Positions 1-46,501 of a DNA stretch of 46,501 nt are shown here, in pieces (position 1 is the first letter of the stretch; the number at the start of each line of letters is the position of its first letter). Under the pieces are notes generated by a model. It saw only the letters and a program-made list of their open reading frames with translations. It searched no databases and was not told the origin of the DNA. The DNA is taken from positions 1 through 46,501 of the forward strand of contig CAIQPK010000034.1 in the NCBI GenBank assembly GCA_903873705.1. Reading direction: 5' to 3'. A program made the translations under genes and the position numbers. The DNA is from an uncultured Acidobacteriota bacterium (GTDB lineage Bacteria > Acidobacteriota > Terriglobia > Terriglobales > Acidobacteriaceae).

Positions 1-1170
1 CCGGAGATGCATGCGGCGGCGGAGAACTTTCGACGGCTTGGGTTCAGGAATGTTGTGCCGGTTTCGGCGGAGCATGGGTCGGGCATTGGCGACCTGCTGG
101 ATGATGTTTGGGCCGTGCTTCCCGAAGAAGGCGATACGCAGGAAGACCTGCGGGCGCTGGCTATTCAACGCGAGCCGGTGGATTTGATGGAGGGCATCGA
201 GGAGGAAGAGCTCGAGGATATGGATGGCGGGTATGACGAGCTTGCGCCTCCGCCAGATGCTCCCGAAGAAGAGGGATCGGATGCGCCGGTGAAGGAACGC
301 CGGCTGCGGTCGCATGGCGAGCATGTGTTGCGGGAGACGAAGGTTGCCATTATCGGGCGGCCGAATGTGGGTAAGAGCACGCTGCTGAATGCGCTTACCG
401 GGGAGGACCGTGCGATCGTGTCGCCGATTGCAGGCACTACTCGCGATGCCGTCGACGAAGTTGTCGAGCGCGATGGGCACGCGTTCCGGTTTATCGATAC
501 GGCGGGTATCCGGCGCAAGGGCAAGACCAAGCTGCTGGCGGAGAAGCTGAGCGTGATCATGAGCCGCAAGCACCTGGAAGATGCCGATGTGGCGCTGCTG
601 GTGATCGATGCCGGCGAAGGTATTGCGGCGGCGGATGCGAACATCGGCGGCTATGCGCATGAGAGCGGGCGCAGCGTGATCATCGTCGTGAACAAGTGGG
701 ACCTGATGACGAAGACCGGGCCGGATGGGATGCGGTTATTCGATGGCAAGCCGCCAGCTGACCAGAAGATCTATGAGCAGCAGGTGAGGGACTCGCTGAA
801 GTACCTGGATTATGCTCCGCTGGTATTTGTGACGGCGAGCGAAGACAAGGGCATGGATGCGCTCTTCAAGAAGGTGGAGCTGGTGAGCCGCGAGCGGCGC
901 AAGCGGATTACGACCGGGCAGATGAACCGGTTCCTGGACAAGATCGATTTCCAGCGGGCGTCGGTGCCGATGAGTAAGCGCGTGAAGATTTATTACATGA
1001 CGCAGGCGGCTGTCGCTCCTCCCACCTTCGTCCTGTTTACGGACCGCGATGTGAAGCTGCACTTCAGCTATGAGCGGTTTCTGGCCAATGAGATTCGGGA
1101 CTCGTTCAAGTTCATCGGGTCGCCGATCTGGTTCAAGGTGAAGGCGCGGAACAAGAAGAAGGCGGAGTAG
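1..1170 (+). CDS. der: Ribosome biogenesis GTPase Der (EngA), 5' end outside window
   Basis: Der is a double-GTPase needed for maturation of the large ribosomal subunit. The frame is open from base 1, so the first GTPase domain is mostly missing: only its end, with the G5-type SAEHGSG motif, is present. An acidic linker of about 60 residues follows, then a complete second G domain with GRPNVGKS (G1), GTTRD (G2), DTAG (G3), NKWD (G4) and TASEDKG (G5), and a basic C-terminal KH-like domain ending in RNKKKAE. The ATG at base 7 is internal and is not the real start. The gene converges on the next one with only 3 bp between the stop codons and no visible terminator. The family assignment is firm. 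Confidence 0.96.
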   Translation, partial: PEMHAAAENFRRLGFRNVVPVSAEHGSGIGDLLDDVWAVLPEEGDTQEDLRALAIQREPVDLMEGIEEEELEDMDGGYDELAPPPDAPEEEGSDAPVKERRLRSHGEHVLRETKVAIIGRPNVGKSTLLNALTGEDRAIVSPIAGTTRDAVDEVVERDGHAFRFIDTAGIRRKGKTKLLAEKLSVIMSRKHLEDADVALLVIDAGEGIAAADANIGGYAHESGRSVIIVVNKWDLMTKTGPDGMRLFDGKPPADQKIYEQQVRDSLKYLDYAPLVFVTASEDKGMDALFKKVELVSRERRKRITTGQMNRFLDKIDFQRASVPMSKRVKIYYMTQAAVAPPTFVLFTDRDVKLHFSYERFLANEIRDSFKFIGSPIWFKVKARNKKKAE

Positions 1171-1173
1171 CGG

Positions 1174-1731
1174 CTACTCGACAAGGAAGCGGTGGCGGAC
1201 GCGGCAGCCGGGGTCGAGGAGCTGGATGTATACGGGGCGGGCGCCGATGGTCCAGGAGGCTTTCGCGCCGTAGCGCTTGAAGCGTTCGATTGACTCCGCC
1301 GTGTTGGGCTTGCGGTCGCGGATGATGAAGGACAAGGTGGGGCGGCCGTCGAGCGTCGTCACCAGGACATCGGTCACAGCTTCTTTGCCGAGGCCGTGCC
1401 AGAGCAGCACGCGGCGCAGCATCATGGCGCGGAAGCCCGGCGTCGAAGAGTGGGCGTACACGCGGAGTTTTGTCGTGTTCTGAATAAGTGAAACGTAGAC
1501 GGCGAGCAGGCACATGAACACGCCAAAGGCCGCCAGCCAGCGGTTCCACTGGGTAAAGAGGTCGACGCCATCGATGAGGACGATGATGGTGGTAAGGCAC
1601 AGCCCGGCGATGAAGAGAGCCAGGCTATAGGCTTTCGCCCAACGGTTGCCGCGGCCGTAAAAGCGGTATGGCACTTCCATACGCGGAAGCGGGAACGGTG
1701 TAACGTCGGTGATGCGCAAGCGTGACGGCAT
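1174..1731 (-). CDS. Two-pass membrane protein of unknown function
   Basis: A 185-residue protein I do not recognise. Two adjacent hydrophobic segments lie at about residues 33-52 and 64-83, in a hairpin topology, followed by a soluble C-terminal half of about 95 residues. The layout resembles small bacterial proteins with a membrane hairpin and a cytoplasmic PH-like domain, but I see no diagnostic motif. The start is the ATG at 1731; an internal ATG at residue 18 is possible. It ends 3 bp from the convergent der stop. Codon use matches the neighbours. Confidence 0.6.
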   Translation of the reverse strand: MPSRLRITDVTPFPLPRMEVPYRFYGRGNRWAKAYSLALFIAGLCLTTIIVLIDGVDLFTQWNRWLAAFGVFMCLLAVYVSLIQNTTKLRVYAHSSTPGFRAMMLRRVLLWHGLGKEAVTDVLVTTLDGRPTLSFIIRDRKPNTAESIERFKRYGAKASWTIGARPVYIQLLDPGCRVRHRFLVE

Positions 1732-1805
1732 GGGGGCTAGGTAATGATGAGAGAACGAACGGGGCCCGCAGCTTGGATATGGTGAATTTATATGCTTTGT
1801 AAGAA

Positions 1806-2834
1806 CTATACCTGCGGCTGTGCGACGTTGTCCGGCGACGCTGGTGGGCGCTCGAGCCAGGCACCCAGCATAGGATAACGGCCTCCGAGGAAGTAAAGGG
1901 CGTAGGCCTGGAAAAATGTAAAGAGATAGCCGAAGAGCATGATGCCCGCCACGATGGTCACGGCGGCGAGGATGAGGCCGAGGACCACCCAGCCGACAAT
2001 CATGACAACGTGCGCGCCGATGCCGTCGTGGCGCAGGGCGAGCCAGAAAATGAGTCCGCCGCCGCCGAGCGGGATGAATGCGATGAGTGCGAGGATGGCT
2101 AGAACGAAGTAGGCGACGATGGCGCCTGCGATCCGCATGAGGAGCAGAAGGATGGCGTAGAGGATGACCTGGCCGGGCTCGTCACGCACAAAGCGGATCA
2201 CGCGGCTGACGGTGACGCCGATGGAGGCGTCTTCGAGGGCCATGGAGGGGAGGCCGAAGTCGCGCAGCATGATGTAGAAAAACGCGACGATAAGCGCAAC
2301 GAAGAAGAGCGCGACGATGAATCCGAGCATGGAGAAGACGAAGGCGACGGGGTTGGCAAGCTCGCCTTCGGTGCCCGAGGCGCGCGCGGCGCGGATAAAG
2401 CTCAAAATCACCGGGACTACTAACGGGGCTGCGCAGATGATGGCTGCCAGAAGGAAGAGCAGCTTGAGGCCTATCCAGCGCCAGGTGACGGAACCGAAAC
2501 GACGCCAGCTGGGAGCGACGGTCGTGTCGGAGCGTAGGACGAGGTCGAAGAGAACGAACTGGAAGCGGGAGCTGACGTAAAAGACGATCAGTCCAATAAC
2601 GAGGGCGACCAGGCCGATGATGAGAGCGAAGGCCATCATTGCGGCCATGGCGCCCGAATGCGCTGCAGGGGTGTGGCGCATGTTGTTGAAGCCGGTGTTG
2701 CAGCCGCTGATTTCGGCGAAGACGGCGACCGTGCCGATCTTGAGCACGGTGCGCCAGTTGCGGTGCGTAAGCAGGAGGCGCTGAGTGTGATCCCAGGCGG
2801 GAGAGATGGCGTCGGTCGCGGAGAGTGGCGTCAA
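1806..2834 (-). CDS. Multi-pass integral membrane protein, function unknown
   Basis: A 342-residue protein with about six hydrophobic stretches (near residues 65-90, 118-142, 160-190, 222-255, 272-295 and 295-320). The N-terminal roughly 60 residues are soluble and resemble the start of proteins that carry a DUF4013- or glycerophosphodiester-phosphodiesterase-type membrane domain; I cannot separate these by eye. The gene is downstream of, and on the same strand as, the exported LOG-like gene, with 64 bp between them, so it may be the last gene of the trmFO transcription unit. No catalytic motif is visible. Confidence 0.65.
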   Translation of the reverse strand: MTPLSATDAISPAWDHTQRLLLTHRNWRTVLKIGTVAVFAEISGCNTGFNNMRHTPAAHSGAMAAMMAFALIIGLVALVIGLIVFYVSSRFQFVLFDLVLRSDTTVAPSWRRFGSVTWRWIGLKLLFLLAAIICAAPLVVPVILSFIRAARASGTEGELANPVAFVFSMLGFIVALFFVALIVAFFYIMLRDFGLPSMALEDASIGVTVSRVIRFVRDEPGQVILYAILLLLMRIAGAIVAYFVLAILALIAFIPLGGGGLIFWLALRHDGIGAHVVMIVGWVVLGLILAAVTIVAGIMLFGYLFTFFQAYALYFLGGRYPMLGAWLERPPASPDNVAQPQV

Positions 2835-2898
2835 GGCAGCACCTCGATGAAGGCTTTGAGGAAGGCTACCGCATTTTGGATGCAGAGATGCTGCGGTT

Positions 2899-3930
2899 TC
2901 AGCTTTTTGCGCAAGGGCCTTCGGTGGTGACGATGATGCGGGTGGGGTGGGATTTGAGGAAGGCGACGGTTTCGGGGACGCTGTCGGTGAGCAGGAAGTA
3001 GCTGCTGTAGTCGCCTACCGGTAGCGGGGCCTGCGTGGCGAAGGTGCTCGATGCGGCGTAGAGGCCGGAGTCGCCGAACGCGTGGGTGCCGAGGAAGACT
3101 TGTGGGGCTACGTTGCAAAAGGTCGCGAAGTCGTTCTGGGTGGCCTTCTGAAAGATTTCCTGGCGGAGGCCGGCGCGGCCTTCGGTGTAGATGGAGCCGG
3201 CGGCGCCGATTTCCATGAGACGGTCTTCGCGGATGGCGTTGGAAAAGTACTTGGCGACATGGAGGGCGAAGACGTTGGTGGGCTCCCAACCGTAGAACCA
3301 GGTGGGGATGCCGAGCGAGTCGGCGCCGTTGGGGAAGCGCTTGAGGACGTCCATGGCCGCCTGGGTGGCGGTGAGGCGGGTGGGGTAGGTGCAGTTGGTG
3401 GGGTCTGGCGACGAGGTGGCGCGGGCGCGGAGGATCTGGATGGCTTCGTCGATAGCTGCAGGTGGCTGGTTGGCGAGGTAGGCGCCGAGGTTGGCGGCTT
3501 CCATTTCTCCGGGGCCGCCGCCGGTGGCGACGAGGTAGCCGGCACGGGTGAGCGCGTAGCCGAGTTCCGCGGTCTGCCGGTAGACGGCGGTGCAGCGGAT
3601 GTTTTCGAGGGCGTTGCCGGTGACGGAGACGATGGTGCTGGGCGGGTGCTGGAGTAGGTAGGCGTCGAGGGCAGAGGAGATGGCGGCGTCGTGCAGGGCG
3701 ATAAGACGGGTGGTGGCCGGTGAAGGTGAGTGGCGAGCGAAGCGGACGTACTGGTCGTAGATGCGGGCGTCCCAGCCGGGGTTCTGGGTGGTGGCGTTGA
3801 AGCCCTGGTAGAGCTCGGTTTGGGTGTAGAGAGTGTGGCGGTTGGGGTCGACCGCGATGGTGCGCGGTTGCTGCGCGGCGGTGGTGAGGGTGATGAGAAG
3901 GGCGGCGGCGAGAGTGAGGGCTTTGCGCAT
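2899..3930 (-). CDS. Exported LOG-family-like (Rossmann nucleotide-binding) protein
   Basis: A 343-residue protein. Residues 1-20 (MRKALTLAAALLITLTTAAQ) form a clear Sec signal peptide. The mature part has a Rossmann-type motif TGGGPGEMEAANLGAY near residue 140 and, later, AGSIYTEGRAGLRQEIFQKA. This second segment lines up with the PGGxGTxxE motif of LOG phosphoribohydrolases but has changed residues (EGRAGLRQE). LOG enzymes release bases from nucleoside 5'-monophosphates in the cytoplasm, so export is unusual. The start at 3930 is chosen because the ATG overlaps the trmFO stop (TAATG), indicating translational coupling, and because it begins the signal peptide; an in-frame upstream ATG at 3978 would lie inside trmFO. 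Activity is uncertain. Confidence 0.7.
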   Translation of the reverse strand: MRKALTLAAALLITLTTAAQQPRTIAVDPNRHTLYTQTELYQGFNATTQNPGWDARIYDQYVRFARHSPSPATTRLIALHDAAISSALDAYLLQHPPSTIVSVTGNALENIRCTAVYRQTAELGYALTRAGYLVATGGGPGEMEAANLGAYLANQPPAAIDEAIQILRARATSSPDPTNCTYPTRLTATQAAMDVLKRFPNGADSLGIPTWFYGWEPTNVFALHVAKYFSNAIREDRLMEIGAAGSIYTEGRAGLRQEIFQKATQNDFATFCNVAPQVFLGTHAFGDSGLYAASSTFATQAPLPVGDYSSYFLLTDSVPETVAFLKSHPTRIIVTTEGPCAKS

Positions 3931-5375
3931 TATTTGCCCTCCAGCCACGTGTTCCATGCCGTGAGCCCGCGTTCGCACTGGATGCGGTGACGTTCTTTTT
4001 TGTCGCGGATTTTCTTGCGGAGGTCGTCTTCGAGCGGAGGGAGGAGGTCGAAGGTGATGTTGGCGGGCTGAAACTTTTTGGATTCGGCGTGGGTGATGTA
4101 GTGGATCAGCGAGCCGTTGGCGCTGAGGCGCGGAGCGGGTGCGGGCTGGGTGCCGTGGGCGAGGGCGGCGGCGTAGCGGCCGGCGAGGAGGCCGCTGGCG
4201 ATGGATTCGGTGTAACCTTCGACGCCGGAGAGCTGGCCGGCGATGAGGATGTTGGGGTGCTGCTTGAGCTGGAGGGTTTCAGTCAGCAGCGAGGGGGCGT
4301 GGATGTAGGTGTTGCGGTGGATCTGGCCGTAGCGGAGGAATTTTGCGTTCTCGAGGCCGGGGATCATGCGGAGGATGCGGGCCTGCTCGCCGTACTTGAG
4401 GGAGTTCTGGAAGCCGACGAGGTTGTAGGAGTCGGCGCGTAAGTTCTCTTGACGAAGTTGCACGGCGGCGTAGGGCCAGCGGCCGGTTTTGGGGTTGGTG
4501 AGGCCGGCGGGCTTCATGGGGCCAAAGCGGAGGGTGTCGCGGCCGCGGCGGGCGGTTTCTTCGATGGGGAGACAGCCTTCGAAGTATTGAAGGTTGGCGG
4601 AGGCGGAGGAGTTGATGGGCGAGGGCGAGGGCGAGGGTCCAGGGTTCAGGGCCCAGGTTTCAGAAGGCGAGGTGGGAGCCGCGGACGGTGTGCTTTGTGG
4701 GCCCTGCGGCAGTTGCTCCCAGGATTTTTGTTCGATCTTTTCGGCGGTGGCGAGGGCTTCTACGAAGGCGTCGTACTCTTCTTTGGTGAAGGGGCAGTTG
4801 ATGTAGTCGGCGGTGCCTTTGTCCCAGCGGGCGGCGAAGTAGACCTTGTCTATGTCGATGGTGGAGGCGTCGACGATAGGGGAGATGCTGTCGTAGAAGG
4901 CGAGATGGTCGGCGCCGGTAAGGCGCTGGAGCTCGGCGGCAAGCGCGGCGCTGGTGAGGGGGCCGCTGGCGAGGATGGTGATGATGTCGGGGTCGTTTTC
5001 TTGAAGATGCGTGACTTCTTCACGGACGACGGTGATGCGCGGCTCGGCGGCGATGAGGGCGGCGACCTTTTGCGAGAAGACTTCGCGGTCTACGGCGAGG
5101 GCGTGGCCGGCGGGGACGGCGGCTTCGTCGGCGGCTTTCAGTAGAAACGAGTTGGCGCGGCGCATCTCCTGCTTGAGGAGCCAGGGGGCAGAGTTTTCCG
5201 ACTCGGACTTGAGGGAGTTGGAGCAGACGAGTTCGGCGAAGTCGGATGTTTGATGGGCTTCGGTGGAGCGCGTGGGGCGCATTTCGAAGAGGGTGACGTC
5301 ACAGCCGGCGTGGGCTGCTTGTAGTGCTGCTTCGGGGCCGGCGAGGCCGCCGCCGATGATGTGGATGCGCTTCAT
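3930..5375 (-). CDS. trmFO: Methylenetetrahydrofolate--tRNA-(uracil-5)-methyltransferase TrmFO
   Basis: A flavoprotein that makes m5U54 in tRNA using methylene-tetrahydrofolate. The N-terminus has the FAD-binding MKRIHIIGGGLAGPEAA motif, followed by LFEMRP, LVCSNSLKS, YFEGCLPIEE and a C-terminal GQLSGVEGYTESIASG block, all typical of the family. At 481 aa it is longer than usual: about 36 residues at roughly 220-256, just before YFEGCLP, are a Pro/Ser/Ala-rich insert containing WALNPGP. The insert is encoded partly by a heptamer repeat (4632-4666) that recurs in nrdJ. The start is the ATG at 5375; the frame stays open far upstream only because the repeats there lack stops. The gene is coupled to the downstream LOG-like gene. 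Confidence 0.95.
   Translation of the reverse strand: MKRIHIIGGGLAGPEAALQAAHAGCDVTLFEMRPTRSTEAHQTSDFAELVCSNSLKSESENSAPWLLKQEMRRANSFLLKAADEAAVPAGHALAVDREVFSQKVAALIAAEPRITVVREEVTHLQENDPDIITILASGPLTSAALAAELQRLTGADHLAFYDSISPIVDASTIDIDKVYFAARWDKGTADYINCPFTKEEYDAFVEALATAEKIEQKSWEQLPQGPQSTPSAAPTSPSETWALNPGPSPSPSPINSSASANLQYFEGCLPIEETARRGRDTLRFGPMKPAGLTNPKTGRWPYAAVQLRQENLRADSYNLVGFQNSLKYGEQARILRMIPGLENAKFLRYGQIHRNTYIHAPSLLTETLQLKQHPNILIAGQLSGVEGYTESIASGLLAGRYAAALAHGTQPAPAPRLSANGSLIHYITHAESKKFQPANITFDLLPPLEDDLRKKIRDKKERHRIQCERGLTAWNTWLEGK
4632..4666. repeat. Heptamer repeat (CCAGGGT-type), in frame inside trmFO
   Basis: Five 7-base units on the plus strand: CGAGGGT, CCAGGGT, TCAGGGC, CCAGGTT, TCAGAAG. 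The same unit order and the same CAGA-ending last unit occur twice in nrdJ (36853-36880 and 37003-37030). Read in the trmFO frame it gives SETWALNPGPS, against GPWALDPGP in nrdJ, so the phase is also the same. It is flanked by a short GGCGAG microsatellite. It interrupts an otherwise conserved enzyme without breaking the frame. Confidence 0.8.
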
Positions 5376-5413
5376 TGGTTCTAGGATACGTGGCGGTGCG
5401 GGCTGGTGTATTT

Positions 5414-5517
5414 CCCCACCCGTTCCGCAAAAGCGCGGCACGAATGGGGCACCCGCGCGTTGGTGCCACGGCGGAGGAGAAGCAGATTCCTTCGCTGCGC
5501 TGCGGAATGACAATCCT
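5414..5517. repeat. Composite ~105-bp dispersed element, intergenic copy
   Basis: This lies between trmFO and the acetyltransferase gene. The left end is an imperfect hairpin (CCCCACCCGTTCCGC ... GGCACGAATGGGG) followed by CACCCG. The right end is GCAGATTCCTTCGCTGCG, CTGCGGAATGACAA. Two colinear relatives with the same order and almost the same length lie inside lhr (27696-27801, 30030-30136). The acetyltransferase stop codon (TAG, 5516-5518) lies at the edge of the element, so the last few residues of that protein may have been replaced by it. Confidence 0.75.
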
Positions 5518-6007
5518 AGAAGGGTGAAGTTGATGCTAGAGCTTTGAGGGGTTCGTCGGCGAGGCGCATGATGCGCCATTCGGTGAGGATTCTTGCTCCT
5601 ATCTTTTCGTAGACGGCGATGGCGTCGATGTTCCAGTCGAGGACGTCCCACTCGAGGCGAGGGCAGCCGTCGGCTACGGCTATGGCGGCTAGTTTGGCGA
5701 GGAGGGCGCGGCCGATTCCCTTTCCGCGCTGGGCGGGGGTGACGTAGAGGTCTTCGAGGCGGATGCCGTGGTGGCCGCGCCAGGTGCTGTAGCTGGTGAA
5801 GTAGAGGGCGAACCCGGCGGGACAGTTTTCGTAGTCGGCGATGAGCGCAGTGAAGCGGGGCGTTGAGCCCCAGCCGTCGCGGAGGAGGTCGGCTTCCGTG
5901 GCGAGGACGGCGTCGGGTTCGCGCTCGTAGATGGCGAGTTCGCGGATGAAGTGGAGGATGGTGGGGATGTCGGCGGGGGTGGCGGGGCGGATGTTGAGGT
6001 TTTCCAT
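5516..6007 (-). CDS. GNAT-family N-acetyltransferase (diamine acetyltransferase-like)
   Basis: A 163-residue single-domain acetyltransferase that should transfer acetyl from acetyl-CoA to an amine. It starts IRPATPADIPTILHFIRELA, carries the acetyl-CoA pyrophosphate loop RGKGIGRALL near residue 96, and ends with the WNIDAIAVYEKIGA block that is typical of spermidine/thialysine-type GNATs. The length is normal for the group. The substrate cannot be read from sequence. The start is the ATG at 6007, 57 bases from the paired-hairpin repeat upstream. The 3' end runs into the composite repeat at 5414-5517. Confidence 0.85.
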   Translation of the reverse strand: MENLNIRPATPADIPTILHFIRELAIYEREPDAVLATEADLLRDGWGSTPRFTALIADYENCPAGFALYFTSYSTWRGHHGIRLEDLYVTPAQRGKGIGRALLAKLAAIAVADGCPRLEWDVLDWNIDAIAVYEKIGARILTEWRIMRLADEPLKALASTSPF

Positions 6008-6041
6008 GGGTTCCGTGGTGAAACAAGCGACAGCAAATACT

Positions 6042-6106
6042 TACCCCAGGGGCTGAAGCCCCTTGCTTTTGCTGGCTATGAAACCCAAGGCTAAAGCCTT
6101 GGGGTA
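6042..6106. repeat. Paired inverted hairpins (BIME-like)
   Basis: Two hairpins in opposite orientation: AGGGGCT-GA-AGCCCCT (6048-6063) and CCCAAGGCT-AA-AGCCTTGGG (6084-6103), the second with 9 perfect base pairs. Both outer flanks begin TACCCC when read inwards, so the pair is itself an inverted repeat of one unit, TACCCCAxGGCTxxAGCC. This is the layout of bacterial interspersed mosaic elements built from two REPs. It lies upstream of the acetyltransferase start. Confidence 0.75.
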
Positions 6107-6112
6107 CCTTCA

Positions 6113-6303
6113 GGCAAAGGCAACGACAACGGTAGAAGCAACGACAAAGGCGAAAGCAACGACAAAGGCAAAAGCAACGACAAAGGCGAAAGCAACGACA
6201 AAGGCGAAAGCAACGACAAAGGCGAAAGCAACGACAAAGGCAAAAGCAACGGCAAAGGCAAAGGCAAAAGCAACGACAAAGACAAAAGCAACGACAAAGG
6301 CAG
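6113..6303. repeat. 18-bp tandem repeat array (about nine units)
   Basis: The unit is approximately AAAGCAACGACAAAGGCG/A, repeated about nine times with small changes and one 6-bp expansion. It has no stops in several frames, so it generates long apparent ORFs (KATTKA repeats forward, Leu/Pro or Cys/Leu repeats in reverse). These are most likely not genes: no ribosome site and no conserved domain. One degenerate unit recurs at 17694-17712 next to another repeat module. The 374-bp gap 6008-6381 holds this array and the paired hairpins and nothing else I can identify. Confidence 0.9.
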
Positions 6304-6381
6304 CGTGCTGGGATCGCCACCAGGCTTCGCGCTTCGACGGAATTGCCGTCTCGAACGTGATTCCGCGTTGCCGGGAAGCGT

Positions 6382-7092
6382 CTACTTGGGCTTGGGGACG
6401 TCGGGGGCGTGCTTGATGGGGTCTTCTTTTAGAGGCGGGGCGTTGGGGGTGGGTTTGAGGGGGATTTCGAAGGTGTCGAGCTGCTTGCTGCTGGTGGCGA
6501 AGCGGGCCTGGCGGACTTCGAGGTTGGCGTTTTCGAGGACCGGCTCGTCGAGGTTGCGGGTGTCGTAGTAGAGGTAGCCGGCGACCGTGGTGTGGGGGGC
6601 GATGGTGGTGGAGGGAAAACCGAAGTCATTGTTGTCGGCGAGGATTTTCTGGTCGACCGGCGGGTGGTGGATGGTGATATCCGGCAGGGGTGACGGGAGC
6701 GGGATGCGAGTACCAGCGGAAGACTTCGAAGAAAAGAGGCGGCGTTGGAGTTCTTCGTCGGTGGCGGCCTGGACCACGGTGTTGTCGGCCGTGATGAAGT
6801 GGATACGGGCGTCGTCGAGGTTGACGGCGGCATTGGAGTCGTTGGTGACAATGACGCGGACAACAAGGAAGCCGTGATGCGCGTAATCAAGTCGGGTATC
6901 GGGGAGAGCATCTTTGGTGTCGCAGGGCTCGGCGGCGATGGTGACGAGCTCTTTTTCGTGGGTTTCGTGGAACGGGTATTGCTGCGCGGGCAGGGCTGAC
7001 TTGGGTTTGCGCGGCTTGTCGGCGCGGGCGGGCGCGCTGGCGGCGAGGGCCAGGGTGAGGGTGAGGACGGTTGCGGAAGTCAGACGGCGCAT
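6382..7092 (-). CDS. Secreted protein of unknown function
   Basis: A 236-residue protein with a Sec signal peptide at about residues 1-24 (MRRLTSATVLTLTLALAASA, cleavage near ARA-DK). The mature part has a central region of predicted beta structure (FLVVRVIVTNDSNAAVNLDD, then YLYYDT), like extracellular proteins with a conserved beta-sandwich, and a Pro/Lys-rich tail (KEDPIKHAPDVPKPK). I see no catalytic motif. It is divergent from waaA, 55 bp away. It may be a lineage-specific acidobacterial protein. Confidence 0.65.
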   Translation of the reverse strand: MRRLTSATVLTLTLALAASAPARADKPRKPKSALPAQQYPFHETHEKELVTIAAEPCDTKDALPDTRLDYAHHGFLVVRVIVTNDSNAAVNLDDARIHFITADNTVVQAATDEELQRRLFSSKSSAGTRIPLPSPLPDITIHHPPVDQKILADNNDFGFPSTTIAPHTTVAGYLYYDTRNLDEPVLENANLEVRQARFATSSKQLDTFEIPLKPTPNAPPLKEDPIKHAPDVPKPK

Positions 7093-7147
7093 GGGTTCGA
7101 TTATGCTCTGACGGTATGCAGGATGGAAAGAAAGCAGGCTGCCAAGC

Positions 7148-8482
7148 GTGATGATGGTGCTCTACAGCCTGGGGCTGACGCTGGCGCTGATGGTGAGCGC
7201 GCCGTGGTGGCTGCTGCGGATGGCGACGACCCAGCGGTATCGCGAGGGGTTGCGGCAGCGGCTCGGTTTCGTGCCGGCGGCGCTGCGCGCGGCGGCTGCG
7301 AATAAGCGGGTGGTGTGGGTGCATGCGGTGAGTGTGGGTGAGGTGCTGGCGGTGTCGCGGCTGGTGGGGGAGCTGGGCGCGGCGCTGGGTGAGGGTGGGA
7401 TGGTGGTCGTTTCGACCACGACGCGGACCGGGCAGGCGCTGGCACGGGAGCGGTTTGGGGCGGAGCGGGTGTTTTATATGCCGCTGGATTTTGCGTGGGC
7501 GGTGCGGGTTTATCTCCGGGCGCTGCGGCCGGTGGCGGTGGTGCTGATGGAGAGCGAGCTTTGGCCGCGGCTGCTGGAAGAGTGCGGGAGGCGCGGAGTT
7601 CCGGTAGCGGTGGTGAATGCTCGGGTGAGCGACCGGTCGTTTGCGCGCGGGACGAAGCTGCGCGTGGTGTGGGGGCGGGCGCTGCGGAAGGTGTCGCTGT
7701 GGCTGGCGCAGAGCGAGGAGGATGCGAGACGGCTGGTGGCGATGGGGGCTCGGGCCGAGAGTGTGCGGGTGGGGGGGAATTTGAAGTATGACGTGCGGGC
7801 GGCGAAGGAGAGCCGAATGGTTGGGCTGATTCGGGAGGTGGCGGGGGGCAGGCGAATCATCGTAGCGGGAAGTACAGTCGCGAGCACCGAAACAAATGTC
7901 GATTCCGAAGAAGCGCAAGTGGTCCACGGATGGATGAAGGGTGCGCTGCCGCTTGAAACGCTGCTGGTCTTGGCACCGCGACACCCTGAACGGTTCAATG
8001 AGGCGTGGGATGTTGCCTATGATTTTCCCGCCCTGAAGGCTACTGATCTCAATCGAGGGCATAGCAATGAGAATGCCGTGCAGCGTGATTATCCAGACGG
8101 TAAGAGTTTGAACTCGGCCGACATCGTGTTGCTCGACACCATCGGTGATCTGGCTGCGTCGTATCAAATTGCCGACATTGCGTATGTTGGCGGAAGCATG
8201 ATGCAGCGCGGAGGGCATAATCCTCTGGAACCGGCGCAGTTTGGGGTTCCGATAGTAATGGGGAAATCCTACGAGAACTTTCGCGACATCGTTGGGAAGT
8301 TGATCGAGACGGATAGCATACGGATAGTGAATGATGAGGCAGAGTTGGCGATCGCTTTTGAGGAATTATTGACGAACCGCGAGGCCGCGAAGGCCATGGG
8401 TGAGCGGGGACGTAAGGTGTTTGAGGCGCAGCAGGGGGCCACGGGGCGGGCGGTAGCAGCGGTGATGGAGTTGATCGCTTGA
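7148..8482 (+). CDS. waaA: 3-deoxy-D-manno-octulosonic acid (Kdo) transferase
   Basis: Adds Kdo from CMP-Kdo to the lipid A precursor at the inner membrane. A single N-terminal membrane segment (residues 3-24) is followed by the VHAVSVGE block with the family's conserved Glu near residue 65, then MESELWP, and in the C-terminal domain GGSMMQRGGHNPLEPAQFG. All are hallmarks of WaaA/KdtA. At 444 aa the length is normal. The start is GTG 7148 or, as likely, ATG 7151/7154. The stop TGA overlaps the lpxK TTG start (TTGA). From about 7855 to 8400 base composition and codon choice become clearly less GC-rich than in the rest of the gene and its neighbours, a possible recombined segment. Confidence 0.95.
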   Translation: MMMVLYSLGLTLALMVSAPWWLLRMATTQRYREGLRQRLGFVPAALRAAAANKRVVWVHAVSVGEVLAVSRLVGELGAALGEGGMVVVSTTTRTGQALARERFGAERVFYMPLDFAWAVRVYLRALRPVAVVLMESELWPRLLEECGRRGVPVAVVNARVSDRSFARGTKLRVVWGRALRKVSLWLAQSEEDARRLVAMGARAESVRVGGNLKYDVRAAKESRMVGLIREVAGGRRIIVAGSTVASTETNVDSEEAQVVHGWMKGALPLETLLVLAPRHPERFNEAWDVAYDFPALKATDLNRGHSNENAVQRDYPDGKSLNSADIVLLDTIGDLAASYQIADIAYVGGSMMQRGGHNPLEPAQFGVPIVMGKSYENFRDIVGKLIETDSIRIVNDEAELAIAFEELLTNREAAKAMGERGRKVFEAQQGATGRAVAAVMELIA

Positions 8483-9633
8483 AGGCGCGGCGGTGGTGGG
8501 CGTGGCCGCTGACTCCTGCTTATGCCGTGGGGCTGGCGGTGAAGGATGGGCTGCGCGCCGTGGGCGTGTTGAAGACGCGGAAGCTGGGGTGGCCGGTGGT
8601 GAGCGTGGGGAGCCTTTCGGCGGGTGGCGCGGGCAAGACGCCGGTGGTGATCGGGCTGGCTCGGCTGCTGGGGGAGCGGGGGTGGAGCGTCGATGTGCTG
8701 TCGCGGGGGTACGGCCGTGAGGGTGTCGCCGTAGAGCGGGTGAGCTGGCCGGGTGAGCGGCGGCGGCACGCGGAGAAGCTGCCGATTACGGCGGGTCGAG
8801 AGAGCGATGCGCGGCGGTTTGGCGATGAGCCGGTGCTGATTGCGCGGAGTGCGCGGGTGCCGGTGTGGGTGGGGGCGGACCGATATGCCGTCGGCAAGGT
8901 GGCGGAAGAGACGGCTGAGCGGGAGAGCAAGGCGGGGTCGATCGATCATCCCGACGATGGCACCTGGGATGGGAAGACCGAGCGGCGGGGGCGTTATTGC
9001 GGACCGGTGATGGCCGGGAACGGGCGGTGTGTGCACCTGCTGGATGATGGGTTTCAGCATCGGGGGCTGGCGCGGAGCTTTGACGTGGTGCTGGTGACGG
9101 CGGCCGACCTGGATGACGCGTTGTTGCCGGCGGGGAATCGGCGGGAGAGCCTGAGCGCGCTGGAGCGGGCGGACGCGGTGATCATCCGGCAGCAGGAGTG
9201 GAAGGCGATCAAGCAGCGGGTGCGGGAGCTGACACGGCCGGGGACGCCGCTGTGGCCGGTGGAGCGGAAGCTGCGCTTCCCTGCTCCGCTGGGGGTGCTG
9301 AGCGCGGGGCTTCGGCCGGTGGCGTTCTGCGCGATTGCGCGGCCCGAGGGTTTTGGCGAGATGCTGCACGAGGCGGGGTGCGGGGTGATCGATACGGTGG
9401 TGTTTGGGGACCACCACTCTTACTCCGAGGATGGGATTGAGCACATCATCACCATGGCGCGGGCGCTGCGGGCGACCGGGCTGGTGACGACAGAGAAAGA
9501 CGCCGTGAAGCTGACGGGGGCGATGCGAAAGCGGCTGGAGAGCAGCGTGGGGCCGCTGGTGGTGGTGGAGCTGGAGGTGGAGTTCCTGAACCGCGCCGAG
9601 GTGGTGACGGAGATCGAGGAGCGGCTGGCGTGA
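8479..9633 (+). CDS. lpxK: Tetraacyldisaccharide 4'-kinase LpxK
   Basis: Phosphorylates the 4' position of the lipid A disaccharide at the inner membrane. Visible are GSLSAGGAGKTPV (P-loop, near residue 47-55), DVLSRGYGR, DDGFQHRGL and FGDHHSYS, all standard LpxK blocks. The TTG start overlaps the waaA stop (TTGA), and the GTG start of the next gene overlaps this stop (GTGA), so the three genes are probably translated as a coupled unit. Between residues of about 145 and 185 (AERESKAGSIDHPDDGTWDG...) there is extra sequence not expected in LpxK, possibly a decayed insert; see findings. Confidence 0.94.
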   Translation: MKARRWWAWPLTPAYAVGLAVKDGLRAVGVLKTRKLGWPVVSVGSLSAGGAGKTPVVIGLARLLGERGWSVDVLSRGYGREGVAVERVSWPGERRRHAEKLPITAGRESDARRFGDEPVLIARSARVPVWVGADRYAVGKVAEETAERESKAGSIDHPDDGTWDGKTERRGRYCGPVMAGNGRCVHLLDDGFQHRGLARSFDVVLVTAADLDDALLPAGNRRESLSALERADAVIIRQQEWKAIKQRVRELTRPGTPLWPVERKLRFPAPLGVLSAGLRPVAFCAIARPEGFGEMLHEAGCGVIDTVVFGDHHSYSEDGIEHIITMARALRATGLVTTEKDAVKLTGAMRKRLESSVGPLVVVELEVEFLNRAEVVTEIEERLA

Positions 9634-10655
9634 AGGTATTGATTGTCCGCGTGGGCGCGATGGGGGACGTGCGTCATGCGCTCCCCGGCGTGGCGGCGCT
9701 GCGGCGGGCGCGGCCGGAGTGGGTGATCGACTGGGTGGTGGATCCTCGGTGGGATGCGCTGCTGGTGGATGATACGGGCGTTGGGCCGGTGGTGCGGAAG
9801 GTGCACCTGGCGGAGACGAAGGCGTGGTCGGCGGCGCCGTTTTCGGTGGGGACGATGCGGTCGGTGGTGGCGCTGCGGAAGCAACTGCGTGAGGAGCGGT
9901 ATGACCTGGTCGTCGATATGCAGGGGACGATACGGTCCGCGGTAATTGGGCGGATGGCCGGGGGGAAGGTGTTGGCGGGGTATAGCGATCCTCGGGAGAG
10001 TGCAGCAGCGCGGCTGTATACGCTGCGGCTGGAGCGGCGAGGGACGCATGTCGTGGAGCAGGGAGCGGCGCTGCTGGGGGAGGCTTGCGGGGTTGAGCTG
10101 ACACCGGAGACGGTGACGCTGCCGCGGATTGGCTGGACGGAGGATTGGGCGGAGACGGAAGCGGTGCTGGCTCGGCCGCTGTGCGTGCTGGCCGCGGGGG
10201 GCGGCTGGGGAGCGAAGCTGTGGCCGGCGGAGCGGTTTGGAGAGTTGGCGGTTCGGCTGCGGGAGAAGGGGTTCGATGTGGTGGTGAACGCGACGCGGAA
10301 GGACGACGCTGTGGCGCTGCAGGTGGTGGAGACGAGCGGTGGCGTGGCGCGGATGGTGGTGTGCAACGTGGCTGGGCTGGTGGCGCTGTTGCGGCGGACG
10401 GATTTGTTTGTGGGTGGCGACTCCGGTCCGACGCACCTGGCGGCGGCACTGGCGGTGCCGGTGGTGGCGGTGTTTGGCCCGACGGAGCCGGCACGGAATG
10501 GGCCGTGGGGGCCCGGGGTGGTGCGGGTGCTGCGCAGGGCGGAGTCGGTGACGAGCTATAAGCACGTCGATGTGGCGGATGTGGGGTTGGGGATGATGGG
10601 GGTGGAGGAGGTTTTGGAGGCGGCAATGGGAGTGGGTGGTAGCGCTGGTCTGTAA
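9630..10655 (+). CDS. waaC: LPS heptosyltransferase (WaaC/RfaC-type)
   Basis: GT9-family glycosyltransferase that adds L-glycero-D-manno-heptose to Kdo in the LPS inner core. It begins MKVLIVRVGAMGDVRHALPG, has WVVDPRW and a C-terminal ADP-sugar region with FVGGDSGPTHLAAALAVPVVA and FGPTEP. At 341 aa the length is as expected. The GTG start overlaps the lpxK stop. Assignment to heptosyltransferase I rather than II comes from the position after waaA-lpxK and the N-terminal sequence, and is less certain than the family. Confidence 0.9.
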   Translation: MKVLIVRVGAMGDVRHALPGVAALRRARPEWVIDWVVDPRWDALLVDDTGVGPVVRKVHLAETKAWSAAPFSVGTMRSVVALRKQLREERYDLVVDMQGTIRSAVIGRMAGGKVLAGYSDPRESAAARLYTLRLERRGTHVVEQGAALLGEACGVELTPETVTLPRIGWTEDWAETEAVLARPLCVLAAGGGWGAKLWPAERFGELAVRLREKGFDVVVNATRKDDAVALQVVETSGGVARMVVCNVAGLVALLRRTDLFVGGDSGPTHLAAALAVPVVAVFGPTEPARNGPWGPGVVRVLRRAESVTSYKHVDVADVGLGMMGVEEVLEAAMGVGGSAGL

Positions 10656-10721
10656 AGGGCTTAGTTGAGCTCAGGAAGGCGGAAGATGGGTCGGCGGCGA
10701 GATGTTTGAGAGAATGGTGGG

Positions 10722-11294
10722 ATGGGTTCGGGCGTGAACAGGACGGGGTGGCAGCGGGTGGCGCGGCGGATACGCGTACCGCTGGGTTTTGTTGTCGCAG
10801 CGGTGTTCCTGGTGTTTGCGCGGCCTACTTGGCAGACGCTGGGGTGGAGTCTGCTGCTGGTGGTGCCGGGGGTGTGGCTGCGCGGCTATGCCGCCGGGTA
10901 TGTGAAGAAAAATGCCGAACTTACGGTGACGGGACCGTATGCGTTTACGCGCAATCCGCTGTATTTGGGGTCGATGGGGATTGCGTTTGGCTTCGCGGTG
11001 GCAGCCGGGCGCTGGTGGCTGGTGGTTTTGCTCACGGCGATGTTCCTGGCGATTTATGTGCCGACGATTCTTTCTGAAGAGACATTCCTACGGGGAGCTT
11101 TTCCGGAGTTTGAAGCGTATGCGCTTCGAGTGCCTCGCCTGCTGCCGAGGCTGACGCCGGCGCGGTTTGGGGCGGTGGCGGGACAGTTCTCGCGGGAGCG
11201 TTACCTGCACCATCGCGAGTACAATGCTGGGATGGGCGCGGTGGCGATTTATGCCGTGCTGGTGGCCCGGATGCTGCTGTTTTCGGGGCGATAA
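10722..11294 (+). CDS. Isoprenylcysteine/phospholipid methyltransferase-like membrane protein
   Basis: A 190-residue integral membrane protein with four to five hydrophobic segments and the motif GPYAFTRNPLYLGS at about residue 72, followed by EETFLRGAFPEFEAY. This pair is the signature of the ICMT/PEMT family of membrane methyltransferases, which use S-adenosylmethionine on lipids or lipid-like substrates. It starts at the ATG at 10722, 66 bp after waaC, and may be the last gene of the LPS unit. The actual substrate cannot be told. Confidence 0.85.
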   Translation: MGSGVNRTGWQRVARRIRVPLGFVVAAVFLVFARPTWQTLGWSLLLVVPGVWLRGYAAGYVKKNAELTVTGPYAFTRNPLYLGSMGIAFGFAVAAGRWWLVVLLTAMFLAIYVPTILSEETFLRGAFPEFEAYALRVPRLLPRLTPARFGAVAGQFSRERYLHHREYNAGMGAVAIYAVLVARMLLFSGR

Positions 11295-11340
11295 ACCTGG
11301 GCCCTGTTTCATTCGTGCATACCAACGAGGAGCAAGCGAA

Positions 11341-12147
11341 TTGAGGAATTTTGTACGCTCGGCCCGTTGGGGTGCGATGGCCTGCCTGCTGGCGGGGGGT
11401 GTGGCGCAGGGGCAGTTGTTTTCCAAACCGCCAGTGCCGCCCAAGCCGATTCCGCCGCTGACCGCGCCGATGGTGGGTTTTCAGTATCCCCAGAAACAGA
11501 CCTTGAGCTTTACGGTGGACTGGCGCGTGTTTACCGCTGGAACCGCCGTGTTCCACCTGGAGCAGGACGGCGATGTACAAAAAGTGAGCGCCTCAGCTGA
11601 CACGGGCGGGGCCGTGAATATGCTCTTTCCGGTGATCGACCGGTTCCAGGCGGGGTTCAATACCAAGACCGGGTGCTCGACGGGGTTCAGCAAGCAGATA
11701 CAGGAGGGGCGGCGCAAGATTTCCAGCGAACTGACCTTCGACTACGAGCACGGCAAACAGCAGCAGCATGAGCGGAACCTGGTGAAAGGGACGGCGACGC
11801 AGAAGGAAGCGAATATTCCGGCGTGCGTGAGCGATTCCCTGTCGGCGATTTTTTACGCGCAATCGCAGCCGATGACCGTCGGCCAGCTTGTGAGCTTCCC
11901 GCTGGCCGACTCGATGCGGACCGTTACCGTGGACATGAAGGTGGAGGCGCGGGAAGAGATCAAGACGCCGGCCGGGACGTTCCAGACACTCAAGGTCGAA
12001 CCACTGGCGGATGAAGGCGTGGTGAAGAACCGTGGCCACATCTGGATCTGGTACACGGACGACCCTCGGCACATGCCGGTGCAGATCCAGGCGAAGCTGT
12101 TCTGGGGGACGATTACGTTTCATTTGCAGTCGGTGGAGTTCAAATAG
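11341..12147 (+). CDS. Exported DUF3108-family protein
   Basis: A 268-residue protein, N-terminal LRNFVRSARWGAMACLLAGG, a plausible signal peptide (TTG read as Met). The rest matches the DUF3108 pattern: FTVDWRVFTAGTAVF, then a long beta-rich domain with VEAREEIKTPAGTFQTLKVEP and IWYTDDPRHMPVQIQAKLFWG near the end. Family members are periplasmic and of unknown function, often near cell-envelope genes. The TTG at 11341 is chosen because GAGGAG lies 8 bases upstream and the signal peptide starts there; longer forms would overlap the previous gene and encode nonsense. The upstream LPS genes fit an envelope role. Confidence 0.85.
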   Translation: MRNFVRSARWGAMACLLAGGVAQGQLFSKPPVPPKPIPPLTAPMVGFQYPQKQTLSFTVDWRVFTAGTAVFHLEQDGDVQKVSASADTGGAVNMLFPVIDRFQAGFNTKTGCSTGFSKQIQEGRRKISSELTFDYEHGKQQQHERNLVKGTATQKEANIPACVSDSLSAIFYAQSQPMTVGQLVSFPLADSMRTVTVDMKVEAREEIKTPAGTFQTLKVEPLADEGVVKNRGHIWIWYTDDPRHMPVQIQAKLFWGTITFHLQSVEFK

Positions 12148-12225
12148 CAACGGCTTTGACGCAAAGTTCGGGAAGTTTAGGCGCTAAGTTTCTCGGAGTT
12201 GTGGCGAGACGGGTTTGGGGGAGTA

Positions 12226-12504
12226 ATGGAAAGTTCTAATCAGCGGCAGGAGATGGTGACGGTGGGGCGGTTTCTGGATGCGGCCGAGGCGCAGTTTGCG
12301 CTGGGGGCGCTGCAGGCGGCTGGGATCGATTGCTTTCTGCAGGGCGAGACGGCCAACAGCATGGTGCCGGCGGCATTTGGGACGCTCCTGCAAGTGAGGC
12401 GTGAGGATGAAGCGGCGGCCAAGGAGCTGCTGGGGGCGGCGGAGGCTGACGAACTGGGCGACGCCGCAGACGCCTCGGAGCTTGAAGGAGAACAGGGAGC
12501 ATGA
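12226..12504 (+). CDS. DUF2007-like small protein
   Basis: A 92-residue protein with the pattern VTVGRFLDAAEAQFALGALQAAGIDCFLQGE ... LQVRREDEAAAKELL, as in the DUF2007 'putative signal transducing protein' family (a ferredoxin-like fold; function not established). The tail is acidic. The start is the ATG at 12226 with GGGGGAG just upstream. The stop overlaps the queC start (ATGA), so the two are probably co-translated. Confidence 0.8.
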   Translation: MESSNQRQEMVTVGRFLDAAEAQFALGALQAAGIDCFLQGETANSMVPAAFGTLLQVRREDEAAAKELLGAAEADELGDAADASELEGEQGA

Positions 12505-13199
12505 GCCGACCGAAGGCGGTGGTTTGCCTGTCTGGCGGGATGGATTCGACGGTGTGCGCGATGCTGGCGGCGCGGGACTATGAGGCCTATGGGCTGCACT
12601 TCAGCTATGGGCAGCGGACCGAGGCGCGGGAGCTGGAGGCGGCGCGCAACGTTGCGTCCGCAGTGGGGTTTACCCAGCTGCTGGAGTTGAAAACAGAGCT
12701 TTTCCGGCGGATTGGAGGATCGGCTTTGACAGACCTCTCGATTGACGTGCCGGATGCGGCGGCGGAGGGAGCGGAAGACAGCTCTCAACGGCGAGGCAAG
12801 GATGTGCCGGTGACGTACGTCCCGTTTCGCAACGCGCATTTTTTGAGCGCGGCGGTGAGCTGGGCGGAGGTGCTGGGGGCCGGAACGGTGTTTATCGGGG
12901 CGGTGGAGCAGGACAGCTCAGGGTACCCGGATTGTCGCCCGGCGTACTATGAGGCGTTCAATCAGCTGATCCGCGAAGGCACAAAAGACGGGGAGATTGC
13001 GGTGGTTACACCGCTGATCCACCTGAAGAAGGCGGATATCGTGCGCCTGGGAGTTGAACTAGGCGCTCCGTTACATGTAAGTTGGTCATGCTACTCGGGC
13101 GAGGCCGAGGCTTGCGGTCAATGTGAAAGCTGCGCTTTGCGGCTGAGAGCATTTCGCGATGCCGGAGCATCTGACCCGATCCCGTATGCAGCGCAATGA
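12501..13199 (+). CDS. queC: 7-cyano-7-deazaguanine synthase QueC
   Basis: ATP-dependent conversion of 7-carboxy-7-deazaguanine to preQ0 for queuosine biosynthesis. The N-terminal PP-loop SGGMDST is at residues 11-17; NAHFLSAAVSWAE, AVEQDSSGYPDCRP and the C-terminal zinc site with four Cys (SCYSGEAEACGQCESC) are all present. The length of 232 aa is normal. The start overlaps the upstream DUF2007 stop by 4 bases. No queD or queE is seen nearby. Confidence 0.96.
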   Translation: MSRPKAVVCLSGGMDSTVCAMLAARDYEAYGLHFSYGQRTEARELEAARNVASAVGFTQLLELKTELFRRIGGSALTDLSIDVPDAAAEGAEDSSQRRGKDVPVTYVPFRNAHFLSAAVSWAEVLGAGTVFIGAVEQDSSGYPDCRPAYYEAFNQLIREGTKDGEIAVVTPLIHLKKADIVRLGVELGAPLHVSWSCYSGEAEACGQCESCALRLRAFRDAGASDPIPYAAQ

Positions 13200-13273
13200 A
13201 GGACGGCAAGATGGGCGTCCGAGCGGAGCACGGTGAAGCGGACGGCTACTGCCGAAGAGATGAGAGGACGAAG

Positions 13274-14485
13274 ATGATGAAGCTCAAGCTACTTTCCCTG
13301 CTGGCCGCAACCGCGTTACTGCCGGCGTCGCTGCTTGCCCAGGCAACCCCGCCAATGGCGAGCGTACATGGCCATGTGACCAACGATGCGGGCATGCCGC
13401 AGCAAACCGGGATCGTGGGATTCACACAGGACCGCACGACGCCTAATAAGGACACCAAGTTCAAGGGCACGTTCAACGTCGACAAGAACGGCGATTACAA
13501 GGGTGCGGACCTTCCTACGGGTGACTATTACGCCTACTACATGGCTTCTCCCGGCGTTTATGTGGACCGCATGCAGGTGACGTTGAAGAAAGACGAAGAC
13601 CATCCCGTCGACTTTGACATGACGCGCAAAGAGTTCATCGACAAGCTGACTCCTGAAGAGAAGAAGGAGCTTGAAGCCTACAAGTCGCGCATCAAGGAGA
13701 CCCTGGCTGTCAACGCCAGGATCAATGGCCTGAACAATGCGCTGCGCACCGTGCGCGACGATCTGTCTCCTGCCAACACGACACCGCACTACGATGACGA
13801 CGTGAAGACGATGCAGGACGCAAGCGCCAATGCTGCCGACCAGCCTATCGTCTGGTACGTGCTTGGCCAGGCCGAGATTGCCAGCGCGGACGCGAAGGCG
13901 AAGCAGGACAAGGCCGATCACAAATCGGTTCTGAGCGATGATGCGGTCACGAAGCTGTACTCGGACGGCATCGATGCATACAAGAAGGGCATCTCGATCA
14001 ACGATGCCTCCAAAAAGCCGAGCCCGACCGATGCCGGTATCGCCTACAACGCGATCGGCAATGCTTACGCCAAGATGAACAAGATGCCGGAAGCTGTTGA
14101 CGCCTTCGATAACGCCGTCAAGCTGGCACCGACAACCGCAGGCATGGTCTATGGCAACGAAGCTGCCGTGATGTTCAACGCGGGCAACAGCGACTCTGCT
14201 GCAGCGGCGGCTGACAAGGCGATTGCGGCTGAGCCGACGCGCCCCGATCCGTACTACATCAAGGGCCAGGCGCTGATTACCAAGGCCACCGTGGACAAGG
14301 ATGGCAAGGTTGTTGCCCCCCCGGGATGCGTGGAGTCGTACCAGAAGTACCTGGAACTGGCTCCCGATGGCGTTCACGCTGCTGAAGTGAAGGAAGTGCT
14401 GACCGGCCTGGGCCAGACGATCACCACCAAGTTCGTCGATCCTAATGCCAAGAAGAGCGGCAAGGCTCCTATCAAGGTGAAGTAA
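13274..14485 (+). CDS. Exported protein with Ig-like/carboxypeptidase-regulatory N-terminus and TPR repeats
   Basis: 403 residues. Residues 1-22 (MMKLKLLSLLAATALLPASL) are a signal peptide. A beta domain follows (SVHGHVTNDAGMPQQTGIVG ... DLPTGDYYAYYMASPGVYVD), resembling carboxypeptidase regulatory-like folds, then a charged helical region, then TPR-like repeats at roughly 210-360 (AYNAIGNAYAKMNKMPEAVD; YIKGQALITKA). The start ATG 13274 (or 13277) has GAGAGGA upstream; an in-frame ATG at 13196 overlapping queC would precede the signal peptide and is unlikely. A strong terminator follows directly. Confidence 0.8.
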   Translation: MMKLKLLSLLAATALLPASLLAQATPPMASVHGHVTNDAGMPQQTGIVGFTQDRTTPNKDTKFKGTFNVDKNGDYKGADLPTGDYYAYYMASPGVYVDRMQVTLKKDEDHPVDFDMTRKEFIDKLTPEEKKELEAYKSRIKETLAVNARINGLNNALRTVRDDLSPANTTPHYDDDVKTMQDASANAADQPIVWYVLGQAEIASADAKAKQDKADHKSVLSDDAVTKLYSDGIDAYKKGISINDASKKPSPTDAGIAYNAIGNAYAKMNKMPEAVDAFDNAVKLAPTTAGMVYGNEAAVMFNAGNSDSAAAAADKAIAAEPTRPDPYYIKGQALITKATVDKDGKVVAPPGCVESYQKYLELAPDGVHAAEVKEVLTGLGQTITTKFVDPNAKKSGKAPIKVK

Positions 14486-14499
14486 CGCAGTAACGGATA

Positions 14500-14535
14500 G
14501 GCCCTGACCTTCGTGGTCAGGGCCTTTTCTTTTTG
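14500..14535 (+). terminator. Rho-independent terminator
   Basis: A perfect 10-bp stem GGCCCTGACC / GGTCAGGGCC with loop TTCGT, followed by TTTTCTTTTT. It lies 14 bases after the stop of the exported TPR gene and just before the moeA ribosome site. Confidence 0.95.
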
Positions 14536-14548
14536 TCGTGGAGAGCGG

Positions 14549-15790
14549 ATGAGTGGAACGGTTTTGACCTTTGAGCAGGCGCTCAGCATGGTGCTGGAGC
14601 ATGCGCGCGACGCCGCCGCACAGCCATCGCAGCGGGTGGAAGACGTGTTGCTTGAGTCAGCCGCGGGGCGCGTGCTGGCCGAGGCCGTGATGGCGGACCG
14701 CGATCAGCCGCCGTTTGACCGGTCGACGCGAGACGGCTTTGCCATCCGCGCGGCAGATGCCGAGCGGACGCTGCGGGTGGTGGGCCTGGTGCGTGCAGGC
14801 GAGGCCTGGAGCGGCGCTGCGGTTAGCGAGGGGGAAGCCGTTGAGATCATGACCGGGGCCGCCCTGCCGGAAGGCGCGGACGCCGTGGTGATGATCGAGC
14901 ACGTGGCGGTGGAAGGCGACAGCATGCGCCTGAACGATGACCGCGCGGGTGCTGTGCAGGCGGGGATGAACATTGTGCCGCGCGGAGCGGAGGCTCGGGA
15001 AGGCGCGGGCGTGCTGCGCGCCGGAACCGTGTTGCGGGCCGCAGAGATTGCCGTGGCGGCGAGTTGCGGAAGAGTGACCCTACCGGTGACGGCGGGGGCG
15101 GCGGTGGCAATTGTGTCTACCGGGGACGAACTCGTAGAGGTGGAGGAGATGCCCGGGCCGCTGCAGATCCGTAACTCGAACAACTATGCGCTGGCCGCGC
15201 TGGTACGAGGCGAAGGCGGCGAGGCGCGAACGTTGCCGCTGGCTCGGGACACGATGGAGGATGTACGGGAGAAGATCATGGCGGGGCGCGAGGCGGAGCT
15301 GCTGGTGCTGTCGGGTGGCGTGTCGATGGGCAAGTACGACCTGGTGGAAGCGGTGCTGGCGGAGCTGGGTGCGGAGTTTTTCTTTACCGGCGTGTGGATG
15401 CAGCCGGGTAAGCCGGTGGTGTTTGGGCGCGTGCCCCGGGCCGATGGGGAGTGGACTTACTTTTTTGGGCTGCCTGGGAATCCGGTATCGACGCAGGTGA
15501 CGTTTGCGCTGTTTGTGGCGCCGCTGCTGCGGGGGTTGATGGGGCGGCGGGAGGTGGGGCCGCGGTTTATGGAGGCTCGCCTGAGCGATGACGTCAAAGG
15601 CGGAGCGAAGGTGACGCGGTTTCTACCCGCCGAGGTGACGAGCGCCTGGGATGGCGTGACGGTGAGCGTGGTGGGGTGGCACGGGTCGGGCGATGTGGCG
15701 GCGAATGCGCGCGGGAACGGGTATGTGGTGTTGCCGGCGGGGGGTGAAGAGTTGAATGCGGGGAATGCAGTGAGGGTTTTGCTGCGCTGA
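14549..15790 (+). CDS. moeA: Molybdopterin molybdenumtransferase MoeA
   Basis: Inserts molybdate into adenylylated molybdopterin. Visible are FDRSTRDGFAIRAAD, EIMTGAALPEGADAVVMIEHV, ISTGDELVE-type (VSTGDELVEVEEM), IRNSNNYAL, LSGGVSMGKYD, and PGKPVVFGR / FGLPGNPVST, covering all MoeA domains. The length of 413 aa is normal. The start is the ATG at 14549 with GGAGAG upstream; the 5' extended frame runs back into the terminator. It begins a short unit with the 2-TM gene and moaC. Confidence 0.96.
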   Translation: MSGTVLTFEQALSMVLEHARDAAAQPSQRVEDVLLESAAGRVLAEAVMADRDQPPFDRSTRDGFAIRAADAERTLRVVGLVRAGEAWSGAAVSEGEAVEIMTGAALPEGADAVVMIEHVAVEGDSMRLNDDRAGAVQAGMNIVPRGAEAREGAGVLRAGTVLRAAEIAVAASCGRVTLPVTAGAAVAIVSTGDELVEVEEMPGPLQIRNSNNYALAALVRGEGGEARTLPLARDTMEDVREKIMAGREAELLVLSGGVSMGKYDLVEAVLAELGAEFFFTGVWMQPGKPVVFGRVPRADGEWTYFFGLPGNPVSTQVTFALFVAPLLRGLMGRREVGPRFMEARLSDDVKGGAKVTRFLPAEVTSAWDGVTVSVVGWHGSGDVAANARGNGYVVLPAGGEELNAGNAVRVLLR

Positions 15791-15811
15791 GTGTGCGCGG
15801 CGTTCGCTAGT

Positions 15812-16045
15812 ATGTTGGGTGTGAGCGATCTGAATACCAGCACGCGAAGTCGATGGACAGGTTGGCTGATGATCGTGGTGGGGTGTGCGCTGGCCGCTGG
15901 ATTTATTGCGGTGGCGGTGATCATTTCGCGGCAGGCTGTGGACACGAAGCCGGTGAAGCTGGCAGCGGTGCCGGTGCTGCTGTCGTCAGTGCTGATTGCG
16001 ATTGGTGTGGTGCTCGTGCTGCGGGCCAGGGAGGGTGATGCATGA
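15812..16045 (+). CDS. Small two-pass membrane protein between moeA and moaC
   Basis: 77 residues from ATG 15812 (GTG 15791 or 15821 are alternatives). Two hydrophobic segments lie near residues 17-40 and 50-70, separated by a short polar loop. I do not recognise a family. It starts about 20 bp after moeA and its stop overlaps the moaC start (ATGA), so it is likely a real member of the molybdenum cofactor operon, perhaps only by position. Confidence 0.65.
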   Translation: MLGVSDLNTSTRSRWTGWLMIVVGCALAAGFIAVAVIISRQAVDTKPVKLAAVPVLLSSVLIAIGVVLVLRAREGDA

Positions 16046-16518
16046 GCGAAAAACTTTCGCACTACGATGAAGCTGGGCAGGCGCACATGGTCGACGTAAG
16101 CGCGAAGGCCGAGACGCGGCGTGAGGCCGTGGCCGCGGCGTTTGTGGAGTTGAATGAGGCTGTGCTGGCGGCGTTGCCGCAGAACCCTAAGGGCAATCCG
16201 CTGGAGGTGGCGCGGTTTGCGGGGATACAGGCGGCGAAGCGAACGAGTGAACTGATACCGATGTGCCATCCCCTGGCGTTGAGTTTTGTGGACGTGCAGG
16301 CGACGGTGGTGGCCGGTGGCGTGGCGATTGAAGCGACAGCGGCTACCGTGGCGGGTACAGGTGTGGAAATGGAGGCGATGGTGGCCGCTTCTGTAGCCGC
16401 GCTGACGGTCTATGACATGACCAAGGCGCTGGATAAGGGGATACGGATCCGGGAGGTGGTGCTGATGCGGAAGACGGGTGGGAAGAGTGGGGAGTATAGG
16501 AGAGAGACTGGTTGTTAG
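16042..16518 (+). CDS. moaC: Cyclic pyranopterin monophosphate synthase MoaC
   Basis: Second step of molybdenum cofactor synthesis, forming cyclic pyranopterin monophosphate. The sequence has HMVDVSAKAETRREA, KRTSELIPMCHPLALS, GTGVEMEAMVAASVAALTVYDMTKALDKG, all diagnostic. 158 aa, normal length. The stop (TAG, 16516-16518) is inside the first heptamers of the repeat array that follows, so the last two residues derive from the repeat. Confidence 0.96.
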   Translation: MSEKLSHYDEAGQAHMVDVSAKAETRREAVAAAFVELNEAVLAALPQNPKGNPLEVARFAGIQAAKRTSELIPMCHPLALSFVDVQATVVAGGVAIEATAATVAGTGVEMEAMVAASVAALTVYDMTKALDKGIRIREVVLMRKTGGKSGEYRRETGC

Positions 16519-16627
16519 TTCTTAGTTGCTGGTTCTTAGTTCTTAGTTGTTGGTTGTTGGTTTGCTCGGTGCAAACGACTGGGCGGCCATGCCGTCACTA
16601 ACAACTAAGAACTCACCACTAACAACT
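16511..16627. repeat. Inverted heptamer array between moaC and egtD
   Basis: The left arm is seven direct 7-base units: GTTGTTA, GTTCTTA, GTTGCTG, GTTCTTA, GTTCTTA, GTTGTTG, GTTGTTG (16511-16559). The right arm (about 16597-16627) is the same kind of unit on the other strand (ACTAACAACTAAGAACTC and on). The arms can pair into a long hairpin and fill almost the whole gap between two convergent genes, both of whose stops touch the array. It may act as a bidirectional transcription end, although there is no T-tract. Confidence 0.8.
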
Positions 16628-17595
16628 CAAACGGCTTCGGCCAGGGTGACGGCGAAGCTGTGGTTGGCATCGGTGAGGGTTTGGTCGAGGGCGAAGCCGG
16701 AGTGGGTGAGCAGTGTGGTGAGGCTCTGCTCAGTGAACTTGACGCTGTTTTCAGTGTGGATGGTTTCGCCTTCGGCGAAGGTGAACTTGTGGCCGGCGAT
16801 GTGGACGGATTGCGCGGTGAGGCTTTCGAGGTGCATCTCAATGCGTGAGGCGGCGGCGTTCCAGCGGGCGCGGTGGGCGAAGGCGTTGAGGTTGAAGTCG
16901 GCTGCGAGCTCGCGGTTGAGGCGGACAAGAATGTTCCTGTTGAAGGCGGCGGTGATACCGGCGGCGTCGTCGTAGGCGGCGAGGAGCGTAGCGATGGATT
17001 TGTGGTCGCCGGGGGCGAGGTCGGTGCCGAGGAGGAGGAAGTCGCCGGGCTGGAGGTGGCCGCGCAGGTTGCGGAGGATACCTGTCGCTTCCTGCGGCCA
17101 GAAGTTGCCGATGCTGGAGCCGATGTAGAGGGCGAGCACGTTGTGGTTCGGTGGGCGCTCGATGATGTAGCGGTCAGTGATGTAGTTGGCTACCTGGGGG
17201 CGGACGGTGATGTTGGGGATGTGCGCGGCGATGGAAGTGGCGGCTTCGTCGAGGGCGGAGGCGCTGATGTCGATGGGCTGGTAGAGGACGCTGTTCTGGT
17301 GGTCAGCGAAGGCATTGAGGATGATGCCGGTTTTAGCGGCGGTGCCGGCGCCAAGCTCCGCGATGGTGACGGGCGCGATGAGGTGGAGCGGGAGCGCGGG
17401 AGCGTGCTTCTGGAAGATGGCGCGCTCGGTGCGGGTGAGGTAGTACTCCGGAAGTTGCGTGATGTGTTCGAAGAGCTCGGAGCCGCGGGCGTCGTAGAAG
17501 AGCCAGGGGGAGAGCGTCTTCTGTGCGGCGGCGAGGCCGGTCAGGGCTTCGGTGAGCACGGCTTTGGTGAGGGGAGCGCTGGTCGCTGTGGGCAT
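16627..17595 (-). CDS. egtD: L-histidine N-alpha-methyltransferase EgtD
   Basis: Trimethylates histidine to hercynine, the first step of ergothioneine synthesis. The protein is 322 aa, the size of characterised EgtD. It contains SPWLFYDARGSELFEHITQLPEYYLTR-type N-terminal sequence, ELGAGTAAKTGIIL (SAM-binding), YQPIDIS, LYIGSSIGNFWP and LLGTDLAPGDHK, the standard EgtD blocks. The start ATG 17595 is chosen by alignment; an in-frame ATG at 17688 would add a Pro-rich tail that reads repeat-like DNA. It lies 158 bp downstream of egtB on the same strand, with a repeat module in the gap. Confidence 0.95.
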   Translation of the reverse strand: MPTATSAPLTKAVLTEALTGLAAAQKTLSPWLFYDARGSELFEHITQLPEYYLTRTERAIFQKHAPALPLHLIAPVTIAELGAGTAAKTGIILNAFADHQNSVLYQPIDISASALDEAATSIAAHIPNITVRPQVANYITDRYIIERPPNHNVLALYIGSSIGNFWPQEATGILRNLRGHLQPGDFLLLGTDLAPGDHKSIATLLAAYDDAAGITAAFNRNILVRLNRELAADFNLNAFAHRARWNAAASRIEMHLESLTAQSVHIAGHKFTFAEGETIHTENSVKFTEQSLTTLLTHSGFALDQTLTDANHSFAVTLAEAV

Positions 17596-17693
17596 TCGTT
17601 TGGTTGGATGTGGGTTTTGGGGTTGCGGTTCGGAATTTGTGGCGGGTGGAATTCGGGGGTGCTCCGGTCCGCTCCAGGGTGACGGCAAAAGAC

Positions 17694-17744
17694 AAGCAAC
17701 GGCAAAGGCAAACGCAGATCCTTCGCTGCGCTCAGGATGACAAG
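17694..17744. repeat. Repeat modules in the egtB-egtD gap
   Basis: One degenerate unit of the 18-mer array (AAGCAACGGCAAAGGCAAA, 17694-17712) is followed directly by the half-element GCAGATCCTTCGCTGCGCTC, AGGATGACAAG (17714-17744). The half-element matches the right end of the composite repeat at 5482-5514 and the copies inside lhr (28830-28858) and nrdJ (37717-37750). Confidence 0.8.
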
Positions 17745-17753
17745 TCTTTGAAA

Positions 17754-19082
17754 TTAGCTGGCCGAGTCGCGGGCGAGGCGGAGGCCGCTAAACTGCCAGC
17801 GGGTTCCGGGTTGGAAGAAATTGCGGTATGTCGCGCGGATGTGGGTCTCTGGCGTGACGCAGGAACCGCCGCGGAGGACCATCTGCGAGCTCATGAACTT
17901 ACCGTTGTACTCGCCCAATGCGCCGGGGAGAGGGTGGTAGGCGGGATAGCCGGTGTAGGGTGATTGCGTCCACTCCCAGACGTCGCCGAACATTTGTTGC
18001 AGGCCGGTGACGGGGCGGGCGGTGGTGGGATGGAGGGATTGGGTTTCGAGCAGGTTGCCGGAAGTGCGTTGCTGCGCTGCGGCGAACTCCCACTCGAATT
18101 CGGTGGGCAGGCGGTGGCCGGACCAGCGGGCGAAGGCGTCGGCTTCAAAGAAGCTGAGGTGGCAGACGGGGGTTTCGGAGAGCTCGCCCAGGGGCTGGAA
18201 GCCACGCAGGGTGTAGACGCTCCATCCGGACTGGGTTCCGGAAGAGGCCGCAGCGGCGTCGCGCTGCCAGTAGAGGGGGGCGTGCCAGCCTTCGGCGCGC
18301 ATCGTGTCCCAGCCTTCGGATAGCCAGAGCTCGGGGCGGGAGTAGCCGTCTTCTTCGATGAAGGCGAGGTACTCGGCGCAGGTGACGAGGCGCGAGGCGA
18401 GGCGGTATGGCGCGATGTAGACGTTGTGGCGGGGGGTTTCGTTGTCGAAAGCGAAGGAGTCGGTGGCGTTCGGGTTGGGTGTGACGCCGACTTCGACAAC
18501 TCCGGGGCGCATGGGATATCCGGGATTGATGGTGATCCAGTCGAGCGGCGGAGCGATGGCGTCAGACTGTGCGGGGGCCTGGGACGGGATGAACGACGGG
18601 TGTAACGGGTTGGTGAAGAGCGCGTGCTTGATGTCGGTGGCGATGAGCTCGAGGTGCTGCTGCTCGTGCTCGAGGCCGAGCGCGATGCGGCGGAGAGCTT
18701 CGTCTTCGGGCGTCTTTTCGAGCAGGCGGGCGATGCCGGCGTCAACCATGGCGCGATAGGCGAGAACCTGGTCGAGCGGGGGGCGCGAGAAGCTGGCGCG
18801 GAGTTTCTTCTCGGGCATTTCGCCGAGCGATTTGTAGTAGCTGTTGAAGAGCCACAGGAAGTCGGGGTCGAAGGGCTGATAGACGGCGACGAACTCGCGG
18901 AGGACGAAAGTCTCAAAGAACCACGACGTGTGCGCGAGATGCCACTTTACGGGGGAGGCTTCGGCACAGGATTGCACCATCATGTCTTCCGGCGAGAGGG
19001 TGCTGCAGAATTCCATGGTGGCGGAGCGGACGGCTCGAAAGCGCGCCAGGAGGGCGGCCGCGGTGGTGTGTTGGGTCAACAT
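17754..19082 (-). CDS. egtB: Ergothioneine biosynthesis sulfoxide synthase EgtB
   Basis: A non-haem iron enzyme that joins hercynine to a thiol using oxygen. 442 aa. The N-terminal DinB-like domain has WHLAH (His51) and EHEQQH (His139, His143), matching the three-His iron site of EgtB; a C-terminal FGE-sulfatase-type domain follows, with HNVYIAPYRLASRLVT, HRLPTEFEWEFAA, GDVWEWTQSPYTGYP and RGGSCVTP. The start is the ATG at 19082 with AAGGAG about 9 bases upstream. With egtD alone beside it, and no egtA, egtC or egtE in the window, a cysteine-using EgtB (as in another acidobacterium, Chloracidobacterium) is plausible, but this is inference. Confidence 0.95.
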   Translation of the reverse strand: MLTQHTTAAALLARFRAVRSATMEFCSTLSPEDMMVQSCAEASPVKWHLAHTSWFFETFVLREFVAVYQPFDPDFLWLFNSYYKSLGEMPEKKLRASFSRPPLDQVLAYRAMVDAGIARLLEKTPEDEALRRIALGLEHEQQHLELIATDIKHALFTNPLHPSFIPSQAPAQSDAIAPPLDWITINPGYPMRPGVVEVGVTPNPNATDSFAFDNETPRHNVYIAPYRLASRLVTCAEYLAFIEEDGYSRPELWLSEGWDTMRAEGWHAPLYWQRDAAAASSGTQSGWSVYTLRGFQPLGELSETPVCHLSFFEADAFARWSGHRLPTEFEWEFAAAQQRTSGNLLETQSLHPTTARPVTGLQQMFGDVWEWTQSPYTGYPAYHPLPGALGEYNGKFMSSQMVLRGGSCVTPETHIRATYRNFFQPGTRWQFSGLRLARDSAS

Positions 19083-19329
19083 TGCAGAATCTCCTTGCCG
19101 TTTGGGGCAACCCCGATTCGATGCGGTGCAGGCCACGCGCTGTTGCTTTATATTGCCGCGGCGTTGTGCTGGGTCTTGCTGGTGCGGCCTTAGTGTTGCA
19201 CATGGCGGTAGACGCAGGGAAGGACGGAATGGACGCGGGGGACGGTTCGGCACCGTATTTTCACGGGCGATAGCGTCTTTCCTGCTCCGATGGCGTCTGT
19301 AACTGCATAGACTTGCGTAACGGAGAGAC

Positions 19330-20154
19330 ATGATGCGGCAACGTGCGATGAGGATGGGGCTCCTGGTTGGATTGATGGCTAGCGGGTTGGCGATGCAGAC
19401 GCTAACGGCGCAGGAGCCCAACGAGCAGGTGGCCGGACGGCGCGGACAGTTCGCCGGGATGCAGCGTGTGACGGGCGTGGTGACGGCGGTCGCGCCGAAT
19501 GCGATCACGGTGAAGGGCGAGGACGGCACGCTGTACCAGGTGACGACCACCGACAACACGCGCCTGATGAAGGGCCAGGGTGTGCCGTTCAAGGTGACTG
19601 ACCTGAAGGCGGGCGATGGGGTTATGGCTGTCGGGAACATGGACGCGCCGAACAAGACGCTGCATGCGGCGATTGTGGCGGCGACCGATGCTGAGCAGGT
19701 GAAGAAGATGCGGGAGAACCTGGGCAAGACGTACATTGCCGGGCGCATCACCGCGATCGATGCGGACAATTTGAAGATCACGGTGCAGCGGCAGGATGGC
19801 GTGGCGCAGGTGATCGGGCTGGATGAGTCAACGTCGTTCAAGCGCGGCGGGCGCGCGGGACGCGGCGGCGGGATGGCGATCTTTGGCGGCGGCGCGACGA
19901 CTGGTGCTGCTCCGGCAGAGGCTGCGCCCACCGAGGGCGGCGAAAGCATCACGCTGGCGGATGTGAAGGTGGGCGATAACGTGCTGGGGCCGGGGATAGT
20001 GAAAGCGGGTGTGTTTGTGCCGACCCAGTTGAACGTGATGCAGGGGCGGCAGGGAGGACGGGGGCCGCGCGCGGGTGGTGCAGCGGGAGCTCCCGGGGGC
20101 GCGCCGGGTGTTGGCGGAGCGGCGCCGACGGGCAATGCGGAGAAGCCGGAGTAA
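19330..20154 (+). CDS. Exported DUF5666-like protein
   Basis: 274 residues. A signal peptide (about 1-27, ending LTAQ) is followed by two copies of a small beta module: VTGVVTAVAPNAITVKGEDG ... and IAGRITAIDADNLKITVQRQDG. Such TGxVTAVxxxxItV modules match DUF5666/OB-like domains of exported proteins. The C-terminal third is rich in Gly, Arg, Ala and Pro. It may be part of the transcription unit with the TonB-dependent receptor (66 bp gap). GGAGAGA precedes the ATG. Function unknown. Confidence 0.75.
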   Translation: MMRQRAMRMGLLVGLMASGLAMQTLTAQEPNEQVAGRRGQFAGMQRVTGVVTAVAPNAITVKGEDGTLYQVTTTDNTRLMKGQGVPFKVTDLKAGDGVMAVGNMDAPNKTLHAAIVAATDAEQVKKMRENLGKTYIAGRITAIDADNLKITVQRQDGVAQVIGLDESTSFKRGGRAGRGGGMAIFGGGATTGAAPAEAAPTEGGESITLADVKVGDNVLGPGIVKAGVFVPTQLNVMQGRQGGRGPRAGGAAGAPGGAPGVGGAAPTGNAEKPE

Positions 20155-20220
20155 GCTCCGTCCGTTTGGCGTGGACGTATTGGTTGCAGCTTGCGGGCTG
20201 CAGATACAGGAGAGGTGTAC

Positions 20221-23200
20221 GTGTTGGTTGGAATGAACGCAGGACGATGGTTGGCTCTGGGTCTCTTGTTGGCTGGGGGGATGGCGGGACGTGCGCAGGA
20301 TTCAGCGGGGCCGGCGCCGGCCGCGGTGGCACCGGCTGCGGTGGCGCAGGGTGGAAAGATTCATGGGACTGTAGTGGCGGGGACCGCGGGTAAGCCCGGA
20401 GGGATTCCGCTGCCGGGCGTGGCGATTACGGCGACCAACTCGCTGACCGGCAAGAAGTATGCGACGACGACGGACACGAACGGCGCGTATGCGATGGCGA
20501 TTCCGCGCAACGGGCGTTACGTGGTGCGGGTGGAGTTGGCGGCGTTTGCGGCGGAGACTTCGGAAGTATTGTTGAATGCGGCCAGCGAGAACGGCGGCAA
20601 GCCGGACCAGACAGCAGACTTCGGCATGGAGCTGGCGAGCCGTGCGGCTGCGGCGGCAGCGAGGCAGAACACGGCGACGGTGAGCCGTGGGTTGCAGAGT
20701 TTGAGCCTGACTGCGGGCGAGACAGACCTGGCGGACGCAAGCGCAGGCGCTTCGACGACAGAGGCCGCGCTGCCGACGCTGGCGGGCGTGGGCGATAGCG
20801 GCGCGGCGACGGATTCGGTTGCCGTGAGCGGGCAGACCGGGCAGACCAACGGGCTCGCGAACTTCAGCGAGGATGAGATTCGGCAGCGCGTGCAGGATGC
20901 GGTGGCGCAGGGGCAGGCGAATGGCCTGATTCCGCAGGGCACCGATCCGACCAATGCGATTGTGAGCATGATCGGCGGACTGATTGGTGGCGGCGGGCCG
21001 GGGGGCGCGGGAGGCGGTGGCCCGCGCGGCGGTGGTGGCGGGCGTGGTGGAAGTTTTCGTAACTTCAACCCGGCGCAGCCGCATGGGAATATTTTCTACC
21101 AGGGCGGGAACTCGGCGTTGAACTCGGCGCCCTGGTCACCGTCGCTGCAGCCCGTGACTAACCCTGCGGCTTACTCCAATCGCTTTGGGGCGAGCATTGC
21201 GTCGTCGCCTTATATTCCGGGACTGACGAAGCCGAATCCGAAGCAGTTTGTGTTCATCAACATGACCGGGCAGAAGAACCTGAATGCGTTTCTGCCCAAC
21301 CCAGTACGCGTACCGACGGCGCTGGAGCGAGCCGGTGATTTTTCGCAGTCGACCAACGGTGTGGGAGCAACCGCGACGCCGGTGGTGCTGTATGACCCGA
21401 AGACGGGGCTGCCTATTCCGGGGAACAACCTGGCCAACGCGTCGGTGCCGATCTCGCCGATTGCGAAGGCGCTGCTGGCTTACTACCCGGCGCCGAATAT
21501 TCCAGTGAATGCGCAGGGATATAACTACCAGACGATTTCGAATGCGGGCTCGAACAACGTGGCGATCAACTCGCGCTACATGCGCCAGCTGGGCAGTGCG
21601 CCGGCCGGGCCGTTTGGTGGGCGTGGTGGTGGTGGCGGTGGTGCTCGTGGGGCCGGCGGGCGACAGCCCACTGCCAATGCGCCGCCGGTGCTAAGGCAGA
21701 GCATCAACATTGGGTATAACTACTCGCACTCGGCGAGCGATCAGCGGAACATTTTTCTACCGCTGGGTGGGTCGACCGAGAGCGACGGCAACGGGCTGAC
21801 GGTTGGCTACACGCTGGGGTATGGGCGGGTTTCGAACAACGCGAGCGTGAACTGGAACCGCTCCAGCGCGGAGACGCGGAACTACTTTACGGATACGGCG
21901 AACAACCCTTCGGCGACAGCGGGGCTGAATGTGCCGAACCAGGCCGCGAGCCTGAGCGATCCGCGATTCTATAACGGGCTGGCGTCGATCGGCATCAGCA
22001 ATTTTGCGGGCATTACTAATACGACACCGGTGCAGTCGATCTCGCAGACGATCAGCTTTTCGGACTTCGTGAGCTGGCGGCATGGCAAGCACAATATGCG
22101 CTTCGGGTTCGACCTACGGCGCGTTCATGCGGACTCCATTGGCGGGAACAATCCTCTGGGTTCGTATTCCTTTACGGGCTTCTCGACGGCCAACCCCGTG
22201 GATAAGGCTTCGGGGACGAGCGGGCAGGCCAGCGGATCGGGGTTTGCGGACTTTCTGCTGGGGCTGCCGCAGACCACCAGCATCCAGGCCGGGTTGCACA
22301 AGATCTATCTGCGCGAGAACGTTTATGACGGTTACGTGCAGGATGACTATCGCGTGCTTGCGAATGTGACGTTGAACTACGGGCTGCGGTATGAGTACTT
22401 CGCGCCGTATACGGAGAAGAATGGCCGCCTGGTGAATCTGAATCCCACTGCACCGTTTTCGGCAGCGTCAACACCGTCGGTACAGCGTGTGCTGCCGGGA
22501 ACGGCGGGGTATCCGTCGAGCCTGGTGAATCCTGACCGGACGATGTTTGCGCCGCGGTTTGGGTTTGCATGGCGGCCTAAGGTTGCGCCCAAGGTGACCA
22601 AACAGATGGTGGTACGCGGCGGGTACGGCGTGAACTACAACACCGGGCAATATGCGGGGTTTGCGCGGTCGCTATCGCACCAGCAGCCGTTTGCGTATAC
22701 CGAGAACAACGTTCTGGGTTCGAGTTGTGCGATCACGCTGGCGAGCGGCTTTGGCTGTTCGTCGGCGCAGTCGATTCCGAATACCTACGCGGTGGACAGG
22801 AATTACCGGCTGGGGATGGTGCAGGTTTACAACCTGAATGTGCAGCGGACGTTTCCGCTGGGGATTGTGTTCAACCTGGGCTACAACGGCTCGAAGGGCA
22901 GCAATCTTGATGTAGTCGGATCGCCGAATGCGACGCCAACGGGTGTGAAGACGCCGGGGATTGCGGCGTTTGATTTTGAGGAGTCGGCGGCGAGCTCGCG
23001 GTCTAATCAACTTGTGGTGGGACTGCAGAAGCGGCAGCAGAAGGGCATTGCGCTGGGGGCGACGTACACATACTCGCACACGATCGATAACGCGTCGGGT
23101 GTGGGTGGCGCAAGCGGAGCGCCGGTGCAGAATTTCTATCGGCTGGATCTCGAAGAAGGCAATGCGAGTTTCGATCAGCGGCACAAGCTGATCGGAACGT

Positions 23201-23718
23201 GGGTGACGGAGTTGCCCTTCGGGCCGAACCGGGCGTTTCTGAACAAGGGCGGCGTAATGGCGAAGGTGCTGGACGGATGGGGACTGAGCGGGGCGTTTAC
23301 GTTTGCGAGCGGCGCTTACTTTACGCCGGAGTACTCGGGAAACCAGACGGAAGCGGCGGCAGGCAACACGTTCACGCAGCGGCCGGATCGCGTTGCCGGG
23401 CAGCCGCTGAAGGGGCCGGGGACAGTCAAGCAGTTCTTCAACACGGCGGCGTTTAGAGCGCCGGTGGCGGGACAGTATGGCACGGCTTCGCAAGGGTCGA
23501 TTGAGGGGCCGGGGACGGTGTCGACGAATGCGTCGCTGGCGAGGACATTTGATCTCGGCGAGTCGCGATCGTTCGAGGCGCGGGTGACGGCGAACAATGT
23601 GTTCAACACCGTGCAGTACAGCGGCATCAACACGACGGTGAACTCTGCCAATTATGGACAGGTGACCAGCGCGGCGGCAATGCGGTCGCTGCAGGTGCAG
23701 GCGAGGTACAGGTTCTAA
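20221..23718 (+). CDS. Oar-like TonB-dependent outer-membrane receptor
   Basis: 1165 residues. After a signal peptide there is a carboxypeptidase regulatory-like/Cna-B domain (about 45-130; GVAITATNSLTGKKYATTTD), a Gly-rich stretch near 255-290, then a long beta-barrel with typical TBDR turns (FSDFVSWRHGKHNMRFGFD, VNYGLRYEYFAPY-type) and a C-terminal aromatic residue (QVQARYRF) as expected for outer-membrane insertion. Proteins of this type are expanded in acidobacteria and probably take up oligosaccharides or other large substrates. The GTG at 20221 is chosen because AGGAGAGG lies just upstream; ATG 20233 is an alternative. Its TAA overlaps the next ATG (TAATG). Confidence 0.88.
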   Translation: MLVGMNAGRWLALGLLLAGGMAGRAQDSAGPAPAAVAPAAVAQGGKIHGTVVAGTAGKPGGIPLPGVAITATNSLTGKKYATTTDTNGAYAMAIPRNGRYVVRVELAAFAAETSEVLLNAASENGGKPDQTADFGMELASRAAAAAARQNTATVSRGLQSLSLTAGETDLADASAGASTTEAALPTLAGVGDSGAATDSVAVSGQTGQTNGLANFSEDEIRQRVQDAVAQGQANGLIPQGTDPTNAIVSMIGGLIGGGGPGGAGGGGPRGGGGGRGGSFRNFNPAQPHGNIFYQGGNSALNSAPWSPSLQPVTNPAAYSNRFGASIASSPYIPGLTKPNPKQFVFINMTGQKNLNAFLPNPVRVPTALERAGDFSQSTNGVGATATPVVLYDPKTGLPIPGNNLANASVPISPIAKALLAYYPAPNIPVNAQGYNYQTISNAGSNNVAINSRYMRQLGSAPAGPFGGRGGGGGGARGAGGRQPTANAPPVLRQSINIGYNYSHSASDQRNIFLPLGGSTESDGNGLTVGYTLGYGRVSNNASVNWNRSSAETRNYFTDTANNPSATAGLNVPNQAASLSDPRFYNGLASIGISNFAGITNTTPVQSISQTISFSDFVSWRHGKHNMRFGFDLRRVHADSIGGNNPLGSYSFTGFSTANPVDKASGTSGQASGSGFADFLLGLPQTTSIQAGLHKIYLRENVYDGYVQDDYRVLANVTLNYGLRYEYFAPYTEKNGRLVNLNPTAPFSAASTPSVQRVLPGTAGYPSSLVNPDRTMFAPRFGFAWRPKVAPKVTKQMVVRGGYGVNYNTGQYAGFARSLSHQQPFAYTENNVLGSSCAITLASGFGCSSAQSIPNTYAVDRNYRLGMVQVYNLNVQRTFPLGIVFNLGYNGSKGSNLDVVGSPNATPTGVKTPGIAAFDFEESAASSRSNQLVVGLQKRQQKGIALGATYTYSHTIDNASGVGGASGAPVQNFYRLDLEEGNASFDQRHKLIGTWVTELPFGPNRAFLNKGGVMAKVLDGWGLSGAFTFASGAYFTPEYSGNQTEAAAGNTFTQRPDRVAGQPLKGPGTVKQFFNTAAFRAPVAGQYGTASQGSIEGPGTVSTNASLARTFDLGESRSFEARVTANNVFNTVQYSGINTTVNSANYGQVTSAAAMRSLQVQARYRF

Positions 23719-25964
23719 TGCGCAAATTTGTAGCAGCAACAATGGTGGCGATGATGGCGGGCGGCTTACCCGCGCAGCAGAGTGGTGCGCCCGTGCAGCA
23801 GGGTGGCGGAGCGACATTTACGCTGCAGGTGAATACGGATATCGTTCTGACCAACGTGGTGGTGCGGGACAAGAAGACCGGCGCCGTGGTGAAGGGGCTG
23901 AAGGCTTCGGACTTCCAGATTTTCGAGAACAACAAGCCGCAGACAATTGCCAGTTTTGACTACCAGAACGTAGACGAGGCCGCGGTGCTGGCGGAGCAGA
24001 GCGGAGCGGCGACGGGCAAGTTGTCGGTTGCGGAGATGCTGAACAGCAATCTTGCGGCGAATGCGCAGCAGTTGCGAGACCATCGGCTGATCGTGATGTT
24101 CTTTGACCTGAGCTCGATGCAGGATGAGGACATCGATCGCGCGATCGATGCGGCGAAGGATTACGTGAACAAGAAGATGCAGCCGGCTGATCTTGTGGCG
24201 CTCGTGAGCCTTTCTACCGGGCTGACGATGGACCAGGATTTCACCAGCGACAAGACGCTGCTGCTGCACGGGCTCGGCAAGTACAACGGGACGGACACGA
24301 CGGGGTTTGCCGCGGGTGGAACGGGATCGACCGACGGCACCAGCGATGATGCGGGCGCGTTTGCAGCCGACGATAGTGAGTACAACAGCCTGAACACGGA
24401 CCGCGAGCTGCTGGCGATCCGCACCATCTCGAAGAGCCTGGAGCGGGTCGATCAGAAGAAGTCGATGCTGTATTTCTCGGGCGGCATTTCGCGTAACGGC
24501 ATTGAGAACCAGGCGAGTCTGCGCGCGGCGACTAACGAAGCAGCCAAGGCGAATCTGGCGATTTATTCCGTGGACACGCGGGGGCTGCAGGCGCTCCCGC
24601 CCGTGGGCGATGCGAGCAAAGGCAGTACGCGTGGGAACTCGGCTTACTCCGGCAACGTGGCGACGGCGCAACTGAGCGCGAATTATGCGTCGCAGGAGAC
24701 GCTGGATACGTTGAGCAGGGATACGGGCGGCAAGGCGTTCTTCGACTCGAACGACTTTGCGCCGGCGTTTCAGCAGGTGCAGCACGACACCGAGGCTTAC
24801 TACATTCTTGGTTTCCACTCGACCGACAAGGCGCATGATGGGACGTTCCGGCACCTGACCGTGAAGACGGCGCGGAGCGATGTGAAGCTGGAGTTCAGGC
24901 CGGGCTACTATGCGCCCGCGGACTTTCAACATCAGAAGACTGAGGATCGTGAAGTCGCGCTCACGGAGCAACTGCGCAGCGATCTGCCAGCGACCGACGT
25001 GGCGCTTTATCTGCAGGCTCTGTATTTCAGAACGAGCGCGCCTGCAAATGGGACCAGCCAGTTCTTCGTGCCGATCAGCCTGGTGATTCCGGGGTCGCAG
25101 ATTCCGTTTATCAAAGGCGGCGACCGGGACAAGGCAAACATCGACATCATTGGGCAGGTGCGGAAGTGCGGGCTTATTCCGCAAGCCAATAGCCCTGCGG
25201 TTTCCGATCTGTGCACGACGGCGCAGGGGATCGTTGTCGGGAACGTGCGCGATACGGTGAAGCTCGCCGTGGACCAGACGCAGCAGGTGAAACAGAAGAA
25301 TATTCAGTACTCCACGGGCTTTTCGCTGGCTCCGGGGACGTATCACCTGAAGTTCGTGGTGCGCGAAAACCAGACCGGGGCGATGGGGAGTTTCGAGACG
25401 GACTTGAACGTTCCCGATTTGAAGAAGCTGCCGTTGAAGATGAGTTCGGTGGTACTGGCCAGCCAGCAGGTGCCGAATACGGCGAAGAACGCGGTGAGCC
25501 CGCTGGTGCGGGATGGCGTGGAGTGGGTGCCAAACGTGGCGCATGTTTTCCGGCAGGACCAGCACCTGTATTTTCTGTACGAGGTTTATGACCCGGCAAC
25601 ACCGAAGGATGCGTCACAACCGGCGGCCTCGCCAGGGCTGGGACGGCGCGAGGGTGGCGCGGCGCGAGTACTGACGTCGATAGAGTTCATCAGCGGCGGG
25701 GCCAAGGTTTACGAGACGCCCGTGGTGGAAGCCAAGAGCGTGAACGTGCCGGAGCGGAATGCGGTGTCGTTCCAGTTCGACGTGCCGCTGGCGCAGTTGA
25801 AGCCCGGCACGTACCTGGTGCAGGTGAACGTCATTGACGATGCGGGCGGGAGCTTCCGCTTTCCGCAAATGGCCGTGCGGGTGCAGGCTGGAACGCCTGC
25901 TCCACCTGCCGCGGTTCCCTCGGTCCCGGCAGCTGGCGCAAGTGCTGCTGCGCCGGGGAATTAG
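23718..25964 (+). CDS. VWFA-related acidobacterial domain protein
   Basis: 748 residues, exported (signal peptide about 1-19, then a Gln-rich stretch). Residues 35-75 (NTDIVLTNVVVRDKKTGAVV, then FQIFENNKPQTIASF) and the following von Willebrand-type domain (LIVMFFDLSSMQDEDIDRAI, a modified MIDAS with DLSSM; YFSGGISRNG) match the VWFA-related family described mainly in acidobacteria. A beta-rich C-terminal half (about 420-700) carries Ig-like features. TAATG overlap with the TonB-dependent receptor gene indicates coupled translation and a shared outer-surface role. The exact job is not known. Confidence 0.88.
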   Translation: MRKFVAATMVAMMAGGLPAQQSGAPVQQGGGATFTLQVNTDIVLTNVVVRDKKTGAVVKGLKASDFQIFENNKPQTIASFDYQNVDEAAVLAEQSGAATGKLSVAEMLNSNLAANAQQLRDHRLIVMFFDLSSMQDEDIDRAIDAAKDYVNKKMQPADLVALVSLSTGLTMDQDFTSDKTLLLHGLGKYNGTDTTGFAAGGTGSTDGTSDDAGAFAADDSEYNSLNTDRELLAIRTISKSLERVDQKKSMLYFSGGISRNGIENQASLRAATNEAAKANLAIYSVDTRGLQALPPVGDASKGSTRGNSAYSGNVATAQLSANYASQETLDTLSRDTGGKAFFDSNDFAPAFQQVQHDTEAYYILGFHSTDKAHDGTFRHLTVKTARSDVKLEFRPGYYAPADFQHQKTEDREVALTEQLRSDLPATDVALYLQALYFRTSAPANGTSQFFVPISLVIPGSQIPFIKGGDRDKANIDIIGQVRKCGLIPQANSPAVSDLCTTAQGIVVGNVRDTVKLAVDQTQQVKQKNIQYSTGFSLAPGTYHLKFVVRENQTGAMGSFETDLNVPDLKKLPLKMSSVVLASQQVPNTAKNAVSPLVRDGVEWVPNVAHVFRQDQHLYFLYEVYDPATPKDASQPAASPGLGRREGGAARVLTSIEFISGGAKVYETPVVEAKSVNVPERNAVSFQFDVPLAQLKPGTYLVQVNVIDDAGGSFRFPQMAVRVQAGTPAPPAAVPSVPAAGASAAAPGN

Positions 25965-26046
25965 GGCGTGGGTGCCGGTCACATAGCGCTTGACGGGGCT
26001 TTGGGGAAGGGCGCACCATAAAGGCCTCGATTGCCGTTGAGGTGTC

Positions 26047-26949
26047 ATGATGCGCCCTTACATCTTGCTTGTTCCGGTTGCCGCTTCCCTGCTGCTTGCT
26101 CCCCTGTCCCCCCTGGAATCCCGTGCTCAAATGCCGGTGATGACGCCCGCTCAACGCGAGGCGCTGCATCGCGACCCCGAGTGGCTCGTGATTGCGCCAC
26201 ACTTGCCTGATCCGAAGACGGCGACTGGAGAGCAACTAGAGACCGCGGCAGATGTGCTGCGGGCCAGGCGCTTTCCAGAAGATGCGGTGGACTACTACAA
26301 GTATGCGATTGCGCGGGGCGCGCCGCTGGCCGACGTGATGAACAAGATCGGCGTGGTGCATATGGAGCTGCAGAACATTCCGCTGGCCCATGAAGTATTT
26401 CAGCAGATCACGCGGACAAAGAAGAAGGACCCGACCGCCTGGAACAATCTGGGCGTGACCGAGTACATGCAGAGGAAGTACAAGAACGCGATCATCGATT
26501 ACAAGCGTGCCAGCAAATTGAACAGGACTTCGGCGACGTACCACTCGAACCTGGGGATGGCGTACTTTGAGAGCGGCGACATGGAGAGCGCGCGCAAGGA
26601 GTTTACCGTGGCACTGGCGCTCGATCCGCATTCGTTCGACAAGCACGAGACCGGCGGCACGGTGGCGCAGGTGGTAGGCACACAGAATTACGCTGGCCTG
26701 GCTTATGAGATGGCGAGGATGTTTGCGCGGCACAAGGACGACAAGTCGACGATCCTGTGGCTGAGCAAAGCGACCGAGGCCGGCTACGATACGCGGCACG
26801 CCATGGCAGAGGACGAGGCGCTGCGGGTGTACTTACATGATCCGCGGGTGGTGCTGATGATGAAAAACGCCGAGGGCATGAAGACGCGGGCCGTGGCCAG
26901 CGCAGTGCCCACCGAAAGCCTGGGGCCCGCTGCACAACCGGCACACTAG
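26047..26949 (+). CDS. Exported TPR protein
   Basis: 300 residues with a signal peptide (about 1-29, ending ESRAQ). Four to five TPR units follow at roughly 70-210, including AWNNLGVTEYMQRKYKNAII and TYHSNLGMAYFESGDMESAR with the usual W/G/Y/A spacing. The C-terminal part is Ala/Pro-rich. It starts 82 bp after the VWFA gene on the same strand and may belong to the same unit; a scaffold role is possible but not shown. Confidence 0.85.
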   Translation: MMRPYILLVPVAASLLLAPLSPLESRAQMPVMTPAQREALHRDPEWLVIAPHLPDPKTATGEQLETAADVLRARRFPEDAVDYYKYAIARGAPLADVMNKIGVVHMELQNIPLAHEVFQQITRTKKKDPTAWNNLGVTEYMQRKYKNAIIDYKRASKLNRTSATYHSNLGMAYFESGDMESARKEFTVALALDPHSFDKHETGGTVAQVVGTQNYAGLAYEMARMFARHKDDKSTILWLSKATEAGYDTRHAMAEDEALRVYLHDPRVVLMMKNAEGMKTRAVASAVPTESLGPAAQPAH

Positions 26950-26953
26950 GCCC

Positions 26954-27130
26954 TTACTTGTAAGGGCAGTGACGGCAGTCGGAGTTGCAACAGTAGCCGC
27001 GGCGCAGGTGGTACGCCTCGGTGAAGACCCTGTATGGGCCTTCGAAGTAGAACTCGCCTTCCAGCGGCACAAGTGTTTCGGCTGACTCGCCGGGGCGAGG
27101 CTGGGCGCGCTCGGGTGTGGGATCGCTCAC
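26954..27130 (-). CDS. DUF5522-like small Cys-rich protein
   Basis: A 58-residue gene starting with GTG at 27130. The C-terminus reads GEFYFEGPYRVFTEAYHLRR then GYCCNSDCRHCPYK, which matches the conserved core of DUF5522 (FTxxYHLRRGYCCxxxCRHCPY). Four of five Cys are arranged CC-x3-C-x2-C and could bind metal. The GTG overlaps the lhr stop as GTGA, a 4-base overlap that signals translational coupling. The function of the family is not known. It is too short for most automatic ORF cut-offs. Confidence 0.85.
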   Translation of the reverse strand: MSDPTPERAQPRPGESAETLVPLEGEFYFEGPYRVFTEAYHLRRGYCCNSDCRHCPYK

Positions 27131-30100
27131 GAGAACAAGTCTAATGAAGCCGGCGCAGCGATGGGCCGGGCTGGGATGGCGTCGTCGCGGAGGATGTCGG
27201 CGATACTGCGGGTGCGCCTGAGTTTGGGCGCTGCTGCCGGTGGAGGGGTCGTCGCCGGGTCGGCGTAGATGGCGCCGTTCTGGAAGTGGAGCTCACGCCC
27301 GGGAATGGCGGGAACGCGGTCGCCCGGGATGAGGATGCCGGCGAGGTTGAGGGGGTCGACGGCGGCGACGGTAACCGGCGGCTCGGCGCTGCGCGAAGGT
27401 GCGTCGCGGCGGGCCTGACGGAGAGAGTCGACGGCTTCGGGGAGCGCGAACTGCTCGCCGAAGGGACCGTTGACGAAGCGGCCGCCACGGATTTCTCCGC
27501 GGGCTTCGAGGCGGCGGAGGATGGGGGCGAGGTCGCGCCACTTGGGGGCGTTGGACTCGCGGGCGAGGAGGTCGCGGAAGAGCACGCCGTAGCGGCAGAG
27601 CAGGATGCGGGCGTGGGCGTCGAGGGCCGCGTCCTGGCGGCGGGCGGCGGCGATGGCTTGCTGTTGCCTTTCTTGGGCGGCGAGCGTCTTGCCTTCCCAC
27701 GTCCCAGGGGCGGGAGGTGGGGCACCCGTGGTTGTGGCTATCCCAACTGCGGGTCGCTCCAGTGCGCTGCGTTCCGGTCGAGATGACAGGTTGGCGGAGG
27801 GGTCAGAAAAGAGCGACCAGCGACCGGCGGTGGTGCGGGCGGCGGCGCGTTTGCGCAAGGATGTGGCGGGGGTTTGGGCTATGGCGGCGGACTTGCGGCG
27901 GGGGTCCATCATGGCGCGGAGCTGGTCGAAGCCGTCGGCGGAAGCGAGGCCCGCGGTCGCGAGTTCCCAGAGGGCGGTGGCCGTTTGGAGCTTGGTGAGG
28001 TTGGTGAGGCGCTGGAGGTCGGCGGTGAAGGCGGCGCCCCGTGCTGAAAGGAGCGTACGCACCTGTTGCGCTTCGGGAGAGAGGGATTGGGTGAGGATTT
28101 GTTCGTCGACGGATTTGGCGGCGAGGGCGTGGTGGAGCCACTCGGAGGACTCGCGCAGGAAGAAGGTGATGGGAGCGGCGCTCGTGGGGATGACGCGGCG
28201 GGGGCCGGTGCTTTCCGCCGCCGACCATGCGGGGTGGGGAGAGATGCGGCCCCAGCCGATGATGCCGGCGAGGCAGAGGTTGTCGAGCCAGCGGGGGTCG
28301 TAGTGGGCGACGCGGGCGGGAAGGAGGGTGCGTTCCCACTCGACGGCGGGGGCTTCGAAGCCTTCGAGCTGCTCGATGGCGGCCAGCACGGCCTCTTCGC
28401 CCGTCGGGCGGGGGTTGGATTCGGTCTCGGGGGCAAGGTGGTGCCAGTCGAGCAGCCAGCGCATGAAGATGTTGGCGTTGACGGGCTCGACCTGCTTGCG
28501 CAGCGTGCCGAGGGTGAGGCGGTGGACGCGCTGAAGAATGCGCCGCTCGCACCACTCGATGGCGTGATCGTCGGCGGTCGCAGGGTACTCGAAGATGCCG
28601 CGCATGGCGAGGCCCTGCATTTCCATGGCGAGCATGGACTGGTAGACGTCGGAAGGTTGCAGGTGGGTGAGAGCGGCGAGGTGGATGGAGGTGGTGGGGC
28701 CGAGGAGTTGGAGCCAGCCTTGTACCAGCGTGGTGATCGCAGCGGAGCGGGGTGGAATGGTTTGCGCGGGACGCATTTCGGTGCCAGCGAGGATGCGCTC
28801 TTTGACGTCGGTGGCTCCAGCGGCGAAACGCAGATCCTTTGCTTCGCTCAGGATGACCATTTCTTTGGGGGTGTGGAGAGTCGCGTCGGGCCAGAGGAGA
28901 GCGGCGGCAGCGAGGCGCTCGGCGGCGATCCAGCTGGGTGTGTCGTTGATGGTGACGAGGTGGGCGCGGTTGTTTTGTGCGAGGCGTTGGAAGAAGTGCG
29001 GCCAGTGGCGGGTGGCTTGCGGCTTCTCTGCGGCTTGGGCATCAAGGTAGGGGAGTGGCAGAGCGACGAGTGAGAGCAGGAGGTCGTGGAGCTCGTGCTC
29101 GTCACGAATGCCGGGTTGCAACTGCTGGCGGACCGCGGCGATGGCGGCGGGGTCGAGGCGGCGGGGGTTGTCGGCGAGGTGATCGGGGAGGGTGCGGCGT
29201 GTGCTGACCGCGCGGGTACGGCGGGCGGCGGCGTCCTCGTCGTCAAGGAACGCGTAAGGCATGGCGTTGATGAGCTCGTGCGCGAACTGCGATGGGACCG
29301 GAGTGTCGACGGCAAGGCAGGTGATGGCGCCCGAGGCGATGCCGCGCAGGATGTCGAGCAGTCCTTCGATGTCCATGGCTTCGGTGAGGGTGTCTTTCAT
29401 GACTTCGCGGACGAGCGGGTGGTCGGGGATTTCGATGTCGCCGGCCATGGTCTCGGGGCAGGCCGAGGCGTGGGGGAAAACACTGGCGAGGAGATCGTCC
29501 GATCGGGTGCGCTGGATCTGCGGGGCGACGCGCTTGCCCTTGGACATGCGTAGAAGCTGGAGCGAACGCCCGGCGGCCCAGCGCCAGCGGTTTTTGAAGA
29601 GCGGCGAGGGGATGGCGGCCTGCTCGAGGAGTTCCTTCGCGGTGTGCTCAGTGAGGAACTTGAAGACGTCGGCGAGCGGGAAGCTGTGCTGCTCGGCCAG
29701 CGAGATGTTGATGCCGTTGTCGGTGGCAGCGGCTTGCAGCTCGAAGTTAAAGCCTCGGCAGAAACGCTTGCGGAGAGCGAGGCCCCAGGCCTTGTTGATG
29801 CGTCCGCCGAAGGGCGCGTGCAGGATGAGCTGCTGGCCGCCGCCTTCATCGAAGAAGCGCTCGGCGATGATGGTGGTTTTGGTGGGGACGGCTCCGAGGA
29901 CCGCGCGGCCGTGGACGACGTAGGTGATGAGCTGTCGGGCGGCGGAGGGGGAGAGGAAGCACTCGTGCTGGAGGAAGGCAATCGTGTTGAGGATCTGCTG
30001 TTGCGGCGTTCCTGCGGCTCCCGTGGAATCCCATGTCCGAAAATCCGGACATGGGGCACCCGGTCCTGTGCCGCTCCAAGCTGCAGGTCTCTCCACTCCG

Positions 30101-32118
30101 CTGCGCTCCGGTCGAGATGACAAATTTGTGGAGGGATCTAGTTGAGTTGAAGATTCTGCGGTGAAGTTAGCGAAGGCGTTGGTGAGGTCGTTGGGTTTGA
30201 CGTTGCGGGTGCGGGCGTCGATTTCGGCGCGGAGGTCGGCTACGCCGTCGGAGAGGACGCCAGTGCGCTGGGGAGCTTCGCCTTCCCAGAAAGGGATGCT
30301 GGGTGGGGCGCCGTGGGCGTCTTCCACCAGAACTTTTCCCGCGGGATCGATGCGCTGGATGCGCCAGCTGGTGTTGCCGAGCAGGACGACGTCGCCAGGT
30401 GAGCTGTCGACGGCGAAGTGCTCGTCGAGCGTGGCGATCTGGACGTTCTCGGGTTGGAGCATGACGGCGAAGAGGCTGGTGTCGGGGATGGCGCCGCCGT
30501 TGGAGATGGCGATCATGCGTGCGCCGCGGCGTGGGTGCAGGACGCCCTGTACGCCGTCGCGAAGGAGGTAGGCACCGTAGCGGCCGCGGGAGCTTTCGAT
30601 GCCTTCGTGCAGGAGGTGGATGAGCTCGTCGAAGTGGGCGCGGGTGAGGTTGCGGTAGGGCCAGGCGCGGCGGACGAGGTTGTAGAGGGCGGTCTCTTCC
30701 CAGGGCTCAGCACCGCACATGGCGACGATCTGCTGCATCAGCACGTCCATGGGCGAGTCGGGAACTTCGAGGCGGTCGAGCTCGCCGGCAACCATCTTGC
30801 GCAGGAGTGCGGACTGCTCCATAAGGTCGTCGCGGGTCATGGAGAAGAAGCGGCCCTTGGGGATGGCGCCACGCCAGTGCCCTGCCCTGCCGACTCTTTG
30901 CATTGCCACAGCGACAGCTCGTGTGGTCGCAATCTGGCAGACGAGGTCAACGGTGCCGATATCGATGCCGAGCTCGAGGGAGGCGGTGGCGACGAGTATT
31001 TTGCACTCGCCGGCTTTGAGGCGTTGCTCGGCGTCGAGGCGGAGGGCGCGAGAGAGTGAACCGTGGTGTGCCGCTACGGCGTCTTCGCCGAGACGGTTGG
31101 AGAGCTCGAAGCTAATGCGCTCGACGAGCTTGCGGGTGTTGACGAAGACGAGGGTGGAGCGGTGCTCGTTGGCAAGCGTGGCGAGCTTGTCAAAGACCTC
31201 GTCCCACATGGCGATGCTGGCGATGGAGCCGAGCTCGTCGGAGGGGACTTCGATGGCGAGGTCGAGGGTGCGGCGCCGGCCAACCTGGATGATGGTGGCG
31301 GGTGAGGCTTGTGCATCCTGCGAACCCATGTCCGAGAATTCGGACATGGGGCACTCCGATGGTGCTGGTACTTGGCGCGAGTTGAGTGTGCCGGTGAGGA
31401 AGCTGGCTACCAGCTCGATGGGGTTCTGGGTGGCGGAGAGGCCGATGCGTTGCGGTGGTTGCGCCATGCCGGCGAGCATCGCTCCAGGTGAGAGGCGGTT
31501 CTCGCCGCATACCAGCGCGTCGAGCCGTTCGAGCGTGAGGGCGAGGTGGGCGCCGCGCTTGTCGTCGGCGATGGCGTGGATCTCGTCGACGATGACGGTT
31601 TGCACGCGGGTGAGGTTCTGGCGGGGCTTGCCGGCGGTGAGCAGGATGTAGAGCGACTCGGGTGTAGTGACGAGGATGTGCGGCGGCGTTTTGAGCATCG
31701 CCGTGCGCTCTTTCTGGAGCGTGTCGCCGGTGCGGACGCCGGTGCGGATGTGCGGGCAGAGATAGCCGCGCTGTTGCGCGAGCTGCTGTATCTCAGCAAG
31801 CGGGCCGTCGAGGTTTTTCTGGATGTCGTTCGACAGCGCCTTCAGCGGCGAGATGTAGACGACGTGGGTGCGGGATTCGAGGCCACCTTCGAGGGCAGCG
31901 CGGAGGAGCTTGTCGATGGAGACCAGAAAAGCTGTCAGCGTTTTGCCGGAACCGGTGGGCGCGGAGATGAGGGTTGGGTCGCCGCGCAGGATGGCGGGCC
32001 AGCCTTCAATCTGCGGTTCGGTGGGTGTACCGAACTTTGCGGTGAACCATTCCTGCACGAGCGGGTGCGCCCAGGTGAGTGCGGGATGGACATCGAGAGC
32101 TGGCGGCGCGGACGTCAT
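27127..32118 (-). CDS. lhr: Lhr-type DEAD/DEAH helicase with four repeat-derived insertions
   Basis: Large superfamily 2 helicase. Walker A APTGSGKT at residues 53-60, DEIH at 178-181, SPLKALSND, TTPESLY, LVFVNTRKLVERISFELSNR, VGRAGHWRG and a long C-terminal Lhr region. Lhr proteins are DNA/RNA helicases implicated in DNA repair. At 1663 aa it is longer than usual Lhr (about 1400-1550). Four segments are encoded by dispersed repeats: about residues 255-265 (CPMSEFSDMG), 660-696 (LSSRPERSGVERP... GAPCPDFRTWD), 1087-1096 (VILSEAKDLR) and 1438-1474 (LSSRPERSALERP... GTWEGK). None breaks the frame. The stop overlaps the DUF5522 start. Starts at the ATG 32118. Confidence 0.93.
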   Translation of the reverse strand: MTSAPPALDVHPALTWAHPLVQEWFTAKFGTPTEPQIEGWPAILRGDPTLISAPTGSGKTLTAFLVSIDKLLRAALEGGLESRTHVVYISPLKALSNDIQKNLDGPLAEIQQLAQQRGYLCPHIRTGVRTGDTLQKERTAMLKTPPHILVTTPESLYILLTAGKPRQNLTRVQTVIVDEIHAIADDKRGAHLALTLERLDALVCGENRLSPGAMLAGMAQPPQRIGLSATQNPIELVASFLTGTLNSRQVPAPSECPMSEFSDMGSQDAQASPATIIQVGRRRTLDLAIEVPSDELGSIASIAMWDEVFDKLATLANEHRSTLVFVNTRKLVERISFELSNRLGEDAVAAHHGSLSRALRLDAEQRLKAGECKILVATASLELGIDIGTVDLVCQIATTRAVAVAMQRVGRAGHWRGAIPKGRFFSMTRDDLMEQSALLRKMVAGELDRLEVPDSPMDVLMQQIVAMCGAEPWEETALYNLVRRAWPYRNLTRAHFDELIHLLHEGIESSRGRYGAYLLRDGVQGVLHPRRGARMIAISNGGAIPDTSLFAVMLQPENVQIATLDEHFAVDSSPGDVVLLGNTSWRIQRIDPAGKVLVEDAHGAPPSIPFWEGEAPQRTGVLSDGVADLRAEIDARTRNVKPNDLTNAFANFTAESSTQLDPSTNLSSRPERSGVERPAAWSGTGPGAPCPDFRTWDSTGAAGTPQQQILNTIAFLQHECFLSPSAARQLITYVVHGRAVLGAVPTKTTIIAERFFDEGGGQQLILHAPFGGRINKAWGLALRKRFCRGFNFELQAAATDNGINISLAEQHSFPLADVFKFLTEHTAKELLEQAAIPSPLFKNRWRWAAGRSLQLLRMSKGKRVAPQIQRTRSDDLLASVFPHASACPETMAGDIEIPDHPLVREVMKDTLTEAMDIEGLLDILRGIASGAITCLAVDTPVPSQFAHELINAMPYAFLDDEDAAARRTRAVSTRRTLPDHLADNPRRLDPAAIAAVRQQLQPGIRDEHELHDLLLSLVALPLPYLDAQAAEKPQATRHWPHFFQRLAQNNRAHLVTINDTPSWIAAERLAAAALLWPDATLHTPKEMVILSEAKDLRFAAGATDVKERILAGTEMRPAQTIPPRSAAITTLVQGWLQLLGPTTSIHLAALTHLQPSDVYQSMLAMEMQGLAMRGIFEYPATADDHAIEWCERRILQRVHRLTLGTLRKQVEPVNANIFMRWLLDWHHLAPETESNPRPTGEEAVLAAIEQLEGFEAPAVEWERTLLPARVAHYDPRWLDNLCLAGIIGWGRISPHPAWSAAESTGPRRVIPTSAAPITFFLRESSEWLHHALAAKSVDEQILTQSLSPEAQQVRTLLSARGAAFTADLQRLTNLTKLQTATALWELATAGLASADGFDQLRAMMDPRRKSAAIAQTPATSLRKRAAARTTAGRWSLFSDPSANLSSRPERSALERPAVGIATTTGAPPPAPGTWEGKTLAAQERQQQAIAAARRQDAALDAHARILLCRYGVLFRDLLARESNAPKWRDLAPILRRLEARGEIRGGRFVNGPFGEQFALPEAVDSLRQARRDAPSRSAEPPVTVAAVDPLNLAGILIPGDRVPAIPGRELHFQNGAIYADPATTPPPAAAPKLRRTRSIADILRDDAIPARPIAAPASLDLFS
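27696..27801. repeat. Composite ~106-bp dispersed element inside lhr (copy 1)
   Basis: Left end CCCACGTCCCAGGGGCGGGA, GGTGGGGCACCCG (hairpin); right end GCGGGTCGCTCCAGTGCGCT, GCGTTCCGGTCGAGATGACA. It is colinear with 30030-30136 over its whole length. Read in the lhr frame it encodes LSSRPERSALERPAV ... GAPPPAPGTWEG. Confidence 0.85.
28830..28858. repeat. Half-element (GCAGATCC...GATGACC) inside lhr
   Basis: GCAGATCCTTTGCTTCGCTC, AGGATGACC. It is a variant of the right end of the composite element, present without the hairpin end. In the lhr frame (minus strand) it reads VILSEAKDLR. Confidence 0.8.
30030..30136. repeat. Composite ~107-bp dispersed element inside lhr (copy 2)
   Basis: Left end is a 10-bp perfect hairpin CCCATGTCCG / CGGACATGGG (30030-30055) followed by GCACCCG; right end GCAGGTCTCTCCACTCCGCT, GCGCTCCGGTCGAGATGACA. 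In the lhr frame it reads LSSRPERSGVERPA ... GAPCPDFRTWDST. Confidence 0.88.
31325..31350. repeat. Hairpin half-element inside lhr
   Basis: Perfect 11-bp arms CCCATGTCCGA / TCGGACATGGG with loop GAAT, followed by GCACTCCG. This is the hairpin end of the composite element without the other end. In the lhr frame it gives CPMSEFSDMG. Confidence 0.85.
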
Positions 32119-32198
32119 GCGCTATTCTAACGCCGTCTTTGTGGTTTGTTCGCCTATTACGTTGGTGCGAATATGACCCGTGTGGTGGTATTTATCTA

Positions 32199-32208
32199 CC
32201 CAAATGGG
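32199..32208. promoter_or_regulatory. CCCAAATGGG palindrome upstream of the cupin gene
   Basis: CCCA-AA-TGGG in the 107-bp divergent region between lhr and the cupin gene, 17 bases before the cupin ATG. It resembles the larger palindrome TCACCCA-AG-TGGGTGA at 41946-41961. It could be an operator; only two examples are seen. Confidence 0.3.
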
Positions 32209-32225
32209 GATGTTAGGTTCAGGCC

Positions 32226-32606
32226 ATGGACATCTTGCGTGAAGAAGATCGTGGTTGCCGCCCGGGTCCTCCGACCTGGTTTAGCGGCATTGTATGGCTG
32301 GACGAAGTTGTTGTTTCGACAGCACTTAAGGTAACTCGCGTGGGCTTTGCTCCGGGCGCGCGGACGGCGTGGCACAGCCACCCCCGGGGGCAGGCACTGC
32401 ATGTGCTGAGCGGGATATGTCAAGTCCAGCTCCGGGGCGGTCCGCTGCATGAGGTGCGGTCAGGGGACTCGGTGTGGATCGACGCGGGTGAGGTGCACTG
32501 GCACGGCGCGGCGCCGGGGCGGTGGATGGTGCACCTGGCGATGCAGGAGCCGGATGCGAGCGGCACGGACGTGGTCTGGCTGGAGCACGTGGAACCGCGG
32601 CGCTAA
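32226..32606 (+). CDS. Cupin protein, hydroxynitrile lyase-like
   Basis: 126-residue single-domain cupin. GARTAWHSHPRGQ gives His50, His52 and Gln56, and VHWHGAA gives His91 and His93. These match the metal ligands and the active-site His of the manganese cupin hydroxynitrile lyases described from Granulicella tundricola and Acidobacterium capsulatum, including the FxPGARTAWH, GDxVWI and VWLEHV blocks and the overall length. Natural roles of these enzymes are not settled, so a general cupin with other chemistry is possible. It is 2 bp from the convergent kdsC stop and divergent from lhr. Confidence 0.85.
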   Translation: MDILREEDRGCRPGPPTWFSGIVWLDEVVVSTALKVTRVGFAPGARTAWHSHPRGQALHVLSGICQVQLRGGPLHEVRSGDSVWIDAGEVHWHGAAPGRWMVHLAMQEPDASGTDVVWLEHVEPRR

Positions 32607-32608
32607 CG

Positions 32609-33196
32609 CTACATGTTGCCGGAGCCGATGTCGTTGCGGCGGGCTTCGGGATTGTCAGCATCGAGGTACTGCTCGATGGTGGAGGCGAGGACGCCGCGAG
32701 CGGTGAGGATGAAGTCGACGGCGTCGCGACCGGCGCCTGAGCCTCCGGCTAAGGGCGTGATGTAGTGGGCAGCGGCCTTGACCTCCGGCCGCGCGTTGGC
32801 GGTGGCAATGGCCAGGCCGACGTGACGCATGACGGGCAGATCGATGATGTCGTCTCCCACGTAAGCGAGTTGATCGAGGGTGCAGCTCTCGGCAGCAAGG
32901 ATCTCCTGCACCGCTTCCATCTTGTGAGCCTGACCTTGATATAAGTGCTCGATCTTGAGGTCGGCGGCGCGGATGGCTACGGCCTGCGACTGGCGCTTGG
33001 TGATGAAGCCCAGCTTGATGCCGGCGAGTCGGGCGAGCGAGACGCCGAGACCATCGTGAGCGTGGAAGCTCTTGACCTCTACACCTTTGCCGTCGGGGCC
33101 GGGGAAGACGGTGATGTCGCCGTTGGTGAGGACGCCGTCGACGTCGAAGAGGAGGACCTTGATGCGGCGGGCGCGATTTTCAGCGGAAAGAGACAT
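32609..33196 (-). CDS. kdsC: 3-deoxy-D-manno-octulosonate 8-phosphate phosphatase KdsC
   Basis: HAD-family phosphatase that makes Kdo from Kdo 8-phosphate. 195 aa. LLFDVDGVLTNG (nucleophile Asp18 and Asp20), FHAHDGLGVSLARLAGIKLG, FITKR and AYVGDDIIDLPVM are classic KdsC blocks. It supplies the Kdo used by waaA at 7148. The ATG at 33196 is preferred; the frame is open to 33250 but the extra residues are not KdsC-like. The ribosome site is weak. Confidence 0.94.
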   Translation of the reverse strand: MSLSAENRARRIKVLLFDVDGVLTNGDITVFPGPDGKGVEVKSFHAHDGLGVSLARLAGIKLGFITKRQSQAVAIRAADLKIEHLYQGQAHKMEAVQEILAAESCTLDQLAYVGDDIIDLPVMRHVGLAIATANARPEVKAAAHYITPLAGGSGAGRDAVDFILTARGVLASTIEQYLDADNPEARRNDIGSGNM

Positions 33197-33265
33197 ACAG
33201 CCAGTTAACAGGGAACGGCGGACAGATGCAATTCCTGTCCGCCGTTCCACATGGGGTGGGTAGGG

Positions 33266-33559
33266 TTAGCGCCAGTGGCCTTCGACCCAGATGTAGCCTT
33301 CGCGGGTGTGGCGGTAGTGGCCGGGGACCCAGCGTCCACCGTGGCGAGGCGGTTCAGCCCAGGTGCCGGCGGTCCAGACGTAGCGATTGCCGTCCCAGCG
33401 GTGATAGCCGGGTTGCCATGCCCAGCCGACGTGCGGCGGGGGCGGACGGCGCTCAACGACGGGCGGAGGAGGGCCAATGCGGATGGCGACCTGTGCGCCA
33501 GCAGCAGCAGATGCGGAAAGCAGGATGCCACCAACGGCGGCGAGTAGTGTCTTGTTCAT
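33266..33559 (-). CDS. YXWGXW-repeat type exported protein
   Basis: 97 residues: a signal peptide (MNKTLLAAVGGILLSASAAA), a Pro-rich segment, then repeats of W-x3-YxW-type motifs (GWAWQPGYHRWDGNRYVWTA; GRWVPGHYRHTREGYIWVEG). This is the pattern of YXWGXW/WXXGXW repeat proteins, small exported proteins of unknown role. GGAAGGAG lies upstream, and a small hairpin GAGGGT-TACGG-ACCCTC sits in the leader (33574-33590). Confidence 0.85.
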   Translation of the reverse strand: MNKTLLAAVGGILLSASAAAGAQVAIRIGPPPPVVERRPPPPHVGWAWQPGYHRWDGNRYVWTAGTWAEPPRHGGRWVPGHYRHTREGYIWVEGHWR

Positions 33560-33599
33560 CGTCGTGCTCCTTCCGAGGGTCCGTAACCCTCGCGATGTG

Positions 33600-33800
33600 T
33601 ATTAGGACACAGGTTTTGGACGATGTGTTGTGCGCAACTTCAGGGGAATTTGCGGGTTTGGGACGCGGGCCGGGCGGGGGGTGCCCCCCCTGCAGACCGG
33701 ATCTGCAAAATCTCAGATTCTATTGGGTCAGGTCTGGGCAGACCGGGTTGCTGGTCTGCTTTTTCGCGCGGAATAAAATGCCGCCCGGTGGGCGGGCTTT
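33600..33800 (+). ncRNA. Candidate structured RNA or attenuator with tandem terminators
   Basis: No gene is visible here, but the region is highly structured. Alternating complementary segments GCAGACC (33692-33698), GGTCTG (33731-33736), GCAGACC (33738-33744), GGTCTGC (33753-33759) and TTTTT allow either 1:2 plus 3:4 (a terminator) or 2:3 (an antiterminator). A second hairpin CCGCCC-GGT-GGGCGG then TTTT follows (33781-33800). There is no plus-strand gene upstream that would need termination. It could be a free-standing small RNA. I recognise no known family. Confidence 0.25.
33738..33764 (+). terminator. Rho-independent terminator without an upstream gene
   Basis: GCAGACC / GGTCTGC stem with an 8-base loop, followed by TTTTT. 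It lies on the plus strand in a gap where the nearest gene (33266-33559) is on the minus strand. Confidence 0.6.
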
Positions 33801-33887
33801 TACTGCTGCTTTAATTTTACCGGATGGGGTGGGGTAAGTACGCCAGGTTTATGGCTTTTGGTTTGTTGAAGATAAGGGGTTGGGGGG

Positions 33888-34131
33888 GTTGACAGGGATT
33901 TGGAGGGCATGGGGAATTATTCGGATTGAAAAAGAATATCGCGACGGCACCCATCCACAGAGAAGGGTGGAGCGTAAAGATCACAGCGGTAATGCCCTAG
34001 TCCCCGCATGACAGCGGGCGGGAGCGTTTGACGCTGCGACTGGCCCCAATTACATCGAGCACCCGTAGAGAGCTCGATGTTGTTCTTTGCAGTATCTTGC
34101 AGTGCTCGTAGATCCGGAGGCCGGTCGAATC
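33888..34131 (+). promoter_or_regulatory. Structured 5' leader of the PEP-CTERM gene
   Basis: A TTGACA hexamer lies at 33889, with no convincing -10. From about 33945 the DNA can fold into several hairpins: CCATCC / GGGTGG (about 33950-33969) followed by AGCGTAAAG, CCCGC / GCGGG (about 34003-34018), and CATCGAGC / GCTCGATG (about 34053-34079), followed by T-rich sequence. The order stem-AGCGTAAAG resembles the first half of the c-di-GMP-I riboswitch (GGGACGCAAAG), but the other conserved parts of that class are not seen. I therefore call it only a riboswitch-like leader. Confidence 0.3.
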
Positions 34132-34860
34132 ATGTTTAAACTTCTTGCGCCCAGCGCAAAGCGTGCGCGTGCGCGCGTTACTTCATCACTCCTTACACTT
34201 TCAACCTTTGCCCTGCTTGCGGGCGCTCTGCCTTGCAGGGCCGATAGCACGCTGTTCTATTCAGGGAATCTGAGGAACGATGCGACTGTTACGAGTTGCG
34301 GGACGTCGTGCGTTCTGAACGCCGGCAACAGCGACAGCGACTATGCCCAGTGGGCGGCGGTGGTGAACAGCTTCAACGTTGCCGACACGTCGACGATGAT
34401 GGCGATTACGTACAGCTATGGCGGCGGAAACAGCCTGACCGGGCCGACCGTGACTGCGGGAGGGCTGGAGCCTTACCTGAGCCTGTTCGATGCGAGCGGA
34501 AACTTTCTGGCGTCGACTTACTTTGGGACGACTTGTCCGACGGGCGCGGGAACGTACGACGGTAACTGCTACGACGTGGCGCTGGATGGCGGGACGCTGA
34601 CGGCGGGGACTTACTACCTGGCGCTGACGGCGTACGCGAACATGTCGCTGGCGGAAAACTATGGGTCGGGCACGCTGGCCGATGGCTTTACCGGGCTGGG
34701 CGGGCTGGCGCTGGACGAGGACCTGCACTATGGGTACGACGTGGTGCTGACGTCGACGGAGCGTCCGATTTCACCTGTACCTGAACCGAACTTCAACCTC
34801 CTCGTGGGAGTGGCACTGGCACCACTGTTTGCCATCGCAAAAAAGAAGCTGCGCAGGTGA
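34132..34860 (+). CDS. PEP-CTERM protein, DVUA0089-like
   Basis: 242 residues. An N-terminal signal peptide (about 1-38, ending PCRA) and a C-terminal sorting signal PVPEPNFNLLVGVALAPLFA with basic end KKKLRR (PEP-CTERM type, cut by an exosortase). The body, with TYSYGGGNSL, PYLSLFDASGNFL, GTCYD-type and TAGTYYLALTAY, follows the DVUA0089-family pattern of extracellular proteins. No exosortase is seen in the window. CGGAGG precedes the ATG at 34132. Confidence 0.85.
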   Translation: MFKLLAPSAKRARARVTSSLLTLSTFALLAGALPCRADSTLFYSGNLRNDATVTSCGTSCVLNAGNSDSDYAQWAAVVNSFNVADTSTMMAITYSYGGGNSLTGPTVTAGGLEPYLSLFDASGNFLASTYFGTTCPTGAGTYDGNCYDVALDGGTLTAGTYYLALTAYANMSLAENYGSGTLADGFTGLGGLALDEDLHYGYDVVLTSTERPISPVPEPNFNLLVGVALAPLFAIAKKKLRR

Positions 34861-34943
34861 TACGCGGGCTCATGGATTGGCTCGACCGGCCGCTGATGGC
34901 TGGATTCCACTGTTTCAAAAAAATCAACTCCCAGGAGAACTTT

Positions 34944-35429
34944 ATGCAGAAGAAATTATTCACCGTTGCCGCAGCGCTGATGGTGGTGGCTGTTATTGGA
35001 AAGTACTACGCTGTTCCCGTGATGGCGCAGGCGGTGCGGGCCGCACTGACCCAGGATGTCGACCAGCCGGCGCGCGCGCCTTTTCAGGCGAGCGTCACCG
35101 TCAATGTGAGCAACTTCACCTTCACCAGTGTTCCGATCCCCGCCGGGAAGCGCCTGGTGATTGACTACATCACGATGAACGGCGCAGCGCAGAGCTCGGG
35201 CCCTTATGTTCAGCCGATCGTGTTGTTAAGTGCGAGCGTTGCCGGTAACCCGTCGGCCAATTACTACTTTGGGCCGAACCCTTCGGCTACCGTACCGGGG
35301 CAGTATTACGCCAACTATCCGACGACGATCTATGCGGATTCGTTGTCGCTTTCGCCGGCATTTGCGGGTTATACACCGTCGTTTGACACGTTCGTGGTGA
35401 ATATTTCCGGGCACCTGATTACGCCGTAG
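34944..35429 (+). CDS. Secreted protein of unknown function
   Basis: 161 residues from ATG 34944, with AGGAGA at the right distance. Residues 1-28 are a signal peptide (MQKKLFTVAAALMVVAVIGK). The mature part has a beta-rich pattern (SVTVNVSNFTFTSVPIPAGK, then LVIDYITMNG) and is small. I do not recognise it. It follows the PEP-CTERM gene with an 83-bp gap and a terminator follows it, so the two may be co-transcribed. Confidence 0.7.
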   Translation: MQKKLFTVAAALMVVAVIGKYYAVPVMAQAVRAALTQDVDQPARAPFQASVTVNVSNFTFTSVPIPAGKRLVIDYITMNGAAQSSGPYVQPIVLLSASVAGNPSANYYFGPNPSATVPGQYYANYPTTIYADSLSLSPAFAGYTPSFDTFVVNISGHLITP

Positions 35430-35453
35430 GACGGTGGTGATGAAACTGAAGGA

Positions 35454-35478
35454 CCCCTGCCTGCGGGCGGGGGTTTTT
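35454..35478 (+). terminator. Rho-independent terminator
   Basis: CCCCTGCC / GGCGGGGG (8 bp, one G-T pair) with loop TGCG and TTTTT. It ends the unit that contains the secreted protein gene. Confidence 0.9.
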
Positions 35479-35489
35479 AGTTTGGAGCT

Positions 35490-35906
35490 TCAGGGCCTGG
35501 TGGCGTCCTGGAGCTGCATGATGAGGCGGGTGAGGTCCTGGGCGGTCCAGCCTTCAACGATCTGGCCATCGAGAACTTTGGCCATGGTGATACCGCTGAG
35601 GGTGATGGGCTGCTGGGTGGGGAGGATGCCGAGTCCGTAGCCGGTATGGCGGGCGGTGAGGTACCAGCGGATAGCCATGGTGTGGTCGTTGACGACGACG
35701 TCTTCGACGATGAACTTGAGTTCGCTGAAGGTTTCGCGGAAGTCGCGGACGCTCTGGATGAAGGTGGCGCGGTCGGCGATGTGGCCGGGGGCGGGAAAGT
35801 CGTGGGCGCGGGCTGCGGGGTGGAGGAGGGTTTCGAGGGAGGTCTCGTCGCCCTGGTTCCAGACTTCTTCAAACCAGCGGCGAGCGAGGGTTTCGTTGGG
35901 GTGCAT
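35490..35906 (-). CDS. SnoaL-like / ester cyclase-type protein
   Basis: 138 residues. HPNETLARRWFEEVWNQGDE and DFRETFSELKFIVEDVVVND, followed by MAIRWYLTARHTG and AKVLDGQIVEGWT, are the pattern of the SnoaL-like NTF2-fold family (ester or polyketide cyclases and uncharacterised relatives). The start ATG 35906 has AAGGAG upstream; an in-frame ATG at 35948 would be less good. The reaction is unknown. Confidence 0.8.
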   Translation of the reverse strand: MHPNETLARRWFEEVWNQGDETSLETLLHPAARAHDFPAPGHIADRATFIQSVRDFRETFSELKFIVEDVVVNDHTMAIRWYLTARHTGYGLGILPTQQPITLSGITMAKVLDGQIVEGWTAQDLTRLIMQLQDATRP

Positions 35907-35970
35907 GCTGCGGCTCCTTGGGCTGGGAAAAGGGTAGCATGCGGCCATTCGAATAATGAGCGAGGGAGGA

Positions 35971-35995
35971 AGGGCCGGGTCTTTGACCCGGCCTT
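35971..35995. repeat. REP hairpin, left of the RAYT gene
   Basis: AGGGCCGGGTC-TTT-GACCCGGCCTT, an 11-bp stem (one G-T) with a TTT loop. The RAYT stop (35995-35997) touches it. It is the inverted partner of the hairpin at 36549-36569. Confidence 0.85.
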
Positions 35996-36435
35996 CACGA
36001 TGATTCTTCTTTTGAAACCCGTACTCCTCCGCGGTACGCGGAGGAGTACGGGTAGTCTTCTGCCGTTTCTACAAGCCGTTTGCGAACGGGGTTTTGATGG
36101 ATGTAGGTCACGTGGGCATCGAAGTCTGCTCGATCGCGGACAACGTGATCTGTGTATCCCTGTTGCCAGAAACGCTCTCCGCCCATCTTGTGCGCGAAGC
36201 TGCCCTTGAGGTCCTTCATCGCTTTTGGAAGGTCATCGGTGGTGATGAGGAGATGGATGTGGTCTGGCATGACGGCAAACGCGTGGAGTTTGTAGATACC
36301 GGTGCGACGGTAGTGTTGCAGCGTTTCGAGGAAGAGGAGGGCGGTGGTGTCGACCTGAAAGCGGCGACGACGCATGAGGGTGATCGCGGTAATGAAGAAA
36401 GTTCCGGTGTTGGTGGTTCTCGGAGGCCGGGACAT
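35995..36435 (-). CDS. REP-associated tyrosine transposase (RAYT)
   Basis: 146 residues of the Y1 HUH transposase type (IS200-like, TnpA-REP). HAFAVMPDHIHLLI gives the metal-binding HxH pair His59 and His61, and VTYIHQNPVRKRLV carries the catalytic Tyr111, in the context expected for RAYTs. These enzymes act on single-stranded REP hairpins. The gene is flanked by inverted REPs. Its 3' end (36018-36052) contains a perfect 16-bp hairpin within the coding sequence. The ATG at 36435 has no clear ribosome site, so expression may be low. Confidence 0.92.
   Translation of the reverse strand: MSRPPRTTNTGTFFITAITLMRRRRFQVDTTALLFLETLQHYRRTGIYKLHAFAVMPDHIHLLITTDDLPKAMKDLKGSFAHKMGGERFWQQGYTDHVVRDRADFDAHVTYIHQNPVRKRLVETAEDYPYSSAYRGGVRVSKEESS
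36018..36052. repeat. Perfect 16-bp hairpin inside the RAYT gene
   Basis: CCCGTACTCCTCCGCG / CGCGGAGGAGTACGGG with a GTA loop. It encodes AYRGGVRV-region residues near the C-terminus, in an otherwise normal RAYT sequence. Confidence 0.85.
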
Positions 36436-36548
36436 GGGGGATATCTTAGGCTTTGGGGCTGCCTGGAAGAAGGCAATTTTGTCGCTGCGGCTTCGCCTGC
36501 GCTCCGGCCTTCGGCAGAGTGGAAGGGTGGTCGGGCAGGCTTGGTGAT

Positions 36549-36569
36549 GGGCGGGTCAAAGACCCGCCC
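36549..36569. repeat. REP hairpin, right of the RAYT gene
   Basis: GGGCGGGTC-AAA-GACCCGCCC, 9 perfect pairs with an AAA loop, followed by CTTCCCTTCTCG. Its reverse complement aligns with the left REP and its flank (CGAG..GGAAGGG), so the two are inverted copies. Confidence 0.85.
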
Positions 36570-36626
36570 CTTCCCTTCTCGCGAACAATGATGTCTCTGG
36601 CAAGGAAGGACGTCGTATTGCTGCAC

Positions 36627-36656
36627 AAAAAGACCCCGCTTGCGGCGGGGTCTTTT
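36627..36656 (-). terminator. Rho-independent terminator of nrdJ
   Basis: GACCCCGC / GCGGGGTC with a 5-base loop, with A-runs on the left and T-runs on the right, so it can work in both directions. It lies about 30 bases after the nrdJ stop. Confidence 0.9.
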
Positions 36657-36686
36657 GATTCTTGAGCGGGGCAACAGACCCTTCGG

Positions 36687-39600
36687 TTAGCTGCAGCCGC
36701 TGGTTCCGCCGCATTCCATGCATCTGTAGCAGGAGCCGTTGCGGACCATGATGGCTCCGCAGGTGCTGCAGCTGGGGGCGTCGCCCATGTCGTACATGGA
36801 CTTCATGGCGTCGGCGGTGTGGACGAAGGAGCGGTCTTCGACCTTCAAGGGGCCAGGGTCCAGGGCCCAGGGTCCAGAAGACGGGTTGAGACCGTAGCTG
36901 GCGGTGAGGTCGGGGGCTATGCCTTGCTGGGGTGGGTTGCGGTCGTGGTGTTCGAAGGCGTCGCCCAGCATGGTGTGGGGTTCGGGGATAGGAGCTGAGG
37001 GTGCAGGGTCCAGGGCCCAGGGTCCAGAGTGCGGCTCTGCGGTGCTCGATGCTGTCGTGGCCGGAGCGGGGGGCGTCGGGATGGCGGTGCTGTTGGGGGC
37101 GGTGATGTGGCCGGCTACGGGGACGGATTTTGGTGAGGCCAGGCCGGCGAAAAGGTCGAGCTGGGTGCCGGAGAGGAAGCGGAGCTGCATCCAGCGGAAG
37201 AGGTAATCCATGATGGACTTGGCGTAGCCGATCTGCTCGTTGCCGGTCCAGCCGGAGGGCTCGAAACGGGTGTGGGCGAACTTCTCGCAGAGGACCTTCA
37301 GCGGGACGCCGTGCTGCAGCGAGAGGCTGATGGCGAGGGCGAAGCTGTCCATGAGGCCGGAGATGGTGGAGCCTTCCTTGGCCATGCGGATGAAGAGCTC
37401 GCCGGGCTGGCCGTTGGGGTAGAGGCCGACGGTGATGTAGCCTTCGTGGCCTCCGATGGAGAACTTGTGGGTGACCGAGGCGCGCTCGCCGGGGAGGCGG
37501 TGGCGGACGGCGCGCGGCGGGGCGATGGCGTCGTGGGAGTCGGCGTTCTGGGAGGCGGCGGTGAGGAGCGCGGTTAACTGGGCTTCGAGGGAGGCCTTTT
37601 GCTGCTGGGTGGTGGCTAGCTCGGCGTGGGTGGCGGCGGCGTGGGACTGCGCTGCGGCGAGGGCGGCGGTGAGGGCGGCCGTGGCTTCGGTGGAGGCTTG
37701 TGCCGCTTCTGGTGAAGCAGATCCCTCCGCTGCGCTGCGGGATGACAATGTCTGGGGGGTAGTCGCCGGGAGCTTGGATTTCTCTTCCGCGGTGAGGATC
37801 TTGGTGCCCTTCTTTTCGTCGCTGGTCTGGGCGGAGACGTTGAGGGGCTGGGTGCCCTTGGAGCCGTCGCGGTAGATGGCTACGGCCTTGAGGCCGAGGC
37901 GCCAGCTTTCGGTGTAGGCGTCGGCGATGTCCTGGACGGAGCAGTCGTTGGGGAGGTTGACGGTCTTGGAGATGGCTCCGGAGAGGAAGGGCTGGGTGGC
38001 CGACATCATCTTGACGTGGCCCAGCCAGTGGATGCTGCGGGTTCCCTTGGCGGGCTTGAAGGAGCAATCGAAGACGGCGAGGTGCTCGGGCTTGATGCCG
38101 GGGGCGCCTTCGATGGTGCCGGTGGCGTCGATGTAATTGACGATGCCTTCAACTTCGTTTTCGGAGTAGCCGAGCTTGAAGAGAGCACCGGGGACGGTGT
38201 TGTTGACGATCTTGATCATGCCGCCGCCGACGAGCTTCTTGTACTTGACGAGGGCGAGGTCGGGCTCGATGCCGGTGGTGTCGCAGTCCATCATGAAGCC
38301 GATGGTGCCGGTGGGGGCGAGGACGGTGACCTGGGAGTTGCGGTAGCCGAACTGCTCGCCGAGGACGAGGGCCTCGTCCCAGGCGTTCTGGGCGGCGGCC
38401 TTCATGTCGGGGAGGTTGGGAGCGATGAAGGGCTCGGTGGTGTTCTGGAGGGCGCGGTCAATGTTGTTGACTTCGGCGCGGTGCATGCGGATGACGTCGA
38501 GGAAGGGCTCGCGGTTGACGTAGAAGCCGGGGCAGGCACCGCCCTGGACACCGGTGGCCTGGGTGAGGGGGGTGGCGGCGCCGAGGGGCGGGCAGTCGGC
38601 GGCGATGCGGGCGGATTGGGCGTAGGCGTCGCCGCAGAGGATCGAGGTAACGCAGGCGGCGAAGGCGCGGCCGGCGTCGGAATCATAGGGGAGGCCGAAG
38701 TTCATGAGCAGGGCGCCGAGGTTGGCGTAGCCGAGGCCGAGCGGGCGGTAGTCGTGGGAGTTCTTGGAGATTTGTTCGGTGGGGTAGCCGGCGGCGTCGA
38801 CGATGATTTCCATCGCGGTGGTCATGACGCCGATGGCGTGGCGGTAGCTGGGGATATCGAACTGGCCGCCGGGGGTGAGGAACTTCATGAGATTGAAGCT
38901 GGCCAGGTTGCAGGCCGAGTCGTCGAGGAACATGTACTCAGAGCAGGGATTGCTGGCGTTGATGCGGGCGGTGTTCTTGCTGGTGTGCCAGCGGTTGATG
39001 GTGGAGTCGTACTGCATGCCGGGGTCGCCGCACTGCCAGGTGGCTTCGGCGATCTGGTGCATCATGTCGCGGGCAGGGGTTTCCTTGACGACTTCCTTGT
39101 CGCGGACGGTGCGAGTGGCGAAGGTGTGGTCGTTGACGACGGCGTTCATGAACTCGTCGGTGACACGGACGGAGTTGTTGGCGTTCTGGAAGAAGATGCT
39201 GCTGTAGGCTTCGGAATCCGGGCCGGAGCCGTCGTAACCGGCCTGCATGAGGTGCCAGGCCTTGGCTTCTTCCTTAACCTTGCACTGGATGAAGTCTTCG
39301 ATGTCCGGATGGTCGACGTTGAGGATGACCATTTTTGCAGCACGGCGGGTTTTGCCGCCGGACTTGATGACGCCGGCGAAGGCGTCGAAGCCACGCATGA
39401 AGCTGAGCGGGCCGGAGGCGGTGCCGCCGCCGGAGAGGACTTCCATGGAGCCGCGGATGGCGGAGAGGTTGGAGCCGGCGCCCGAGCCCCACTTGAAGAG
39501 CATGCCTTCGGTCTTGGCGAGGGTGAGGATCGAGTCGAGGGAATCCTGCACGGAGTTGATGAAGCAGGCGGAGCACTGCGGGCGGGTGTAGCCGGTGACG

Positions 39601-40142
39601 GAGAAGGCTACGCGGCCCTGCTCGGCGTCCCAGTGCCAGTTCTGGGCATCGGAGTTGGGCTCGAAGCGGTCGCAGCCGACGTTGAACCAGACGGGGGAGT
39701 TGAAGGCGGCCTTCTGGTGGAGCAGGATGTGGGCGAGCTCGGCGAAGAAGACGTCGGCGTCTTCCTGGGAGTGGAAGTAGCCGTCGCGGATGCCCCAGTT
39801 GCGGACCGACTCGGCGACGCGGGTGATGAGGGCACGGACACCGGACTCGCGCTCGGGGGTGCCGATCTGGCCGTGGAGGTACTTGCTGGCGACGATGTTG
39901 GTGGCGGTCATGGACCAGTCTGCGGGGACTTCGACGTTCTTCTGCTCGAAGATGAGCTTGCCCTTCCAGTCCTGGATGACGGCGTCGCGGCGCTCCCAGG
40001 TGATCTCGTCGAAGGGGGAGACGCCGGGCTGGGTGAAGTGGCGCTCGAAGTGGAGGCCGGGAGCAGAGCCGTGCGCGGGGAAGGCGGGCGCGGGAGTGGA
40101 GGCGGAGGTGGTGGTGTCGACGGGAACGGTGAACTCAGCCAT
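36687..40142 (-). CDS. nrdJ: Vitamin B12-dependent ribonucleoside-diphosphate reductase
   Basis: Class II ribonucleotide reductase, 1151 aa, supplying deoxyribonucleotides with adenosylcobalamin. Conserved blocks: TRPQCSACFINSVQDSLDS, NPCSEYMFLDDSACNLASFN, APTGTIGFMMDCDTTGIEPD, a C-terminal TSCPD-like region (GHEGYITVGLYPNGQPGE) and a zinc-ribbon tail CSTCGAIMVRNGSCYRCMEC. Start ATG 40142 with AAGGAG; upstream in-frame starts add non-homologous residues. Repeats have entered the C-terminal part: at about residues 797-808 (LSSRSAAEGSA) and twice as GPWALDPxP near 1037-1046 and 1087-1098, in the poorly conserved linker before the zinc tail. Confidence 0.95.
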   Translation of the reverse strand: MAEFTVPVDTTTSASTPAPAFPAHGSAPGLHFERHFTQPGVSPFDEITWERRDAVIQDWKGKLIFEQKNVEVPADWSMTATNIVASKYLHGQIGTPERESGVRALITRVAESVRNWGIRDGYFHSQEDADVFFAELAHILLHQKAAFNSPVWFNVGCDRFEPNSDAQNWHWDAEQGRVAFSVTGYTRPQCSACFINSVQDSLDSILTLAKTEGMLFKWGSGAGSNLSAIRGSMEVLSGGGTASGPLSFMRGFDAFAGVIKSGGKTRRAAKMVILNVDHPDIEDFIQCKVKEEAKAWHLMQAGYDGSGPDSEAYSSIFFQNANNSVRVTDEFMNAVVNDHTFATRTVRDKEVVKETPARDMMHQIAEATWQCGDPGMQYDSTINRWHTSKNTARINASNPCSEYMFLDDSACNLASFNLMKFLTPGGQFDIPSYRHAIGVMTTAMEIIVDAAGYPTEQISKNSHDYRPLGLGYANLGALLMNFGLPYDSDAGRAFAACVTSILCGDAYAQSARIAADCPPLGAATPLTQATGVQGGACPGFYVNREPFLDVIRMHRAEVNNIDRALQNTTEPFIAPNLPDMKAAAQNAWDEALVLGEQFGYRNSQVTVLAPTGTIGFMMDCDTTGIEPDLALVKYKKLVGGGMIKIVNNTVPGALFKLGYSENEVEGIVNYIDATGTIEGAPGIKPEHLAVFDCSFKPAKGTRSIHWLGHVKMMSATQPFLSGAISKTVNLPNDCSVQDIADAYTESWRLGLKAVAIYRDGSKGTQPLNVSAQTSDEKKGTKILTAEEKSKLPATTPQTLSSRSAAEGSASPEAAQASTEATAALTAALAAAQSHAAATHAELATTQQQKASLEAQLTALLTAASQNADSHDAIAPPRAVRHRLPGERASVTHKFSIGGHEGYITVGLYPNGQPGELFIRMAKEGSTISGLMDSFALAISLSLQHGVPLKVLCEKFAHTRFEPSGWTGNEQIGYAKSIMDYLFRWMQLRFLSGTQLDLFAGLASPKSVPVAGHITAPNSTAIPTPPAPATTASSTAEPHSGPWALDPAPSAPIPEPHTMLGDAFEHHDRNPPQQGIAPDLTASYGLNPSSGPWALDPGPLKVEDRSFVHTADAMKSMYDMGDAPSCSTCGAIMVRNGSCYRCMECGGTSGCS
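36853..36880. repeat. Heptamer repeat inside nrdJ (copy 1)
   Basis: CCAGGGT, CCAGGGC, CCAGGGT, CCAGAAG on the plus strand. In the nrdJ frame it encodes SGPWALDPGP. Confidence 0.85.
37003..37030. repeat. Heptamer repeat inside nrdJ (copy 2)
   Basis: GCAGGGT, CCAGGGC, CCAGGGT, CCAGAGT. In the nrdJ frame it encodes SGPWALDPAP. It is 150 bases from copy 1, in the same frame. Confidence 0.85.
37717..37750. repeat. Half-element (GCAGATCCC...GATGACAA) inside nrdJ
   Basis: GCAGATCCCTCCGCTGCGCT, GCGGGATGACAATG. It matches the right end of the composite element (5482-5514). In the nrdJ frame it reads LSSRSAAEGSA, a different frame of the repeat than in lhr (VILSEAKDLR). Confidence 0.85.
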
Positions 40143-40341
40143 GGAAAAACTCCTTGGAAAAACGGTCTGGGGAGCTAGAAGCTCCTCTGCGTACGAAGGT
40201 CGGGGTGGCGGCCTTGAGGGGATGCTCGAAGGTCTGTGTCGGGCGCTGCAGAGTGCGGCCCAGGATGCAGGCCATGCGACCTTGCAGATCACAGAAAGTC
40301 GGTTGCAGATGCGAAGGTAACGCCGCATCTGGGGTGAGTCA

Positions 40342-40369
40342 AGTATAAAACAACTACATATTGTGGTAA
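40342..40369 (-). promoter_or_regulatory. Putative nrdJ promoter with an NrdR-box-like site
   Basis: On the minus strand, TATACT (40342-40347) as -10 and TTACCA (40364-40369) as a weak -35, 16 bases apart. The 16 bases 40351-40366 (CAACTACATATTGTGG) lie between the two and share the core of the NrdR box (ACTA-ATAT--GTG). A second box, usual for NrdR, was not found. The leader would be about 200 bases; I see no cobalamin riboswitch in it. Confidence 0.4.
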
Positions 40370-40782
40370 CGACGTTGATACTCCCCCTGCGCGGGTTTGA
40401 GAGGGGTAATACTCGGTTTTTCTGGGGTTTTTGTGTGGAAAGCTTCGGGAATGCCCGTCAATTGCGGGTTTTGCCGTGTTAATCATCCCGTAACAATAGC
40501 GAGGATAGGCCGCGGTGGGCGCGGGCGCAAGGTGCAGGAATGGTGCAGTTTGCGATTTTGGCGTGGAAAGGTGGAAAAGGGGGGTGCTGAGAGCGAGAAA
40601 AGGCACGGCTTTGGCCTGGTGGGCCTAGTCCGGCGACCCCGGACGGCCTATGTGATTGGCATCACTGCGTCGAAGTGGCTCAGCAACGATAATCACTGTC
40701 GTCTCAGGCGGCGGCATGCCGATGTCCGGCTTTCGAACACTGAAGTATGGCTGCGCTGCTTGACGCGGATGGGGGTATTGGC
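40370..40782. other. Intergenic region without an identified gene
   Basis: Together with the nrdJ leader this makes a 640-bp gap. It holds one GC-rich hairpin (GTCCGG / CCGGAC near 40629-40646) and an open frame at 40397-40807 with no ribosome site, no recognisable domain and a composition unlike a protein. I see no known RNA. Confidence 0.5.
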
Positions 40783-41022
40783 ATGGAGCTGCATAGCGGA
40801 TTTGTAAAGTCGTTCGACAAGGGGCAAAGGACCGGATTTCTGGGTCAGGACCAGGGGCCGGATGTGTTTGTGAGCTTCAGCGCGGTGCAGATGGATGGCT
40901 ACCAGGTGCTGAAGGAAGGCGACGTGGTGAGCTTTGAGGTGGTGGCGGGGAGCGGTCGGCCGGAAGCCAGGCAGGTGGTGGTGCTGGGGAAACCCAGCTG
41001 CGCGACGGCCGCTTTCGACTAA
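40783..41022 (+). CDS. Cold-shock-domain-like protein (degenerate RNP1)
   Basis: 79 residues. HSGFVKSFDKGQRTGFLGQD, DVFVSFSAVQMDGYQVLKEG and VVSFEVVAGSGRPEARQVVV follow the cold-shock domain fold (GxVKxFxxxKGFGFI, DVFVHFSA, EGxxVxFxV). The RNP1 motif KGFGFI reads RTGFLG and the RNP2 FVHF reads FVSF, so nucleic-acid binding may be weaker. The ATG at 40783 is preferred (GGGGG upstream). Confidence 0.75.
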   Translation: MELHSGFVKSFDKGQRTGFLGQDQGPDVFVSFSAVQMDGYQVLKEGDVVSFEVVAGSGRPEARQVVVLGKPSCATAAFD

Positions 41023-41093
41023 CCGCTTTTGTCGCGTGACGTACTCCGTTTCCTTGCGTGTGATTGAGCTTCTGCTGCCGAAAGGTGTGAGCG

Positions 41094-41486
41094 ATGGTTC
41101 GACGTCCGCGGGTTTTGATCGTGAGCAAGATCGGGGCCTTGCGGGAGACGCGGATGCTGGTACTGCAGCGTCAGTATGAGGCGGTTTCCGCTACCGGCTT
41201 TAGGGAGCTGGGTGATGCCGGCCTGACTTTTGACGCCGTGCTTCTTTGCTATGGCCTTTCGCCCGCGGAGCGGGCGGAGAGCATGGCGCTGGTGAGGGAG
41301 CGGATGCCGAAGGCGAAGATCGTGCTGCTGGCCAGCTACTTTGGGGAGTACGCGGGATTGGCCTGCGATGGGGTCGCGGTGACAACCGATGGGCCGGCGG
41401 GGCTGCTGTTCCTGCTGGACCTGTTGCTGGAGCCAACGATGAGGGAAGCTCCAGCGAAGCTGCCAGGATCGGGGCTGCCTAATTGA
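41094..41486 (+). CDS. Receiver-like protein lacking the phospho-acceptor Asp
   Basis: 130 residues. RVLIVSKIGALRETRMLVLQ, FDAVLLCYGLSPAERAESMA and KAKIVLLASYFGEY follow the alpha/beta layout of a response-regulator receiver. Where a receiver has DxVLLDxxLP, this has DAVLLCYGLS, so the phosphorylated Asp is replaced and the N-terminal acidic pair is missing. It may be a pseudo-receiver or a different Rossmann-like protein. No partner kinase is nearby. Confidence 0.6.
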   Translation: MVRRPRVLIVSKIGALRETRMLVLQRQYEAVSATGFRELGDAGLTFDAVLLCYGLSPAERAESMALVRERMPKAKIVLLASYFGEYAGLACDGVAVTTDGPAGLLFLLDLLLEPTMREAPAKLPGSGLPN

Positions 41487-41637
41487 GACGGCCGTAAGGG
41501 TGAGAAAACGGGGGCGAGGGGAGTGGGGCTCGCGTTGCAGACGATGAGGTGGCGTGAGGTCCGCGCGTGCGGTGCGGAGCTCAGAGGCAATGAGGCCGGA
41601 AGCACCTGTGGGCGGAGCCTGTGATTCTCGCGAACGG

Positions 41638-41826
41638 CTAGATGGCGCGGATGACGCGGGCGGGGAGAGAGATGAGGGCGGCTACGAGCTCGAGGGCTCC
41701 ACCTACGGCAATGCCGACCACGCGGAAGGGGAGCAGGACCAGCCAGACCAGCGGGTAGAGGCAGAGAGCGACGAGCGCTACCGGCCAGCACATGACGAGG
41801 AGGATGCAGAAGATCAGAAGCTTCAT
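41638..41826 (-). CDS. Small membrane protein
   Basis: 62 residues, mostly hydrophobic, with two segments (about 3-33 and 35-56; MKLLIFCILLVMCWPVALVA). I do not recognise it. A purine-rich GGAAGGGAA is upstream of the ATG. Small proteins of this kind are easily missed or over-called. Confidence 0.5.
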   Translation of the reverse strand: MKLLIFCILLVMCWPVALVALCLYPLVWLVLLPFRVVGIAVGGALELVAALISLPARVIRAI

Positions 41827-42134
41827 GGGTCAGTTCCCTTCCCGCGGTGAGGCGAGCATTGGGGATGATACGGGCGGCGGCGGAGTTTGGTTCCGCGGGG
41901 TGCATCGGTTGACGACATAGTTAATGACGCCAACGCTACTTGTGTTCACCCAAGTGGGTGATAACGCTCGTGCTTGGCCGGGAATAAGGTGGGATTTGCT
42001 GTGGCGGGAGTCGATCGTCACGGGTATGCTGTGTTTACCAGATCACCAATGGGTCAGTGCTTGTTTCTCCTAAGCCCAGCGGACTGGTGTGTGGCAGAAA
42101 ACCCGTACCAGGCAGCAGGAGAAAAGGGCCCCCG
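41827..42134. other. Intergenic region upstream of the large secreted protein gene
   Basis: 308 bp. It contains the palindrome at 41946-41961 and, near 42117, GGAGAA close to the next start. Nothing else is recognised; no repeat of the dispersed family is seen here. Confidence 0.5.
41946..41961. promoter_or_regulatory. Palindrome TCACCCA-AG-TGGGTGA
   Basis: A perfect 7-bp inverted repeat with a 2-base centre, between the small membrane gene and the secreted protein gene. It has the size and symmetry of a dimeric regulator's operator. The weaker CCCAAATGGG at 32199 shares the core. Confidence 0.4.
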
Positions 42135-44594
42135 ATGTTGAAGAAGACGATCGTATTATTTGCCGTGGCTGTGTGTACGGCCGCGGGCGTTGCGCAGACC
42201 ACTCCGGTGGCGTGCTCTGCTATTTCGCTGGGCAACAATGGCGCGTTGAACGGCTTTGTGCCGTCCCCGAACGATGCGTGGCACCAGGACATTAGCAATG
42301 CCTCGCTCGACCCCAACTCAAACAAAATTATTACGACCGCAGGCGACCTGGCGGGTGCTTCCCTGCACCCCGACTTCAGTTCGATTGCCGGCGGGAATTA
42401 TGGCATTCCGTACACCGTGGTCGATGGGAAGACGACGCCGGGTGTGCCGGTGACGATGATTGCGTATCCGACCGAGAGCGACCAGACGGTCTATCCGATT
42501 CCTACCGTCATGCCGATTGAAGGCGCTCCGGCGGAGTGCCCGACCGACACCAACGACCGTCACGCGATCGTGATCGATCGCAATGGCTGCGTGGCGTATG
42601 AGATGTACCAGGCCGCACATTGCAGCGCGGGATGGACGGCCTCCCAGGGGACGCTGTGGGACTTTACGACGACCGAGAAGCGGCCGTATGGGATGACCTC
42701 GACCGATGCGGCGGGGTTATCGGTGTTTGAAGGCCTGGTGCGGTATGACGAGATCGTGGCGGGCCAGATCAATCACGCGATCCGGTTTACGGCGCAACAT
42801 ACGAAGGCCGATGCGGCCAACGGATTGTTCGTGGCTCCGGCGACGCATGCGGCGGGGAACCTTTGGGGCACGGACAACATTATCGGGATGCGTATCCGGT
42901 TGAAGGCGAGCTTCGATATTTCGGGGTTCTCGTCGACCAACCAGGTGATCCTGAAAGCGATGAAGCAGTACGGCATGATCCTGGCCGACAACGGGTCGAA
43001 TATGTATTTTCAAGGCACGCCGGATGCGCGCTGGAACGATAGCGATCTGAACAAGCTGAAGGTGGTGCCCTCGTCGGCTTTTGAAGTGGTGCAGATGGGG
43101 ACGGCGTATGACGCGAACACGGCGCCGACCGGAGCGAAGCCGGTGATTACGAGCTTTACCGCTTCCGCGACGACAGTGTCTCCGGGGGCGAGCGTGACGC
43201 TGACGCCGGTAGTGACGGGCGGTTCGTACGGCTACATCGATGTGGTGGGCGCGGTGCGTGGCGCGGTTACGGTGAATCCTACGGCAACCACGACGTACAC
43301 GCTGACCAGCCGCAACGCTTTTGGGACGGCGACGGCGAGTGTGAAGGTGACGGTGAGCAATGCGGTTACGACACCGACGCTGACGTTTGCAGCGGTAGGC
43401 AGCAAGGTTTATGGCACGGCGGCGTTTGCGGTTTCGGCGACGTCGGCTTCGACGGGCGCGGTGACGTACTCGGTGGCAAGCGGACCGGCTACGGTGAGCG
43501 GAAGCACAGTGACGCTGACGGGCGTGGGAACGGTTGTGTTGCAGGCCAGCCAGGCTGCGACAACGACGTATAACGCGACGACGGCGACGACGAGCTTTGC
43601 CGTAACGGCGGGCGATCCGGTGCTGGCCTTCGTGGCGATTCCGGCGCACACCGTTGGCGATGCAGCGTTTACTGTGGCGACGACAACGAAGTCTTCGGGG
43701 AGCATCAGCTACGCGGTGGTGAGCGGACCGGCTACGGTTTCGGGGAACTCGGTTACCGTGACTGGCGCGGGAACGGTGACGTTGCAGGCGAGCGAAGCCG
43801 CGGCGGGCAACTATGCGGCAGCGACGGCGACGGCGAGCTTTGCGGTGGCGACTGCGGCTGCGACGCCGGGAGCGCTGACGTTTGCGCCGATCGGGCCACA
43901 GACGTTTCCGGAAGCGGCGTTTGCCGTGACGGCGACGTCGGCATCTCCGGCGGCGATTACGTATACGATGACCGGGCCGGGTTGGATATCGGGCAACTCT
44001 GTCACGCTGGTCGGGACGGGCATGGTGACGGTGTTTGCGAGCCAGCCAGCTTCCGGCAAGTACGCGGCCGGCAATGCGAGCGCGAGCTTTGTGGTGACGG
44101 CGACGCCGGCGGGAACGCTGGTGCTTTCGGCGATCGGGCCACAGACGTTTCCAAGTGCGGCGATAGGGTTCAGTGCGACATCGCAGTCGCCTGCGCCGAT
44201 TACGTACCAGCTGACGGGGCCGGGATACATCTCCGGCAACACGGTGGTGCTGACCGGGACGGGGACCGTGATGCTGCGGGCCAGCCAGGCGGCGATCGCG
44301 GGCTTTGGCGCGGCCACCGTGACGTCGACTTTTGCCGTGACGGCCACGCCGCCCGGAACGCTGGTGTGGACGCCGATACCGACACAGACTTTGCCGGGCA
44401 AGGCGGTGTTGTTGACGGTGTCGTCGCAGTCTCCGGCTCCGATTACGTTCACCATGTCCGGGCCGGGGTACCTGGCGGGTAACACGGTGGTGCCGACGGG
44501 TGCAGGCACGATCACGGTGCGCGCACTGCAGGCAGCCACGGCCGGCTACACGGCGGCGACGCTGGTAACCACGTTTGCGGTGGTGGCTAAATAA
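42135..44594 (+). CDS. Large secreted protein with five Ig/MBG-like repeats
   Basis: 819 residues. A signal peptide (about 1-20, ending GVAQ) is followed by an N-terminal domain of about 320 residues that I do not recognise (DAWHQDISNASLDPNSNKII; GCVAYEMYQAAHCSAGW), an Ig-like segment (KPVITSFTASATTVSPGASV), then five repeats of roughly 75-85 residues with the pattern LxFxxIGPQTFPxAAFxVxA ... ITYTMTGPGxISGNxVTLxG ... VTxxASQ, like MBG or Ig-like bacterial surface domains. It probably acts outside the cell. ATG 42135; the longer frame from 42057 has no signal at its start. A terminator follows. Confidence 0.8.
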   Translation: MLKKTIVLFAVAVCTAAGVAQTTPVACSAISLGNNGALNGFVPSPNDAWHQDISNASLDPNSNKIITTAGDLAGASLHPDFSSIAGGNYGIPYTVVDGKTTPGVPVTMIAYPTESDQTVYPIPTVMPIEGAPAECPTDTNDRHAIVIDRNGCVAYEMYQAAHCSAGWTASQGTLWDFTTTEKRPYGMTSTDAAGLSVFEGLVRYDEIVAGQINHAIRFTAQHTKADAANGLFVAPATHAAGNLWGTDNIIGMRIRLKASFDISGFSSTNQVILKAMKQYGMILADNGSNMYFQGTPDARWNDSDLNKLKVVPSSAFEVVQMGTAYDANTAPTGAKPVITSFTASATTVSPGASVTLTPVVTGGSYGYIDVVGAVRGAVTVNPTATTTYTLTSRNAFGTATASVKVTVSNAVTTPTLTFAAVGSKVYGTAAFAVSATSASTGAVTYSVASGPATVSGSTVTLTGVGTVVLQASQAATTTYNATTATTSFAVTAGDPVLAFVAIPAHTVGDAAFTVATTTKSSGSISYAVVSGPATVSGNSVTVTGAGTVTLQASEAAAGNYAAATATASFAVATAAATPGALTFAPIGPQTFPEAAFAVTATSASPAAITYTMTGPGWISGNSVTLVGTGMVTVFASQPASGKYAAGNASASFVVTATPAGTLVLSAIGPQTFPSAAIGFSATSQSPAPITYQLTGPGYISGNTVVLTGTGTVMLRASQAAIAGFGAATVTSTFAVTATPPGTLVWTPIPTQTLPGKAVLLTVSSQSPAPITFTMSGPGYLAGNTVVPTGAGTITVRALQAATAGYTAATLVTTFAVVAK

Positions 44595-44643
44595 ACGCTT
44601 AGCTGCACCGCCGAAACAGGCCGCTACTCCAGGGCCGAAACTG

Positions 44644-44681
44644 AAGCCGCCGCTGACCCTCAATGGGCGCGGCGGCTTTTC
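44644..44681 (+). terminator. Rho-independent terminator
   Basis: AAGCCGCCGC / GCGGCGGCTT (10 bp) with a 15-base loop, then TTTTCTT. It ends the secreted protein gene, before the tRNA. Confidence 0.9.
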
Positions 44682-44734
44682 TTCATGGCACGGGGTGGGC
44701 GTTACAATCGTGAGGCTGGCCGGTCACGGCAAGA

Positions 44735-44810
44735 GGGCCTATAGCTCAATGGTTAGAGCATCGGACTCATAATCCGCTGGTTCCAGGTTCAAGTCCTGGT
44801 GGGCCCACCA
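44735..44810 (+). tRNA. tRNA with anticodon CAU (Ile2 or Met)
   Basis: 76 bases with an encoded CCA end. Acceptor GGGCCTA pairs with TGGGCCC (one G-T), anticodon loop CTCATAA gives CAU, and the T arm is CCAGG-TTCAAGT-CCTGG. The acceptor stem is like isoleucine tRNAs (GGGCC), so the lysidine-modified tRNA-Ile2 is favoured over elongator Met, but this needs a tRNA classifier. The next gene overlaps it antisense from 44767. Confidence 0.95.
44767..44810. other. Probable attachment site at the tRNA 3' end
   Basis: The recombinase reads 44 bases into the tRNA, and the composition changes at about 44811. This is the usual picture of a mobile element integrated at a tRNA gene, with the tRNA restored. 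The other end of the element, and therefore the exact att sequence, lies outside the window. Confidence 0.5.
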
Positions 44811-46317
44811 ACCATCCGCTTTCTGAGTTCATCGTCTGCAATACGCTGAAAAGCGAAGAGTTAGAGCGGTTCAAAATCCCTTCTTTAGGTGAGTAGGCCA
44901 ATCCGTCTTCAAAGAGGAGTTTTTGAACCCGATGCCGTTCTTCTGGCCCCGCCATGCTCCATACAGCCGCCATGTCCATCCGGCATAGTTCAGCGAATCG
45001 CAGGAACGAGTCGGCTGTCGCTTGCGTCTCAGCAACCGCACCCATCTGTTCCTGAAGTTCGTAGGCTTCAACCGCGAGAGAAGCTTTCTGCTCCTCAAAA
45101 TCGTCCGCAGTTATCTCGCCCCTCATCCTCATCTTGAATAGTGCTGTTTTCAGGCTGCTTTGTTCATCTATCCGTGCTTGAAGACGCTTCATTTCACGAT
45201 CAGAATCTCCTTGCTTATCTCTCCATACTCTTGCCGCAACTGCGGGAAAGTCCTCAATGGCTTCAGGCTTCGCGCGGACTCGTCCCATCATCTCCAAGAA
45301 GTCAGTCTCAAGCTGAGGCTTTGACAGAGACACTTCCCTGCACTCGGAGTTCGGGCACCAGTAGCGCGGATACTTCTTGCCATTTCGCCCTTGAGGGCTT
45401 CCGCCTGTCAGGGGCGTCCCACAACAAGCGCACTTCACGAAGCCTCTCAATGGCACCACAGGATTGACTTTCCGTTTGGCGAGTGTGGTGGGTTTGCGTC
45501 CATCTAGGATCGCTTGAACCCGGTCGAATATATCCTGACTGACAATCGGTTCATGCAGACCTCTAACCGGCTCAAAGCCGGGCTCACTGGGAAGATTTAC
45601 CCATCCGGCGTAGAGCATATTCCTCAACATCGCCTGAAAAGTTTGTTTCGTTAGTGGCTTGCCATTGGCCCCAGTCAGACCTTCACCGGTGACCACGTGC
45701 AGCACTTCGGCCTTTTTATATCGTCCCGTTGCCACGAGTTCAAAGGCGCGACGAATGAGCGGCGCTCGCCTCTCATCAGGTCTAATATTGGAGCCATTCT
45801 TCGCACCGGTATTTAGAAAACCAACGGGCGCACGCCACGGGAACCGGCCTGCTTGAACGGCTTGCCGCGTTCTGTCCTTCATCTTCTCGGAAAGCGCATC
45901 CGAGTGATACTGGTTGAGAGTACCGAACAGATTGGCTGCCATTTTGCCAGCAGCAGTCTCGTCAATGTTGCCTTCATACGTGGAGCGTAACAATACGCCG
46001 ATGGCAAAAAGCTCAGCAATGGTTTGAGCTTGGTCTTTGTTGTTACGCGCAAATCGGCTCAGGTCTTGAACGATTACATAGCGAACCGTTCGCCGATTCT
46101 GTCGGCAAAACGCGAGCATTCGTTGGAACTCTGGCCGTTCAACTGAACGGGCGGATTGGCCGGGATCAGTAAATACCGCAACCACCGGCCATCCTCTTTG
46201 TCGGCAATAGTCTCGGCAGTGTGCTTCCTGATTGCTCAGGTTCAGGGGGTCGGCCTGATCGCCCGTTGAAACACGGATGTACAGGACGGCCCCGCTGCTC
46301 TCCTTACCCTTTTCCAT
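44767..46317 (-). CDS. Large serine recombinase (site-specific integrase)
   Basis: 516 residues. The N-terminal resolvase domain has YIRVSTGDQ (catalytic Ser near residue 17) and IVQDLSRFARN; a recombinase domain follows (PVGFLNTGAKNGSNIRPDER), then a zinc ribbon (FVKCACCGTPLTGG ... YWCPNSECREVS) and a coiled-coil region. These are phage/ICE-type integrases. Start ATG 46317 has AAGGAGG upstream. The last 13-14 residues (VGPPGLEPGTSGL) are encoded by the antisense of the tRNA 3' half, and the TGA stop lies opposite the tRNA anticodon loop (44767-44769). GC content is lower than in the rest of the window, suggesting transferred DNA. Confidence 0.93.
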   Translation of the reverse strand: MEKGKESSGAVLYIRVSTGDQADPLNLSNQEAHCRDYCRQRGWPVVAVFTDPGQSARSVERPEFQRMLAFCRQNRRTVRYVIVQDLSRFARNNKDQAQTIAELFAIGVLLRSTYEGNIDETAAGKMAANLFGTLNQYHSDALSEKMKDRTRQAVQAGRFPWRAPVGFLNTGAKNGSNIRPDERRAPLIRRAFELVATGRYKKAEVLHVVTGEGLTGANGKPLTKQTFQAMLRNMLYAGWVNLPSEPGFEPVRGLHEPIVSQDIFDRVQAILDGRKPTTLAKRKVNPVVPLRGFVKCACCGTPLTGGSPQGRNGKKYPRYWCPNSECREVSLSKPQLETDFLEMMGRVRAKPEAIEDFPAVAARVWRDKQGDSDREMKRLQARIDEQSSLKTALFKMRMRGEITADDFEEQKASLAVEAYELQEQMGAVAETQATADSFLRFAELCRMDMAAVWSMAGPEERHRVQKLLFEDGLAYSPKEGILNRSNSSLFSVLQTMNSESGWLVGPPGLEPGTSGL

Positions 46318-46351
46318 CAGTCGCCTCCTTGACGCGATTTATGGTGGGACG

Positions 46352-46501
46352 TTACGCGGCTACCGTCCTTCCGTCATACGTCTTCGCGCTCACGAAGTCA
46401 TAGCTCCACACATGGTTCGGCCGCTGCGGCCGCAGCCGCACGCACGATCCATCGTTGAACCACAGCCGCCCGCGCGGCTTTTGCTTCTGAGGTATCTTCA
46501 G
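46352..46501 (-). pseudogene. IS3-family transposase (OrfB) fragment
   Basis: Open to the window edge, then stop TAA at 46352. It reads LKIPQKQKPRGRLWFNDGSC, VRLRPQRPNHVWSYDFVSAK, TYDGRTVAA, matching IS3/IS150-type transposases around the first catalytic Asp (VWSYDFV). Intact enzymes continue with FRxLxxIDE; here the sequence ends after DGRTVAA, so the 3' part is lost. It is just upstream of the recombinase. Confidence 0.8.

Follow-up and report, generated by a model that had tools for sequence, protein, structure and literature searches.

Two families of short dispersed repeats lie in frame in lhr and other genes of an Acidobacteriaceae genome and follow the G-rich strand

Introduction

Palindromic repeats inside genes are already known from Rickettsia and some other bacteria. 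The Rickettsia palindromic elements (RPEs) are described as short palindromic repeats of 105 to 146 bp that lie between genes and also in frame in conserved protein genes (PMC2229807). Intragenic REPs of the GTAG/CGTC type, such as those of Opitutus terrae, are often found in replication and repair genes, and linker or loop sites have been proposed for them (PMC3733652). Acidobacterial tyrosine transposases flanked by inverted repeats (TIR-associated tyrosine transposases, TIRYT) are likewise known, and those of T. saanensis, K. versatilis, A. capsulatum, and G. mallensis have been grouped as one type (PMC3733652). Canonical REPs carry their tag on the 5' side of the hairpin (PMC6006769, section 12); the same paper describes fork-tied single-strand insertion for IS608 and ISDra2 and cites work on the replication-set orientation of transposable elements.

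Here we describe two repeat families, A and B, from the draft genome of an uncultured member of the Acidobacteriaceae. They work like RPEs without being classed as such, the likeness being one of description. Shared with RPEs are in-frame palindromic repeats in conserved protein genes together with intergenic copies; the differences are the phylum, the two modules that also occur apart, the orientation along the replication strand, and the tie of A to a clade of RAYT transposases. As with the GTAG/CGTC REPs, REP hairpins lie within genes, but the tag here is GGGGCACCC (reverse complement, GGGTGCCCC) and the copies are single and co-oriented, whereas dimers predominate there; the GT[AG]G foot of canonical REPs is absent. 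The resemblance to REPIN/RAYT (TnpA_REP) systems (PMC6006769, PMC3116915) is that hairpins flank a specific clade of HUH tyrosine transposases, in inverted arrangement at loci L264 and L296 of other genomes; the difference, apart from the foot, is that the host genome here is without the cognate transposase. Our literature search, which had most subscription journals outside its range, found no account of these repeats, of their position in genes of the lineage, or of REPs that follow a fork-strand rule, and searching by DNA and peptide strings returned no papers.

Results

The window, by which we mean the whole 46,501-nucleotide stretch analyzed, comes from contig C34 of a draft genome of 4.18 Mb in 94 contigs. 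The product of its lhr gene carries the Pfam domains DEAD, Helicase_C, WH_Lhr, DEAD_assoc, WH3_Lhr, and WH4_Lhr and has 1663 residues, compared with ~1460 to 1480 in the shortest full relatives in our alignment. An initial annotation had read two segments of this gene, 27696-27801 and 30030-30136, as in-frame copies of one composite repeat of ~105 bp, with a third, more diverged copy between genes. The two segments are indeed colinear (75% over 110 bp and 79% over the right-hand 84 bp), and both lie within the single open frame that encodes the Lhr domains. Their resemblance is not a matter of chance, because a 106-bp query found at least 46 matches at E<=10 in the 4.18-Mb genome, with 40 of 116 first-look candidates scored. 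The idea of a single composite unit had to be given up, as A and B are each also found alone, and the two insertions became four: two A+B pairs, one A alone (31325-31355), and one B-sibling (28826-28860). The third copy is real and intergenic (5415-5454 plus 5478-5514), but it combines an A-hairpin variant with a B-sibling ending GGAATGACA and so is not a diverged copy of the same two subfamilies. The features of the window are as follows.

27127..32118, minus strand: lhr, host gene, one open frame of 1663 codons
27697..27728, plus strand: A hairpin of the first lhr pair (site S6), stem 9/10, from stem scan and alignment
27745..27788, plus strand: B element of the first lhr pair, antisense frame giving LSSRPERSALERPA
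28826..28860, plus strand: B-sibling of the AGGATGAC type in lhr (site S4), peptide MVILSEAKDLRF
30030..30061, plus strand: A hairpin of the second lhr pair (site S2), stem 10/10
30079..30122, plus strand: B element of the second lhr pair, peptide LSSRPERSGVERPA
31325..31355, plus strand: A hairpin alone in lhr (site S1), peptide ECPMSEFSDMGS
5415..5454, plus strand: A-variant hairpin, intergenic, with GGGGCACC at 5446
5478..5514, plus strand: B-sibling ending GGAATGACA, intergenic
17710..17743, plus strand: B-sibling, intergenic
37714..37749, plus strand: B-sibling in frame in class II ribonucleotide reductase, peptide TLSSRSAAEGSAS
36687-40328, minus strand: class II ribonucleotide reductase, host gene, with the B-sibling between the barrel and TSCPD domains
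35995..36435, minus strand: Y1/HUH RAYT-like gene of another clade, flanked by inverted GGGTCTTTGACCC / GGGTCAAAGACCC palindromes

The RAYT-like gene between its inverted palindromes has the layout of the acidobacterial TIRYT (PMC3733652), and a further long hairpin (ACCCGTACTCCTCCGCGG...) lies downstream of it in the region 35975-36575. The ribonucleotide reductase also contains the peptides GPWALDPAPS and GPWALDPGP, apparently from another repeat (CCAGGGCCCAGGGT); peptides like these two occur as well in RNase R and RecQ proteins that host B copies and in a Bryocella Lhr. At gathering scores, Rfam found one tRNA in the whole window and nothing else.

Iterated profile searches split the repeats into two dispersed families. 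Family A is a 32-base unit with a 10-bp stem and a 6-base loop, followed by GCACCC, and its hairpin ends in TGGGGCACCC; family B is a 44-base unit near CTGCAGGTCTCTCCACTNCGCTGCGCTNCGGTCGAGATGACA that ends in GATGACA, after which GATTTGTGGAGG is often found, able to pair back with CTCTCCAC. At E<=1e-3, 26 A and 50 B copies were found in 835,028 bases of this genome. This sample comprised the window, two long contigs (200 kb of each), and 20 hit-centered stretches; because the long contigs, picked for length, were already known to hold matches, the densities in this sample are not genome averages. The long contigs (400 kb) held 8 A, 7 B, and 8 B-siblings. The two modules are sometimes close together, with GGGGCACC no more than 35 bases upstream in 8 of the 50 B copies. 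When sites with GGGGCACC were scanned for an upstream stem, at least 8 of 10 stem positions paired at 52 of 70 sites, compared with 1 of 76 for control octamers, and many stem sequences were represented.

The A module is a palindrome whose stem is kept by compensatory change. In 29 sequences (20 distinct; the window copy at 27697-27728 sits one column off in this alignment), 95.5% of cells were paired and 22 cells carried double changes, and none of 500 shuffles reached either value. The number of stem pairs with a double change was 4, not above the shuffles (162/500), and further pair types were fewer than in the shuffles. None of 39 tag hairpins from this genome stood within 200 bp of a partner in the inverted arrangement of a REPIN. 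In the single-contig genome G003, many B-like matches form inverted pairs within ~100 bp, unlike the single copies of the window genome. The B consensus matched at least 13 of 247 genomes in a phylum-wide draw with up to three candidates scored per genome; all of them, the present one included, belong to the same family. An A+B query matched 17 of 28 genomes of the genus, again counting the present one, at E<=1e-6. In the flanks of aligned copies, on which this comparison rests, neither a shared target nor a duplication was seen, and no exact empty site was found.

With genes predicted by our own codon-based caller, 8 of 26 A and 21 of 50 B copies of this genome lay inside coding sequence, as did 15 of 49 B copies in the single-contig relative G011; 15 of 26 A and 27 of 50 B copies of this genome lay wholly between predicted genes. 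On the two long contigs, the in-gene share was 1/8 for A, 2/7 for B, and 0/8 for B-siblings. All 36 in-gene B copies (21 in this genome and 15 in G011) were antisense to B's named strand. Coding bases are about equal on both strands of the skew domains (sense, 51% in this genome and 45% in G011), and with about half of the coding sequence sense, the chance of an all-antisense set is 2.7e-7 for 21 copies and 1.2e-4 for 15. The SSRPERS peptides are encoded by the strand opposite B's named strand; this frame or its variants accounted for 30 of the 36 copies (17/21 and 13/15), and the other six used two other antisense frames. A stop interrupts one of B's three sense frames and none of its three antisense frames, so the missing sense copies cannot be put down to stops alone. 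The 4 of 40 B-siblings found in genes were also antisense, and in-gene A copies were antisense in six cases and sense in two.

The element is not confined to lhr, and the initial annotation's view that dispersed palindromic elements have been inserted in frame in real genes in the manner of RPEs holds for its other hosts too. RNase R (with a B copy between RNB and S1), RecQ (three B copies), a UvrD-type helicase (two B copies), Omp85 (a sense A near the N terminus), a PMT_2 glycosyltransferase, and ribonucleotide reductase all retain their domains in Pfam searches. Could lhr and the other hosts instead be decaying genes or annotation artifacts and the insertions neutral debris? Some hosts are doubtful: 4 of the 36 in-gene B copies lie no more than 26 codons from a predicted start, two hosts in this genome have fewer than 250 aa, and the relative G008 has lhr spread over several frames. 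One A host, L117:886-3552, is probably a frame artifact in which the gene caller falsely joined what look like a hydrolase and an ABC ATPase, with an A peptide near the join. Against this, Lhr is a single open frame of at least 1529 codons in 21 of 27 matching genomes, the present one included, and most of the others lie at contig ends; together with the domains retained in RNase R, RecQ, ribonucleotide reductase, and Omp85, this makes decay or misannotation a very unlikely explanation.

Lhr was compared in 43 proteins; of 53 named loci, 10 were set aside by choice (most of them partial, L160 and L190 apparently nearly full), and L199 and L200 were under the length limit. Six linkers between or beside Pfam domains vary: their common short lengths are 14, 12, 13, 0 to 5, 13, and 11 residues, and those of the window Lhr are 37, 69, 19, 39, 13, and 49. 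Aligning Lhr proteins with and without the segments showed the inserts to be absent from Terriglobus albidus and from five of the eight Edaphobacter-labeled proteins, which are short at all six sites; those of Edaphobacter M8UP30, RYN3, and RYN7 are not. Other species have other repeat peptides at the same sites, as at S1 (SSRPERSEVERPA in G011 and CHPEQSEGSASRLERPA in BP9.128) and S5 (GTPSLQARVSQP or its like in MAG202, L46, and G011), and the peptides at one site vary between species in family and frame. The A or B models matched the DNA of 8 of the 43 lhr genes at E<=1e-2, and many other long linkers hold related or unrecognized sequence. On a quick tree of the insert-free columns, long states, defined as more than 6 residues over the short form whatever the sequence, required at least 7, 7, 6, 9, 4, and 9 changes (gains or losses) at the six sites, at least 42 in all. 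The same Lhr sites have changed repeatedly, and the Lhr proteins of several relatives are without inserts.

This repeated use of six sites would also be expected if the in-gene copies were conserved functional Lhr linkers that had spread to other genes. We consider such an origin highly improbable: 20 to 33 of the 43 proteins are insert-free at any one site, a given site holds peptides of different family and frame from species to species, and elsewhere the repeats are mostly intergenic. As for distant phyla, the one such Lhr that was compared, that of M. smegmatis (PDB 7LHL, 5V9X), does not show the segments as conserved domains: it has a gap at the S1 insert (249-268) and, as judged from the ends of the aligned stretches and with 1444-1479 (S6) outside the comparison, shorter spacers at the S2 and S4 inserts (644-700 and 1088-1110). 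Across 42 loci, the absolute GC skew near lhr correlated with Lhr length (Spearman 0.47), a value that is uncorrected for kinship and serves only as a lead.

Orientation was compared with the sign of the GC skew in up to 20 kb around each copy. In this genome, the named strand lay on the G-rich strand in all 26 A and all 50 B copies and in 40 of 40 B-siblings ending AGGATGACA or GGAATGACA, one of which is shared with the B set. The same was true of 49/49 B copies in G011. Twenty further stretches from this genome and G011 (10-kb windows) gave 53/53, with B copies and TGGGGCACCC tags counted together. In the relative G009, 7/7 A and 26/27 B copies conformed, the exception being at a local skew of 0.005, and in G235, of genus g4, 6 of 7 did. 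The strand rule thus holds in this genome and in G011 and almost completely in G009. The few off-rule stem sites (2/52 in the stem scan and 1/39 in the tag-hairpin count) have stems that begin unlike A. Composition alone puts a G-rich word on the G-rich strand ~75% of the time, because G-rich control octamers lay there in 57 of 76 cases in this genome and 31 of 42 in G011; B's named strand has slightly more C than G. Among other dispersed families in a k-mer scan, CCAGGGCCCAGGGT was on the G-rich strand in 10 of 11 cases and the tandem-like GTGAATAGTGAATA in 8 of 12. The scan of this genome's stretches also turned up words present on the G-rich strand only: TGAGACCCAAGGCT (11/11), GCCTTGGGGTACCT (10/10), and GCATACCCCAGGGG (11/11). 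Skew around the copies was mostly 0.2 to 0.39; a typical GC skew is 2.5% (SkewDB, PMC8941118). The window and contig C72 have an unusually strong skew, often 0.2 to 0.4, which is independent of gene direction.

In G011, dnaA lies at 2,139,838 and the skew turns from minus to plus at ~2.148 to 2.150 Mb, 8 to 10 kb away, as at an origin; the G-rich strand is therefore taken as the leading strand. With fork direction drawn in this way from skew and dnaA, the repeats show the fork-tied orientation that marks IS200/IS605-type elements. It does not extend to G157 (genus g7, with weak skew), where 22 of 47 members of a B-like family are on the G-rich strand; since that family is unoriented, the rule is not inherent in the sequence. 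The skew also flips at ~0.41, 1.62, 2.65 to 2.88, and 3.21 Mb in G011 and in contig C5 of G009, and the elements turn with it. For elements to track local skew at the G011 flips away from dnaA, inversions younger than the insertions, or assembly flips, are needed.

A complete or nearly complete orientation in three genomes is also what polar signals of chromosome organization, similar to KOPS or Chi, would produce if selection, and not the mode of insertion, kept them in place. The elements look little like such signals: they are 32 to 44 bp long with a covarying stem, A-type hairpins adjoin a transposase clade, many copies lie within genes, A and B are absent from long stretches (for example, 60 to 120 kb of C90), and G157 keeps its B-like family without a strand rule. 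On balance, we regard this role as unlikely.

The draft genome has two Y1_Tnp genes, one in the window (35995-36435) and one on C69; both belong to other clades and are flanked by other palindromes, and no RAYT of the cognate clade was found. As candidate movers of A and B, these genes were rejected, since their flanking palindromes differ: no A or B lies near the C69 gene, and the nearest TGGGGCACCC is ~5.9 kb from the window gene. A palindrome flanking one of the genome's own RAYT genes is present in two copies, one per strand, and so says nothing about strand preference. When 30 RAYT loci of the group were scanned for TGGGGCACCC, L264 proved to have it on either side. At L267 it stands on one side and a variant hairpin on the other, and L256, L257, and L259 each have one tag at a greater distance. 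Over 109 residues, the proteins of L264 and L267 share 50% identity. Searching with the L264 protein at E<=1e-10 gave matches in 160 of 200 family genomes, other RAYT clades included (the window gene scored E 1.5e-13). The clade set was taken as the best 30 loci of this search plus L264 and L267, and the controls were other RAYT loci, not random genes of the same genomes. A tag hairpin, with GGGGCGCC and GGGGCTCC also allowed, lay within 500 bp at 28 of 32 clade loci compared with 1 of 28 other RAYT loci; a recount over loci with a located gene gave 27 of 30 (both sides in 22) compared with 0 of 7. The sole tagged control, L270, may itself belong to the clade. Among 57 of 61 proteins that were comparable, clade members were 49.5 to 80% identical to L264, and the others were at most 34% identical or had no match. 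A-type hairpins flank one specific RAYT clade; genomes that keep a RAYT of this clade include G001 and G023. For B, no linked RAYT emerged, the 30 RAYT loci holding one B match, in L252, ~1 kb from the gene.

The cognate clade is absent from this genome, and B keeps the strand rule without a RAYT, so one may ask whether the elements spread by template switching or reverse transcription at the fork, with no RAYT involved. A reverse transcriptase was rejected as a required factor, as G011 and G009 both have elements and no RVT_1 match, whereas this genome has one; moreover, A-type hairpins mark one RAYT clade. Spread of this kind deserves some weight, but we think it rather unlikely.

Discussion

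The reading that we prefer, at a probability of roughly 70%, is that A and B are orphan REP-type elements that spread by replication-coupled insertion into single-stranded DNA and are tolerated in proteins as linkers. Both would be short nonautonomous repeats of the REP type. A would be the REP that goes with a RAYT clade widespread in the family; the draft genome does not have the clade whose REP A resembles, so A would stand here without its transposase, and we call it an orphan. B may be a second element without a known mover that is sometimes joined to A. Entry would occur in one orientation relative to the replication fork, the simplest cause being insertion into single-stranded fork DNA, as described for IS608 and ISDra2 (PMC6006769). 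The fork argument is not a clean one, because the canonical layout with the tag 5' of the hairpin, as given in that source, corresponds here to the strand opposite the lagging-strand template. Copies within genes would survive only where they leave the reading frame open and fall in a flexible interdomain linker, and Lhr, RNase R, RecQ, and other proteins would thereby gain linker peptides.

The strand rule, the antisense-only rule, and the link to a RAYT clade are new relative to the initial annotation. The hosts are free-living soil Acidobacteriaceae, in which the same protein linkers have been hit across species, a natural replicate experiment. Peptides that look out of place in proteins of the group, SSRPERS and ILSEAKDL among them, are explained by the repeats. 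A replication-strand rule that is nearly without exception in three genomes, together with a tie to a transposase clade present in some genomes and missing here, makes the spread of REPs and the tolerance or use of their peptides by the host directly testable.

More tentatively, we suggest that in the strongly skewed chromosomes of the Granulicella group, orphaned REP-type elements might insert only in one fork-defined orientation; B would form a hydrophilic linker in the antisense direction, so that genes facing the fork alone would collect B in frame. If this is true, replication polarity would decide which proteins gain linker peptides, a directional change in proteins across DNA repair and other genes.
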